DNA of 50,633 bases, from NCBI GenBank assembly GCA_946493765.1, contig CAMMAZ010000011.1, positions 1 to 50,633 on the forward strand, read 5' to 3'. Positions within the stretch are counted from its first letter, which is position 1. Every line of letters starts with the position of its first letter. Below the pieces are notes generated by a model. The model searched no databases. It worked only from the letters and a program-made list of their open reading frames with translations, and was not told the DNA's origin. This stretch comes from an uncultured Clostridia bacterium. Its GTDB lineage: Bacteria; Bacillota; Clostridia; Oscillospirales; Acutalibacteraceae. Both the position numbers and the translations under genes were made by a program. Positions 1-50,633 of this stretch are shown piece after piece.

Positions 1-65
1 AAATTTTAAATTTTTTAAAGAAATAATTAATTAAAAAACACAAACAAAAAATATGGCGCTAAGGG

Positions 66-106
66 AAAAAGCGGGGAAAACCGCTCCCTTTTCGCCCGCG
101 CTTTTT
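66..106 (-). terminator. Intrinsic terminator of the 96-aa gene
   Basis: Read on the minus strand just after the stop codon of the small gene ending at 112, AAAAAGCG-c-GGG can pair with CCCCGCTTTTT across an 18-base loop. The T run forms the end of the 3' arm. The bulged base and long loop make this a moderate prediction. Confidence 0.5.
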
Positions 107-111
107 CTGCT

Positions 112-402
112 TTATGCCAGAATACCCAGATTTTTAAAAAGCTGCACGCAGTCTTTCACACCCTGTCTGTAAAGATGGGTTTCGACGATTCTCTGCGCAT
201 GCTGTGCGTTTGCAAAGTATTCCTGAAAGCACCAGCAGTCGCCGCCGGAAATGAGAGTATCATTGTCCTGCCAAACGATCGGCTCGATGGTGTCCATGCA
301 TTCTTTTTGGGTGTTGACAGCTAACGCGTATGCGCCGCTGTCCTTGTAAAGCTGCTGTTTGGATTCCTGGATCCGGTTTTCCAAAAAGGTTTCAAAATTC
401 AT
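112..402 (-). CDS. Hypothetical protein, 96 aa
   Basis: This is a small soluble acidic protein that I do not recognise. The start chosen is the ATG at 402 (MNFETFLENRIQES...), because AAAGGGTG lies six bases upstream; a GTG nine bases earlier would give 99 aa but has no ribosome binding site. The protein begins with a helical, charged stretch (residues 1-25), contains two close cysteines in a GGDCWCF segment near the middle, and ends in a VQLFKNLGI helix. No signal peptide or membrane segment is visible. It lies downstream of a ribbon-helix-helix gene on the same strand, 144 bases away, with a separate terminator after it. Codon use looks like its neighbours. That it is a real gene rests on the ribosome binding site, the terminator and the absence of a competing frame. 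Confidence 0.6.
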   Translation of the reverse strand: MNFETFLENRIQESKQQLYKDSGAYALAVNTQKECMDTIEPIVWQDNDTLISGGDCWCFQEYFANAQHAQRIVETHLYRQGVKDCVQLFKNLGILA

Positions 403-503
403 TTTCAACACCCTTTCAAAATTTGCCCAACAGCCCTTGAAAGAATGGGAAGCGCATGGTATAATATTTACGCTCCGATCGCTTTTGGCGGTTGTTGGGT
501 GTG

Positions 504-541
504 GGAAGCGGCTGTGCTCTTGCTGGAGGTTAGCTGCTTCC
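504..541 (+). terminator. Possible hairpin terminator, purpose unclear
   Basis: GGAAGCGGCT (504-513) can pair with AGCTGCTTCC (532-541), with one G-T wobble and an 18-base loop, and a T-rich run follows on the plus strand. No plus-strand gene is seen before it, and on the minus strand, where it sits after the ribbon-helix-helix gene, there is no T run. It may only be a structural spacer. Confidence 0.25.
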
Positions 542-546
542 TTGTT

Positions 547-714
547 TTATTTTTCTTCCAATCTTTCGATACCCCGCCTGACCGCTTCGTTTTTTGTAAT
601 ATGGTTTGTTTTTGCATATCGCGCAACAATGTCTGCTAGTTTTTGATCTAAACGAATCGTCAATCGAATATCCTTTGGATTTTCAGAAAAGGGTCTACCA
701 GCCTTTTTAATCAC
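547..714 (-). CDS. Ribbon-helix-helix (CopG/MetJ-like) DNA-binding protein, 55 aa
   Basis: This is a small transcriptional regulator of the kind often found as an antitoxin or plasmid/operon repressor. The start chosen is a GTG at 714 (VIKKAGRPFSENPKDI...), five bases after a near-perfect GGGAGGTGA ribosome binding site; the open frame continues upstream but runs through the promoter. The protein has the short basic arm KKAGRP, a beta strand DIRLTIRLD (residues 16-24), helix A KLADIVARYAKTNH and helix B TKNEAVRRGIERL, which is the ribbon-helix-helix order. The family dimerises and places the strands in the major groove. No toxin gene lies next to it on either strand. Two copies of a 15-bp site in its own promoter suggest autorepression. 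Confidence 0.75.
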   Translation of the reverse strand: MIKKAGRPFSENPKDIRLTIRLDQKLADIVARYAKTNHITKNEAVRRGIERLEEK

Positions 715-726
715 AATCACCTCCCG

Positions 727-774
727 AATGTTGGCTGACAATAATATAATAAATGATGGCTGACAAAAAGTCAA
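727..774 (-). promoter_or_regulatory. Promoter with duplicated operator for the ribbon-helix-helix gene
   Basis: On the minus strand there is a -35 TTGACT (774-769), a 17-base spacer and a -10 TATTAT (751-746). TTGTCAGCCA[T/A]CATT occurs twice with one mismatch, at 752-766 inside the spacer and at 727-741 just after the -10 box, 25 bp apart. Binding at either site would block RNA polymerase. The role as operator for the adjacent regulator is inference. Confidence 0.65.
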
Positions 775-819
775 GTGTGTTTTCAAAAAAAGGTAAAGAT
801 TTTCCTTTTATAATAAAAT

Positions 820-936
820 AAGGCTTCCCGATCTACAGGGAAGCCTTGTAATTTTTACAAACCAGAGGCTTCTCCTTTGAGGAGAAGCCTCCCGAGTTCC
901 AGCAAACCAAAGCCTGCCCGAACTATGGGGAAGCCC
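820..936 (-). repeat. Array of related hairpins, first one a likely terminator of the LOG gene
   Basis: Two strong stems share the GGCTTC...GAAGCC theme. Stem 1 is AAGGCTTCCC (820-829) with GGGAAGCCTT (838-847), followed on the minus strand by ATTTTATT, a good terminator for the gene ending at 946. Stem 2 is GAGGCTTCTCC (865-875) with GGAGAAGCCTC (881-891). A weaker third copy lies at about 911-936. Stem 2 nearly matches the core of the palindromic repeat at 12249-12375. Confidence 0.6.
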
Positions 937-945
937 GCCGAGTTT

Positions 946-1524
946 CTAATAAATTTTCTTGAGTTTCACAATATCGATTTCTTCCGGCACATAGGTTTCC
1001 AGATAATCGAGCAGCGCATCGGCATCGTCGAACACCTTGAACAGTTCCATGCATTTGCCGCGCATGAATCCTTCCTTGGCGGTGTTTTGGAGCAATGCGA
1101 TCATGTTGTCATAATAGCCGTTGACATTGAAAATTGCGATTGCTTTGGTGTGGCGGCCAAGCTGTTTTAACGTTAAAATTTCAAAAAATTCATCAAAAGT
1201 GCCGATGCCGCCCGGAGACACGATAAACGCGTCGGATTTTTCCTCCAACAGCTTTTTGCGCTCCCGCATGGTGTCGGGGGAATGCATTTCGGTGCAGTGC
1301 TCAAAAAGCACCCCGTCCACATTGAAAAAGGAGGGCGCGATACCGATAATGGTTCCGCCTTTTTCATAGACGCCGCGCGCCGCCGCGCCCATCATCCCGC
1401 CGGCGCCGCCGCCGAACACCAGTGTGTGTCCGCGCTGTGCCATTTTTCTGCCGAGTTCTTCGGTTGCAGTGATAAATCTTTTATCAATCGCGTTGCTGGA
1501 CGCGCCGTAAACACAAATATTCAT
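946..1524 (-). CDS. LOG-family Rossmann protein (TIGR00730), probable nucleoside 5'-monophosphate phosphoribohydrolase
   Basis: Members of this family cleave the N-glycosidic bond of adenosine-type nucleoside monophosphates, releasing the base and ribose 5-phosphate; plant and some bacterial members activate cytokinins. The 192-residue length is typical. The N-terminal Rossmann strand ICVYGASS (3-10), a glycine-rich FGGGAGGMMG segment (38-46), MRERK (86-90) and the family signature PGGIGTFDEFFE (104-115) are all present, so the catalytic Arg and Glu are intact. The ATG at 1524 follows AAAGGCAGGA. It is monocistronic with its own promoter at 1625-1653, and it faces away from the purine operon. 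Its cellular substrate in Firmicutes is not settled; a purine-monophosphate salvage or housecleaning role would fit the neighbourhood, but that is inference. Confidence 0.85.
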   Translation of the reverse strand: MNICVYGASSNAIDKRFITATEELGRKMAQRGHTLVFGGGAGGMMGAAARGVYEKGGTIIGIAPSFFNVDGVLFEHCTEMHSPDTMRERKKLLEEKSDAFIVSPGGIGTFDEFFEILTLKQLGRHTKAIAIFNVNGYYDNMIALLQNTAKEGFMRGKCMELFKVFDDADALLDYLETYVPEEIDIVKLKKIY

Positions 1525-1624
1525 AAAGATCCTGCCTTTCTATTTCAAATGGTGTATTTATGATTGTATGCAAAAAGCAAAAAACTTATCCCTTGTTTGC
1601 ATGAGATTTACATAATTTTTAATT

Positions 1625-1653
1625 ATTATACAATACCGCCCCTGCGATTGCAA
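1625..1653 (-). promoter_or_regulatory. Sigma-A type promoter of the LOG gene
   Basis: Minus-strand -35 TTGCAA (1653-1648), 17-base spacer, -10 TATAAT (1630-1625). The leader to the ATG at 1524 is about 100 bases, with no obvious structure. The region 1654-1749 between this promoter and the purine promoter holds nothing I can name. Confidence 0.6.
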
Positions 1654-1749
1654 TGAATAATTTGTGAATTTCGCCGATTCCGCCGTGCGACTGTTGAAAA
1701 TATCGGGAAACGCCGCGATTCGTGGAGATAGGATTGTATGATATGTGAA

Positions 1750-1778
1750 TTGACAAAAAATGACCCTTATGCTAAAAT
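1750..1778 (+). promoter_or_regulatory. Promoter of the purine operon
   Basis: Perfect -35 TTGACA (1750-1755), 17-base spacer, -10 TAAAAT (1773-1778). It lies about 250 bases before purE, leaving room for the riboswitch leader that follows. Confidence 0.8.
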
Positions 1779-1794
1779 AAAAACACAATTGGAT

Positions 1795-1868
1795 ATTTCC
1801 CATATAAGCCTGCAAATAGGGTGCGGGCGTCTCTATGCGGCGGCCGTAAACCGCCTTGCGCTATGGAA
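1795..1868 (+). promoter_or_regulatory. Purine riboswitch aptamer, guanine type
   Basis: The element has the three-way junction order of the xpt-type purine aptamer. P1 is TTTCC..CA (from 1796) with TGGAAA (1864-1869); J1/2 is TATAA (1803-1807). P2 is GCCTGCA (1808-1814) with TGCGGGC (1822-1828), and its 7-base loop AATAGGG supplies the GG that docks with L3. J2/3 is GTCTCTAT (1829-1836). P3 carries the invariant loop CCGTAAA (1844-1850) on a GGCGG/CCGCC stem. J3/1 contains GCTA (1860-1863), where the base matching position 74 is C1861, the guanine-specific choice; U51 is also kept. The unusual point is P3, whose 3' strand has two extra U residues (1856-1857). Guanine or hypoxanthine binding would be expected to turn the operon off. 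Confidence 0.85.
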
Positions 1869-1877
1869 AAAAGCAAA

Positions 1878-1919
1878 GCCGGATTTTAAGGTCCGGCATT
1901 TGGTGTTGTTTTGTTTTGC
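1878..1919 (+). terminator. Riboswitch-controlled attenuator terminator
   Basis: GCCGGA (1878-1883) pairs with TCCGGC (1892-1897), followed by a T-rich run to 1919. An alternative pairing of the P3 3' strand CCGCCTTGC (1851-1859) with GCAAAGCCGG (1873-1882) would sequester the terminator's 5' arm, so ligand-stabilised P3 should favour termination. The antiterminator is inferred from base pairing and has one C-C mismatch and a bulge. Confidence 0.65.
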
Positions 1920-2024
1920 AGTGGGTTTTTGCTGTGGACAATGTGGTTTTCAAGCGCAAAAGGTCATTTTGTTTTTATGCCTTGCAGCGCTTGTTTTTAT
2001 GTGGGGATGAAAGGAAGGATCAAC

Positions 2025-2507
2025 ATGAAAAAAGTTGCGGTTATCATGGGAAGCGACAGCGATCTGCCAAAGGTGCAGCCTGCCATTGATCAGCTGCGTG
2101 CGTTTGGCGTGCCGGTCGAGGCGCATGTTTTTTCCGCGCACCGGACACCGGAACAGGCGATCGCCTTTTCCAAAAATGCGGCGGAAAACGGGTTCGGCGT
2201 GATGATTGCGGCGGCCGGGAAGGCGGCGCATTTGGGCGGCGTTTTGGCAGCAAACACGATTTTGCCGGTGATCGGTATTCCGATCAAAGCCTCGGCATTA
2301 GAGGGAATGGACGCATTGTTATCCACCGTGCAGATGCCGGCGGGCATCCCGGTTGCAACCGTCGCGATCGACGGGGCGAAAAACGCCGCGATTCTGGCGG
2401 TGCAGATGCTGGCAATTGACGATGCTAAACTTGCGGACAAGCTTATGGAAATGCGCCGGCAGATGACACAAGAGGTTATCGAAAAGGATAAGAATTTAAA
2501 ATATTAA
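2025..2507 (+). CDS. purE: PurE, N5-carboxyaminoimidazole ribonucleotide mutase (or AIR carboxylase)
   Basis: This cytosolic enzyme forms CAIR in step 6 of de novo purine synthesis. The ATG at 2025 is used because AAAGGAAGG precedes it by six bases; the longer open frame from 1911 lies in the riboswitch leader. The 160 residues are typical of a single-domain PurE: MGSDSD (8-13) binds the phosphate, SAHRTPE carries the catalytic His, and [14 protein letters not shown] followed by [16 protein letters not shown] are the family core. The SAHRTP motif is of the class I (mutase) kind, which normally needs PurK to supply N5-CAIR. No purK is in the operon or elsewhere in this window, so either purK is remote or the enzyme is fed by non-enzymatic carboxylation at high CO2. 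It is the first gene of the operon. Confidence 0.93.
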
Positions 2508-2539
2508 TTTTTGAAAGCGAAAGAAAGGATCTGAATCGC

Positions 2540-3250
2540 ATGAAAAAGATGGAACAGCTTTATGAAGGCAAAGCCAAAAAGGTGTTTGCAACCGACGACC
2601 CGAATTATTGCATCGTGGATTATAAAGACGATGCAACCGCGTTCAACGGCCAGAAAAAAGGCACGATTGCCGGCAAAGGCGTGATCAACAACCGCGTGAC
2701 CAACCTTTTGATGAAGATGTTGGAAGAAAAAGGGATCCCGACGCATTTTGTGGAAGAAATCTCCAATCGTGAAACGATCGTGAAAAAAGTGACGATTGTG
2801 CCGCTGGAAGTGATTGTCCGCAACATTGCGGCGGGTTCTTTGTCGAAACGCTTAGGACTGCCGGAAGGCACCAAACTGAAAAAGACCGTTTTGGAATTCT
2901 CTTATAAAGACGATGATCTCGGCGATCCGATGGTCAACGACTATCACATTTTCGCTATGGAGCTGGCGACGCCGGAAGAACTCAAAACCATTTCCGACAT
3001 GGCGCTGAAAGTCAACGATATCTTAACGGAATACTTCAAACATATCAACATTGAACTGGTGGATTTCAAGCTGGAATTCGGCAAAACAACCAGTGGGGAA
3101 ATTGTCCTGGCGGACGAAATTTCTCCCGATACCTGCCGTTTTTGGGATGCAACAACCCACGAAAAGCTGGATAAAGACCGGTTCCGCCGGGATCTCGGCC
3201 ATGTGGAAGACGCTTACAAGGAAATCATGAAACGCCTGATGGGCGAATAA
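2540..3250 (+). CDS. purC: PurC, SAICAR synthetase
   Basis: It joins aspartate to CAIR with ATP to give SAICAR, step 7 of purine synthesis. Its 236 residues match the short bacterial form with no fusion. Visible family motifs are [10 protein letters not shown] near the N-terminus (ATP loop), [16 protein letters not shown] (about 93-108, substrate phosphate contacts) and [12 protein letters not shown] (about 193-204). The start has AAAGGA eleven bases upstream. It follows purE by 32 bases in the same operon and precedes purF by 84 bases. That 84-base gap contains a GC-rich GCCGCGCGCGGCG-like palindrome but no T run, so it is probably not a terminator. Confidence 0.96.
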
Positions 3251-3334
3251 GAAATATCCCGCTGCGTGCGGACAAACGCCGCGCGCGGCGGATTTTCAAT
3301 TGAAAAACGATTGCGAAAGGACAAAGGGTAACGC

Positions 3335-4777
3335 ATGTTTAATTCCATTCATGAAGAATGCGGCGTTTTTGCTGTTTTTAACAACGATAAAGAAGAAATC
3401 AATGCTGCTGCAAGCACCTATTTCGGACTGTATGCTTTGCAGCACAGAGGGCAGGAAAGCTGCGGTATTGCAGTAAACGACGATGGCGTGATCTCCTGCC
3501 ACCGGGACGTGGGACTGGTTTCGGACGTGTTTAAAAAAGAAACGCTCGAAAAGCTGTCCGGCAACGACATGGCGATCGGTCATGTGCGGTACAGCACGAC
3601 CGGCGAAAAGCAGCGTTCCAATGCGCAGCCGGTGGTCGTCAATCACCACAAGGGTTCCATGGCGCTTGCGCATAACGGCAATCTGACCAATTCCTTTGAA
3701 CTGCGCCGTGAGCTGGAACTGTCCGGTGCGATCTTCCATTCCACCAGCGACACCGAAGTGATCGCCTATGAGATCACCAAAAACCGTTTGCAGTCCAAAT
3801 CGATCGAGGAAGCGGTCTGCAAGACGATGGGAACGCTCAAAGGCGCATATTCGCTGGTGATCATGTCACCGTCCAAACTCATGGCGGTGCGCGACCCTTA
3901 TGGGTTCCGTCCGCTTTGCATCGGTAAACTCAAAAACAGCTATCTGTTCGCATCGGAAACCTGTGCGCTCGACAGCGTCGGCGCGCAGTATGTCCGCGAC
4001 GTTGAACCGGGCGAGATCGTCGTTGTGGATGAAAACGGTCTGCGTTCCATCAAAGATAACTGCACCGGAAAATCCGGCATGTGCGTGTTTGAATTTATCT
4101 ATTTTGCGCGTCCCGACTCGCGGATGGACGGCAGCTCGGTGCATGAAGCGCGTAAACGCGCAGGCATGTATTTGGCGCTGGAACATCCGGTCAATGCGGA
4201 TGTGGTGATCGGCGTTCCTGATTCCGGACTGGATGCGGCGATCGGCTTCTCGGAGGCTTCCGGCATTCCCTATGAGATCGGGTTTGTCAAAAACAAATAT
4301 ATCGGCCGGACCTTTATCCAGCCGACCCAGACCGACCGTGAAAACCAGGTGAAAATCAAACTGAATCCCGTGGATTCGGTGGTGAAAGGCAAACGCGTCG
4401 TCATGGTCGACGATTCCATCGTGCGCGGCACCACCTGCGCCAGAATCGTGCGGCTGCTGCGCGCTGCCGGCGCAAAGGAAGTGCACATGCGCGTTTCCGC
4501 GCCGCCCTTTAAATTTCCCTGCTATTTCGGAACGGATATCGATAACAAAGAAAGTCTGATCGCCAACAACCACAGCATCGAAGAGATCGCGAAAATCATC
4601 GGCGCAGACTCGCTCGGCTATATCAGCGTGGAAAATGTGCAGAAAATTGCGAAAGACACAAAACTTTCCTTCTGTACCGGCTGCTTTACCGGAAAATATC
4701 CGGTCGATCCGCCGGAAAAAGCGGAAAAATCCAAATTCCTGTATAAAAAAGGGGAGGCAAAACGGCATGAACAGTAG
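3335..4777 (+). CDS. purF: PurF, amidophosphoribosyltransferase
   Basis: It converts PRPP and glutamine to phosphoribosylamine, the committed step. The first eight residues MFNSIHEE form a propeptide whose removal exposes Cys9 (CGVFAVF), the glutaminase nucleophile. The PRPP-binding motif [13 protein letters not shown] lies in the C-terminal half. The pair [11 protein letters not shown] (Cys about 447 and 450), together with CVFEF and CYFGTD cysteines, matches the 4Fe-4S ligands of the Bacillus enzyme, so this is the oxygen-labile, processed class, as expected for an anaerobe. Length 480 is normal. Its last 11 bases overlap the start of purM, suggesting translational coupling. Confidence 0.97.
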
Positions 4778-5792
4778 TTTCAGCGAAAGCTATAAAGCGG
4801 CCGGCGTGGACATCACAGCGGGCTACAGCGCAGTGCAGCTGATGAAAAAACATATTCAGCGCACCCACACCAGCGGTGTGGTATCGGATATCGGCGGGTT
4901 CGGCGGCCTGTTTGCCCCCGATATGACGGGGATGAAACAGCCGGTGCTGGTCAGCGGGACCGATGGCGTCGGCACCAAACTGAAAATCGCTTTTTTGATG
5001 GATAAACACGACACCGTCGGCATCGATTGCGTGGCCATGTGCGTCAACGATATTGTCTGCTGCGGCGCACAGCCGTTGTTTTTCCTGGATTATATCGCGC
5101 TTGGCAAAAATATTCCGGAAAAGGTGGCGCAGATCGTCTCCGGCGTCGCGGAAGGATGCGTGCAGTCCGGCTGCGCTTTGATCGGCGGGGAAACTGCCGA
5201 AATGCCCGGCTTTTATCCGGAGGATGAATATGACCTGGCGGGATTTTCCGTCGGCATGGTGGATAAAGAAAAGGTGTTCGACGCATCAAGTATCACTGCG
5301 GGAGACGTGCTGATCGCGCTGAAATCCTCCGGCGTGCATTCCAACGGCTTTTCGCTGGTGCGCAAGGTGTTCGATGTGGAAAACAAGGATTTGAACGTCT
5401 ATTCCGATGAACTTTCAAAAACGCTGGGCGAAGAACTGCTCACCCCGACTAAAATTTATGTCAAAGACATCATGGCGCTCAAGGAAAAGGTGAAAATCAA
5501 ATCCGTTTCCCATATCACCGGCGGCGGATTCTATGAAAATATTCCGCGCAGCATCCCGCAGGGGTATTGTGCGAAGATCGAGAAAAAAGCCGTGCAGGTG
5601 CTGCCGGTTTTCAATCTGCTGCAAAAGCAGGGCAACATCCCGGAACGCGACATGTTCAATACCTACAATATGGGCGTCGGCATGTGCGTGATCGTCGCCA
5701 AGGAAGACGCCGACACGGCGCTGTCGGTTTTGCAGGACAGCTACATTTTAGGCGAAATCGTCAAAGGCGAGCACGGGGTGGAATTATGCTAA
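4767..5792 (+). CDS. purM: PurM, phosphoribosylformylglycinamidine cyclo-ligase (AIR synthetase)
   Basis: It closes the imidazole ring of FGAM with ATP to give AIR, step 5. The ATG at 4767 is chosen because GGGGAGG stands nine bases before it inside the end of purF; the 341 residues then begin [16 protein letters not shown], as in the family. [14 protein letters not shown] (about 68-81) is the ATP/phosphate loop, followed by the [10 protein letters not shown] segment, [13 protein letters not shown] and [13 protein letters not shown]. PurM is related in fold to PurL. It overlaps purF by 11 bases and purN by 7 bases. Confidence 0.97.
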
Positions 5793-6406
5793 AACGCAAG
5801 GTAGCGGTTTTGGTCAGCGGCGGCGGCACGAACCTGCAGGCGCTGATCGACGCGCAAAACGACGGACGCATCAGCGATGGGGAAATCACGCTTGTGGTTT
5901 CCAACAAAAGCGACGCCTATGCGCTGACCCGTGCAAAGGAAAACGGCATTGAAAGCCTGTTTATCCAAAAGGACAAGGATTTTGAAAACAATTTGATCAC
6001 AGCGCTTGCGGCACATCAGATCGACCTGATCGTGCTCGCGGGCTTTTTGGTGATTTTAAGCGAAGATTTTGTGCGGCGTTTTGCCGGCAGGATCATCAAC
6101 ATTCATCCGTCGTTGATACCGTCTTTTTGCGGCGACGGATTTTATGGTTTAAAGGTGCATAAAGCGGCTCTGGCACGCGGTGTCAAAGTGACCGGGGCGA
6201 CGGTGCATTTTGTCAACGAAATCACCGACGGCGGTGAGATCATCCTGCAAAAAGCGGTTGCAGTGGAAGAGGGGGACACGCCCGAAACGCTGCAAAAGCG
6301 CGTGATGCAGCAAGCAGAATGGGTGATTTTGCCGCAGGCGGTACAAAAGGTATGCAGCGAATGGAACAAAGCATGCGATTCACAAGGAAAGGAAATGAAA
6401 CAATGA
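5786..6406 (+). CDS. purN: PurN, phosphoribosylglycinamide formyltransferase (10-formyl-THF dependent)
   Basis: It transfers the formyl group from 10-formyltetrahydrofolate to GAR, step 3. The ATG at 5786 overlaps the purM stop by 7 bases; the 206 residues start [20 protein letters not shown], the expected phosphate-binding N-terminus. [10 protein letters not shown] contains the catalytic Asn and His, and the [11 protein letters not shown] segment contains the catalytic Asp. The formyl donor it uses is made by the fhs product in this window (22451-24127). In many Clostridia purH would follow; here purD starts immediately with an ATGA overlap. Confidence 0.96.
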
Positions 6407-7665
6407 AGATTTTGGTTGTCGGCGGCGGCGGACGGGAACACACAATTATTAAAAAAATCAAAGAGAATCCGGCGGTTTCGGAAATCTTCGCGCTGCCGGG
6501 TAACGGCGGCATTGCGATGGATGCGACCTGTGTGCCGATCAAAGCGACGGACATTGACGGGATCACAAAATTCGCCGTCGATCACAAAATCGATTTTGCA
6601 GTCGTCGCACCCGACGACCCGCTGGTGCTCGGCGCGGTAGACCGGCTGCACGAAAAAGGCATTCCCTGTTTCGGACCGGAATCCAAAGCGGCGATCATCG
6701 AGGGCAGCAAGGTGTTCTCCAAAAACCTGATGCAAAAATATAATATTCCGACCGCGCGGTATGCAGTGTTCGACGATCCGCAAAAAGCGCTTTTGTATCT
6801 TGAGACCAGTGATTATCCGATCGTTGTCAAAGCAGATGGGCTGGCGCTCGGCAAAGGCGTGATCATCGCGCAGGATTTTGCCGCCGCGAAAGAAGCGGTG
6901 CATTCCATCATGGAAGATAAAATTTTCGGTGCGTCGGGGGCTAACATCGTCATCGAGGAATTTTTAACAGGTCCCGAAGTCTCGGTTTTGTGCTTTACCG
7001 ACGGCGAGACCATCAAACCGATGGTGTCTTCCATGGATCACAAGCGCGCGCTGACCGGGGACAAGGGGCTCAACACCGGCGGGATGGGCACCATAGCGCC
7101 GAATCCCTATTACACAAAGGAAATCGAAAAGGTCTGCATGGAAACCATCTTCTTGCCGACCGTGCAGGCGATGAATAAGGAAAACAGAACCTTTAAGGGC
7201 TGCTTGTATTTTGGTCTGATGCTGACAAAGGACGGCCCGAAGGTGATCGAATACAACTGCCGTTTCGGCGATCCGGAAACACAGGTTGTGCTGCCGCTTT
7301 TAAAAAGCGATCTGTTGACCATCATGCAAAGCGTTGAAAACGGCACGCTGGCGGACACGCCGGTCGAATTTGACGACAAATGTGCGGCGTGCGTTGTGGA
7401 AGCGTCGGGCGGATACCCGAAAAGCTACCAGACCGGCTATGCGATCCAGTTCGGCGATCTTGATCCGGACGTGCTGGTCATTCACGCGGGCACCAAAAAG
7501 CAAGGGGACAAAATCCTGACTGCGGGCGGCCGGGTGCTGTCTGTGACGGCAACGGCCGATACTTTGAAAGCCGCGGTGGAAAAAGCCTACCGCAACATTG
7601 AAAAGATCACCTTTCAAGACGAATATCACCGGACGGATATCGGGAAAAGGGCATTGGAAGTTTAA
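6403..7665 (+). CDS. purD: PurD, phosphoribosylamine-glycine ligase (GAR synthetase)
   Basis: An ATP-grasp ligase that joins glycine to phosphoribosylamine, step 2. The start ATG at 6403 overlaps the purN stop (ATGA), with AAGGAAAGGA upstream. The 420 residues begin [15 protein letters not shown], the usual Rossmann-like N domain. The ATP-grasp region is seen as IVVKADGLALGKGVI, and the C-terminal half contains GMGTIAPNPYY and EYNCRFGDPETQ (Mg/ATP and substrate contacts). The length is normal and no fusion to purM or purN is present. It is followed by purL after 23 bases. Confidence 0.97.
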   Translation: MKILVVGGGGREHTIIKKIKENPAVSEIFALPGNGGIAMDATCVPIKATDIDGITKFAVDHKIDFAVVAPDDPLVLGAVDRLHEKGIPCFGPESKAAIIEGSKVFSKNLMQKYNIPTARYAVFDDPQKALLYLETSDYPIVVKADGLALGKGVIIAQDFAAAKEAVHSIMEDKIFGASGANIVIEEFLTGPEVSVLCFTDGETIKPMVSSMDHKRALTGDKGLNTGGMGTIAPNPYYTKEIEKVCMETIFLPTVQAMNKENRTFKGCLYFGLMLTKDGPKVIEYNCRFGDPETQVVLPLLKSDLLTIMQSVENGTLADTPVEFDDKCAACVVEASGGYPKSYQTGYAIQFGDLDPDVLVIHAGTKKQGDKILTAGGRVLSVTATADTLKAAVEKAYRNIEKITFQDEYHRTDIGKRALEV

Positions 7666-7688
7666 AATGTTGGAAAGGATGGACGATC

Positions 7689-10600
7689 ATGGTCTACAGG
7701 GTTTATGTTGAAAAGAAAAAGGGACTTGAAAACGAGGCAAATGCGCTTTTAAATGAAATCAACACCCAGCTGCTGATCCAATCGGTAGAAAGGGTGCGCC
7801 TTTTTAACCGGTATGACGTTGAGAATATTGAAAAAACGGATTTTGAAAACAGCATCAAAACGGTGTTTTCCGAGCCGCAGCTGGATAATGTGTCCGCATC
7901 TTTGCCGGAGACGGACGCTGCGGTGTTTGCGGTGGAATATCTGCCCGGTCAGTTCGACCAGCGCGCCGATTCTGCGGCGCAGTGCATCCAGATCATGACC
8001 CGCAAAGAACGCCCGACGGTGAAAACCGCCAAGGTTTACATGCTGTTCGGCAACGTATCCCAGGCGGAGCTGGAACGAATCAAAAAATATGTCATCAACC
8101 CGGTGGAAAGCCGGGAAGCGTCGTTAGAGCCGTTTGACACACTGGATATTCCGGTGGAAATGCCGGATCATGTGCAGACCCTCACCGGTTTTATCACGCT
8201 GGATGATAAAGCGCTTTCGGATTTGCAGCAAAAACTGTCGCTTGCGATGGATTTTGACGATATCAAATTCTGTCAGAATTATTTTAAAACCGAAGACCGC
8301 GACCCGACCATCACCGAAATTCGCATGATCGATACCTATTGGTCGGATCATTGCCGGCACACCACCTTTTTAACAACGATCGACGGCGTGACCTTTGAAG
8401 ATGCTATCCATCAAAACGCTTACGAGCGTTACGTGGACGCCCGCCGTGCAGTCAACCGGACCAAACCGGTCAATCTGATGGATTTGGCGACCATGGGCGC
8501 GCGGTATTTGAAAAGCAAAGGTCTGCTGCAAAAGCTGGACGAATCGGAAGAGATCAACGCCTGCACCGTTAAAATCGACGTCGATGTGGACGGAAAAACC
8601 GAAAAATGGCTGCTGCTGTTTAAAAACGAAACCCACAATCACCCGACGGAAATCGAACCGTTCGGCGGCGCGGCAACCTGTATCGGCGGTGCGATCCGCG
8701 ATCCGCTGTCCGGCAGAGCCTATGTCTATCAGGCGATGCGGGTGACCGGCGCGGCGAACCCGCTGGTCAGCGTGGCGGACACCATGCCCGGCAAACTTTC
8801 ACAGCGGAAAATCGTCACCACCGCCGCTGCGGGCTATAGCTCCTACGGCAACCAGATCGGTCTTGCAACCGGTCAGGTGGACGAAATCTATCATGAAGGC
8901 TACATGGCAAAACGCCTTGAGATCGGTGCGGTCGTCGGTGCGGCGCCGCAGGAAAATGTGCGCCGCGAAGTGCCCAATCCCGGCGATATTGTGATTTTGC
9001 TCGGCGGTCGGACCGGACGGGACGGCTGCGGCGGCGCGACCGGTTCTTCTAAATCCCACAGCATGGAATCATTGGAATCCTGCGGTGCGGAGGTGCAAAA
9101 AGGTAACGCGCCGGAAGAACGAAAATTGCAGCGACTGTTCCGCAACCCGGACGCGACAAAGCTGATCAAACGCTGCAACGATTTCGGCGCGGGCGGCGTG
9201 AGCGTCGCCATCGGCGAACTGGCGGACGGATTGGATATTGATTTAAACGCCGTTCCGAAAAAATATGAGGGACTCGACGGCACCGAGCTTGCCATTTCCG
9301 AATCGCAGGAAAGAATGGCGGTCGTCGTCGCGCCGGAGGATGCCGACGCATTTATTCGACTGGCGGACAGCGAAAACCTGGAAGCGACCGTCGTTGCCAA
9401 AGTCAAGGCCGAAAAGCGGCTGACAATGCGTTGGAACGGAAAAGACATCGTGAATATCACGCGGGAATTTTTAAATTCCAACGGTGCGGAAAAACACGTG
9501 AATATCACCATTGCAAAACCCGAATGCTATGCAAAACCGGCGGTTTCCGGCAGTTTTGCGCAAGAATATAAAAAATTGGCGGACGATTTAAACGTCTGCT
9601 CCAAACGCGGTCTGTCTGAACGGTTCGATTCCACCATCGGCGCAGGTTCGGTGCTCATGCCGTTCGGCGGCAAATACCAGATGACCCCTGCGCAGGTCAT
9701 GGCGGCGAAAATTCCGGTGGAAAAAGCGCAGACCGACACCTGTTCGGTCATGGCGTGGGGCTATAACCCGTTTATCACCGAAAAAAGCCCGTATCACGGG
9801 GCGTATCTCGCAGTGGTCGAATCAGTGGCAAAACTGGTCGCCTCCGGCGCGCCGCTGTCGGATTGCTACTTAACTTTCCAGGAATACTTTGAAAAGCCGA
9901 TGACCGATCCTAAACGCTGGGGGAAACCGCTGGCGGCGCTGCTCGGTGCGTTCGACGCACAGCTGGATTTTGGTTTTGCAGCGATCGGCGGCAAGGATTC
10001 CATGAGCGGAACCTTTGAGCATATCGACGTGCCGCCGACCCTTGTGTCTTTCGCGGTCACAGTGGCAAATGCAAAACAGATTTTGTCTCCGGAATTCAAA
10101 AAAGCCGGTTCCAAGGTCGTTTTGGTTTCTCCGGAATATAATGAAAAGCATCTGCCGGATCCCAAGAGCCAGCAAGCTGTTTTCAGCCAGGTGCACACGC
10201 TCATGGAAAGCGGCAAGGTCCTCTCGGCCTACACCCCGACCTACGGCGGTGTCGCCGAAGGCGTCATGAAAATGTGTTTTGGCAACCGGATCGGTTTTGC
10301 GTTTGCGGATGTTGCAAAAGAAAAACTGTTTTCCTATGCCTATGGTTCTTTCATTCTGGAGCTTAGCGAAGATGTGGATGTCGGTGTGCCGCTTGGCGTC
10401 ACAACGGGTGACTATGTCTTAACCTGCGGGGAAGAATCCGTTCGCTTGCAAGAGCTGGAAGATATTTATGAAAATAAACTTGAAAGCGTGTTTGCCTGCA
10501 ACATTAAACAACCAGAGCAGGAAATCAAAACGCTGAACTTCAATTGTGAGAAACGCGTTGCGCCGAAAATCGGCGTTGCAAAGCCTAAAGTACTGATTCC

Positions 10601-11381
10601 GGTGTTCCCCGGCACCAACTGTGAATATGACACCGCAAAACGTCTGCTGCTGGCAGGCGCGCAGCCGGACATCATGGTGATCAACAACCTGTCGGCACAG
10701 CATGTTGCGGAATCGGTCGAAGCGTTTGCTAAAAAGGTCAATGAAGCGCAGATCATTTTTGTGCCCGGCGGTTTTTCCGGCGGCGACGAGCCGGACGGTT
10801 CCGGCAAATTCATCACTGCGTTTTTCCGCAATCCGGTGATTCGGGAAAACGTCAATAACCTGCTCAAAAACAGGGACGGGCTGATGTGCGGTATCTGCAA
10901 TGGTTTCCAGGCGCTGATCAAATTGGGACTTTTGCCGTTCGGGGAGATTATCGACACCGATGAAAACTGCCCGACGCTGACCTATAATATCATCGGCCGG
11001 CACCAGTCCAGACTGGTGCGCACACGGATCGCATCCAACAAATCGCCCTGGCTTGCGGCGACAACCCCCGGTGCGGTCTACACAGTGCCGATCTCGCACG
11101 GCGAAGGCCGGTTTATCTGCCCGCCGGATTTATATGAAAAGCTGGCGGCAAACGGTCAGATCGCAACACAGTATGTGGATTTGGACGGTAATGCCTCAAC
11201 CGATATCCATTTCAATCCCAACGGTTCCTACCAGGCGGTGGAGGGCATCACCTCCGCGGACGGCCGGATCTTAGGTAAAATGGGACACAGTGAACGCATT
11301 GATTCCAACCTGTATAAAAACGTATCAGGCGATTATGATATGCATCTGTTTGAATCCGCCGTTCGGTATTTTGCCATTTAA
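7689..11381 (+). CDS. purL: PurL, phosphoribosylformylglycinamidine synthase, single-chain form
   Basis: It converts FGAR to FGAM with ATP and glutamine, step 4. At 1230 residues this is the single-chain form typical of Clostridia and related anaerobes, not the PurS/PurQ/PurL complex of Bacillus. An N-terminal PurS-like part (about 1-160) is followed by the tandem AIR-synthase-like halves, with THNHPTEIEPFGGAA in the first ATP site, and a C-terminal class I glutaminase (about 970-1230). The glutaminase has the VPGGFSGGD oxyanion segment, the nucleophile in GICNGFQ and the His/Glu of PISHGEGRF. The start ATG has GGAAAGGATGG upstream. It is the last gene of the operon, and a very strong hairpin follows. 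Confidence 0.97.
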   Translation: MVYRVYVEKKKGLENEANALLNEINTQLLIQSVERVRLFNRYDVENIEKTDFENSIKTVFSEPQLDNVSASLPETDAAVFAVEYLPGQFDQRADSAAQCIQIMTRKERPTVKTAKVYMLFGNVSQAELERIKKYVINPVESREASLEPFDTLDIPVEMPDHVQTLTGFITLDDKALSDLQQKLSLAMDFDDIKFCQNYFKTEDRDPTITEIRMIDTYWSDHCRHTTFLTTIDGVTFEDAIHQNAYERYVDARRAVNRTKPVNLMDLATMGARYLKSKGLLQKLDESEEINACTVKIDVDVDGKTEKWLLLFKNETHNHPTEIEPFGGAATCIGGAIRDPLSGRAYVYQAMRVTGAANPLVSVADTMPGKLSQRKIVTTAAAGYSSYGNQIGLATGQVDEIYHEGYMAKRLEIGAVVGAAPQENVRREVPNPGDIVILLGGRTGRDGCGGATGSSKSHSMESLESCGAEVQKGNAPEERKLQRLFRNPDATKLIKRCNDFGAGGVSVAIGELADGLDIDLNAVPKKYEGLDGTELAISESQERMAVVVAPEDADAFIRLADSENLEATVVAKVKAEKRLTMRWNGKDIVNITREFLNSNGAEKHVNITIAKPECYAKPAVSGSFAQEYKKLADDLNVCSKRGLSERFDSTIGAGSVLMPFGGKYQMTPAQVMAAKIPVEKAQTDTCSVMAWGYNPFITEKSPYHGAYLAVVESVAKLVASGAPLSDCYLTFQEYFEKPMTDPKRWGKPLAALLGAFDAQLDFGFAAIGGKDSMSGTFEHIDVPPTLVSFAVTVANAKQILSPEFKKAGSKVVLVSPEYNEKHLPDPKSQQAVFSQVHTLMESGKVLSAYTPTYGGVAEGVMKMCFGNRIGFAFADVAKEKLFSYAYGSFILELSEDVDVGVPLGVTTGDYVLTCGEESVRLQELEDIYENKLESVFACNIKQPEQEIKTLNFNCEKRVAPKIGVAKPKVLIPVFPGTNCEYDTAKRLLLAGAQPDIMVINNLSAQHVAESVEAFAKKVNEAQIIFVPGGFSGGDEPDGSGKFITAFFRNPVIRENVNNLLKNRDGLMCGICNGFQALIKLGLLPFGEIIDTDENCPTLTYNIIGRHQSRLVRTRIASNKSPWLAATTPGAVYTVPISHGEGRFICPPDLYEKLAANGQIATQYVDLDGNASTDIHFNPNGSYQAVEGITSADGRILGKMGHSERIDSNLYKNVSGDYDMHLFESAVRYFAI

Positions 11382-11399
11382 ACACGGATCAATAAGAAG

Positions 11400-11439
11400 A
11401 AAAGCCCATGAAACGGTAAATACCGTTTCATGGGCTTTT
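11400..11439. terminator. Strong bidirectional terminator after purL
   Basis: AAAGCCCATGAAACGGTA (11401-11418) is an exact inverted repeat of 11421-11438, with only two bases between; one flanking A-T pair extends it. The arms end in A and T runs, so it can act for purL on the plus strand and for the facing lipoprotein remnant on the minus strand. Confidence 0.85.
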
Positions 11440-11441
11440 AC

Positions 11442-11848
11442 TCATGTGCGAAAACATTTTTTGCAGGGGGAGTAGCCTTCGTTTTGCGCATCTTCCAGTG
11501 AAATCGCGTGCTGCTTACTCTGCCGCAGATATTGGCAGCCGTCCCTGTGATATTTTTCGCCGGTGTCGGTGATATAAACAATGTCCGACAGGGGGTCTGC
11601 ATCCGTTTCGGCAGCCACCGTCGAAACCGCTTGCGTTTGAGATTTCGTGGTTGTGTCTACTTGCGGTGAATCGCTTGTGTAGTCATAACCTGCGTTTTCT
11701 TCTGCAAGGAATAGATTTTGTGCCGGTGAAGTGCTGACTTTTTGCGTATCATCCACTGAAATGTTAACATTGTTGTTTTCACATGCTGGTAAAAATAAAA
11801 TAGAAGAAAGAAAAATATTTTGTGCCCAAAAAGTAAAGAATAGGACAC
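11442..11848 (-). pseudogene. Frameshifted copy of the Cys-rich lipoprotein gene
   Basis: The intact frame (11442-11756) encodes a C-terminal part nearly identical to the lipoprotein at 12823-13269: the FLAEENAGYDYTSDSP block, then a Thr/Ser-rich linker and the YHRDGCQYLR...GYSPCKKCF domain. Upstream, the same frame continues through ILFLPAC, a lipobox-like end of a signal peptide, but reaches a stop with no ATG or GTG. A GTG at 11848 opens the neighbouring frame (SYSLLFGHKIFF), and a one-base shift in the T5 tract near 11812-11816 would join it to the lipobox. The simplest reading is a recent copy broken by a single indel; programmed slippage or a sequencing error is possible. It ends with FRT after the last Cys pair instead of stopping at F. 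Confidence 0.6.
11451..11717 (-). repeat. Direct repeat, copy 1 (lipoprotein 3' half)
   Basis: This stretch is over 90% identical by eye to 12826-13089 in the same orientation. It differs by scattered substitutions and one 3-base insertion that adds a Gln (KQHA instead of KHA). The repeats enclose both XRE genes and the palindromic element, so recombination between them would delete or amplify about 1.4 kb. Confidence 0.85.
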
Positions 11849-11853
11849 TATAT

Positions 11854-11881
11854 TTGACGACTTATCTCTTATAATTATAAT
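11854..11881 (+). promoter_or_regulatory. Promoter of the first XRE gene
   Basis: -35 TTGACG (11854-11859), 16-base spacer, perfect -10 TATAAT (11876-11881), giving a short leader to the ATG at 11908. The candidate GTG start of the broken lipoprotein (11848) faces the other way only 6 bases from the -35 box. Confidence 0.7.
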
Positions 11882-11907
11882 AAATTTTAGAGAGGGTTAT
11901 TAGGAAT

Positions 11908-12225
11908 ATGATAAACGTTTTGGAAAGAATCACGGCATTGCGCATGGCGCGCGGCTGGACGGAATGTGAGATGGCACGGCGCTGCGGATTGCGGCAAAGC
12001 ACCATCTCCGGCTGGTATCAGAAAAACAGATCGCCGAGATTTGGTTCGTTGGAGAAGATCTGCAAGGGATTTGATCTCACCATGAGCCAGTTTTTCCTGT
12101 CGGAAACGGATCCTGTGACGACGTTGACAAAGCAGCAGCGCGAGCTGCTCGAAAACTGGTTCAAGCTTTCCGACACACAAAAGAAAAAGCTTCTGGCGTT
12201 GATCGACGGCATGCTGCAAAAATGA
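11908..12225 (+). CDS. XRE-family (Cro/CI) helix-turn-helix regulator, 105 aa
   Basis: A small cytosolic DNA-binding protein. The helix-turn-helix spans about residues 5-60: the recognition part is MARRCGLRQSTISGWY, followed by the family's typical PRFGSLEKICKGFDLTMSQFF. A C-terminal helical segment, TKQQRELLENWFKLSDTQKKKLLALIDGML, follows the DNA-binding domain and resembles the tails of Firmicutes XRE repressors that read a kinase- or peptide-like signal, but I cannot assign one. The start has AGAGAGGG upstream. It is divergent from the broken lipoprotein gene and upstream of a second XRE gene, separated by a palindromic repeat. Its target is unknown; its own promoter or the lipoprotein genes are the obvious candidates. 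Confidence 0.85.
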   Translation: MINVLERITALRMARGWTECEMARRCGLRQSTISGWYQKNRSPRFGSLEKICKGFDLTMSQFFLSETDPVTTLTKQQRELLENWFKLSDTQKKKLLALIDGMLQK

Positions 12226-12248
12226 TGAATGAGAATGCGGTGTTTTTC

Positions 12249-12375
12249 CACCTCATCCACCGCTTGCGCGGTCCCCCTTCTCCTCAAGGAGAAGGCTTTT
12301 GCATACCACAAACTAGCGGCAACACAAGGCTTCTCCTTGAGGAGAAGCTGTCACCGTAAGGTGACTGATGAGGTG
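12249..12375. repeat. 127-bp palindromic repeat element (MITE/REP-like)
   Basis: The ends CACCTCATC (12249-12257) and GATGAGGTG (12367-12375) are exact inverted repeats. Inside each end is a small hairpin, CCGC-ttgc-GCGG on the left and GTCAC-cgtaa-GGTGAC on the right, and then a longer inner hairpin of the CTTCTCCT(C/T)AAGGAGAAG type on both arms, around a 27-base unpaired centre. It contains no open frame. Elements with these end sequences are, from memory, common intergenic repeats in Clostridia genomes. The inner hairpin matches the one at 865-891. Confidence 0.7.
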
Positions 12376-12428
12376 TTAAAAAACATTTAAAACACAAAAT
12401 TTTTAAATCAAATATAGGGGGACTCAAT

Positions 12429-12704
12429 ATGCAAAATCGGAAACAGGAAAACAAAAAACCTTTAAATGCAACGGGTGCGAACATCCGGCGGGCGCGGCTC
12501 AATGCCGGCATGTCGCAGGAACAGCTGGCATCAGCGCTGCGAGAACAGCAATTTGAAGTTTCCCGCCAAACGATCAGCCAAATGGAAAACGGGAAACAGC
12601 GGATTTTAGATTTCCAGTTAGCGGCGATGGCAAAAGCTCTAAATGTGTCGGTCAATGCGTTATACGGGAACGTTCCACTGGAAAATCAGCAGTCGATAAA
12701 ATGA
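12429..12704 (+). CDS. XRE-family helix-turn-helix regulator, 91 aa
   Basis: A second, unrelated-looking XRE protein. After a basic, probably disordered N-terminus (MQNRKQENKKPLN) the helix-turn-helix runs from about residue 17 to 75: GANIRRARLNAGMSQEQLASAL, then the recognition helix in SRQTISQMENGKQ and FQLAAMAKALNVSVNALYG. This is the classical Cro/CI pattern with no effector domain. The start is supported by ATAGGGGGA nine bases upstream. It lies between the palindromic repeat and a bidirectional terminator, facing the intact lipoprotein gene. The same order (XRE gene then lipoprotein) suggests a regulator-lipoprotein pair, but this is context only. Confidence 0.85.
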   Translation: MQNRKQENKKPLNATGANIRRARLNAGMSQEQLASALREQQFEVSRQTISQMENGKQRILDFQLAAMAKALNVSVNALYGNVPLENQQSIK

Positions 12705-12793
12705 AAAAGTTTTACTGTATGATCGGGCGGCTACACCGGTGTTTAAGAACTGAAAAGAAACACCAAACCGCAAAATTTATAAAATACAGCAAC

Positions 12794-12820
12794 AAAAGCA
12801 CACGTAGACCGTGTGCTTTT
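12794..12820. terminator. Bidirectional terminator between XRE gene and lipoprotein
   Basis: AAAAGCACAC (12794-12803) pairs with GTGTGCTTTT (12811-12820) over a 7-base loop. T runs on both strands serve the XRE gene (plus) and the lipoprotein (minus). Confidence 0.8.
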
Positions 12821-12822
12821 GT

Positions 12823-13269
12823 TTAAAAACATTTTTTACAGGGGGTGTAGCCTTCGTTTTGCGCGTCTTCAAGTGAAATCGCGTGCTTGCTCTGCCGCAG
12901 ATACTGGCAGCCGTCCCTGTGATATTTTTCGCCGGTGTCGGTGATATAAACGATTTCCGACAGGGAGTCTGCGTCCGTTTCGGCAGCCACCGTCGAAATC
13001 GCTTGCGTTTGAGATTTCGTGGTCGTGTCTATTCGCGGTGAATCGCTTGTGTAGTCATATCCTGCATTTTCTTCTGCAAGGAATAAATCCTCCAACGGCG
13101 TTTTTAAAACGGATTGTTTTTGCGTTTGTGCCGTTGTCGAAACGGTTGTATCATCGGCAATGCCTATCGCGGTTGTGGTGTTACTGTCTGGCTGTGGGTT
13201 GTCCGTTGTGCAGGCAGAGGAAAGAACAAGCACACAGGCTGCCAACAGCAGCGCAAGATATTTTTTCAT
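12823..13269 (-). CDS. Lipoprotein with C-terminal His/Cys metal-binding-like domain, 148 aa
   Basis: A probable surface lipoprotein. The ATG at 13269 is chosen over ATG 13275 because GGTG stands six bases before it. Residues 1-20 (MKKYLALLLAACVLVLSSAC) are a lipoprotein signal peptide with lipobox LSSAC. A Thr/Ser/Gln-rich linker (about 21-100) follows, then a small C-terminal domain: YITDTGEKYHRDGCQYLR, and GYTPCKKCF at the end. The spacing His-x3-Cys ... Cys-x2-Cys resembles the small zinc-binding module found at the ends of Ada-like and micrococcal-nuclease-like proteins, so zinc binding is likely but function is unknown. A broken near-copy sits at 11442-11848. Two identical dyad sites lie upstream of the gene, suggesting specific regulation. 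Confidence 0.8.
   Translation of the reverse strand: MKKYLALLLAACVLVLSSACTTDNPQPDSNTTTAIGIADDTTVSTTAQTQKQSVLKTPLEDLFLAEENAGYDYTSDSPRIDTTTKSQTQAISTVAAETDADSLSEIVYITDTGEKYHRDGCQYLRQSKHAISLEDAQNEGYTPCKKCF
12826..13089 (-). repeat. Direct repeat, copy 2 (lipoprotein 3' half)
   Basis: Partner of 11451-11717. Similarity stops abruptly just upstream of the FLAEENAG-coding block; the N-terminal parts of the two genes differ, so the duplication or gene conversion covered only the 3' half, or the 5' half of copy 1 was replaced. Confidence 0.85.
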
Positions 13270-13285
13270 TTTCATCACCAACTAA

Positions 13286-13397
13286 AAAGTGAAAATTATT
13301 CACATCAAATTGCAAAAAATAAAGATGCATCACGCATCGGAGCTTTTAAAAGGGTGTTCCCTCACAAAGTGAAGAAAATTCACATCGTGAGGGAACA
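13286..13397. promoter_or_regulatory. Two identical dyad sites and a cruciform upstream of the lipoprotein
   Basis: AAAGTGAA-N5-TTCACATC occurs at 13286-13306 and again at 13366-13386, exactly 80 bp apart, identical outside the five central bases. Each has the dyad GTGAA-N5-TTCAC. The second copy is the loop of a larger perfect inverted repeat, TGTTCCCTCAC (13355-13365) with GTGAGGGAACA (13387-13397). Both lie in the upstream region of the lipoprotein gene (start 13269). This looks like a two-site operator; the binding protein is unknown. Confidence 0.5.
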
Positions 13398-13398
13398 A

Positions 13399-13441
13399 AA
13401 AACAGTTCGATAAATAAAGGAAATAAAAAACGAACTGTTTT
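13399..13441 (-). terminator. Terminator of the sensor kinase gene
   Basis: AAAACAGTTCG (13399-13409) pairs with CGAACTGTTTT (13431-13441) across a 21-base A-rich loop; on the minus strand the stem ends in a T6 run. It lies 68 bases after the kinase stop codon. Confidence 0.65.
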
Positions 13442-13508
13442 AGGGGGGCTTTATTGAGTACATCCTTATTATAATATAAAAAATTTCATTTGTCAATAAC
13501 TGTTTTCG

Positions 13509-14543
13509 TTATTTTGGCAGTTTCACAACAAAAGAACTGCCTCTCTCTTTCACGCTGCGAACCGATATTTCCCCGCCGCAAAGCTCAACGATGCGTTTGG
13601 CAAGCGGCAGGCCGAGTCCGTTTCCGCTGTCGGCGTGGGAGGCGTCGCACTGATAAAACTTGTCGAAAATGCGGTGCACCGTTTCTTTGGACATGCCGAT
13701 CCCGTTATCGTTGACCTCAACTTTTATGTGATCATTATCCACGTTGCAGCGAACCTGCACCTGCCCGTTTGCAGGAGTGAATTTCACAGCATTGGATAAA
13801 AGATTGATCCATAGATGGGACAGCATTTCTTCATTGGCGTGGATTTTGACCGGTTCAAGTTCCGGCAAAATTTCAATGTTTTTCTTTGTCCATTGTTTTT
13901 GCAGCAGCAGAATGCACCGGCGCAGCTGTTCATCCAGATCGTATTCCGAAATGTCGGTGACGAACTGCTGGTTTTCCAGTTTGGACAAAAGCAAAACGTT
14001 AGCCGCCATATTGGAAAGCCGATCCGATTCTTTAACGATAATATTGATATATTCTTTTTTCTGATCTTCCGTTAAATTTTCACCCTGCTGCAATTGTTTT
14101 GCAAATCCGCGAATGGAAACGATCGGCGTTTTGAATTCATGGGAAAAGTTGTTGATAAAATCGTTGCGGAACATTTCAATACCGGAGAGTTCCTCTGTCA
14201 TTTTGTTAAAGCTGTTTAGCAGTTCGGTCAATTCATTGATATGTTTTTCTTCGGTTTTGACGCGGACATTGAAGTTGCCGTTCGCCACCTCTTTGGTGGC
14301 TGCAATCAGTTCCCGCATGGGTTTTAAAAGGTGCCGACCGACGGGGAGGGATAGAAATGTCCCTAAGACAATACAGCTGATGAGCGAGGAAGTGATCACA
14401 ATCAGCGGGCCCGCGCCCTTTAGTGTGTGTGAGCTGAAATGATCGATTGTCAAAAAAAGCAAAAAACAGATCAAACCGGTGATGAGCAGAATGGTAAACA
14501 CAATACGGATCAGAAAAAAAGTCAGGCTTTGTCTGCGCTTCAT
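13509..14543 (-). CDS. Sensor histidine kinase with short extracellular loop
   Basis: A membrane sensor kinase of 344 residues. Two membrane helices (about 9-32 and 47-65) enclose only some 14 outside residues, then come a HAMP domain (about 66-120), the phosphoacceptor motif NNFSHEFKTP with His135, the N box NLLSNAVKF (about 248-256), DNGIGM (279-284) and the GNGLGLPLAKRI G2 box. The very small sensing loop resembles the intramembrane-sensing kinases that work with peptide-detoxifying ABC transporters, although the HAMP domain is an addition. The start overlaps the regulator's stop by four bases (ATGA), with GGAGG upstream. The divergent ABC transporter at 15353 is the likely target and perhaps the true sensor. 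Confidence 0.9.
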   Translation of the reverse strand: MKRRQSLTFFLIRIVFTILLITGLICFLLFLTIDHFSSHTLKGAGPLIVITSSLISCIVLGTFLSLPVGRHLLKPMRELIAATKEVANGNFNVRVKTEEKHINELTELLNSFNKMTEELSGIEMFRNDFINNFSHEFKTPIVSIRGFAKQLQQGENLTEDQKKEYINIIVKESDRLSNMAANVLLLSKLENQQFVTDISEYDLDEQLRRCILLLQKQWTKKNIEILPELEPVKIHANEEMLSHLWINLLSNAVKFTPANGQVQVRCNVDNDHIKVEVNDNGIGMSKETVHRIFDKFYQCDASHADSGNGLGLPLAKRIVELCGGEISVRSVKERGSSFVVKLPK

Positions 14544-15229
14544 TCGTCTGTTCCTCCGTTTTTGACAACCGCCTTGTAACCGAGTCCGCGCACTGTGACA
14601 ATTTCAAAATCGGGATTGTCCTTATATTTTTCGCGCAGCCGGTTGATATGCACGTCCACCGTGCGTTCGTCCGACGCGCTTTCCATATCCCACAGCTCGT
14701 CGATCAATTGGCGGCGGGTAAAAATTTGGTTGGGATAGGATAATAACTTAAAAAGTAGTAAAAACTCTTTTTGGGGGATTGTCGCGGTGTTGTTTCCGGT
14801 TGTGACGGAAAAAGAATCGTAGTCCAGCACCGTGCCGCCGATTTTGAGTTTGCGCTCGCTTGCAATTTTGGAACGGCGCAGCAAAGCCGCAACACGCAGG
14901 ATCATTTCTTCCTCGTCTAAGGGCTTGACCATGTAGTCGTCGGCGCCGCTTAAAAAACCTTCCCGCTTATCATGCAGCGTTTCTTTTGCCGTAACCATTA
15001 AAATCGGCGTTTCCCAGCCCGCGTCCCGCAGCGTTTTGGTCAAAGTAAAGCCGTCCATGCGGGGCATCATCACGTCCAGGATAATCAAATCAACCTGCTT
15101 TTGATCCAGCATTTCCAGCGCTGCAACGCCGTCTTTCGCGCAGATCGGCTGGTAACCGTTTTGCGACAGCACCGCCGCCATCAGCTTTCTGGTGTTTTCG
15201 TCGTCTTCCACAACCATGATATTAAACAA
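14540..15229 (-). CDS. OmpR/PhoB-family response regulator
   Basis: Receiver domain (1-118) with acidic pair VVEDDE and phospho-acceptor Asp52 in LIILDVMMPRMDG, followed by a winged-helix DNA-binding domain ending RGLGYKAVV. I use the TTG at 15229 (LFNIMVVEDD...), because GAAGGG lies six bases before it and the family begins at this residue; an ATG two codons earlier (15235) touches the GAAGGG and is less likely, though annotators may pick it. It is the first gene of a two-gene operon with the kinase at 13509-14543. The genes are divergent from the ABC transporter, so it probably activates that promoter, whose -10 TATAAT (15315-15320) has no recognisable -35 box. Confidence 0.9.
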   Translation of the reverse strand: MFNIMVVEDDENTRKLMAAVLSQNGYQPICAKDGVAALEMLDQKQVDLIILDVMMPRMDGFTLTKTLRDAGWETPILMVTAKETLHDKREGFLSGADDYMVKPLDEEEMILRVAALLRRSKIASERKLKIGGTVLDYDSFSVTTGNNTATIPQKEFLLLFKLLSYPNQIFTRRQLIDELWDMESASDERTVDVHINRLREKYKDNPDFEIVTVRGLGYKAVVKNGGTDE

Positions 15230-15352
15230 GCTCATCCCTTCTTTCATGAGGTTATTATAATCTGTTTTCCCGCAAAACGCAACCAAAATTCATACTGGGT
15301 TTATATATACATTCTATAATAAAAGACCAATAACAGGAAAAGGAGTCTGTGC

Positions 15353-18028
15353 ATGCTAAAACTGACAAATATCGTTAAAAACTATAAAACAGGCGACACA
15401 GTTGTTCAGGCACTTAAAAACGTCAATATCGAATTTCGCAAAAACGAATTTGTTTCGGTGCTCGGTCCGTCCGGCTGCGGCAAAACCACGCTGCTGAATA
15501 TCATTGGCGGGCTTGACCGGTATACCAGCGGCGATTTGTCCATCAACGGAAAATCCACCAAAGAATTTCGCAGCGCCGATTGGGACAGCTATCGCAACCA
15601 TTCCATCGGCTTTGTGTTTCAAAATTATAACCTGATTTCTCATCAGTCGGTTTTATCCAATGTGGAGCTGGCATTGACGCTATCCGGCGTTTCCAAATCC
15701 GAACGCAGAAAACGGGCGAAAGAGGTGCTCGAACAGGTTGGGCTTGGCGACCAGCTGCACAAAAAACCGAACCAGATGTCCGGCGGGCAGATGCAGCGTG
15801 TGGCGATCGCCCGTGCGCTGATCAACGACCCGGAAATCCTTTTGGCGGACGAACCCACCGGGGCGCTGGATTCGGAAACCAGCGTGCAGGTCATGGAGAT
15901 CTTAAAAGAAGTTGCAAAAGACCGGCTGGTCATCATGGTCACCCACAATCCGGAACTGGCGGAGAAGTATTCGACCCGTATTGTCCGCTTTTTGGACGGT
16001 GAAGTCATCGACGATACCGATCCGTTTGAAGTGGCGGAATACGATGCGGTCAAAGCTTCCACGCCGCAGGACAGAAAAAAAGAAAAAAGAGAGCGCAAAA
16101 AGAAAAAGACGTCCATGTCTTTTTTCACCGCATTGTCTTTGAGCTTTAATAACCTTCTGACCAAAAAGGCGAGAACCTTTTTGACCGCATTTGCAGGGAG
16201 CATCGGCATTATCGGCATTGCGCTGATTTTGTCTTTATCTAGCGGCGCGCAGGCGTATATTGCAAAGGTCGAGGAAGACACGCTGTCCAGTTATCCGATC
16301 ACCATCGAAAGCACCGCAATGGATATGGCGGCGATGATGAGCGCCATTCATCCGGACAATGAAGAAGACCACAGCGATGAAGATAAAATTTATTCCGCAA
16401 ACATCATTTCCGAAATGCTTTCGACCATGACGACAAAAATGTCGGCCAATGACTTGAAAACCTTTAAAGCGTTTCTGGAAAGCGATGAAAACACGGCAAA
16501 GGATGCGATCAGCGATATTCAATATGTTTACAGCACACAGCTGAATATCTACCGCGCCGATACCACAAAGGGTGTTTATCAGATCAATCCCAGCACCTTG
16601 TTCGAGGCGATGGGCATTCAAAACGCTTCGGACACAGAAAGTTCGACCGCTTCCATGATGATGACCGGCATGAACGTCTGGTCGGAAATGCTGGACAATC
16701 GGGAGCTGCTGGGTTCGCAGTATGACGTGGTTGCCGGTAAAATGCCGGAGAAATACAATGAAGTCGTGATCGTTACAGATGAAAATAATCAGATTGATGA
16801 TTACACATTATACGCATTGGGACTGATGGATCCGGAAGAATTTGATCAAATGATGGAAGATGCGATGAACGGCAAAGAGGTTGAAAAAACGCCGCAGGTG
16901 TCGTATACTTATGATGAACTGCTGGATCTGAAATTTAAACTTTTAATTAATACCGATTATTTTGTCAAGGAAAACGGCGTTTGGGTGGATCAATCCGACG
17001 ACGACCTTTATATGACCGAAGTTATCAACAATGCGGAAGAAGTCAGTGTGGTCGGCATTCTTCGCCCGAAAGAGGGGGTAACTTCCACTTCCATTTCCGG
17101 AACGGTCGGGTATTTATCGTCGCTGACGCAGTATCTGGTCGAAAAAGTGAACGATAGCGAGATCGTCAAAGAGCAAAAGGAAAATCCGGACACCGATATT
17201 TTCACCGGATTTCCGTTTGTGACCGATGAAACGCAAGAAGAACCGTTGACGATGGAAGACATTGAGCAATATATTGCGACACTGCCGGAGACGGAAGCGG
17301 CGCAGGTAACCGCTTCCTTGCAAAGCGCGAGGGAATCCGGCATGACCGACGAGCAGATTTTAGCCGCGTTTGAAGAACGCATCAAAGAGAGCACACAAAC
17401 ACAGGCAACCTATGACGGGAACTTGTCAAAACTCGGGGTATCGGAGCTTGACAACCCGTCGGGGATCAATATCTATCCGACCGATTTTGAAGCAAAAGAA
17501 ACCATCACCACAATGATCGATGACTATAACACACGGCAAACAAACGCAGGGAAAGAAGAACTCACCATTCAGTACACCGATATCATGGGTATTTTGATGT
17601 CCTCGGTTTCCACGATTATTAATGCAATCAGCTATATCCTGATCGCCTTTGTCGCCATATCGCTGGTGGTTTCTTCGATCATGATCGGTATCATCACCTA
17701 TATTTCCGTTTTGGAACGCACCAAGGAAATCGGTATTTTAAGGGCGATCGGCGCATCCAAACGAGATATTTCAAGGGTGTTCAACGCCGAAACACTGCTG
17801 GTCGGCTTCACGGCTGGACTGATCGGTATCGGCGTCACGCTGCTGCTGATCATTCCGGTCAATGCGGTCATCTATTCTTTCACCGAAATTCCGGGCGTTG
17901 CTTCACTGCCGGTTGTGGGCGCGGTGATTCTGGTTGCGATCAGCATGGCGCTGACCTTTATCGCAGGGTTGATCCCGTCACGGATCGCGGCGAAAAAAGA
18001 TCCGGTTGAAGCGCTAAGGAGTGAATAA
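15353..18028 (+). CDS. MacB/FtsX-type ABC transporter, ATPase and permease fused
   Basis: An 891-residue ATPase-permease fusion. The N-terminal ATPase (about 1-220) has Walker A GPSGCGKTT (38-46), Q-loop FVFQNYN, signature MSGGQMQRVAIARAL (142-156) and Walker B ILLADEPTGALD (162-173). A basic linker follows, then membrane helix 1 (about 270-297), a large external domain of some 450 residues, and three C-terminal helices with the FtsX-type motif ERTKEIGILRAIGA. This is the topology of the MacB mechanotransmission family, which does not carry substrate through the membrane by itself but extracts peptides, lipids or lipoproteins, or signals. The start has AAAAGGAG upstream. It is divergent from a kinase-regulator pair, so a response to an antimicrobial peptide or envelope stress is likely. 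The DagK-like gene follows after 20 bases. Confidence 0.93.
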   Translation: MLKLTNIVKNYKTGDTVVQALKNVNIEFRKNEFVSVLGPSGCGKTTLLNIIGGLDRYTSGDLSINGKSTKEFRSADWDSYRNHSIGFVFQNYNLISHQSVLSNVELALTLSGVSKSERRKRAKEVLEQVGLGDQLHKKPNQMSGGQMQRVAIARALINDPEILLADEPTGALDSETSVQVMEILKEVAKDRLVIMVTHNPELAEKYSTRIVRFLDGEVIDDTDPFEVAEYDAVKASTPQDRKKEKRERKKKKTSMSFFTALSLSFNNLLTKKARTFLTAFAGSIGIIGIALILSLSSGAQAYIAKVEEDTLSSYPITIESTAMDMAAMMSAIHPDNEEDHSDEDKIYSANIISEMLSTMTTKMSANDLKTFKAFLESDENTAKDAISDIQYVYSTQLNIYRADTTKGVYQINPSTLFEAMGIQNASDTESSTASMMMTGMNVWSEMLDNRELLGSQYDVVAGKMPEKYNEVVIVTDENNQIDDYTLYALGLMDPEEFDQMMEDAMNGKEVEKTPQVSYTYDELLDLKFKLLINTDYFVKENGVWVDQSDDDLYMTEVINNAEEVSVVGILRPKEGVTSTSISGTVGYLSSLTQYLVEKVNDSEIVKEQKENPDTDIFTGFPFVTDETQEEPLTMEDIEQYIATLPETEAAQVTASLQSARESGMTDEQILAAFEERIKESTQTQATYDGNLSKLGVSELDNPSGINIYPTDFEAKETITTMIDDYNTRQTNAGKEELTIQYTDIMGILMSSVSTIINAISYILIAFVAISLVVSSIMIGIITYISVLERTKEIGILRAIGASKRDISRVFNAETLLVGFTAGLIGIGVTLLLIIPVNAVIYSFTEIPGVASLPVVGAVILVAISMALTFIAGLIPSRIAAKKDPVEALRSE

Positions 18029-18048
18029 ATCATACGGGGGAGTGGGAA

Positions 18049-18951
18049 ATGAAAAAGGCTTTAATCATTATCAATCCCTGTGCCGGGAAAAAGCTTGGAC
18101 TGCGTTCTTTGCCGAAAATCATTGAGAAACTGTCCAATGCCGATTTCATCTGCACGCCTTATATTACCAAGGCACCGGGCGATGGCGGAACGTTTTTACA
18201 AAACAATCATGCGGGATTTGATCTGATCGTCTGCGCCGGCGGGGACGGCACGCTTCATGAAATTTGCGGCACTGTGATCGAAAACGACATCACGCTGCCG
18301 GTCGGATATATTCCAACCGGCAGCACCAATGATTTTGCTGTCAGTCTGCGGCTGCCAAAAAGCGTTGATAAAGCGATTGAGAATATCATCGACGGCAAGC
18401 CGGTTCGTTTTGATATGGGAGAGATCAACGGGAGAAAGTTTATCTATGTCGCGTCGTTCGGCGCATTCACACAGGCGTCCTATGCAACGCCGCAGAACAT
18501 GAAAAATGTGCTTGGGCATTTTGCCTATGTGCTGGCGGGCATTAAAGATATCACTTCCTTAAAACCGGTTCATTTGACGGTAAAAACGGATGAAAAAAGC
18601 TATGCCGGCGACTATATTTTCGGGGCGTTCAGCAATTCGATGTCGATCGGCGGGCTGTTAAAATATAAAGCCGGTCGAGTCAATCTTCGAGACGGAAAGC
18701 ATGAAATGCTTTTGATCCGCAATCCCGAAAATCTTTTGGAATTCGCACAGATCGTGCATTGCTTGAATACAGGGGATTATAACAATAAAATGATCGAGCA
18801 TTGTCAAAGCTCCCGCTTTGCCATTCATGCCGACGCCAAAACGGATTGGACGGTGGACGGCGAATATGAAAAAGGGGAGGAAGAGATTGTGATTTGCAAT
18901 CTGCCAAAAGCGGTGCGCCTGATCGTGCCGGCGAAAATGAAAACCAAATAA
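18049..18951 (+). CDS. Diacylglycerol/lipid kinase family protein (DagK/YegS-like)
   Basis: A 300-residue soluble or membrane-associated lipid kinase. It has the family start KALIIINPCAGKK (3-15), the nucleotide-binding loop CAGGDGTLHE (62-71), the PTGSTNDFA segment (about 90-98) and a C-terminal beta domain ending DGEYEKGEEEIVI. In Gram-positive bacteria such enzymes phosphorylate diacylglycerol released by lipoteichoic acid synthesis, or undecaprenol-like lipids; the exact substrate cannot be read from the sequence. The GTG-like alternatives are unnecessary because GGGGGAG lies before the ATG. It follows the ABC transporter by 20 bases and is probably cotranscribed, which would tie it to an envelope-stress response. 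It converges with the VanY-like gene, with 12 bases between stop codons. Confidence 0.9.
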   Translation: MKKALIIINPCAGKKLGLRSLPKIIEKLSNADFICTPYITKAPGDGGTFLQNNHAGFDLIVCAGGDGTLHEICGTVIENDITLPVGYIPTGSTNDFAVSLRLPKSVDKAIENIIDGKPVRFDMGEINGRKFIYVASFGAFTQASYATPQNMKNVLGHFAYVLAGIKDITSLKPVHLTVKTDEKSYAGDYIFGAFSNSMSIGGLLKYKAGRVNLRDGKHEMLLIRNPENLLEFAQIVHCLNTGDYNNKMIEHCQSSRFAIHADAKTDWTVDGEYEKGEEEIVICNLPKAVRLIVPAKMKTK

Positions 18952-18963
18952 AAGCAGCATGTT

Positions 18964-19734
18964 TTAAGATTCGTCGCTCAAATTTGCGAGATATTCTTCC
19001 AGGCAAAGTCCCTGCTTGTAGATTTCTGTTGCAGCCTCAACCCCTACATAGCGGTAATGCCACACCTCCTGTGCGGTGCCGGTGATGTCGGTCTTATCTT
19101 TTGGATAACGAAAAATAAAGCCGTATTGATAGCTGTTTTCCTGCAGCCATTGATAGATATCGTAGGTCGCGCCGTTGATATCTACGGCCAATCCCAGTTG
19201 ATGTTCACTGGTGCCGGGCAGTGCGACCCACTGTCCGGCAAGACGTGTTGCTTCATTTTCCGAATAGCCCTGATTTCGATAAGACTCGATTTTTTCATCA
19301 TATAAGCTTTGCTGCTTTTGCTGTGTGCGGTAACCGGCAACAACGATTGGGTCTAACCCCTGTGCTTTAGCGGCGTCTAACATGTCCATCAGCGGTTGAT
19401 AAATGCGCTCGTCCACCAACTCACCGCCCGGCACACGCGTCAGCGTGATGGCATAATTTTGTGGAATCGGGTTATTGCGATTGACCAAAGTTAAATACCA
19501 GGGCGTGTCCGATTGCGTGGTTTCATTGCCGTGAACACCATCGGAATCATCCGATCCGGTGGGATTGACAATCACTTTGGTTGTTTTAAAAAGCGATTTA
19601 TCCAGGGCATCCATTGCATAAATGCCAAAACAGGTCACACCGATTAAGGCGAGAACGAATATCACCCTGGCAAGCGGAAAAGGTTTTTTGTGCGGTTTGC
19701 GTTTTGCATATTTGCGGTGTGTTTTGTCGACCAA
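18964..19734 (-). CDS. VanY-like D-alanyl-D-alanine carboxypeptidase (M15 family)
   Basis: A membrane-anchored zinc carboxypeptidase of 256 residues. A basic N-terminus and one membrane helix (about 23-45) precede a Ser/Thr/Asp linker and the M15B domain. The zinc and catalytic residues are visible in SEHQLGLAVDI (His and Asp ligands) and EVWHYRYVG (catalytic Glu, His ligand). Such enzymes remove the terminal D-Ala of the peptidoglycan stem peptide; in van clusters this lowers glycopeptide binding, elsewhere it is wall remodelling. The start is a TTG at 19734 with AAGGAG nine bases before it; no other start lies before the membrane helix. It follows the VanRS-like pair on the same strand, but a strong hairpin (19764-19805) lies between. 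Confidence 0.9.
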   Translation of the reverse strand: MVDKTHRKYAKRKPHKKPFPLARVIFVLALIGVTCFGIYAMDALDKSLFKTTKVIVNPTGSDDSDGVHGNETTQSDTPWYLTLVNRNNPIPQNYAITLTRVPGGELVDERIYQPLMDMLDAAKAQGLDPIVVAGYRTQQKQQSLYDEKIESYRNQGYSENEATRLAGQWVALPGTSEHQLGLAVDINGATYDIYQWLQENSYQYGFIFRYPKDKTDITGTAQEVWHYRYVGVEAATEIYKQGLCLEEYLANLSDES

Positions 19735-19763
19735 TGTTTTGTTCTCCTTCCAAAATTCAAATA

Positions 19764-19805
19764 AAAAGCTCCCAGCAGTTCACATGATACCAGCTGGGAG
19801 CTTTT
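19764..19805. terminator. Hairpin between the VanS-like and VanY-like genes
   Basis: AAAAGCTCCCAGC (19764-19776) pairs with GCTGGGAGCTTTT (19793-19805) over a 16-base loop, with T runs on both sides. On the minus strand it lies 30 bases before the VanY start, so VanY must be transcribed by read-through or from a promoter I cannot see in the 60 bases between the VanS stop and the hairpin. Confidence 0.75.
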
Positions 19806-19866
19806 AAAAATTGAATATTGGATTGTTTTAACCTTAAGAAAAAATAAAGAAGATATTGATGATTTC

Positions 19867-21033
19867 CTAATCGGACAGGGGAAGCGAAACGCAAAAGGTC
19901 GTTTGCTCATTTTCACTGCTTGCCAGAATCGTCCCACCGTGTGATGTGACGATTTCTTTTGCAATTGCAGGCCCTAAACCCGCACCGCCGGTATTGGAAG
20001 CGCGCGCTTCATCCAAGCGGAAAAATTTTTCAAAGATAGCGTCCAATTTATGCGGGGGTATTGTTTTGCCTTTGTTTCGAAAATAGATTTTACAGGCCAT
20101 GTCCGTTTGTTCGACCCATATTTGAATGAGCGTGTTCGGGTAGCTGTATGCAACCGCGTTTTTCAATATATTGTTGAACACCCGCGCCAGCTTTAAAGCA
20201 TCGGCATAGATTGTAATATTTTCACCGGCATTTAATTCGACTGAATTGCCGTGTGCCTGCAAAATCGGGTAAAATTCATCGGTCAGCTGCAAGAGCATAT
20301 AGGACAGATCGATCGTTTCCTTTTCCAATTGAATTTGTTGCAGGTTATACCGCGTGATATCAAAAAATTCATTGATCAGGTCTTCCAGACGTTTTGCTTT
20401 GTCGAGCGAGATATGAATATATTTTTCCTTCTGATCCTGCGGCATAGCGGGAATTTCATCCAATAAACTCAAATAGCCGATCACAGAGGTGAGCGATGTT
20501 TTTAAATCGTGCGCAAGATAGGTGATCAGATCATTTTTTCTTTCCGTTTCTTCCTTTAAAATCTGTTCGTGCTTTTGGATATCGGATCTGATTGTAAGCA
20601 TTTGTGCGGAAATCTCCGCATATTCCTTCGGGAAGATGTTTGCGGTATTTGTTGTGTTAGGGTCCATAAAATCGTGTATCATCCGGCTGGTGTCGGTGAT
20701 GGATTTTTTCACTTTAGTTTTTGCGTGAAAATGGGCTGTCAGGAAAACAACGACAATCAAAAACAGAATAACGCCGATCATGATCCAAAGGAAGAAATGC
20801 TTGATCTGGGACCAAAGCAGCTCCCGGCTGATGATATGGGTGGTGCCGTCCGGCGAATACCTTTCCATTGTGATGATAAAATTTTTCTCAAACCAATCCA
20901 CAAACGAACCGTTTAGAGAATAATCCACAAAGTCATAAACGAGTAAACAAAACAGAATACCTGCGACACAGACAGCCGCAAACAAGATCGGTTTTGAAAG
21001 CTTTGACCATTTATTTTTCAATTTTATATCCAC
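19867..21033 (-). CDS. VanS-like sensor histidine kinase
   Basis: Two membrane helices (about 14-35 and 80-100) enclose a roughly 45-residue external loop, then come the coiled linker, dimerisation domain and ATPase domain. The blocks around His175 (YLAHDLKT.LTSVIGYLSLLDE), NEFFDITRYNLQ and RNKGKTIP...FEKFFRLDEAR match the VanS group closely. Two residues stand out: the invariant Pro of the H box is Ser180, and the G2 box reads GAGLGPAIA with Pro355 in place of the usual Leu. The start is uncertain. GTG 21033 gives 388 aa; TTG 21021 gives 384 aa and resembles the family's MKNK start. Both overlap the regulator gene, so translation is probably coupled. Confidence 0.87.
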   Translation of the reverse strand: MDIKLKNKWSKLSKPILFAAVCVAGILFCLLVYDFVDYSLNGSFVDWFEKNFIITMERYSPDGTTHIISRELLWSQIKHFFLWIMIGVILFLIVVVFLTAHFHAKTKVKKSITDTSRMIHDFMDPNTTNTANIFPKEYAEISAQMLTIRSDIQKHEQILKEETERKNDLITYLAHDLKTSLTSVIGYLSLLDEIPAMPQDQKEKYIHISLDKAKRLEDLINEFFDITRYNLQQIQLEKETIDLSYMLLQLTDEFYPILQAHGNSVELNAGENITIYADALKLARVFNNILKNAVAYSYPNTLIQIWVEQTDMACKIYFRNKGKTIPPHKLDAIFEKFFRLDEARASNTGGAGLGPAIAKEIVTSHGGTILASSENEQTTFCVSLPLSD

Positions 21034-21706
21034 ACCCCCACACAGTTTTGATATATTTTGGATTTTCAAAGGAATCGCCCATTTTTTCGCGTAAATGCCG
21101 GATGTGGACGGTGATGGTATTGTTATTTTTGGTGTAGTATTCGTCTTTCCAGATCTGGTGGAACAATTCTTCCGAGCTGACGACATTGCCTTTGTTTTGG
21201 CACAAAATTTTTAATATGGAAAACTCGGTAGGGGTGAGCGACAACGGTTTTTCATTTAAAGTACATTCATGTGTTTTGATGTTTAAGACCAGGCCGGAAT
21301 GCACGATCACGTCTTCTTCCTTTAGCGGTCCCTCATTATACCGTTTATATCTGCGCAATTGCGCTTTGACACGCGCCACCATTTCCAGCGGCAAAAACGG
21401 TTTTGTGATATAGTCGTCAGCGCCCAAGGTCAGCCCTGTGATCTTATCGATTTCTTCTCCTTTGGCTGTCAACATAATGATTGGGTATTGGTATTTTTCC
21501 CGGATTTTCTTGCAGAGCTGAAAACCGTCCATACCGGGCATCATCACGTCCAGAATAGCTAAATCCAGTTTTTCCGATTCGATGCATTTTAGCGCGTCGG
21601 CTGCGTTATAAAATTTAAAAACAATGAAATTTTCATTTTGTAGATACAGTGATATAAGATCGGCGATTTCCGGCTCATCATCCACAATCAGTATTTTATC
21701 CTCCAT
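21011..21706 (-). CDS. VanR-like response regulator
   Basis: An OmpR-type regulator of 231 residues, with receiver Asp53 in LAILDVMMPGMDG, the KPFLPLEMVARVKAQLRR segment characteristic of VanR, and a winged-helix domain ending VWGCGYKIEK. The ATG at 21706 has AGAGGGG five bases upstream; the open frame extends further only by chance. It is the first gene of the VanR-VanS pair. No vanH, D-Ala:D-Lac or D-Ser ligase, vanX or vanT gene lies in the window, so the likely target is the VanY-like gene and its own promoter. A cryptic wall-stress system is more plausible than full glycopeptide resistance. Confidence 0.9.
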   Translation of the reverse strand: MEDKILIVDDEPEIADLISLYLQNENFIVFKFYNAADALKCIESEKLDLAILDVMMPGMDGFQLCKKIREKYQYPIIMLTAKGEEIDKITGLTLGADDYITKPFLPLEMVARVKAQLRRYKRYNEGPLKEEDVIVHSGLVLNIKTHECTLNEKPLSLTPTEFSILKILCQNKGNVVSSEELFHQIWKDEYYTKNNNTITVHIRHLREKMGDSFENPKYIKTVWGCGYKIEK

Positions 21707-21780
21707 GAGAACCCCTCTTTTTTCAAAGCATTTCAGATTACAGCATAGCAAATCAAAGCAATGATTTTCATAAGATAATA

Positions 21781-21795
21781 TTAAGATTTTCTTAA
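21781..21795. promoter_or_regulatory. Palindrome upstream of the VanRS-like pair
   Basis: TTAAGATTTTCTTAA is a 6-3-6 perfect palindrome 75 bases before the VanR start, in AT-rich DNA. It could be a regulator site, but AT-rich palindromes are common by chance and no clear -35/-10 pair accompanies it. Confidence 0.3.
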
Positions 21796-21849
21796 AATTC
21801 AATATCTATCCATTTTAGCCGTTTTGCTGCGCTTTGCAGTAAGGTACAC

Positions 21850-21885
21850 AAAAACCGGTTTCGCCGTTTGGTGAAACCGGTTTTT
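21850..21885. terminator. Terminator after ferritin
   Basis: AAAAACCGGTTTC (21850-21862) pairs with GAAACCGGTTTTT (21873-21885) across 10 bases, with T5 on either strand. It closes the thrS-fhs-ferritin transcript on the minus strand. Confidence 0.85.
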
Positions 21886-21915
21886 CAGCGCAATATTTTT
21901 TATGCGGCAGTTTGT

Positions 21916-22428
21916 TTATAGAACAAGCGACGGCGCCGAATAAACACGGCCGCCAAGTTCCTGATCGAGCATGTAAAGCCCCTTGGGGTCGGAACCGAAC
22001 AGTTCCATCTTTTTGATCAGATCGCTGGCGTTTGTTTCTTCCTCGCCCTGTTCTTTGACAAACCAGTCCAAAAACTGCATGGTGCGGAAATCTTTCACTG
22101 CATAAGCCGCGTCATAGATCGTGTGGATCAGCGATGTGACATATTGTTCGTGTTTGAGACCGGCTTTCAGCGGGTCCATGTTGTTTTGAAGCACCGCATC
22201 GGGTTTATCGATCGCTTCCAAAGTAACCGAAACATCGTTGTTTTGCAGATACTGGATAAACAGCAACGCATGATCGCGTTCTTCCTGCGCCTGGATCTTA
22301 TACCAGTTTGCAAAACCGGAAAGTCCCTGATCCACATAGAAGTTTGCAAACTGCAGATACAAATAGGCGGAATAGAATTCCTTATTGACCTGCGCGTTCA
22401 ATAATTCGATAACCTTTTCGTTTAACAT
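21916..22428 (-). CDS. ftn: Bacterial non-haem ferritin
   Basis: A cytosolic iron-storage protein forming a 24-subunit cage that oxidises Fe(II) and stores ferrihydrite. The 170 residues are the usual length. Ferroxidase-centre residues are visible: Glu17 (NKEFYSAY), Glu49/Glu50 and His53 (QAQEERDHA), plus Glu in LIHTIYDAAYAVKDF and FVKEQGEEE of the third and fourth helices. No haem-binding Met of the bacterioferritin type is evident. The ATG at 22428 follows AAAGGAAG; the longer frame is out of place. It lies 22 bases after fhs with no terminator between, so it is probably the last gene of the thrS transcript. In an anaerobe it may also help limit damage by oxygen. Confidence 0.95.
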   Translation of the reverse strand: MLNEKVIELLNAQVNKEFYSAYLYLQFANFYVDQGLSGFANWYKIQAQEERDHALLFIQYLQNNDVSVTLEAIDKPDAVLQNNMDPLKAGLKHEQYVTSLIHTIYDAAYAVKDFRTMQFLDWFVKEQGEEETNASDLIKKMELFGSDPKGLYMLDQELGGRVYSAPSLVL

Positions 22429-22450
22429 GATAAAAACTTCCTTTCTTTCT

Positions 22451-24127
22451 TTAAAATAATCCGGAGATAACTCCGTTTTCATCCACATCGATTTTTTCGG
22501 CGCTGGGGACTTTGGGCAGTCCCGGCATGGTCATGATATCGCCGGTTAAAGCGACCACGAATCCGGCGCCGGCCGACACTTTCACGCTGCGCACTGTGAT
22601 GGAAAATCCCTGCGGCCTGCCGAGCAGCTTTGGATTGTCCGACAGGGAATACTGGGTTTTCGCCATGCAGACCGGCAGCTTTGAAAAGCCGAGCGCTTCT
22701 AATTTTTCCAGCTGCTTTTTAGCGGCGGCCGTGTATTCCACGCCGTCGGCGCCGTAGATTTTGGTGGCGATAGCATGGATTTTGTCCTGCAAAGAATAGT
22801 CGTCCGGATAGGTGAAGGTAAACCCGTTGTTTTCATCTGCAACACGCATGACTTCCTTTGCGAGCGCAAGACCGCCCTTGCTGCCTTTGCCCCAAACTTC
22901 GCACAGTGCCACCGGCACCTGCAAAGCGGCGCATTTTTCACGAATCAATTCCAATTCTTTTTGCGAATCGGTCGGGAAACGGTTGATTGCGACCACGCAG
23001 GGCAGTTTAAAATTATCCCGCATGTTTTCAATGTGCTTATAAAGGTTTGGTAATCCCTTCTCCAGCGCCTCCAAATTTTCTTTGCCGAGATTTTCCTTGC
23101 TCACGCCGCCGTGTGACTTTAAAGCGCGAACGGTGGCGACGATCACCACGGCGGACGGTTTGAGCCCTGCCGCGCGGCATTTGATATCCAAAAACTTTTC
23201 CGCGCCCAGATCGCCGCCGAATCCCGCTTCAGTGACTGCCCAGTCGCCAAAATGCAGCGCCATGCGCGTCGCCGTGACGGAATTGCAGCCGTGCGCGATG
23301 TTGGCGAACGGACCGCCGTGAATAAAGGCGGGGGTGTGTTCAAGCGTCTGCACAAGGTTGGGCTTGATCGCATCTTTCAAAAGCGCGGTCATTGCACCCT
23401 GTGCGTTTAAGTCGCCCGCGGTTACCGGGTCGCCGGCACGGTTATAGCCGATCACAATGGATTTGAGCCGCCTTTTCAAATCCATCAAATCCGAAGACAG
23501 GCACAAAACCGCCATGATTTCGGAAGCAACGGTGATGTCAAACCCGTCTTCTCGCGGCACGCCGTTTGCCTTGCCGCCCAATCCGTCGACCACAAAACGC
23601 AGCTGCCGGTCGTTCATGTCCACACAGCGTTTCCAGGTGATGTTTTTCACATCGATATCCAGCGCGTTGCCCTGTTGAATATGATTGTCGATCATGGCGG
23701 CCAACAGATTGTTCGCCGCGCCGATCGCATGCATATCGCCGGTGAAATGCAGATTGATATCCTCCATCGGAACGACCTGCGCATAGCCGCCGCCTGCAGC
23801 GCCGCCCTTGATGCCGAATACCGGTCCGAGCGACGGTTCACGCAGCGCGATAACGGTTTTTTCACCCAGTGCCGACAGCGCGTCGCCAAGGCCGACGGTG
23901 ACGGTCGTTTTTCCTTCGCCTGCGGCAGTCGGATTGATCGCAGTAACTAAAATCAGTTTTCCCGGCGTTGCATCCGTTTGGTTTAACAGCTTCGGATCCA
24001 CCTTCGCTTTGTATTTCCCGTAATATTCGATTTGGTCTTCGGAAAGGCCCAGCTTGTTTGCGATTTGCAAAATCGGCAGCATGGGCGTTTCTTGTGCGAT
24101 TTGAATATCCGATTTATAATCAGCCAT
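22451..24127 (-). CDS. fhs: Formate-tetrahydrofolate ligase (10-formyl-THF synthetase)
   Basis: This enzyme makes 10-formyltetrahydrofolate from formate, THF and ATP. The 558 residues are typical. The P-loop-like [19 protein letters not shown] (about 64-82) and the [21 protein letters not shown]-region are intact, as is the C-terminal [17 protein letters not shown]. It supplies formyl groups to PurN in this window and, after reduction, methyl groups through MetF to MetH; in acetogens it also serves the Wood-Ljungdahl methyl branch, but no other gene of that pathway is here. The ATG at 24127 has a perfect AAAGGAGG upstream; only 13 bases separate it from the thrS stop, so it depends at least partly on the thrS T-box. 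Confidence 0.97.
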
Positions 24128-24140
24128 GCGAAAACCTCCT

Positions 24141-26048
24141 TTAGATCGTTTTATCCGCGACTTCCTTGCATGCGTTTTCGATAAACTTCTCGATCGGAAC
24201 CGCGCCCAGATCTCCATCTTTGTGGGAACGCACCGAAACGGTTCCGCTTTGCGCTTCCTTGTCGCCGACGATCAGCATGTAAGGAATCTTTTGCAGCTGC
24301 GCCTCCCGGATCTTGTATCCGATTTTTTCGTTGCGGTCGTCCAGCGACACACGCAGTCCCGCCGCTTGCAGCTGTTTTTTGATGGCGTTGGCATGATCGA
24401 GCAGCCGTTCGGAGATCGGCAGCACCCGCACCTGTTCCGGTGCTAACCACATCGGAAACGCGCCTGCAAAATGTTCGATCAAAATACCGATAAAGCGTTC
24501 GATCGAGCCGAACACAACCCGGTGGATCATGATCGGGCGGTGCCGTTCACCGTCTTCGCCGATATATTCCGCTTCAAAGCGCATCGGCAGTTGGAAATCC
24601 AGCTGAATGGTGCCGCACTGCCAGGTCCGGCCGAGTGAATCCTCCAGATGAAAATCGATTTTCGGTCCGTAAAACGCGCCGTCGCCTTCGTTGATCACAT
24701 AATCCAACTGCATTTCATCCAACGCCTTTTTCAGACCGTTGGTCGCGAGTTCCCAGTCTTCGTCGCTGCCGATGCTGTTTTCCGGTTTGGTGGACAGTTC
24801 CACATGGTATTTAAAGCCGAACAGGTTATAAACCTCATCGATCAGCTTCACCACACCCTTGATTTCATCGGTGATCTGAGATGGCATCATAAAGATATGC
24901 GCGTCGTCCTGTGTAAAGCAGCGCACACGCATCAACCCGTGCAGCGCACCGGATTTTTCATGGCGATGGACCAGACCCAGCTCGCCCATGCGAATCGGAA
25001 GGTCGCGGTAGGAATGCAATGTCGATTTATAGACCAGCATACCGCCCGGACAGTTCATCGGTTTAATGGCAAAATCGGTGTCGTCGATCACGGTGGTATA
25101 CATGTTTTCCTTATAGTGATCCCAGTGACCGGAGGTTTCCCACAGCTGACGATTGAGCATCATCGGCGTGGAAATTTCCACATAACCTTCTCTGGTGTGG
25201 ATCTGCCGCCAGTAGTCGATCAAGGTGTTTTTTAAAATCATGCCTTTTGGCAGGAAGAAGGGGAAGCCGGGACCTTCGTCGGTCAGCATGAACAGACCGA
25301 GTTCTTTACCCAGTTTGCGGTGATCGCGTTTTTTAGCTTCCTCCAGCCGTTCGAGATACGCGTCCAGATCAGCTTTTTTCGGAAATGCCGTGCCGTAGAT
25401 CCGGCAGAGCATCCGGTTGTTTTCGTTTCCGCGCCAATAGGCCCCGGCAACGGAGGTAAGCTTGAACGCCTTGATGGGGGAGACAGTCATCAAATGCGGG
25501 CCGGCGCACAGATCATAGAATTCACCCTGCCGGTAAAAGCTGATCTCCTCGCCTTTATCCGCATGCTCTTTGGCAAGCTCCACTTTGTAGGGCTCGCCGT
25601 CCGCTTCCAGCTTTTGCAGCGCCTGATCCGGCGGCAGCATAAACTTTTCGAGCGCATAACCCTCTTTGACGATTTTTTTCATTTCCGCTTCGATTTTTTC
25701 AATATCTTCGGGGGTAAACGGTGTCTCAACGTCAAAATCATAATAAAAACCATTGTCAATCGCGGGACCGATCGCTAACAGCGCGTTGGGATACAAACGT
25801 TTGACCGCCTGCGCCATGACATGGGATGTGGTGTGCCAGAACGCTTTTTTGCCGTCTTCCTCTTCAAAGGTTAAAATCGACAGTTCACAGTCGTCGGTCA
25901 AAACGGTGCGCAGATCGCAGACCTCGCCGTTCACAGCGCCGGCACAGGCGTTGCGGTATAATCCCATGCTGATCTCTTTGGCAATATCGGCAATGGACAT
26001 GCCGGATTCAAATTCGCGGACGTCGCCGCCCTTTAATGTGATTTTCAT
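24141..26048 (-). CDS. thrS: Threonine-tRNA ligase
   Basis: A class II aminoacyl-tRNA synthetase of 635 residues, full length. The order is TGS domain (1-60), editing N2 domain with the [16 protein letters not shown] metal-type motif (about 70-90) and the second-half Cys/His region YDLCAGPH, then the catalytic core with zinc ligand in [27 protein letters not shown] and the [16 protein letters not shown] motif 3 region. The C-terminal anticodon-binding domain starts near [12 protein letters not shown]. The ATG at 26048 was chosen because the TGS domain begins there and the upstream open frame runs through the T-box leader. Expression is governed by the T-box at 26080-26345. fhs and ferritin follow on the same strand. 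Confidence 0.97.
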
Positions 26049-26079
26049 GCCTTTTTGTTCCTTTCCTTTCAAAAATAAA

Positions 26080-26345
26080 AGCTTCATCCCCACATGGCTT
26101 TCACGCCAGCGGGATGAAGCTGAATACTCCACGGTTCCACCCGGATTGCAATAAAAATTGCCGCTTTTAAAACTCCTTAACGCGGAAAACGGCACGCCTT
26201 AACAGAAAAACAGGTTCTTTTTCGGCGGCAGCTGCAAGGGCGGTACGTTCAAAACCATTTCATGCGGTTTTTGCAGCAAAATAAACCGCTCTCTGGAATG
26301 AAATCGCAGTGTTTTCAACGCTTCCTTGTCAATGCCTTTTACTTT
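26080..26345 (-). promoter_or_regulatory. Threonine T-box leader of thrS
   Basis: Read on the minus strand, a long Stem I contains the AGAGAG motif after the 7-bp stem ATTTCAT/ATGAAAT and, on its 3' side, GTACCGC, whose ACC at 26244-26242 is in the specifier position and encodes Thr. Further on is the T-box bulge GGGTGGAACCGTGGAG (26142-26127). The competing terminator is AGCTTCATCCC (26121-26111) with GGGATGAAGCT (26090-26080), followed by TTTATTTTT. Uncharged tRNA-Thr would stabilise the antiterminator and permit transcription of thrS. Confidence 0.93.
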
Positions 26346-26351
26346 TCTTAC

Positions 26352-26380
26352 ATGATAACATTAAAAAAAACGTTTGTCAA
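26352..26380 (-). promoter_or_regulatory. thrS promoter
   Basis: -35 TTGACA (26380-26375), 17-base spacer, -10 TATCAT (26357-26352) on the minus strand; the transcript would begin near 26345, at the foot of T-box Stem I. Confidence 0.8.
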
Positions 26381-26418
26381 TCTCTTTTTAAAAATTATCA
26401 AAAAAGAATAAAAAATTA

Positions 26419-26447
26419 TTGACAAACGATAATTTTTGTGATAAGGT
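26419..26447 (+). promoter_or_regulatory. Promoter of the DUF2975-XRE-DUF4173 cluster
   Basis: -35 TTGACA (26419-26424), 17-base spacer, weak -10 TAAGGT (26442-26447). The ten bases TTGACAAACG (26419-26428) are an exact inverted copy of those at the thrS promoter (26371-26380), 38 bases apart. Confidence 0.55.
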
Positions 26448-26471
26448 ATAGGCAGAAAAGGAGATGGTGGT

Positions 26472-26921
26472 ATGTGGAATTCCAAACGTTCATTGATTTT
26501 GTCACTGTTTTTTACTTATCTGTTTTTAGGTGTTTTGCTGGCGTGTCTTTTCTTTGCACCGGTGATTCTGCGTTGGTTTGTCCAGCAGTATAACCGAACC
26601 CAGACGACTTATTATGCGCTGGTCACTGTTTTTTACACGGCAGTTGTTCCGGCGGGCGCCGCGCTTTTATGTTTGCTGCAGCTTTTGAGGAATATCATGA
26701 AAGATCAGCCGTTTGCAGGGAAAAATATCACCTACATTCGCGTGATTTCCTGGTGTTGCTTTGTTGTGTCGGTGATTTTTTTCGTTTCCGCATTTTTCGA
26801 TTTGCCGGTTTTTGTTTTTATTGCGGTCATTACCGCCTTTGCCGGATTGATTCTGCGTGTGGTCAAGAATGTGTTTGCAAGCGCGGTGGAAATCAAAGCG
26901 GAAAACGAACTGACGGTATAG
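26472..26921 (+). CDS. DUF2975-like four-helix membrane protein, 149 aa
   Basis: An integral membrane protein with four predicted helices: about 9-32, 47-68, 88-108 and 112-132. The cytosolic loop between helices 2 and 3 carries LLRNIMKDQPFAGKNITYIR, the conserved block of the DUF2975 family (F-x-x-x-N-x-x-x-I/L-R). Function is unknown. As usual for this family, a very small XRE regulator follows directly (16 bases), as with yoaS-yozG in Bacillus subtilis. The start ATG has AAAAGGAGATGG upstream. The gene has its own promoter facing away from thrS. Confidence 0.8.
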   Translation: MWNSKRSLILSLFFTYLFLGVLLACLFFAPVILRWFVQQYNRTQTTYYALVTVFYTAVVPAGAALLCLLQLLRNIMKDQPFAGKNITYIRVISWCCFVVSVIFFVSAFFDLPVFVFIAVITAFAGLILRVVKNVFASAVEIKAENELTV

Positions 26922-26936
26922 CAAAGGGGAGGACAC

Positions 26937-27146
26937 ATGAAAATCATTGTGAATTTGGATGTCATGATGGCGAAACGAAAAATTTCGTCCATTGAATTAG
27001 CGGAGAGAATCGGGATCACGCAGGCGAACCTGTCGATTTTAAAAACCGGAAAGGCAAAGGCGATCCGTTTTTCCACATTGGAGAGCATCTGCAAGGAACT
27101 GCAATGTCAGCCCGGCGATCTTTTGCAGTTTGTTGACGACGAATAA
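26937..27146 (+). CDS. Short XRE-family regulator, 69 aa (YozG-like)
   Basis: A single helix-turn-helix domain with almost no extra sequence. It begins IIVNLDVMMAKRKISSIELAERIGITQANLSILKTG, with the recognition helix in TQANLSILK, and ends with the LESICKELQCQPGDLLQF block of the YozG group. GGGGAGG stands before the ATG. It is flanked by the DUF2975 and DUF4173 membrane proteins and is probably autoregulatory for this cluster. Proteins of this group have few known targets. Confidence 0.88.
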   Translation: MKIIVNLDVMMAKRKISSIELAERIGITQANLSILKTGKAKAIRFSTLESICKELQCQPGDLLQFVDDE

Positions 27147-27159
27147 AGGGGTGTTTTTG

Positions 27160-28698
27160 ATGTTAACACAACGAAAGACGGCTGTTTTCGATAACAGAGA
27201 TATCGTTTTTATGCTTTTGTTTCTGATTGGGTCTATCGCCGCAGTTAATTTCAGTTTTTTCGGCGGTTTTAATCTGGGATTTACGATCAGCTATCTGTTT
27301 TTTGCGATTTTATCTTTATTTTATATTTCATTTCAAACTTTCCGATACACAGGCTTTTCATTGTTTTGCCTGCTGTGTGCCGTCTTATTGGCACTATCCT
27401 TTGGCCTGCATGCAAATATGCTGATGAAATGGATATCATTTTGTGCCATCATTGTTCTCACGGCAATTTTTCTAAGTTTGTCGATGGGCACGGTAAAGTA
27501 CGGTGCGGACTCTTATTTGTTTTTTGTCGATCTTTTAAAAACCGTTTTTGTTGTCCCAACTGTTTTTATTGGCGAAACAGTTGAAAGCTTTTTGCAGAAA
27601 TGCCGGAAGAAGAAAGATAAAAAATACGGATTTGGCGTGGTAGTCGGTGTTTTATTGGCTATTCCCGTGCTTTTGATCATTGTGCCGTTGCTTGCCAGCG
27701 CGGACGATGCCTTTCGCGGTTTTTTAAGTTATGTTGCAGTTGATTTTTCGGGGGAAGGCATTATTTCTTTGGTTTTCGGATTTGTTTTATTTCTTTTTTT
27801 GTTTTCCATGGCGTTTGCCTATCGCAAAGGGCTGACAAGAAACGAAGTGACGCAAAGAACCGGCGTGCTGGAGAAACGACACGATGCCAATCCGGCGATG
27901 ATCAACACATTTTTAGCGCTGATTTCCTTTGTTTATGTCGTCTACTTATTTTCACAGCTGGCTTATTTTGTCAATGCTTTTTCCGGCATTTTGCCGGCGA
28001 ATTACTCGCTGTCGGAATATGCAAGAAGCGGTTTTTTTGAAATGGCTTTTTTATGCGCGGTCAATTTTCTGCTGCTTTTTATAACGTTATTTTTCACAAA
28101 ATATAAAAACGGAAAACGCCTGCTGTCGACCCGGTTACTCGCGACGTTTATCTGTGTTTTTTCCCTGTTTTTGTGTTGCAGCGTGTTTGCAAAACTTTTC
28201 ATGTATATCGACCGCTATGGCATGACGCCGCTGCGGGTTTATACCTTGCTCTTCACATTGTTTTTGACACTTTTGTTTTTATTGGCGATTGTCCGGCTTT
28301 ATGTTGTGCGGATACCATATATCAAAATCGCGGCTGTGTCCGCGGCAGTTTTATGCGTTGCAACGGCGTTTGGCAATGTCGATGGAGTGATCGCCCGTTA
28401 TAACGAAAACGCCTACCAGTCGGGCAGCATCGAAGAATTGGATGTCGCGCTGTTAGGGGATTTATCAGATGCCGCCGTTCCGGTTTTGGTTCGTCTTTTA
28501 GATGAGGATGATCAAAATTTAGCACAGTCCGCAGCGGAAGTTTTAGCACAAAAGGCAGAAAAGTATTTTGTGATGCAGAACAAAAACTTTATTATTGAAA
28601 GGGAAGATGAAGATTTTCGCAGCTATAATCGTGTGAGGCAACAGGCCAAAGCATTGATTTTAGACAATTGGGAAAAAATACAGGAGCTGCTAGTTTAA
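27160..28698 (+). CDS. DUF4173/DUF4153-type polytopic membrane protein
   Basis: A 512-residue protein with about ten to twelve hydrophobic helices over residues 20-410, then a soluble C-terminal tail of some 100 residues. The signature NYSLSEYARSGFFEMAFLCAVN (here given in parts: SEYARSGFFE and its helix) belongs to the DUF4173 family. The tail includes a HEAT-repeat-like stretch, VPVLVRLLDEDDQNLAQSAA, and ends in a charged helix. The ATG at 27160 follows AAAGGGGTG; it is 13 bases after the XRE stop, so all three genes form one operon. Function is unknown. A role as a membrane sensor or transporter controlled by the XRE protein is a guess. Confidence 0.78.
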   Translation: MLTQRKTAVFDNRDIVFMLLFLIGSIAAVNFSFFGGFNLGFTISYLFFAILSLFYISFQTFRYTGFSLFCLLCAVLLALSFGLHANMLMKWISFCAIIVLTAIFLSLSMGTVKYGADSYLFFVDLLKTVFVVPTVFIGETVESFLQKCRKKKDKKYGFGVVVGVLLAIPVLLIIVPLLASADDAFRGFLSYVAVDFSGEGIISLVFGFVLFLFLFSMAFAYRKGLTRNEVTQRTGVLEKRHDANPAMINTFLALISFVYVVYLFSQLAYFVNAFSGILPANYSLSEYARSGFFEMAFLCAVNFLLLFITLFFTKYKNGKRLLSTRLLATFICVFSLFLCCSVFAKLFMYIDRYGMTPLRVYTLLFTLFLTLLFLLAIVRLYVVRIPYIKIAAVSAAVLCVATAFGNVDGVIARYNENAYQSGSIEELDVALLGDLSDAAVPVLVRLLDEDDQNLAQSAAEVLAQKAEKYFVMQNKNFIIEREDEDFRSYNRVRQQAKALILDNWEKIQELLV

Positions 28699-28715
28699 CA
28701 GCTCCTGTATTTTTT
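28678..28715 (+). terminator. Terminator overlapping the DUF4173 stop codon
   Basis: ATACAGGAGCTG (28678-28689) pairs with CAGCTCCTGTAT (28699-28710), followed by T5. The 5' arm is coding sequence and the stop codon TAA (28696-28698) lies in the loop, a compact arrangement. Confidence 0.85.
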
Positions 28716-28804
28716 AAAAACCAAAACTTGTCGGTTGTTTTTGGATAACGGATGCAGTTGCATTCACAGAGTCGTTATTTGAAACATTGCACAAAGCGCT
28801 TATT

Positions 28805-31357
28805 TTAAGGTGCAGGTTTTTCCTGCAAAAGGTCTTCCAGCGTTTTGCAAAGCAGCTTAAAATCAATGGGTTTGGAAACATGTGCGTTCATGCCTGCCGC
28901 TGTTGTGGCGGCGATATCCTCAGCAAACGCATTGGCAGTCACTGCGATGATCGGCACGCTCTTCGCGTCCGGACGGTGCAGGGAACGGATGTGTTTAGCT
29001 GCTTCGCAGCCGTCCATTTCCGGCATCTGCATATCCATTAAAATGGCGTCGAATGTGAAAGGCTGTGCGTTTTTAAATTGGTCAACGGCTTCTTGGCCGT
29101 TCCAGGCCTGTGTGACGGTCATGCCGTTCATACTGAGCATTTCGGTGGTGATTTCCATGTTGACCGCATTGTCTTCCGCTAAAAGAATATGCCGGTTTGC
29201 AAGCATGTTTGTTTGCGGTTCCTGCTGTTTGTTTTCTGCCACTTCATCGTCTGTTGATTCTTCGACAACGGCAAAAGGCAAAATAACGGTGAACACGCTG
29301 CCTTTGCCTTGCTCGCTTTCCACATTGATCTCGCCGTTCATTTGTACAACAAGATTTTTGGTGATGGACATACCGAGTCCTGTTCCGGCGACTTGTCGTG
29401 CTCCAAAGCGCACTTCCCGGCTGTAGGGCTCGAACAGGTGCGGCAGAAAGTCTTTGGACATACCGGCGCCGGTGTCTGCAACTGTAAACTTATAGGTTGC
29501 ATAATCGCCTTTGTCCATCTGGATCACCGAAACGGAAATCGTTCCGTTTTCCGGAGTGAATTTAAAGGCGTTGGACAACAAATTATTCAGAATCTGATTG
29601 ACGCGGAAAGGATCGCCAAGCACCCGACTGTTTTCGAGCTGTACATCGACAATCAGTTGCTTATGCTCGGTCTCCGAACGGAATCGAAATGCCGACAAAC
29701 TGTCTTCCAGACAAGAACGCAGATCAAACTGCTGGTTGTTCAAAATGACCTTTCCCTGTTCCATGCGGGACATATCGAGAATATCGTTAATCAGGTGCAA
29801 AAGCTGTCCGCCCGCTGTGTTGATCCTGGTAAGGTATCCGGCTGTTTTTTTCTGATCATCAATGTTTTTTTGCGCCAATTCGCATAGCCCGATAATGGCG
29901 TTAAGCGGTGTGCGCATATCGTGGGACATGTTGTTGAAAAAAGCCTGTTTTGCCGCTTCGTTTCGCTGCGCGATCTGCAGCGCATCTTCCAAAACCTGTT
30001 GTTCCCGCATTTGCTGCTGCCGTTCCTGTTCGACCTCCCGGAAAGAGAGCACCACTTCATCAGGGGCAAGCGACTCATCGAACAGCACCCGGACGCTGAC
30101 CCAACGATACGTATCGCCGAACCGGCGGAGAAATTCACCGCCAAAATCACGAATACGCTGCCGAACCAGTCTGCGGATGTTTTCACTCGAAAGCTTTTCC
30201 TCGAATTCCCGGAAAGCGTTGGCTTCAATGACCTCACCGGCTATCCGAATTAGATCTGCATAATTGCCGGACGGCGGTATGCGGTCGCGGACATAATCGG
30301 AACCTTTGATCATTTCATAGGTATCCGCCTCGTAATCCACCCGGTACAGTGCATAATAGGAATTTCCCAGTACACGGACAGTTTCATTGGTGCGGTCGAT
30401 TCGTGCTTTGGTCTTCATGTCGCGCCAGGTCATGCCAAGTAGTGCCAGGAAAAACAGCCCGATCATCAATCCGAATATCGCAGAGAACCAGTGCAGATCG
30501 CCCAAAATATTGGAATAGGGAATGGTCACGATCGCATACCAGTCATTGTCCATGCGCGTGTGACAAATCATCCGTTTGTCACCGTCCAGATCAGCGACAT
30601 AAGCATTAAAAGCATCCAATGAGCCGCTATCGATTTTTTCGATCAGCGTTTGTAAATAATCACCTAGCTTCGCATCGGTCAGCGTTAAATCAGTTCGTTT
30701 GTAAATGAGTGAACCGGCGCTGTCGCATAGGAAGAAAGAATCCCCATAGTCAAGATAGTTGGTGTTAAACCGAAAATCAAAGTTTTCCAAGAGAATGTCA
30801 AATGCAAGCACTGCCTGCGCATTCTGGCAGGCTTGCGACATGGTGATGACCGGCTTGTTGTAAATTGCGTCTATGTAAACATCGGTAAAGGTCACCGCAC
30901 CGTCGGCTGCGACAGCATTTTGATACCATTCGGTTGCAGCGGCGTCATAGGCCGCGTCGCCCTCCCAGGGATTCGCGGCAATGATTTCACCTTCCAGTAC
31001 CAGATAAGGGTCGATCGTTCCTTGGCCCAAAACCGCATTTAGACGTTCAAAATAAATGTCCGCCCACTCGATAAGCTCGTCACGGGAATCCCCGTCCGAC
31101 AAACGCCTGTCAACGGAAGTGGTGCCAAAACTCAGCAATGTTTCATAAACGGCAAGCGTTCCGCTTTCCTCTGAAGCATAGTTGCGGGAAAGAGAAATAC
31201 CGGTATCATAAGCATTACGCAACAGGGTGGAACGCAGCAACAGCATGCCGGTCACCGATATGGCAATCAGGATAAAAAAGGCCGTTATGTTGATCCATTG
31301 ACTGCGCAGGATATCTCGCAGCCGAATATGTTTTCTTTTTTTGTTTTTTTTACGCAT
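28805..31357 (-). CDS. Hybrid sensor histidine kinase with C-terminal receiver
   Basis: An 850-residue membrane sensor. After a very basic N-terminus, helix 1 (about 22-42) and helix 2 (about 288-310) enclose a 245-residue external sensor resembling a double-Cache domain. A PAS-like domain (about 330-445) and a coiled coil follow, then the kinase: NNMSHDMRTP with His479, NNLLSNAFKF (591-600), ADTGAGM (627-633) and GTGLGMSI (658-665). A linker leads to a receiver with acidic DN at 729-730 and Asp775 in AILMDMQMPEMDG. The start ATG 31357 has AAGGGAG upstream and overlaps the Hpt gene by 8 bases. The kinase would pass phosphate His479 to Asp775, then to the Hpt protein. The ligand is unknown; Cache domains often bind amino acids, purines or organic acids. 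Confidence 0.92.
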   Translation of the reverse strand: MRKKNKKRKHIRLRDILRSQWINITAFFILIAISVTGMLLLRSTLLRNAYDTGISLSRNYASEESGTLAVYETLLSFGTTSVDRRLSDGDSRDELIEWADIYFERLNAVLGQGTIDPYLVLEGEIIAANPWEGDAAYDAAATEWYQNAVAADGAVTFTDVYIDAIYNKPVITMSQACQNAQAVLAFDILLENFDFRFNTNYLDYGDSFFLCDSAGSLIYKRTDLTLTDAKLGDYLQTLIEKIDSGSLDAFNAYVADLDGDKRMICHTRMDNDWYAIVTIPYSNILGDLHWFSAIFGLMIGLFFLALLGMTWRDMKTKARIDRTNETVRVLGNSYYALYRVDYEADTYEMIKGSDYVRDRIPPSGNYADLIRIAGEVIEANAFREFEEKLSSENIRRLVRQRIRDFGGEFLRRFGDTYRWVSVRVLFDESLAPDEVVLSFREVEQERQQQMREQQVLEDALQIAQRNEAAKQAFFNNMSHDMRTPLNAIIGLCELAQKNIDDQKKTAGYLTRINTAGGQLLHLINDILDMSRMEQGKVILNNQQFDLRSCLEDSLSAFRFRSETEHKQLIVDVQLENSRVLGDPFRVNQILNNLLSNAFKFTPENGTISVSVIQMDKGDYATYKFTVADTGAGMSKDFLPHLFEPYSREVRFGARQVAGTGLGMSITKNLVVQMNGEINVESEQGKGSVFTVILPFAVVEESTDDEVAENKQQEPQTNMLANRHILLAEDNAVNMEITTEMLSMNGMTVTQAWNGQEAVDQFKNAQPFTFDAILMDMQMPEMDGCEAAKHIRSLHRPDAKSVPIIAVTANAFAEDIAATTAAGMNAHVSKPIDFKLLCKTLEDLLQEKPAP

Positions 31358-31715
31358 CGGCAGCTCCCTTTTGAATCGTTTCGCATACTTTCGCAAAAGC
31401 GGGAATGATCATATCCATCAAAGTAACCGCCGTTTCCCAGTCGCCGGCACGAAAAGCAGCTACCTGCCGGGTAAACAGATCGTATAACTGTGTCATCGAC
31501 AGGTTACCGCACACCCCTTTGAGGGAGTGCGATGCGGTGATAGCGGCTGCAAGGTCATGGTTGCTGATCGCCTGCGTCAATTGCGGATAGCTTTCGTCTG
31601 CAAGAAATTTATTTAAGAAGCGATCTAAAAGCGCTTCGTTTCCCATAAACCGTTCCAATGCGTTGTCAACGTCGATTCCCGCATCAGACAGTCTCTTCTT
31701 TTTCAAAGCATCCAT
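31350..31715 (-). CDS. Histidine phosphotransfer (Hpt) protein, 121 aa
   Basis: A small soluble four-helix protein. The phospho-accepting His63 is in ASHSLKGVCGNLSM, the classic Hpt motif, and the flanking helices (DNALERFMGNEALLDRFLNKF and the C-terminal half) fit the fold. It would carry phosphate from the receiver of the hybrid kinase to another receiver. Its gene lies between the HD-GYP regulator (22 bases upstream) and the hybrid kinase (8-base overlap), all in one operon, so the partner is most simply the receiver of the HD-GYP protein. The start ATG at 31715 is preceded by GAAGGGAG. Confidence 0.9.
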   Translation of the reverse strand: MDALKKKRLSDAGIDVDNALERFMGNEALLDRFLNKFLADESYPQLTQAISNHDLAAAITASHSLKGVCGNLSMTQLYDLFTRQVAAFRAGDWETAVTLMDMIIPAFAKVCETIQKGAADA

Positions 31716-31736
31716 TATGGCGTGATTCTCCCTTCG

Positions 31737-32825
31737 CTATTTTTTCTCATACATTTTTGAAAGCTTTTCTTCCACAGAAAAGAAACAGTCAAGCAAATGC
31801 GGATTAAAGCATCCACACTCCCCGTTGCGGATCATTTCCAGGACCTTTTCGCGGGGAAACGCATCTTTATAAACGCGTTTACAGCTCAGCGCGTCATAAA
31901 CGTCTGCTAAAGATACAACCTGTGCTCCAATCGAGATCTCATCGCCTTTCAGCCCGTCGGGATAACCCTTTCCGTCCCAGCGTTCGTGGTGGTGGCGGGC
32001 AATGTCGCAGGCATATTGATAGGCATTGTTTTCTTTGAACTGCGGGATTTTTTCCAGCAGCGATGCGCCTTGCACCGTGTGTGTTTTCATGATCTCATAT
32101 TCATCGGGTGTCAATTTCCCGGGCTTATTTAAAATCGCGTCGGGGATTGCGATTTTTCCCACATCGTGCATAATGGCCGCCAGCGCAATCGAATCGATAT
32201 CCTCCCGGCTTAAACCCCGACCCAGTTCGGTGTTTGTCAAAAGAAACTTTGTGATATCGTGGATGCGATGGACATGTTCGCCGGATTCACCGTTGCGAAA
32301 TTCAATGGCAGCGGCCAAGGATTCGATCATGCCCTGATTCAGTTCAATGATTTTTTGTGCCTGTGCCAGAAGTTCCGATTGCTGGGTTTCCACCACGTTG
32401 CTGAGCCGTTTTCTTGCCTGGAACAATTCGATGACCGACTGCACCCGCCGCAATACCACATAGGGCACGATCGGTTTGCTGATCACGTCCATCACGCCGA
32501 GCCGGTAAGCCTCCTTCATCACGTTATCGCTGGCTTCGGCTGTGATGAGAAAAACGGGAATTTTATCGGGTAGTCCATCCGATTCCAGTTGCCGCAGCAC
32601 GTCGATGCCGTCCATAACGGGCATAACCACATCGAGTAAAACGGCGCAGTATTTCTCCGGAAACGACCGGATCTTTTCCAATCCTTCTTTTCCGTTTTGC
32701 ACCTCTTCCACCACATAAAAAGGGGAAAAAAGATTGTTTAAAATACCGCGGTTGATCTCGTCGTCATCCACGACAAGAAGCGTGTTTTGTGCCGAAACAG
32801 ACTCGGCTTGCAAAGCAGTCAGCAT
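31737..32825 (-). CDS. Response regulator with HD-GYP cyclic-di-GMP phosphodiesterase domain
   Basis: A cytosolic protein of 362 residues. The receiver domain (about 14-135) has the acidic VVDDDE and Asp65 in VLLDVVMPVMDG. A helical linker (140-175) leads to the HD-GYP domain with HD at 220-221 (AIMHDVGKIAIP), HHHERWDGKGYP (278-289) and LADVYDAL (307-314), so the metal-binding residues are complete and hydrolysis of c-di-GMP to pGpG or GMP is likely. It is the first gene of the relay operon, with AAAAAGGAG before the ATG. Phosphorylation via the Hpt protein probably controls its activity. No diguanylate cyclase is in the window. Confidence 0.92.
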   Translation of the reverse strand: MLTALQAESVSAQNTLLVVDDDEINRGILNNLFSPFYVVEEVQNGKEGLEKIRSFPEKYCAVLLDVVMPVMDGIDVLRQLESDGLPDKIPVFLITAEASDNVMKEAYRLGVMDVISKPIVPYVVLRRVQSVIELFQARKRLSNVVETQQSELLAQAQKIIELNQGMIESLAAAIEFRNGESGEHVHRIHDITKFLLTNTELGRGLSREDIDSIALAAIMHDVGKIAIPDAILNKPGKLTPDEYEIMKTHTVQGASLLEKIPQFKENNAYQYACDIARHHHERWDGKGYPDGLKGDEISIGAQVVSLADVYDALSCKRVYKDAFPREKVLEMIRNGECGCFNPHLLDCFFSVEEKLSKMYEKK

Positions 32826-32966
32826 GACGTTTATTGCTCCTTTTTCGGAAAATATGACGCGGAAAAATATTTCAAGTTTCGATCGATGCGCCTATCGATC
32901 ATGGATATACCTCGTTATGAGCATGTAGTAGGCTTTTGCAAGAAATGAAACCATAACTGCCTGTTT

Positions 32967-33830
32967 TTAAAGCAGCATGGTTAGTGTGCCGGCGACGATC
33001 ATACACAGCCCGAGCAACGCTTTTTTGCTCAGTTTTTCTTTAAAGACGATAAAGGAGAACAAAATCGTGATTAAAATACTCAGTTTGTCGATCGGAACAA
33101 CGACGCTGGCGTAACCGTCCTGCAACGCTTTATAATAACAAAGCCAGGATGCGCCGGTGGCAAGACCGGACAAACAGATAAACAGCAGTTCCTTTTTCGG
33201 GATCTGCCGGACATATTTTTGTTTGCGCGTGACCAATACCATCAGCCACGCCATGATTAATACCACGCAGGTGCGGATCGCTGTTCCGAGATTGGATTCC
33301 ACATTTTCAATCCCGATTTTACCGAGAATCGCCGTTAAACTCGCAAACACGGCAGAACCGATGGCAAGCAGCAGCCAGGTTTTTGATTTTGATTTGCGGT
33401 CGGTATCTGTTTTTGATTTTTGAATCATCAGATAAGTACCGACAGCGATCAGAACAATACACACAGCTTTGAGCCAGCTGACCGGCTCCCCAAAAAGGAT
33501 TAGCGCGAGCAGAATCGTTAAAATCGTGCTTAATTTGTCGATGGGTACGACTTTATTGATATCACCGAGCTGCAGTGCGTGAAAATAGCAAAGCCAGGAT
33601 GCGCCGGTCGCTAAGCCGGATAAAATCAGAAATATCCAGGTTTTCAGTTCGATCGATGTGATGGTGGACTGGGAACCGGTGAGAAAAACCATCAACCAGG
33701 AAAAAAGGAGAACAACGATTGTGCGAACCGCTGTTGCAACCGTTGCATCTGTTTTTTGAATTCCGCATTTTGCTAAAATAGCAGTGATTCCCGCAAAAAA
33801 TGCGGAACCAAATGCAAATAGAATCCACAC
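32967..33830 (-). CDS. EamA/DMT-family transporter
   Basis: An integral membrane protein of 287 residues with ten helices arranged as two EamA repeats (about 1-135 and 150-287). The repeats are similar: LAKCGI...VATAVRTIVV and LGKIGIENVESNLGTAIRTCVV, each followed by GLATGASWLCY and a VVPIDKLS motif. The family exports or imports amino acids, nucleosides and other metabolites; the substrate is not readable. The start is GTG 33830 with AAAGGAG upstream; no better ATG exists before the first helix. It lies 72 bases after ade on the same strand. A purine export or uptake role would fit that position but is only context. Confidence 0.88.
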   Translation of the reverse strand: MWILFAFGSAFFAGITAILAKCGIQKTDATVATAVRTIVVLLFSWLMVFLTGSQSTITSIELKTWIFLILSGLATGASWLCYFHALQLGDINKVVPIDKLSTILTILLALILFGEPVSWLKAVCIVLIAVGTYLMIQKSKTDTDRKSKSKTWLLLAIGSAVFASLTAILGKIGIENVESNLGTAIRTCVVLIMAWLMVLVTRKQKYVRQIPKKELLFICLSGLATGASWLCYYKALQDGYASVVVPIDKLSILITILFSFIVFKEKLSKKALLGLCMIVAGTLTMLL

Positions 33831-33902
33831 ACAAAACGGCTCCTTTCATTGTAATTGTTGGATAGTCTATTTTGCACACTGGGTTTACTCTAAAAAGCTG
33901 TT

Positions 33903-35639
33903 TTAAAGATAGCTTTGGGTCTGCACATCGAACATGCCTTTGGTGGTCAGCCGCAGTTTGGGAATAACCGGAAGACTGACAAACGAAAGCGTCATAAACG
34001 GATCGATTCCCTCCGGCACGCCAAGCGCCGATGCTGCTTTTTTAGCGGTTTCCAATTGTTCGTTGACAGTGGACAGCGGCTTATCGCTCATCAGCCCTGC
34101 AACCGGCAGCGGCACTTCACTTAGCACCTGCGTTCCTTTGACAACGCACATGCCGCCCTTGTTTTGGATGATCTGATTGACAGCTGCGGACAGTTCTTCG
34201 TCGGAACAACCGACGGCGATAATGTTATGCGCGTCATGCGCGATGCTGGTAGCAACGGCGCCGGCGGTCAGTCCGTATCCATGGATATAGCCGATACCGA
34301 TATGCCCGGTGTTATGGTGCCGTTCGACCACCGCTATTTTCAGTATGTCCTTTTTGATGTCGATTTTATCGGCGGTTCCGCATTTTTCGGTCATCAATTG
34401 ATTTTTTATGATTTGGAGCACCGGAAGCGGTTGGTTTGTTTGAAAGCTGGCGGGTGTGACCGGCGGCAGATGAAACGTATCCAGCGCACGCTGCCTTAAC
34501 GCTTCGCTGACCGGCGGATCCGCAAAATCACAGACCTTGCCGCTATCAAACATGAGCGTTCCGTTTTTATAAACCTGCTGGACGGTAAAGTCCGTTAAAT
34601 TATCAAAAACGACCAAATCGGCAAAATATCCCGGGGCGATCGCACCTTTGTCCTGCAGTCCGAAATATTGCGCGGCATTAAAGCTCGCCGCTTTCAGTGC
34701 GAAAACCGGGTCGACGCCGGCGTGAACCGCCCGCCGGACCATACCGTCGATATGTCCGGTTAAAAGCAAATCTTCGGGATGTTTATCATCGGTTGCAAAA
34801 AGGCAGCGGCTGGCATATTGTTCGCAAAGCAGCGGTAACAGCGCATCCAGATTTTTAGCGGCAGTGCCTTCGCGAATCATGATAAAATGACCGCAGCGCA
34901 GTTTTTCCAACGCTTCATCCGGATTGCTGCATTCATGATCAGAATGGATGCCGGCAGCAACATAGGCGTTGAGCGCCTGCCCGGAAAGCAGCGGCGCGTG
35001 CCCATCCACCGGATGACCGTGTTGCCGGGCGGCCAGAATTTTTAACAACGGCTCGGCATTCGCGTTTGCCACGCCGGGGTAGTCCATCATTTCAGCAAGA
35101 CCGCGCACACGCGGGTTTTGATAAAACGCTTCGATGTCTGCAAAGGACAGCCTCGCGCCGCTTTCATCCTGCGGCGTTGCGGGCACGCAGGACGGCAGCA
35201 TGAAAAACACGTCGATCGGCAGATTTTCCGTTGCTTCCAGCATGTACTGGATGCCGTCTTTTCCCATGACGTTGGCGATCTCATGCGGATCGGTGACCAC
35301 CGCGGTGGTGCCGGCACGCAAAACAGCCCTTGCAAATTCGGCGGGGGAGACAAGCGAACTTTCCAGATGAATGTGCGCATCGATCAAACCGGGAGACAGG
35401 ATTTTTCCCGCAAGATCGATTTCCCGTTTTCCGGAATAGCTGCCAACACCTGCGATCCGGTTTCCCTGCACGGCAATATCGCCGGTCAGCCATTCGTTAC
35501 TGAACACATTCAGATAAACGGCGTTTTTCAAAACAAGCTCCGCAGGGGCTAGTCCCATGGCAACGCGGATCAACTGCTGTTTTTCGGCAAGGTCTGCCTG
35601 AAAAACGTCCCGATTTGTTCCAAGTGCTGTTTTTTGCAT
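33903..35639 (-). CDS. ade: Adenine deaminase
   Basis: It converts adenine to hypoxanthine and ammonia, feeding salvage to IMP. The 578 residues match the long bacterial form of the amidohydrolase superfamily. LSPGLIDAHIHLESS carries the first two metal His, VTDPHEIANV and GHAPLLSG further ligands, and FATDDKHPEDLL the catalytic Asp; the C-terminal domain with SIAHDAHNIIAVG is typical of Ade rather than other amidohydrolases. The ATG at 35639 is chosen because AAAAAGGAGTG lies before it. A perfect consensus promoter stands directly upstream and leaves almost no leader, so no purine riboswitch controls it, unlike the pur operon. Confidence 0.95.
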   Translation of the reverse strand: MQKTALGTNRDVFQADLAEKQQLIRVAMGLAPAELVLKNAVYLNVFSNEWLTGDIAVQGNRIAGVGSYSGKREIDLAGKILSPGLIDAHIHLESSLVSPAEFARAVLRAGTTAVVTDPHEIANVMGKDGIQYMLEATENLPIDVFFMLPSCVPATPQDESGARLSFADIEAFYQNPRVRGLAEMMDYPGVANANAEPLLKILAARQHGHPVDGHAPLLSGQALNAYVAAGIHSDHECSNPDEALEKLRCGHFIMIREGTAAKNLDALLPLLCEQYASRCLFATDDKHPEDLLLTGHIDGMVRRAVHAGVDPVFALKAASFNAAQYFGLQDKGAIAPGYFADLVVFDNLTDFTVQQVYKNGTLMFDSGKVCDFADPPVSEALRQRALDTFHLPPVTPASFQTNQPLPVLQIIKNQLMTEKCGTADKIDIKKDILKIAVVERHHNTGHIGIGYIHGYGLTAGAVATSIAHDAHNIIAVGCSDEELSAAVNQIIQNKGGMCVVKGTQVLSEVPLPVAGLMSDKPLSTVNEQLETAKKAASALGVPEGIDPFMTLSFVSLPVIPKLRLTTKGMFDVQTQSYL

Positions 35640-35659
35640 GCAGATCACTCCTTTTTCCC

Positions 35660-35688
35660 ATTATAAACAAATTATAAAGGGGTGTCAA
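35660..35688 (-). promoter_or_regulatory. Consensus promoter of ade
   Basis: Minus-strand -35 TTGACA (35688-35683), exactly 17 bases, -10 TATAAT (35665-35660). Both boxes are perfect, predicting strong unregulated expression with a leader of only about 15-20 bases. Confidence 0.85.
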
Positions 35689-35709
35689 CGCAAAATCGGC
35701 AAAATAAAC

Positions 35710-35738
35710 TTGAAGAAAGAAAGATTTTGGAGTATACT
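35710..35738 (+). promoter_or_regulatory. Promoter of the polA operon
   Basis: -35 TTGAAG (35710-35715), 17-base spacer, -10 TATACT (35733-35738), 30 bases before the polA start and divergent from the ade promoter. Confidence 0.75.
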
Positions 35739-35767
35739 AAAAACAGTTTTTAAAATGGGGTGTTGTT

Positions 35768-38275
35768 TTGAAACTGCTGGCTTTGGATGGAAACTCCATC
35801 ATCAACCGTGCGTTTTACGGTATCCGTCTTTTATCCACAAAAGACGGGATGTTTACCAACGGTATTTACGGGTTTATGAATATCCTTTTGAAATTGCAAG
35901 AGGAAGTCGAGCCGGATCGGATCGTTGCAGCGTTTGATCTGAAAGCGCCGACGTTTCGACATAAGCTGTATGCGGACTATAAAGCCGGCAGAAAACCCAT
36001 GCCGGATGAACTGCGTGTGCAGATCCCGGTGTTAAAGGATGTGCTGCGTGCGTTCGGCTGTGTTGTGCTGGAAAAGGAAGGCTATGAGGCGGATGATATT
36101 TTGGGAACCGTCGGCGCTTATGCTGCAAACCATGACGGCGACTGTGTGATCGCGACCGGCGACCGCGACGCTTTGCAGCTGGTGGGCGACCGGGTGACGG
36201 TCATGCTGGCAGCGACAAAAATGGGACGCCCGGAAGTCACTGTTTATGACACCGAAAAAATCAAAGCGGACTATGGCGTCACCCCGCCGGAGATGATCGA
36301 AATCAAAGCGCTGCAGGGCGACAGTTCGGACAACATTCCCGGCGTGCCGGGCGTCGGCCCGAAAACGGCGGGAACGCTGATCGCGGCTTACCATTCGATC
36401 GATTATATTTATGACAATATCGACAGTTTGGATATCAAGGAAAACTTAAGACAAAAGCTCAAAGACAATAAAGACAGCGCGTTTTTAAGCCGCCGGTTGG
36501 GCACCATCAATTGTGCCGTTCCGCTGGAATGGGATGAAAAAACAGACGGCAAGCGCGACCCTATAAAACTGAAAACATTGCTGGCTGGGCTTGAAATGTT
36601 CAAGTTGATCGAACGGCTGAATCTGACGGATGTTCCGGTTGAAAATGCGCCGTCGCAGCCGTCTGCACCGGCTCAAAACCGGGCGGTGCAGTTTGAGCAG
36701 ACACAGCAGCTGCCGGATAACAGCGTGATTTATCTTGATAACGGCGTTTTGTATGCAAAGTACGGCGATCGGTTTTATTGTGTCAAACAAAATCTGCAAA
36801 CAGCGCTGCAGGCGAAAGGCCTTGTCTGCCATGACGCAAAACAGCTTTATCATGCGTTGGAAATGCCGTTTTGTCCCGACATCGCGTTTGACACCATGCT
36901 GGCGGCTTATCTTTTGAATCCCGATCAGAGCGATTATTCCATCGGTCGTTTTTCAGTCGTCTATCAAATCCCGCAAACGGATCACAAAGCCGCCGATGCC
37001 TTGCTGGCGATCGAAGCAATGCATAATGATTTTGCGGAAAAAATTAAAGAAAACGAGCAGGAAAAGCTGCTGCATGACATTGAAATTCCGCTGGCTTATA
37101 CCCTTTATCGCATGGAACGGGAGGGATTTTTGGTCGATCAGCAGGGAATCGAAACGTTCGGTGCGCAGCTGGCCGCGCAGGCGGATATGCTGCAAAAACA
37201 GATTTATTCGATCATCGGCTATGAATTCAATTTGAACTCACCCAAACAGCTCGGTGTTGCGTTGTTTGAAAAATTGGGGCTTCCGCATTCCAAAAAAACC
37301 AAAACCGGCTATTCCACCAGCGCCGAGGTGTTGGAAAATCTGCGGTATGAATCGGATGTGGTGGAAATGCTGCTGCAATACCGCAGCGTGACCAAGCTCA
37401 AGTCCACTTATTGCGACGGGCTGCTTGCCGCCGTGCAGGAGGACGGCAGGGTGCACTGCACCTTTAAACAGACCGAAACCAGGACCGGTCGTCTCAGCTC
37501 CACCGAACCGAATTTGCAAAACATCCCGGTGCGCACAGAACTGGGCCGCCAGATGCGTAAGTTTTTCACTGCGAAGGACGGATATGTGCTGGTCGATGCG
37601 GATTATTCGCAGATCGAACTGCGGGTGCTCGCTTCCATTGCCAATGACGAAACCATGTGCGACGCGTTTTTGCAGCATGATGATATTCATGCAATCACCG
37701 CATCGCAGGTGTTCCATATCCCGCTGGAAATGATGACGCCGGATATCCGTTCCAAGGCGAAAGCGGTGAATTTCGGCATTGTTTATGGCATCGGCGCATT
37801 TTCATTGTCAAAAGATATTCATGTGAGCGTCGCCCAGGCAAAAGAATATATCGAAAATTATCTGAACACCTATCACGGCGTGCGGGACTATATGGACAAT
37901 GTGGTCAAAACCGCAAAGGAACAGGGGTATGTCACCACTGCGTTTCATCGCCGCCGCTATCTGCCGGAGCTGACCGCCTCCAATTTCAACACCCGTTCTT
38001 TTGGTGAACGGGTCGCCAAAAACATGCCGATTCAGGGCACCGCGGCGGATATTATCAAAATTGCGATGATCCGGGTGGAAAAGCGGCTCGAACAGGAAAA
38101 ATTGAACGCAAAACTGATCATGCAGGTGCATGATGAATTGATCGTGGAGGCAGAAAATTCCTGCGCAGAGCGTGTGTGCCAATTGCTGAAAGAAGAAATG
38201 GAAAATGCGGTTTCTTTCCGTGTGCCGATGGAAGTGGAGGTCAAAAGCGGGAAAACCTGGTTTGACACCAAATGA
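35768..38275 (+). CDS. polA: DNA polymerase I
   Basis: Replication and repair polymerase that removes RNA primers and fills gaps. The 835 residues contain a 5'-nuclease domain (1-290, KLLALDGNSIINRAF start and the GVPGVGPKTA H3TH), a degenerate 3'-5' exonuclease domain (about 310-460) and the polymerase domain. Polymerase motifs are intact: DADYSQIELRVLASI (A), RSKAKAVNFGIVYGIG (B) and VHDELIVE (C). In the exonuclease region I find no D-x-E motif or the following catalytic aspartates in order, so proofreading is probably lost, as in Bacillus and Thermus enzymes. The start is TTG 35768 with GGGG before it. Its stop overlaps a possible ATG of the next frame (ATGA). Confidence 0.96.
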   Translation: MKLLALDGNSIINRAFYGIRLLSTKDGMFTNGIYGFMNILLKLQEEVEPDRIVAAFDLKAPTFRHKLYADYKAGRKPMPDELRVQIPVLKDVLRAFGCVVLEKEGYEADDILGTVGAYAANHDGDCVIATGDRDALQLVGDRVTVMLAATKMGRPEVTVYDTEKIKADYGVTPPEMIEIKALQGDSSDNIPGVPGVGPKTAGTLIAAYHSIDYIYDNIDSLDIKENLRQKLKDNKDSAFLSRRLGTINCAVPLEWDEKTDGKRDPIKLKTLLAGLEMFKLIERLNLTDVPVENAPSQPSAPAQNRAVQFEQTQQLPDNSVIYLDNGVLYAKYGDRFYCVKQNLQTALQAKGLVCHDAKQLYHALEMPFCPDIAFDTMLAAYLLNPDQSDYSIGRFSVVYQIPQTDHKAADALLAIEAMHNDFAEKIKENEQEKLLHDIEIPLAYTLYRMEREGFLVDQQGIETFGAQLAAQADMLQKQIYSIIGYEFNLNSPKQLGVALFEKLGLPHSKKTKTGYSTSAEVLENLRYESDVVEMLLQYRSVTKLKSTYCDGLLAAVQEDGRVHCTFKQTETRTGRLSSTEPNLQNIPVRTELGRQMRKFFTAKDGYVLVDADYSQIELRVLASIANDETMCDAFLQHDDIHAITASQVFHIPLEMMTPDIRSKAKAVNFGIVYGIGAFSLSKDIHVSVAQAKEYIENYLNTYHGVRDYMDNVVKTAKEQGYVTTAFHRRRYLPELTASNFNTRSFGERVAKNMPIQGTAADIIKIAMIRVEKRLEQEKLNAKLIMQVHDELIVEAENSCAERVCQLLKEEMENAVSFRVPMEVEVKSGKTWFDTK

Positions 38276-38331
38276 GAAAAAACGTTGGTTTTGCAAAAAA
38301 AAGGAGGCTTTGCGCAAAAGCGCGATCAAGC

Positions 38332-38742
38332 ATGAAAAATTGGATTTTTATCTGCACCGGCAACACCTGCCGGAGCCCAATGGCGGAGGGCATCGCTAAA
38401 ACGCTGCTGCCGGAGGATAAAATAGAAAGCGCAGGCCTTGCGGTGTTCGGCGGTTCGCAGGTTGCTGAAAACGCAGTGGAAGCCATGCGGGAGATCGGAA
38501 TCGATATTGCGGATCATCAGCCGCGCCAGTTAACGCTGCAAATGGCAGAATCAGCGGATTATCTGGTTCCAATGACGAACGAACACAAAGCGGCGCTGTT
38601 ATCTGCCGGCATTCCCGCCGAAAAGATTTTATCCTTTGCCGAATCGGTCGCCGATCCGTACGGTATGGATCTTGCGGCCTACCGCGCCTGCCGCGACCAA
38701 TTGCAGCGGTTGATCAGAGAAATGGCGGAACAGGTGCAATGA
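38332..38742 (+). CDS. Low-molecular-weight protein phosphatase, YwlE-like
   Basis: A soluble 136-residue phosphatase. The P-loop CTGNTCRSP (8-16) has the nucleophile Cys8 and Arg14; the Thr at position 12 is the residue that in YwlE of Bacillus favours phosphoarginine over phosphotyrosine. The general acid Asp is in the ADPYGMD segment near the C-terminus. I therefore call it a probable protein-arginine phosphatase, though a tyrosine phosphatase cannot be excluded. No McsB kinase is in the window. The ATG at 38332 fits the domain; AAAAGGAGG lies 22 bases upstream, separated by a small hairpin, and an ATG at 38272 overlapping the polA stop would add 20 residues. It overlaps rimI by four bases. 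Confidence 0.87.
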   Translation: MKNWIFICTGNTCRSPMAEGIAKTLLPEDKIESAGLAVFGGSQVAENAVEAMREIGIDIADHQPRQLTLQMAESADYLVPMTNEHKAALLSAGIPAEKILSFAESVADPYGMDLAAYRACRDQLQRLIREMAEQVQ

Positions 38743-39209
38743 CAGTTCGACAATTGTATCAAACCGACGCAAAGCAAATTGCGGAAATTGAAACCGCTTG
38801 TTTTGCAGATCCCTGGAGTGTTGACAGCATCTGCAGTGCGATGGAAAACAAAAACAATGCGTTTTTCGGCGTGTTTTCCCAAAACCGGTTGATCGGCTAT
38901 GGCGGTGTGAGCGTTGTCGCCGGGGAAGGATATGTCCTGAATATCGGCGTTTTGCCGGAACATAGAACAAAAGGCGCCGGCCGCATGCTGCTTGAATCGA
39001 TCATCCAACACTGTCAAAAGCAAAGAGCGGCTTTTTTATCACTGGAAGTGCGGGTTTCCAACGCGCCTGCCCGAGGATTATATGAAAACAGCGGATTTAT
39101 GCCGGCGGGGCTCCGGCGGGGGTTTTATCAAAATCCAAAGGAAGACGCATTGATTTTAACGAAATATTTCAGCGGAGGTGACAGGAACGATGAATATATT
39201 GGCGATTGA
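38739..39209 (+). CDS. rimI: RimI-like GNAT N-acetyltransferase
   Basis: A cytosolic acetyltransferase of 156 residues; RimI acetylates the N-terminus of ribosomal protein bS18, and homologues have wider targets. The GNAT fold is seen as CFADPWS near the N-terminus, the acetyl-CoA loop LPEHRTKGAGRMLLE (about 72-86) and the conserved EVRVSNAPARGLYENSGF block (about 101-118). The family usually sits between tsaB and tsaD, and here tsaD follows with a 20-base overlap, while tsaB and tsaE are absent. The start overlaps the phosphatase stop (ATGA). Confidence 0.9.
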   Translation: MTVRQLYQTDAKQIAEIETACFADPWSVDSICSAMENKNNAFFGVFSQNRLIGYGGVSVVAGEGYVLNIGVLPEHRTKGAGRMLLESIIQHCQKQRAAFLSLEVRVSNAPARGLYENSGFMPAGLRRGFYQNPKEDALILTKYFSGGDRNDEYIGD

Positions 39210-40200
39210 ATCCTCCTGCGACGACACCGCCGTTGCGGTGACCAGTGGCCGGACGGTGCTGTCCAGCGCTGCGGCGTCGCAGATACCCGAACATGTGCTT
39301 TATGGCGGGGTGGTTCCGGAGATCGCCTCCCGCCGGCATATCGAGGCGATTTCTAGCCTTTACAGGCAGGCGTTGAACGCCGCCGGCATGACGATGCGGG
39401 ACATCGACGCCGTCGCCGTGACCTATGCGCCGGGACTCATCGGTTCCTTGCTGGTCGGTGTCGGCTTTGCAAAGGGATTGGCGTTTGCAGCCGGAAAACC
39501 GCTTGTCCCGGTGCACCATCTGCGTTCGCACATCGCCGCCAACTATATCACGGCGCCGGATCTAAAGCCGCCGTTTCTGGCGCTGGTCATTTCCGGCGGG
39601 CACAGCCATTTAATCGACGTGCAGGACTACACGGTGTTTCATGTCATCGGAAAAACCCGGGACGACGCGGCGGGCGAATGCTTTGATAAAACTGCCCGTG
39701 CAATGGGTCTGCCGTATCCGGGCGGTGTGCATCTGGACAAGGTGGCAAACGGGGGAAACCCGGATACCTATCCGCTGCCCAAACCGCGCGTGGATCAGAA
39801 TCCGCTGGACTTCAGCTTTTCGGGGCTGAAAACGGCGGTGATCAATCTGATTCACAACCACGCGCAAAAAGGGGAAACCGTCTGCGTGCCGGACCTTTGC
39901 GCGAGCGTGCGCAAAACGGTAACGGATATTTTGCTGGATCGCACGGCAAAGGCGCTTGACACTCTGCCGTACCGCACGCTGGTGCTGGCGGGCGGCGTGT
40001 CTGCCAACAGCGAAATTCGCCGACGCATGGCGGAGGAATGCCAAAAACGGGGAATCGCTTTTTATAAGCCTGAACTTTCCTTTTGCGGCGATAATGCGGC
40101 AATGGTCGGCGTACAGGGCTATTATGAGTATCTCGCAGGCACACGCGCGGATTTGTCGCTGAACGCCTATGCGACAATGAATATCGAAACCTTATGCTGA
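39190..40200 (+). CDS. tsaD: TsaD, tRNA N6-adenosine threonylcarbamoyltransferase
   Basis: It transfers threonylcarbamoyl from TC-AMP to A37 of ANN-decoding tRNAs, together with TsaB and TsaE. The 336 residues show the ASKHA fold start MNILAIESSCDDTAVAV (1-17), metal-binding His110 and His114 in HHLRSHIAANYI, SGGHSHL, the DDAAGECFDKTARAMGLPYPGG block and a final CGDNAAM. The ATG at 39190 is set by GGAGGTGACAGGAACG and by the family's usual N-terminus. It overlaps rimI by 20 bases and ends the polA operon; 218 bases of AT-rich DNA follow. Confidence 0.96.
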   Translation: MNILAIESSCDDTAVAVTSGRTVLSSAAASQIPEHVLYGGVVPEIASRRHIEAISSLYRQALNAAGMTMRDIDAVAVTYAPGLIGSLLVGVGFAKGLAFAAGKPLVPVHHLRSHIAANYITAPDLKPPFLALVISGGHSHLIDVQDYTVFHVIGKTRDDAAGECFDKTARAMGLPYPGGVHLDKVANGGNPDTYPLPKPRVDQNPLDFSFSGLKTAVINLIHNHAQKGETVCVPDLCASVRKTVTDILLDRTAKALDTLPYRTLVLAGGVSANSEIRRRMAEECQKRGIAFYKPELSFCGDNAAMVGVQGYYEYLAGTRADLSLNAYATMNIETLC

Positions 40201-40210
40201 TTTATAAGTA

Positions 40211-40254
40211 AAATAGCCAAATAAAAGCATGTTTTTTAAACGGAAATAGCCAAA
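40211..40254. repeat. Short direct repeat between tsaD and pckG
   Basis: AAATAGCCAAA occurs at 40211-40221 and 40244-40254, 33 bp apart, in an otherwise AT-rich stretch upstream of the pckG promoter. It could be a regulator site or chance. Confidence 0.3.
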
Positions 40255-40298
40255 ATGTCAAAAAATTAACAATTCATAGTTTTTTAACAAAAAAGCTG

Positions 40299-40327
40299 TT
40301 GTAAAACAAAAGGTTTACATGTATAAT
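40299..40327 (+). promoter_or_regulatory. Promoter of pckG
   Basis: -35 TTGTAA (40299-40304), 17-base spacer, perfect -10 TATAAT (40322-40327). The leader of about 85 bases is AT-rich with no clear riboswitch. Confidence 0.75.
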
Positions 40328-40418
40328 AATTGCAATAAAAAAGGTAAAAATTAAATTGGGAACAATTTGAATTTTATGTTTTTTCAAGTGATTTTTCAAA
40401 CAGGAGGATATGAATTTT

Positions 40419-42179
40419 ATGATCAAGAATGCATCTGTTCTCGCATGGGTTGAAGAGATGAAAAAACTCACCAACCCCGATCATGTCGTGTTGATCGACG
40501 GTTCTGAAGCACAGCTGGACGAGCTGCGCGCGCAGGCGGTCAAAACCGGCGAAATGATCAAGCTGAATGAAGAAAAGCTGCCGGGCTGCTATCTGCATCG
40601 CACCGCAGTCAACGACGTTGCCCGTGTGGAAGACCGCACCTTTATCTGCACCGACACAAAGGAAAACGCCGGTCCGACCAACAACTGGATGGATCCGAAT
40701 GAAGCTTATAAAATGCTTTATGATATTGCAAAAGGCGCTTATGCCGGTCGCACCATGTATATCATTCCGTATTCCATGGGCCCTGTCGGTTCGGAATTTT
40801 CCAAAATCGGTATTGAATTGACCGATTCGATTTATGTCGTTTTGAACATGGCGATCATGACCAGAGTCGGCGCTGCTGTTTTGGAAGCGCTGGGCGATTC
40901 CACCGATTGGGTGAAAGGTCTGCATTGCAAATGCGATATCGATGCGGAAAAGAGATATATCTGCCACTTCCCGCAGGACAACACCATCATTTCCGTGAAC
41001 TCCGGTTACGGCGGAAACGTTCTGCTCGGTAAAAAATGCTTTGCGTTGCGCATTGCTTCCTTCCTCGGCAAAAATGAAGGCTGGATGGCAGAGCATATGC
41101 TGATTTTGGGTCTTGAAAAACCCAATGGTGAAATCAAATACATTGCGGCGGCGTTCCCGTCGGCTTGCGGCAAAACCAACCTTGCCATGCTGATTCCGCC
41201 GGAAAAATACCGCAATATGGGCTATAAAGTCTGGTGCGTGGGCGATGATATCGCCTGGATGCGTATCGGCGAGGACGGTCGTCTGTGGGCGGTCAATCCG
41301 GAAAACGGTTTCTTCGGCGTTGCACCGGGAACCAACGAAAAATCCAACCCCAACGCGCTGGCGTCCACCAAATCCGGAACCATCTTCACCAACGTTGTGC
41401 ATAATCTGGACGATAACACCGTTTGGTGGGAAGGTCTTGACAAGAACCCGCCGAAAAATGCGCTCAACTGGAAAGGCGAGCCGTGGGATGCATCTAAAGG
41501 CGAAAAAGGCGCGCATCCGAACTCCAGATTCACAGCGCCTGCGAAAAACTGCCCCTGCATCAGCCCTGAATTCGATTCCGGAAAAGGCGTGCCGATTTCT
41601 GCGATCGTGTTCGGCGGCCGCCGTGCGAAAGCAGCTCCGCTGGTCTATGAATCGAGAAACTGGCAAAACGGTGTGTTCGTCGGTTCCATCATGGCTTCCG
41701 AAACCACTGCTGCCGCGACCGGCGCTGTCGGCGTTGTGCGTAACGACCCGATGGCAATGAAACCTTTCTGTGGCTACAATATGGCGGATTATTTCGCACA
41801 CTGGCTTGAAATGGGCAAAAAACTTGGCGACAAAGCGCCGAAGATCTTCAATGTCAACTGGTTCCGTCTGGACGATGAAGGCAACTTCATGTGGCCGGGC
41901 TTTGGCGATAACATGCGTGTGCTCAACTGGATCCTTGATCGTTGCGAAGGCAAGGTCGATGCGGTTGAAACACCGATCGGTTATGTTCCGAAAACCGACG
42001 ATATCGATCTTGACGGTATCGATGTGACAAAAGAGACGTTAGCGGAGCTTTTGGATGTCGATAAGGATGTCTGGAACAAGGAAGTCGAGAATATCGCGAA
42101 GTTCTATGAACAGTTCGGCGATAAACTCCCGGCTGAAATCAAAGCGGAATTTGAAGGCTTGAAATCCAGACTGCAATAA
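40419..42179 (+). CDS. pckG: Phosphoenolpyruvate carboxykinase, GTP type
   Basis: It interconverts oxaloacetate + GTP and PEP + CO2 + GDP; in fermenting anaerobes it often runs toward oxaloacetate for succinate or amino acid synthesis. The 586 residues are the length of GTP-type enzymes. The kinase-1a P-loop is FPSACGKTNLAML, the Mn/PEP region includes YIIPYSMGPVGS and KKCFALRIAS, and the nucleotide site has WVNWFRLD-like NVNWFRLDDEGNFMWPGFGDN. The reactive Cys lies in the P-loop. The ATG at 40419 is preferred: AGGAGG is 11 bases before it, whereas the earlier ATG 40410 lies only 2 bases after AGGAGG. The gene is monocistronic, with its own promoter and terminator. Confidence 0.96.
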   Translation: MIKNASVLAWVEEMKKLTNPDHVVLIDGSEAQLDELRAQAVKTGEMIKLNEEKLPGCYLHRTAVNDVARVEDRTFICTDTKENAGPTNNWMDPNEAYKMLYDIAKGAYAGRTMYIIPYSMGPVGSEFSKIGIELTDSIYVVLNMAIMTRVGAAVLEALGDSTDWVKGLHCKCDIDAEKRYICHFPQDNTIISVNSGYGGNVLLGKKCFALRIASFLGKNEGWMAEHMLILGLEKPNGEIKYIAAAFPSACGKTNLAMLIPPEKYRNMGYKVWCVGDDIAWMRIGEDGRLWAVNPENGFFGVAPGTNEKSNPNALASTKSGTIFTNVVHNLDDNTVWWEGLDKNPPKNALNWKGEPWDASKGEKGAHPNSRFTAPAKNCPCISPEFDSGKGVPISAIVFGGRRAKAAPLVYESRNWQNGVFVGSIMASETTAAATGAVGVVRNDPMAMKPFCGYNMADYFAHWLEMGKKLGDKAPKIFNVNWFRLDDEGNFMWPGFGDNMRVLNWILDRCEGKVDAVETPIGYVPKTDDIDLDGIDVTKETLAELLDVDKDVWNKEVENIAKFYEQFGDKLPAEIKAEFEGLKSRLQ

Positions 42180-42194
42180 GATAAGGGTTCTAAA

Positions 42195-42229
42195 AACGCT
42201 GCACACTCTGAAAAAAGAGGTGCGGCGTT
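42195..42229 (+). terminator. Terminator of pckG
   Basis: AACGCTGCACACTCT (42195-42209) pairs with AGAGGTGCGGCGTT (42216-42229) with one bulged A and one G-T pair, followed by TTTCTTT. Confidence 0.85.
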
Positions 42230-42256
42230 TTTCTTTGAAAAATCTTATGAAAACAA

Positions 42257-42285
42257 TTGATTTTAAGGACGATTTATTTTATAAT
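42257..42285 (+). promoter_or_regulatory. Promoter of the metF operon
   Basis: -35 TTGATT (42257-42262), 17-base spacer, perfect -10 TATAAT (42280-42285). The leader is only about 36 bases, too short for an S-box or cobalamin riboswitch. Confidence 0.8.
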
Positions 42286-42327
42286 AAAAGGAAAACAATC
42301 GTTTTGCACACAAAGGATGGTCAATGC

Positions 42328-43191
42328 ATGAAAGTTTCCGAAATTTTAAAAAATAAACATCCGGTTTTATCTTTTGAGGTATTTCCGCCCAAAACCAGCG
42401 ACAGCTTTGAAAGCGTGAAATCCGCAACCGAAAAGATTGCACAGCTGCACCCGGACTTTATGAGCGTGACCTATGGCGCCGGCGGCGGTACCAGTGCATA
42501 CACGCTCTCCATTGCCGAAAATTTAAAAAATCAGTATAACGTCACGACGGTCGCGCATTTGACCTGCGTGTCCTCCACCAAAGAGGCGGTCGGCAATCAG
42601 CTCCAGAAATTAAAGGAAGCGAAAATTGAAAACATTTTAGCGCTCAGAGGCGATATTCCGGAAGGTTTGGAGGATCGTTCGCAGTGGAGCTATCATTATG
42701 CGAACGAACTGATCACAGATATCAAAGCGGCCGGGGATTTCTGCATTGGCGGGGCTTGCTATCCGGAAGGACATGTCGAATCGGAAACTGTGGCGGAAGA
42801 TATTCGGCATTTGAAGCAAAAGGTAGATGCCGGCTGCGATTTTTTGACCACCCAGATGTTTTTTGATAATAACGTTTTTTATAATTTTTTGTATAAAATC
42901 CGGGAAGCGGGCATCACCGTCCCGGTCATCGCCGGGATCATGCCGGTGACCAACGGCAAACAAATCAAGCGAATTTGCCAGTTGTCGGGAACCTATCTCC
43001 CGCAGCGGTTCAAACAGATCGTCGACACGTTCGGCAGCAATCCGGATGCAATGAAACAGGCGGGCATCGCCTATGCCACCGAACAGATCATTGATTTATA
43101 TGCCAACGGTATTCCCGCTGTGCATGTTTATTCCATGAATAAACCGGAAGTCGCCGCAAAAATCAAAGAAAATTTGTCCTGCATTATTTAA
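42328..43191 (+). CDS. metF: MetF, 5,10-methylenetetrahydrofolate reductase
   Basis: It reduces methylene-THF to methyl-THF, the methyl donor for MetH two genes downstream. The 287 residues are the single-domain bacterial form. SFEVFPPK holds the catalytic Glu, followed by SVTYGAGGGT, the FAD-binding LALRGDIPEG, and TTQMFFDN. The ATG at 42328 has AAAGGATGG before it; the upstream open frame covers the promoter. No MetV partner, as found with some acetogen MetF proteins, lies next to it. The next gene begins 14 bases on. Confidence 0.95.
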   Translation: MKVSEILKNKHPVLSFEVFPPKTSDSFESVKSATEKIAQLHPDFMSVTYGAGGGTSAYTLSIAENLKNQYNVTTVAHLTCVSSTKEAVGNQLQKLKEAKIENILALRGDIPEGLEDRSQWSYHYANELITDIKAAGDFCIGGACYPEGHVESETVAEDIRHLKQKVDAGCDFLTTQMFFDNNVFYNFLYKIREAGITVPVIAGIMPVTNGKQIKRICQLSGTYLPQRFKQIVDTFGSNPDAMKQAGIAYATEQIIDLYANGIPAVHVYSMNKPEVAAKIKENLSCII

Positions 43192-43205
43192 AAGGTTTTT
43201 AAAAG

Positions 43206-43826
43206 ATGCAAAATATGTTCATTGAAACGATACAGCTTCCAAACAACGCAGTCACGATCGATAAAGGTGAAGCGCTGCGGTATATGGGCTATGGCAAATT
43301 CGAGCCGGACGCTGCTGCGGCAGCTATGATAGACGACTGTTTGATAAAGGCGCAAGCCGTGTGTGATTATAAAGCCTGTTTTGCCGTTTGTCCGGTATCG
43401 GTTCTGGATGATTCACAAACCGATTTGTCGTTTATGCAGGTTTCTTCCAAAACCTTTGCAAAGCACATGCAGGGCTGCTCGCAGGCGATCGTGTTTGCGG
43501 CGACGGTTGGCATTGGTGCCGACCGTCTGATCGGGAAATACAGCCGTTTGTCTCCGGCAAAGGCCGTCATGACCGACGGGATTTTCACGGCGGCGATTGA
43601 ATCCTTTTGCGATTTGCTGTGCGATGATATTTTTACCGGTCGCTATGGAAACTTAAAATTCAGATACAGTCCGGGCTATGGCGATTTCCCGTTGCCTGCA
43701 CAGCGCACGCTTTTGCAGGTTTTGAATGCCAATGTCAAGATCGGCGTATCATTGACCGACAGCCTTTTGATGACGCCGACAAAATCCGTTTCGGCGATTG
43801 TCGGAATTGTAGACAAAGAGGAGTAA
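43206..43826 (+). CDS. Separate methionine synthase reactivation (AdoMet-binding) domain protein
   Basis: A 206-residue protein matching the C-terminal activation domain of cobalamin-dependent MetH, which remethylates inactive cob(II)alamin with AdoMet and an electron donor. The AdoMet-binding block RYSPGYGDFPLPAQ and the C-terminal TPTKSVSAIVGIV are diagnostic. The N-terminus (about 1-80) is divergent and carries several cysteines (CDYKACFAVCPVSVLDD), unlike the E. coli domain. As a stand-alone protein it would act in trans on the MetH encoded 4 bases downstream, which lacks this domain. Split systems like this are known in Clostridia. The ATG 43206 has AAAAGG upstream. Confidence 0.88.
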   Translation: MQNMFIETIQLPNNAVTIDKGEALRYMGYGKFEPDAAAAAMIDDCLIKAQAVCDYKACFAVCPVSVLDDSQTDLSFMQVSSKTFAKHMQGCSQAIVFAATVGIGADRLIGKYSRLSPAKAVMTDGIFTAAIESFCDLLCDDIFTGRYGNLKFRYSPGYGDFPLPAQRTLLQVLNANVKIGVSLTDSLLMTPTKSVSAIVGIVDKEE

Positions 43827-43830
43827 AAAA

Positions 43831-46248
43831 TTGAAAATCACCGATCAATTAAAACAGGGTTACCTGCTGTTTGACGGCGGCATGGGCACGCTGTTGCAAA
43901 AACAAGGGTTAAAACCCGGTGAGCTGCCGGAAACCTGGAATATCACCCACAAGCAAACAATTATCGAAATGCATAAAGCCTATTACCAGGCGGGCAGTGA
44001 TGTGATCAGCACCAACACTTTCGGCGCTAACCGGCTGAAGTTCACAGGAAAAGACGGGACATATTCCGTTGAAGAAATCATCGGCGCTGCAATGGACAAT
44101 GCCGTTTGCGCTAGAGCCCAGATGCCAAAAGATCGTGAACGCTATATTGCACTGGATGTCGGTCCCTGCGGGAAACTGTTAAAACCGTTGGGCGACTTAG
44201 ATTTTGAAGATGCTGTGGAGCTTTTCGCGCAGATGATCCGCTGCGGCGCCGAACACGGTGCGGATCTGATTCTGATTGAAACGATGAACGACGCTTATGA
44301 GACCAAAGCGGCGGTGTTGGCAGCAAAGGAAAACTGTGATTTGCCGGTGTTTGTGACGAATGTTTATGATGAATCGGGCAAATTGATGACCGGTGCGGAT
44401 CCCGCCGCAATGGTCGCGCTGCTCGAAGGGCTCGGCGTCGACGCGTTGGGGCTGAACTGCTCGCTGGGACCCGATAAAATGCTGCCGATCGTTCGTGAAC
44501 TTTGCGGGTGCGCATCGGTGCCGGTGATCGCCAATCCCAACGCCGGCTTGCCGCATGTGCAAAACGGTCAAACAGAATATGACATCGATGCCGACGCTTT
44601 CGCCGGTTTTATGGCGCAGATCGCGGCAGCCGGTGCCACGGTGCTCGGCGGCTGCTGCGGCACCACGCCGGCATATATCGAAAAATTAAAAACAGCGCTG
44701 CAAACGGTTTCCTTTGCGGCGATCCAACCAAAAAACAGAACGGTCGTTTCGTCCTTCACCCATGCGGTAGCCTTTGAAAAACGTCCGGTGCTGATCGGCG
44801 AGCGCATCAATCCGACCGGCAAATCCAGATTCAAGCAGGCGCTGCGTGAAAACGATCTGGATTATATTTTAAACGAAGGCGTAGCGCAGCAGGAAAAAGG
44901 CGTGGACATTCTGGATGTCAACGTCGGTCTGCCGGAAATCGACGAACCGTCCATGATGCGTCAGGCGGTTTTGGGACTGCAAAGCGTCTGTGACCTGCCG
45001 TTGCAGATCGACACATCGGATGTGGCGGCAATGGAAAGCGCCATGCGGATCTATAACGGTAAACCGCTTGTCAATTCGGTGAACGGCAAAGCGGAAAGCA
45101 TGCATGCGATTTTCCCGTTGGTCAAAAAATACGGCGGCGTCGTTATCGGATTAACACTCGACGAAAGCGGCATTCCCAAAACAGCGGAAGGCCGTTTGCA
45201 AATCGTTGAGAAGATCTATGCAACCGCTAAAACCTATGGAATTGAGAAAAAAGATATTATCATCGACCCGCTTGCCATGGCGATCAGTTCCGACACCAAA
45301 GCCGCTGTCGAAACGCTCAAAACAGTGCGTGCAGTGACCGAAACTTATAAAGGAAAAACCAGCCTTGGCGTTTCCAACATTTCTTTCGGTCTGCCAAATC
45401 GCGAGTTTATCACATCTTCTTTTTTTGTCATGGCAATGGAAAACGGTCTGTCCGCTGCGATCATGAATCCGCATTCTATGGAAATGATGAAAGCCTACCA
45501 CAGCTTTTGCGCGCTGGCCGGGCTGGATGAAAATTGTAAGTCTTATATTGATTTTGCAACCGGTCTGTCTGCACAGATTCAGGTCAGTGGCGGTGTAAAG
45601 GCAAAGCTGCAGGACGTGGAAAATCCACTGCAAAAGGCGATTGTCAAGGGACTCAAAGAGCAGGCGGCCGTTTGCACCGAGGAATTATTAAAAACACATG
45701 GGGCGTTGGAGATCATTGATTGTGAAATTATTCCGGCGCTGGATATCGTCGGTAAAGGCTTTGAAGAAAAAACGGTTTTCCTGCCACAGCTTTTAATGAG
45801 TGCAGAGGCTGCAAAAGCGGCGTTTGAGACGGTTCGGAAAACCATGCCTGCAAACGACGCCAAAAAAGGGAAAATTGTTTTGGCAACGGTGCACGGCGAT
45901 ATTCATGACATCGGCAAAAATATCGTGAAGGTCCTTTTGCAAAACTACGGCTATGAAGTGTTAGATTTGGGAAAAGACGTGCCGCCGCAGGTCGTGTGCG
46001 ACGCGGTGGTTCAAAATCATATTCGTTTGGCGGGACTCAGTGCGCTGATGACAACGACCGTTCCCGCGATGGAGGAAACGATCAAACGGATCAGAAAAGC
46101 GGCGCCGGACTGCAAAGTCGTAGTCGGCGGCGCAGTGATGACCAAAAGCTATGCGCAGATGATCGGAGCCGACCGATATGCCAAAGATGCAATGGAAACG
46201 GTGCGTTATGCCGAATCGATTTTCGGGGGAAAGGATGTTGAAGCATGA
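43831..46248 (+). CDS. metH: MetH, cobalamin-dependent methionine synthase lacking the reactivation domain
   Basis: It transfers a methyl group from methyl-THF via cobalamin to homocysteine. The 805 residues contain a homocysteine/zinc domain (about 1-290, zinc cysteines in LGLNCSLG and GGCCGTTP), a pterin domain (about 310-580, ERINPTGKSRF), a cap helix domain and a Rossmann B12 domain with the axial-ligand motif GDIHDIGKNI (His about 692). The C-terminal AdoMet domain of the 1,200-residue E. coli enzyme is missing and is supplied by the preceding gene. The start is a TTG at 43831 with GAGGAG nine bases upstream. Its stop overlaps the nadA start (ATGA). Confidence 0.95.
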   Translation: MKITDQLKQGYLLFDGGMGTLLQKQGLKPGELPETWNITHKQTIIEMHKAYYQAGSDVISTNTFGANRLKFTGKDGTYSVEEIIGAAMDNAVCARAQMPKDRERYIALDVGPCGKLLKPLGDLDFEDAVELFAQMIRCGAEHGADLILIETMNDAYETKAAVLAAKENCDLPVFVTNVYDESGKLMTGADPAAMVALLEGLGVDALGLNCSLGPDKMLPIVRELCGCASVPVIANPNAGLPHVQNGQTEYDIDADAFAGFMAQIAAAGATVLGGCCGTTPAYIEKLKTALQTVSFAAIQPKNRTVVSSFTHAVAFEKRPVLIGERINPTGKSRFKQALRENDLDYILNEGVAQQEKGVDILDVNVGLPEIDEPSMMRQAVLGLQSVCDLPLQIDTSDVAAMESAMRIYNGKPLVNSVNGKAESMHAIFPLVKKYGGVVIGLTLDESGIPKTAEGRLQIVEKIYATAKTYGIEKKDIIIDPLAMAISSDTKAAVETLKTVRAVTETYKGKTSLGVSNISFGLPNREFITSSFFVMAMENGLSAAIMNPHSMEMMKAYHSFCALAGLDENCKSYIDFATGLSAQIQVSGGVKAKLQDVENPLQKAIVKGLKEQAAVCTEELLKTHGALEIIDCEIIPALDIVGKGFEEKTVFLPQLLMSAEAAKAAFETVRKTMPANDAKKGKIVLATVHGDIHDIGKNIVKVLLQNYGYEVLDLGKDVPPQVVCDAVVQNHIRLAGLSALMTTTVPAMEETIKRIRKAAPDCKVVVGGAVMTKSYAQMIGADRYAKDAMETVRYAESIFGGKDVEA

Positions 46249-47156
46249 TCAAAGATGTTCAAGAGAAAATTTTAAAATTAAAAAAAGAAAAGGATATCTG
46301 CATTTTGGCGCACAGCTATGTTGCGCAGGAGATCATTGAAATCGCGGATTTCACCGGCGATTCCTATGCATTGAGTGTGAAAGCCGCAAAGACCGACGCG
46401 AAAAATGTGATCATGTGCGGCGTGCGGTTTATGGCGGAGACGGTGAAGATCTTATCTCCCGATAAGCGGGTATATCTCGCCAATCCGATTTCCGGCTGCC
46501 CGATGGCGGAGCAGATGGAAAAACAGGAGATTTTAAAGTTTAAACAAGCGCACCCGGATTACACCGTTGTCGCTTACATCAACACCACCGCGGCTTTAAA
46601 AACCGTCTGCGACGTTTGTGTGACCTCTTCATCGGCAGTCAAGATCGTTTCCGGGCTGGCGGCTAAAAATATTTTGTTTATTCCCGATTGCAATCTTGGC
46701 AGCTATGTGCAAAAGCAATGTCCGGATAAAAACATTCATTTATTGAAGGGCGGCTGTCCGGTGCATGCGAAAATGACGGCAAACGACGTTTTAAAAGCCA
46801 AAGCGGAACATCCGAACGCTTTGTTTTTGGTGCATCCCGAATGCGTGCCGGAAGTGGTGGAAAAAGCGGATTTTGTCGGCTCCACCGCGGCGATCGTGGA
46901 TTTCGCATTATCGTCAAGTGCAAAGGAATTTATTATCGGAACCGAAACGAGCATCGCGGAGCATCTGCAATACCAGTGCCCGGACAAACGGTTTTATTAT
47001 CTGTCCACCGGTTTGATGTGCCGGGACATGAAAGCTGTGACCCTGATGGACGTTTATAACTGTGTGTGTGGCAGCGGCGGCGAAGAAATTCTTATGGATG
47101 AAGAAACGATCAGGACGGCTAAGAAATGCATCGATAAAATGATCGCGTTGGGATGA
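46245..47156 (+). CDS. nadA: NadA, quinolinate synthase
   Basis: A 4Fe-4S enzyme that condenses iminoaspartate with dihydroxyacetone phosphate to quinolinate in NAD synthesis. The 303 residues comprise the usual threefold pseudo-symmetric fold. Cysteines placed as cluster ligands are in CGVRFMAE (Cys58), the CVTSSSA region and LMCRDMK; HPECVPEVVE and NTTAALK are family substrate motifs. nadB and nadC, its usual partners, are not in the window. The start overlaps the metH stop and its own stop overlaps tcdA (ATGA at each end), so the three genes are translationally coupled although they belong to different pathways. Confidence 0.95.
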   Translation: MIKDVQEKILKLKKEKDICILAHSYVAQEIIEIADFTGDSYALSVKAAKTDAKNVIMCGVRFMAETVKILSPDKRVYLANPISGCPMAEQMEKQEILKFKQAHPDYTVVAYINTTAALKTVCDVCVTSSSAVKIVSGLAAKNILFIPDCNLGSYVQKQCPDKNIHLLKGGCPVHAKMTANDVLKAKAEHPNALFLVHPECVPEVVEKADFVGSTAAIVDFALSSSAKEFIIGTETSIAEHLQYQCPDKRFYYLSTGLMCRDMKAVTLMDVYNCVCGSGGEEILMDEETIRTAKKCIDKMIALG

Positions 47157-47881
47157 AAATGGACGAATGGAACGCTAGAACAGAGCTTTTACTGGGCAAA
47201 GAAGCGCTTTTAAAATTAAAAAACGCGCGGGTCGCGGTGTTTGGGCTCGGCGGCGTCGGCGGTTATGCCGCGCATGCGTTGGCGCGCAGCGGGATCGGTT
47301 CGATCGATCTGATCGATAATGACAAGGTGGCGTTGTCCAATATCAACCGGCAATTAGTGGCATATCACAGCACTGTAGGGCTCGACAAAGTGCAGGTCAT
47401 TGCAAACCAGCTTTTAGATATCAACCCGGATTTAAAAATCGTGCAGCACAATTTGTTTTTTCTGCCGCAAAATGCCGATCAAATCGACTTTTCGGTTTAT
47501 GATTATGTGCTGGACGCGATCGACACCGTTTCGGGAAAACTGGAGATAATCAAACGCTGCAATGCTTTGGGTGTGCCGGTGGTTTCCTGCATGGGCACCG
47601 GAAACAAGCTGCATCCAGAAATGTTGGAGCTTGCGGATATCTATCAAACTTCGGTTTGTCCGTTAGCGCGGGTGATGCGGTCGCTTTGCCGGAAAAACGG
47701 CATTGAAAAATTAACAGTTGTTTATTCCAAAGAACCGGCGATGCCACCCTGCGCGCCGGCATCTTCAGAAAACCGCCGGCAAGTTCCGGGCAGCGCCGTG
47801 TTTGTACCGGGCGCCGCGGGACTGCTGATGGCGTCCAAAGCCGTGCAGGATTTAATTGTTGAAGAAAAAGAAAGAGCGTGA
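47153..47881 (+). CDS. tcdA: TcdA, tRNA threonylcarbamoyladenosine dehydratase (ThiF/E1 family)
   Basis: An ATP-dependent enzyme that cyclises t6A to ct6A in tRNA. The E1-like Rossmann core is clear: VAVFGLGGVGGYAAHALARSG region (about 24-44), IDLIDNDKVALSNINRQ (about 47-63) with the conserved Asp and Arg, the DAIDTVSGKLEII segment, and the Cys in VVSCMGTGN. The 242 residues are the TcdA length; ThiF or MoeB would have different C-termini, and no ubiquitin-like partner gene is adjacent. It links functionally to tsaD in this window, which makes its substrate t6A, although the two genes are in separate operons. Confidence 0.92.
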   Translation: MKMDEWNARTELLLGKEALLKLKNARVAVFGLGGVGGYAAHALARSGIGSIDLIDNDKVALSNINRQLVAYHSTVGLDKVQVIANQLLDINPDLKIVQHNLFFLPQNADQIDFSVYDYVLDAIDTVSGKLEIIKRCNALGVPVVSCMGTGNKLHPEMLELADIYQTSVCPLARVMRSLCRKNGIEKLTVVYSKEPAMPPCAPASSENRRQVPGSAVFVPGAAGLLMASKAVQDLIVEEKERA

Positions 47882-47888
47882 AATAAAA

Positions 47889-48671
47889 ATGGAATTGAAA
47901 AATTATAACAGAATCGTCTTTAAAGTCGGAACCTCCACATTGACACATGAAAACGGTAAACCGAACTTTAAAAAATTTGAAGAGCTGGTCCGCGTTTTAG
48001 CGGATTTAAAAAACAGTGGCAGAGAAGTTGTGCTGGTTTCATCAGGGGCGATCGCCGTTGGAGCAGACAGCATGAAGCTGCCGCAGCGGCCGACCAGCAT
48101 TGCGGGAAAACAGGCAGTCGCGGCTGTTGGACAATGCGAATTGATGTTTATTTATGATAAGCTCTTTTCGGAATACAATCAGGTCGTCGCACAGGTTTTG
48201 ATGACCAAGGATTCCATGGAAAAGCACAGCGAACGTAACAACGTGGTCAACACCTTTAGCAAACTTTTTCAATATGGCGCGATTCCGGTCGTCAATGAAA
48301 ACGACACGGTTGTGATCGACGAATTGGTGTTTGGCGATAACGACACGTTATCGGCAGTTGTGGCAGATTGTATCGATGCAGACCTTTTGGTGATCATCAC
48401 CGATATTGACGGATTATATGACAAAAATCCCGCGGAGCATGCGGACGCAAAGCTGATTCATGAAGTGAATGAAATCACAGAGGAGTTATTCAAAAATGCA
48501 GGCGGTTCCGGCTCCAACCGGGGAACCGGCGGAATGTATACGAAATTGCAGGCGGCGGTCATCGCGCAGAAAGCAGGCGTCGACACCGTCATTCTGTCGG
48601 GCGCAAATCTGCGCAAAATTTATGATTTGCTCGACGGTGAACAGGTCGGAACGATTTTCAGAGCAAACTAA
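47889..48671 (+). CDS. proB: ProB, glutamate 5-kinase without PUA domain
   Basis: First step of proline synthesis: phosphorylates glutamate. At 260 residues it is the short form, consisting only of the amino acid kinase domain; the C-terminal PUA domain of the 367-residue E. coli protein is absent. KVGTSTLTHENG (N-terminal phosphate loop), VLVSSGAIAVGAD, ENDTV (VNENDTVVIDEL) and TDIDGLYDKNP are intact, as is the GSNRGTGGMYTKLQA motif. Absence of PUA does not prevent activity in other bacteria and may affect proline feedback. The ATG at 47889 is 7 bases after tcdA with only a weak AAGAAAGAG ribosome site. Confidence 0.94.
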   Translation: MELKNYNRIVFKVGTSTLTHENGKPNFKKFEELVRVLADLKNSGREVVLVSSGAIAVGADSMKLPQRPTSIAGKQAVAAVGQCELMFIYDKLFSEYNQVVAQVLMTKDSMEKHSERNNVVNTFSKLFQYGAIPVVNENDTVVIDELVFGDNDTLSAVVADCIDADLLVIITDIDGLYDKNPAEHADAKLIHEVNEITEELFKNAGGSGSNRGTGGMYTKLQAAVIAQKAGVDTVILSGANLRKIYDLLDGEQVGTIFRAN

Positions 48672-48693
48672 AAAGAGAAAGGGTGTTGGACCG

Positions 48694-49941
48694 ATGGTGG
48701 ATTTGAATGAGATGGGTCAAAAGGCCAAAGCAGCGGAACGTGTTTTGGGCATTGCGGGTGAGCAACAGAAAAACAAAGCGCTGTCGCTGATCGCGCAAGG
48801 CATTTATGAGCAGGTTGACACGGTCTTAAAAGCCAACGAAAAAGATATTGAAACGGCAAGACAAATGGGAATCGCAGAAACGATGATCGACCGGCTGCGG
48901 CTGGATGAAGAGCGCGTTAAAGCCATTGCCCGCGCCGTGCTGGATATTATGCGTCTGCCGGATCCCATCGGTGAGATCGAATGGGGACGAACGATGGAAA
49001 ACGGCATGACCATCCGAAAAGTGACGGTGCCGCTTGGCGTGATCGGCATGATCTATGAATCGCGTCCCAATGTCACGGTGGATGCGGCATCGCTTTGTTT
49101 GAAAGCGGGCAACACAGTGATTCTCCGCGGCGGCAAGGAAGCGATCCATTCCAATACCGCGTTTGCAAATATCATGCGCCAAGCGATCCAAAAAGCGGAA
49201 TTGCCTGCCGACTGTGTGCAGCTGATTACCGATACCACCAGAGAGTCCTCCACCGCGCTGATGCAGCTGACCGATTATCTGGATGTGCTGATTCCCCGCG
49301 GCGGCGCAGGGCTCATCAAAGCAGTGGTCGCCAATTCAAAGGTTCCGGTCATTGAAACCGGAACCGGCAACTGCCATGTTTATGTGGATCAGTTTGCAGA
49401 TCTTCAAATGGCGGCACGGATTGTCGATAACGCCAAAACCTCCCGTCCCTCTGTCTGCAACGCATGTGAAAGTCTTTTGGTGCATGAAAGCGTTGCAGAC
49501 ACTTTTTTGCCGATGGTCAAACAGCTGCTGGATCGATCCAATGTGGAAATTCGCGGCTGTGAACAAACGAAAGCGATTTTAGGCGACTGTGTGGTTGCTG
49601 CAACCGATGCAGATTATGCAACAGAATTTCTGGATTATGTGATCTCCGTGAAAGTGGTGGACAGCATCGAGGAAGCGATCGATCATATCACACAGTATTC
49701 CAGCGGGCACAGCGAATGCATTGTCACAGAAAATCTGCCGAATGCAGAAAAGTTTTTGAATGAAGTGGACGCGGCGGCAGTTTATGTCAACGCATCCACA
49801 CGCTTCACCGACGGCGGCGTTTTCGGGTTTGGCGCGGAGATCGGTATTTCCACCCAGAAGGTGCATGCGAGAGGACCGATGGGATTAAAACAGCTAACAT
49901 CGGTTAAATATATCATTGTTGGAAATGGGCAGGTCAGATAA
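48694..49941 (+). CDS. proA: ProA, gamma-glutamyl phosphate reductase
   Basis: Second step of proline synthesis: NADPH-dependent reduction of gamma-glutamyl phosphate to glutamate semialdehyde. The 415 residues are normal length for this aldehyde-dehydrogenase-like family. VPLGVIGMIYESRPNVTVD is the cofactor-domain hallmark, VILRGGKEAIHSN follows, and the catalytic Cys is in SVCNACESLLVH; the C-terminus has GFGAEIGISTQKVHARGP. The ATG 48694 follows AAAGGG. proC is not in the window. It follows proB by 22 bases; the lipoprotein gene starts 1 base after its stop. Confidence 0.96.
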   Translation: MVDLNEMGQKAKAAERVLGIAGEQQKNKALSLIAQGIYEQVDTVLKANEKDIETARQMGIAETMIDRLRLDEERVKAIARAVLDIMRLPDPIGEIEWGRTMENGMTIRKVTVPLGVIGMIYESRPNVTVDAASLCLKAGNTVILRGGKEAIHSNTAFANIMRQAIQKAELPADCVQLITDTTRESSTALMQLTDYLDVLIPRGGAGLIKAVVANSKVPVIETGTGNCHVYVDQFADLQMAARIVDNAKTSRPSVCNACESLLVHESVADTFLPMVKQLLDRSNVEIRGCEQTKAILGDCVVAATDADYATEFLDYVISVKVVDSIEEAIDHITQYSSGHSECIVTENLPNAEKFLNEVDAAAVYVNASTRFTDGGVFGFGAEIGISTQKVHARGPMGLKQLTSVKYIIVGNGQVR

Positions 49942-49942
49942 T

Positions 49943-50581
49943 ATGAAACAGAACTTTTTAAAAATATGTGCCGGAACGCTGTGCGCGGTTGCGCTGTCCG
50001 GCTGTCTTGCAGCCTGCGGCACCGATTCGGCGGAAACGGCGGCAGATTGGACAGAATCAAAATCCGAGACTTTGTCCGATAACAATACGGCAACGGCGGC
50101 CGCCATTATCGGAACGACCGGTTCGAATCGGATAACAGCCGGCAGCACAGTCAAAAACGGAACGGTAAAATCCGGAGATACAACCATGTCTACCGCAAAA
50201 TCAGAACAAACAACAGACGAAAATCAATATACCGTTGTCCGACCGAAAAATTCAACGGTTGTCATCATAACATCGACTCGCCGGCACACCGTAAACAGAG
50301 GCGAACTCACGATTTCCGACTGTTCGGCGTTTTTAGAGCGTTATTATGATACCTACGGCACTGCGGGAGATGATTATCAGGTTGTTTTTGAGAAAGAAGA
50401 GTCCGGAATTTATCATTATATTTTGAAAAATATTGTTATTTCCTACAACAAGGATGGGAGCGTCAATTCTGAAAAAAGCGGTCTTTTGCAGGTGGGCACG
50501 GTCACAGTAAACAAGAAGACCGGTGAAGCGCAAGAATATATTACCGCCACGAAAAAGACTTCAAAATTTAAGATCTCCTAA
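49943..50581 (+). CDS. Hypothetical lipoprotein, 212 aa
   Basis: A predicted secreted lipoprotein with a signal peptide at residues 1-25 (MKQNFLKICAGTLCAVALSG and then a CLAAC lipobox). The second part is a long Thr/Ser/Ala-rich linker (about 27-95), then a basic strand-rich region (VVIITSTRRHTVNRGEL) and a C-terminal alpha/beta domain of some 95 residues ending in a Lys-rich tail. No enzymatic motif is visible. The ATG 49943 is one base after the proA stop and the gene may be translated by coupling; the ribosome site AGGTCAG is weak. Function unknown; a link to proline synthesis is not evident. Confidence 0.8.
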   Translation: MKQNFLKICAGTLCAVALSGCLAACGTDSAETAADWTESKSETLSDNNTATAAAIIGTTGSNRITAGSTVKNGTVKSGDTTMSTAKSEQTTDENQYTVVRPKNSTVVIITSTRRHTVNRGELTISDCSAFLERYYDTYGTAGDDYQVVFEKEESGIYHYILKNIVISYNKDGSVNSEKSGLLQVGTVTVNKKTGEAQEYITATKKTSKFKIS

Positions 50582-50633
50582 AATTGTAGGTTTGTCAATG
50601 ATGTGTTACAGAATTAGAAAACTTCACCGCAAG

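Follow-up and report, generated by a model that had tools for sequence, protein, structure and literature searches.

A variant guanine-type purine riboswitch upstream of a purine biosynthesis operon in an uncultured Clostridia bacterium

Which ligand is bound by a purine riboswitch with altered joining regions, and with which hairpin does it switch? The question is raised by the leader of a purine biosynthesis operon in an uncultured gut member of the Acutalibacteraceae (assembly GCA_946493765.1). The window is the whole stretch of DNA that was analysed, 50,633 nucleotides of contig CAMMAZ010000011.1, and bases within the aptamer are given in xpt numbering. The RNA is a real feature, a variant of the guanine-type purine riboswitch, for which neither a shift in ligand nor the first downstream hairpin as the terminator is favored.

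Aptamer, promoter and operon

In the window, cmscan places a single riboswitch, a match to the purine model RF00167 at 1780–1883 (+) that scores 63.9 bits, well above the gathering score of 37 (E for the window, 6.5e-9). This is the search that the sequence-only reading had proposed as a check on its assignment of a guanine-type purine aptamer, and the score bears that assignment out. The alignment covers all 102 model positions, with two bases inserted on the 3′ side of P3. RF00167 is the best match of its clan at this position, one lower overlapping clan match having been dropped, and an RF00167 search of the 2.16 Mb genome returned this purine riboswitch only. The riboswitch sits downstream of a near-consensus promoter, from which transcription would start at about 1785, and upstream of purE-C-F-M-N-D-L.

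1750–1778 (+), sigma-70-type promoter, TTGACA-17-TAAAAT with TG before the −10 element (11/12 consensus matches)
1797–1869 (+), purine riboswitch aptamer with the P1, P2, P3 junction (RF00167, 63.9 bits; variant model R1)
1829–1836 (+), J2-3, GUCUCUAU, with U rather than C at position 53 and U47 and U51 kept (cmscan alignment; comparison set)
1837–1859 (+), P3 with L3 CCGUAAA and a UU bulge at 1856–1857 in its 3′ strand (cmscan insertion; 55–71 covariation)
1860–1861 (+), J3-1, comprising G73 (usually A) and C74, the ligand-pairing C (cmscan alignment; comparison set)
2025–2507 (+), purE (Pfam AIRC, 3.7e-61)
2540–3250 (+), purC (Pfam SAICAR_synt, 7e-94)
3335–4777 (+), purF (Pfam GATase and Pribosyltran)
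4767–5792 (+), purM (Pfam AIRS/AIRS_C)
5786–6406 (+), purN (Pfam Formyl_trans_N)
6403–7665 (+), purD (Pfam GARS_N/A/C)
7689–11381 (+), purL, a single long chain (Pfam GATase_5, AIRS_C, FGAR-AT_linker)

Elsewhere in the window, two closely similar short proteins with a YITDTGEKYHRDGCQYLRQSK motif, encoded at 11442–11756 and 12823–13281 (−), flank two small helix-turn-helix-like genes and are likely a local duplication.

P1 is formed by 1800–1804 and 1862–1866, with a C-A mismatch and two more pairs beyond, and P2 by 1808–1814 and 1822–1828, with AAUAGGG as L2. In P3, the pairs G54-C72 and C55-G71 are followed by the UU bulge and then by GGCGG/CCGCC. The departures from the consensus are U48C, C53U, G54-C72, C55-G71, the UU bulge and A73G; C53 and A73, both changed here, are conserved in most aptamers. 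The altered base before C74 and the two additional uridines in the P3 3′ strand had been pointed out earlier, and every sequence detail reported at that time is correct, including the seven bases of L2, although the weight placed on their number is misplaced, seven being the normal length (Rfam consensus AAUAUGG). The ligand contacts U22, U47, U51 and C74 are all retained in the cmscan alignment. The pyrimidine at position 74 distinguishes the guanine type (C) from the adenine type (U), and C74 at 1861 places this RNA in the guanine type. The CAUA of the P1 5′ strand (1801–1804) can also pair with UAUG of J2-3 (1834–1837), which is possible only with U53; this pairing is part of the predicted ensemble in most variant leaders, at a probability of at most about 0.56, and may serve as a lead.

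The combination of U53, G54-C72, bulge and G73 is no one-off. Among 300 genomes of the same family, 37 were positive in an RF00167 search, and two of these (L005 and L007) carry U53, G54-C72, a one-base bulge and G73. The same variant RNA was found in one genome of another family by a pattern search over the order, and a second was found by searching that family. Downstream of the L005 and L007 variants are a phosphoribosyltransferase gene (Pfam Pribosyltran, 9.8e-14) and a gene for an ABC-type ATPase, which by eye is ECF-like; downstream of the variants in the other family is purF. In a four-sequence alignment of the variants, 21/21 pairs hold in every row, and pair 55–71, just below the bulge, covaries between C-G and U-A, so that the lower two P3 pairs appear to be supported, by few sequences. 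Phage records contained no similar DNA, the variant pattern was not matched exactly in any viral contig, and a literature search for A73G with guanine riboswitch found no paper.

The predicted switching strand and the extra bases of P3

Downstream of the aptamer, the leader contains two hairpins and a stretch complementary to the aptamer 3′ side.

1856–1869 (+), predicted antiterminator 5′ strand, comprising the UU bulge, GC, G73, C74 and the P1 3′ strand (mean pair probability 0.80–0.87 for transcript ends 1962–2002)
1874–1901 (+), hairpin previously named as the terminator (pair probability 1.0 for all transcript ends from 1900; poor U-tract)
1947–1959 (+), antiterminator 3′ strand, overlapping the terminator 5′ arm (duplex −14.6 kcal/mol)
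1951–1998 (+), likely regulated intrinsic terminator, CAAGCGC...GCGCUUG (1951–1993) followed by UUUUU (−16.4 kcal/mol; shape read from sequence)

The switching hairpin is most likely the one at 1951–1993 with its five uridines, as judged by the folding; only 6/1000 shuffles fold as well as its −16.4 kcal/mol. It was missed by the terminator scan because its loop is longer than that scan allows, and it falls outside 1795–1919, the interval given previously. In the predicted antiterminator, 1856–1869 (UUGCGCU-A-UGGAAA) forms 13 pairs with 1947–1959 and leaves one bulged A, and in the folding of growing transcripts the range of 0.80–0.87 from 1962 to 2002 spans the U-tract. Without the bulge and the J3-1 part, the duplex keeps −3.2 of its −14.6 kcal/mol. 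A match of this strength to the terminator arm is rare, −14.6 kcal/mol being reached by 18/6939 other 19-base stretches; the best pairing of the aptamer 3′ strand anywhere along the linker has an ordinary energy, which 514/2000 shuffles reach. The earlier proposal that the P3 3′ strand can act as the antiterminator holds in that the predicted switching strand includes the 3′ part of P3, but not for the P3 helix itself, the strand running from the bulge through J3-1 into the P1 3′ strand. ViennaRNA has neither a ligand nor a loop–loop energy term, and the ligand-bound state is assumed in this folding.

In all five variant leaders (5/5), P1 is predicted to give way to pairing with sequence further downstream immediately before the 3′ arm of the terminator is transcribed, and all five look like OFF switches. 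In the two purF leaders, the predicted downstream pairing includes J3-1 and the bulge (0.96–0.97). In the two phosphoribosyltransferase leaders, only the P1 strand pairs downstream, and the extra base takes no or little part (0.00–0.15). Because these two leaders carry the extra base yet switch with the P1 strand alone, the bulge would be a property of the aptamer type that the purE and purF leaders, those of the synthesis operons, have put to use for switching.

The same comparison bears on whether the bulge is a mere by-product of selection on the antiterminator, with no role in the aptamer. The pairing of the extra bases in the antiterminators of the window and purF leaders is what such an origin would predict; the extra base of the phosphoribosyltransferase leaders, idle or nearly so in the antiterminator, weakens the idea of a bulge that exists only for this purpose. 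A search of 299 genomes of the phylum with the variant model yielded many aptamers extended on the 3′ side of P3, guanine-II-like and xanthine-II-like RNAs among them. Among 58 distinct parsed aptamers, a sample of related sequences picked by model score and for which counts are descriptive, 13 have extra bases on this side, and G or C is found at position 73 in 13/13 of these; among the aptamers with A73, 0/41 have them. This association points to junction geometry, and the by-product account is considered unlikely.

In other Firmicutes, bulged aptamers with G73 and U51 lie ahead of purE or of Xan_ur_permease-family genes (group L145, L152, L180 and L181, with purE in L145 and L152). This group shares U51, G73 and the extra 3′ bases with the window RNA and keeps C53 and C54 in place of the U53 and G54 of the window group. 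In L150 and L158 (around 1500–1575), close relatives of the variant retain C53, have a six-base L3 (CCUAUA) and lie ahead of permease-like genes. In L164 (around 1501–1577), a purine aptamer with C73 and a 3′ bulge (AUAGCCUA) is likewise ahead of a permease-like gene. L185 (around 1462–1538) combines U51 with a 10-base J2-3 and a six-base J3-1 (CUAGGC) ahead of a xanthine dehydrogenase-like gene, which places a guanine-type U51 in a purine-breakdown setting.

Ligand and relation to known purine riboswitch classes

The window RNA resembles guanine-I riboswitches (RF00167; Bacillus subtilis xpt type) in its three-way junction, its L2 and L3 sequences, the bases U22, U47, U51 and C74, and its OFF-type layout upstream of purine genes. 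The main differences are in the joining regions and P3: guanine-I RNAs have C53, A73 and no insertion as standard, whereas the window RNA has U53, G73, the G54-C72 pair and two more bases on the 3′ side, the UU bulge in P3.

Guanine-II RNAs, as described in PMC9295807, bind guanine at about 8 nM, keep U22, U51 and C74, and carry a J3-1 insertion. In the text of that paper, guanine-II combines U51 with a one-base J2-3 insertion and xanthine-II combines U51G with a two-base J2-3 insertion, with the J3-1 insertion present in both. One 6.4 Mb genome holds RNAs that were assigned from that text, rather than from the authors' alignment, to xanthine-II (G51; L174 ahead of an amidohydrolase gene by Pfam, and L176, whose downstream gene is dioxygenase-like by eye) and to guanine-II (L175, GUUUCUACA, followed by GGCAA...UUGCC and CCAGGC, ahead of a Pribosyltran-family gene by Pfam).

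Similar to guanine-II as described there and to L175, the window RNA keeps U51 and, with P3 drawn at 5 bp, has an insertion on the J3-1 side; L175 also has a G before C74. It differs in that its extra bases in J2-3 number zero or two depending on how P3 is drawn (two at 5 bp), not one, and in having UUGCGC in place of the CCAGGC of L175. Its setting also differs, being a synthesis operon with a predicted OFF switch, whereas guanine-II RNAs are associated with a phosphoribosyltransferase gene and are predicted to be ON switches in Paenibacillus (PMC9295807).

A pocket changed to bind xanthine, hypoxanthine or 2′-deoxyguanosine would account for the alteration of both C53 and A73, and with a 5-bp P3 the J2-3 of 10 nucleotides and J3-1 of six nucleotides are equal in length to those of the xanthine-II-like L174, L176 and L184. 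Yet xanthine-II RNAs (PMC9295807) have G51 and catabolic genes, whereas the window RNA has U51 and genes of purine synthesis, not breakdown. In addition, purE is also the gene downstream of bulged aptamers with G73 and U51 in two further lineages, L145 (AIRC, 5.5e-40) and L152 (purE recognised from the translation alone). A changed ligand is therefore rather improbable, and the shift in specificity suggested before, for example to 2′-deoxyguanosine, is not favored given the four retained contacts, the synthesis and salvage genes and guanine binding by the related guanine-II RNAs. Judged from the sequence, the ligand is most likely guanine.

The proposed switch and the history of the operon

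The RNA is probably a guanine-sensing OFF riboswitch, of a sub-type with 3′ extras in P3 and G73, which governs whether purE-C-F-M-N-D-L is transcribed. With guanine or close analogues in short supply, the strand 1856–1869 (bulge, J3-1 and P1 3′ side) would leave the aptamer and pair with 1947–1959, which would block the terminator at 1951–1993 and allow transcription to continue into purE. With guanine bound, the same strand would be held in P3, J3-1 and P1, the terminator would form, and the operon would be off. This model is favored because of the RF00167 match, the retention of U22, U47, U51 and C74, the variant upstream of purF and phosphoribosyltransferase genes, the antiterminator folding, the weakening of the duplex without the bulge and J3-1, and the binding of guanine by guanine-II RNAs. 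Counted against it are the predicted ON direction of guanine-II, the closest published class with such insertions (PMC9295807; Paenibacillus), the ordinary energy of the whole-linker duplex relative to shuffles, and the assumed bound state.

It is very improbable that the hairpin at 1874–1901 is instead the regulated terminator, as had been claimed: its arm GCAAAGC is complementary to GCCUUGC of the P3 3′ strand with one A-C mismatch, and a terminator-like hairpin is scored at 1878–1897, but in growing transcripts no upstream pairing competes with it once it is made, it does not compete with the aptamer, and its tail, AUUUGGUGUUG, has no U-run directly after the stem, unlike the hairpin with five uridines downstream. 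Being formed in every state and lacking a good U-tract, it is probably not a switch.

Control of the whole pur operon by the riboswitch, as first envisaged, would hold for purE-C-F-M-N-D-L and does not extend to the genes for IMP cyclohydrolase (PF07826) and AICAR transformylase (PF01808), purO-purH, which are located on another contig of the window genome behind a ZTP riboswitch.

643–727 (L190), ZTP riboswitch, contig C8 of the window genome (G000)
883–2682 (L194), IMP cyclohydrolase and AICAR transformylase gene pair, contig C8 of the window genome (G000)

In the congener G001, a ZTP riboswitch is followed by purE-C-F-M-N, then by the gene pair for IMP cyclohydrolase and AICAR transformylase, and finally by purD-L. 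A ZTP rather than a guanine riboswitch is found ahead of purE in three congeners (G001 and two others). Among the nearest 80 purE loci in named genomes, a ZTP riboswitch lies immediately upstream in 4/80 and a purine riboswitch in 0/80. A local replacement is thus the simplest reading of the guanine switch upstream of purE. It is conceivable, and proposed tentatively, that within Oscillospirales the RNAs with U53, G54-C72, bulge and G73 make up a guanine aptamer sub-class of their own, with a geometry between those of guanine-I and xanthine-II, and that their inserted junction bases also serve as the switching strand in the leaders of purE and purF. In this species, such an RNA would have taken the place of a ZTP ON-switch heading the purE operon when purO-purH left with a ZTP switch.

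Purine riboswitches are the classic example of how ligand specificity evolves on a single scaffold. The window group, with U51 kept and junction lengths of xanthine-II, is a natural setting for telling junction changes that alter the ligand from those that do not. With a ZTP or a guanine switch ahead of the same purE, relatives have riboswitches of opposite expected sign at one position.
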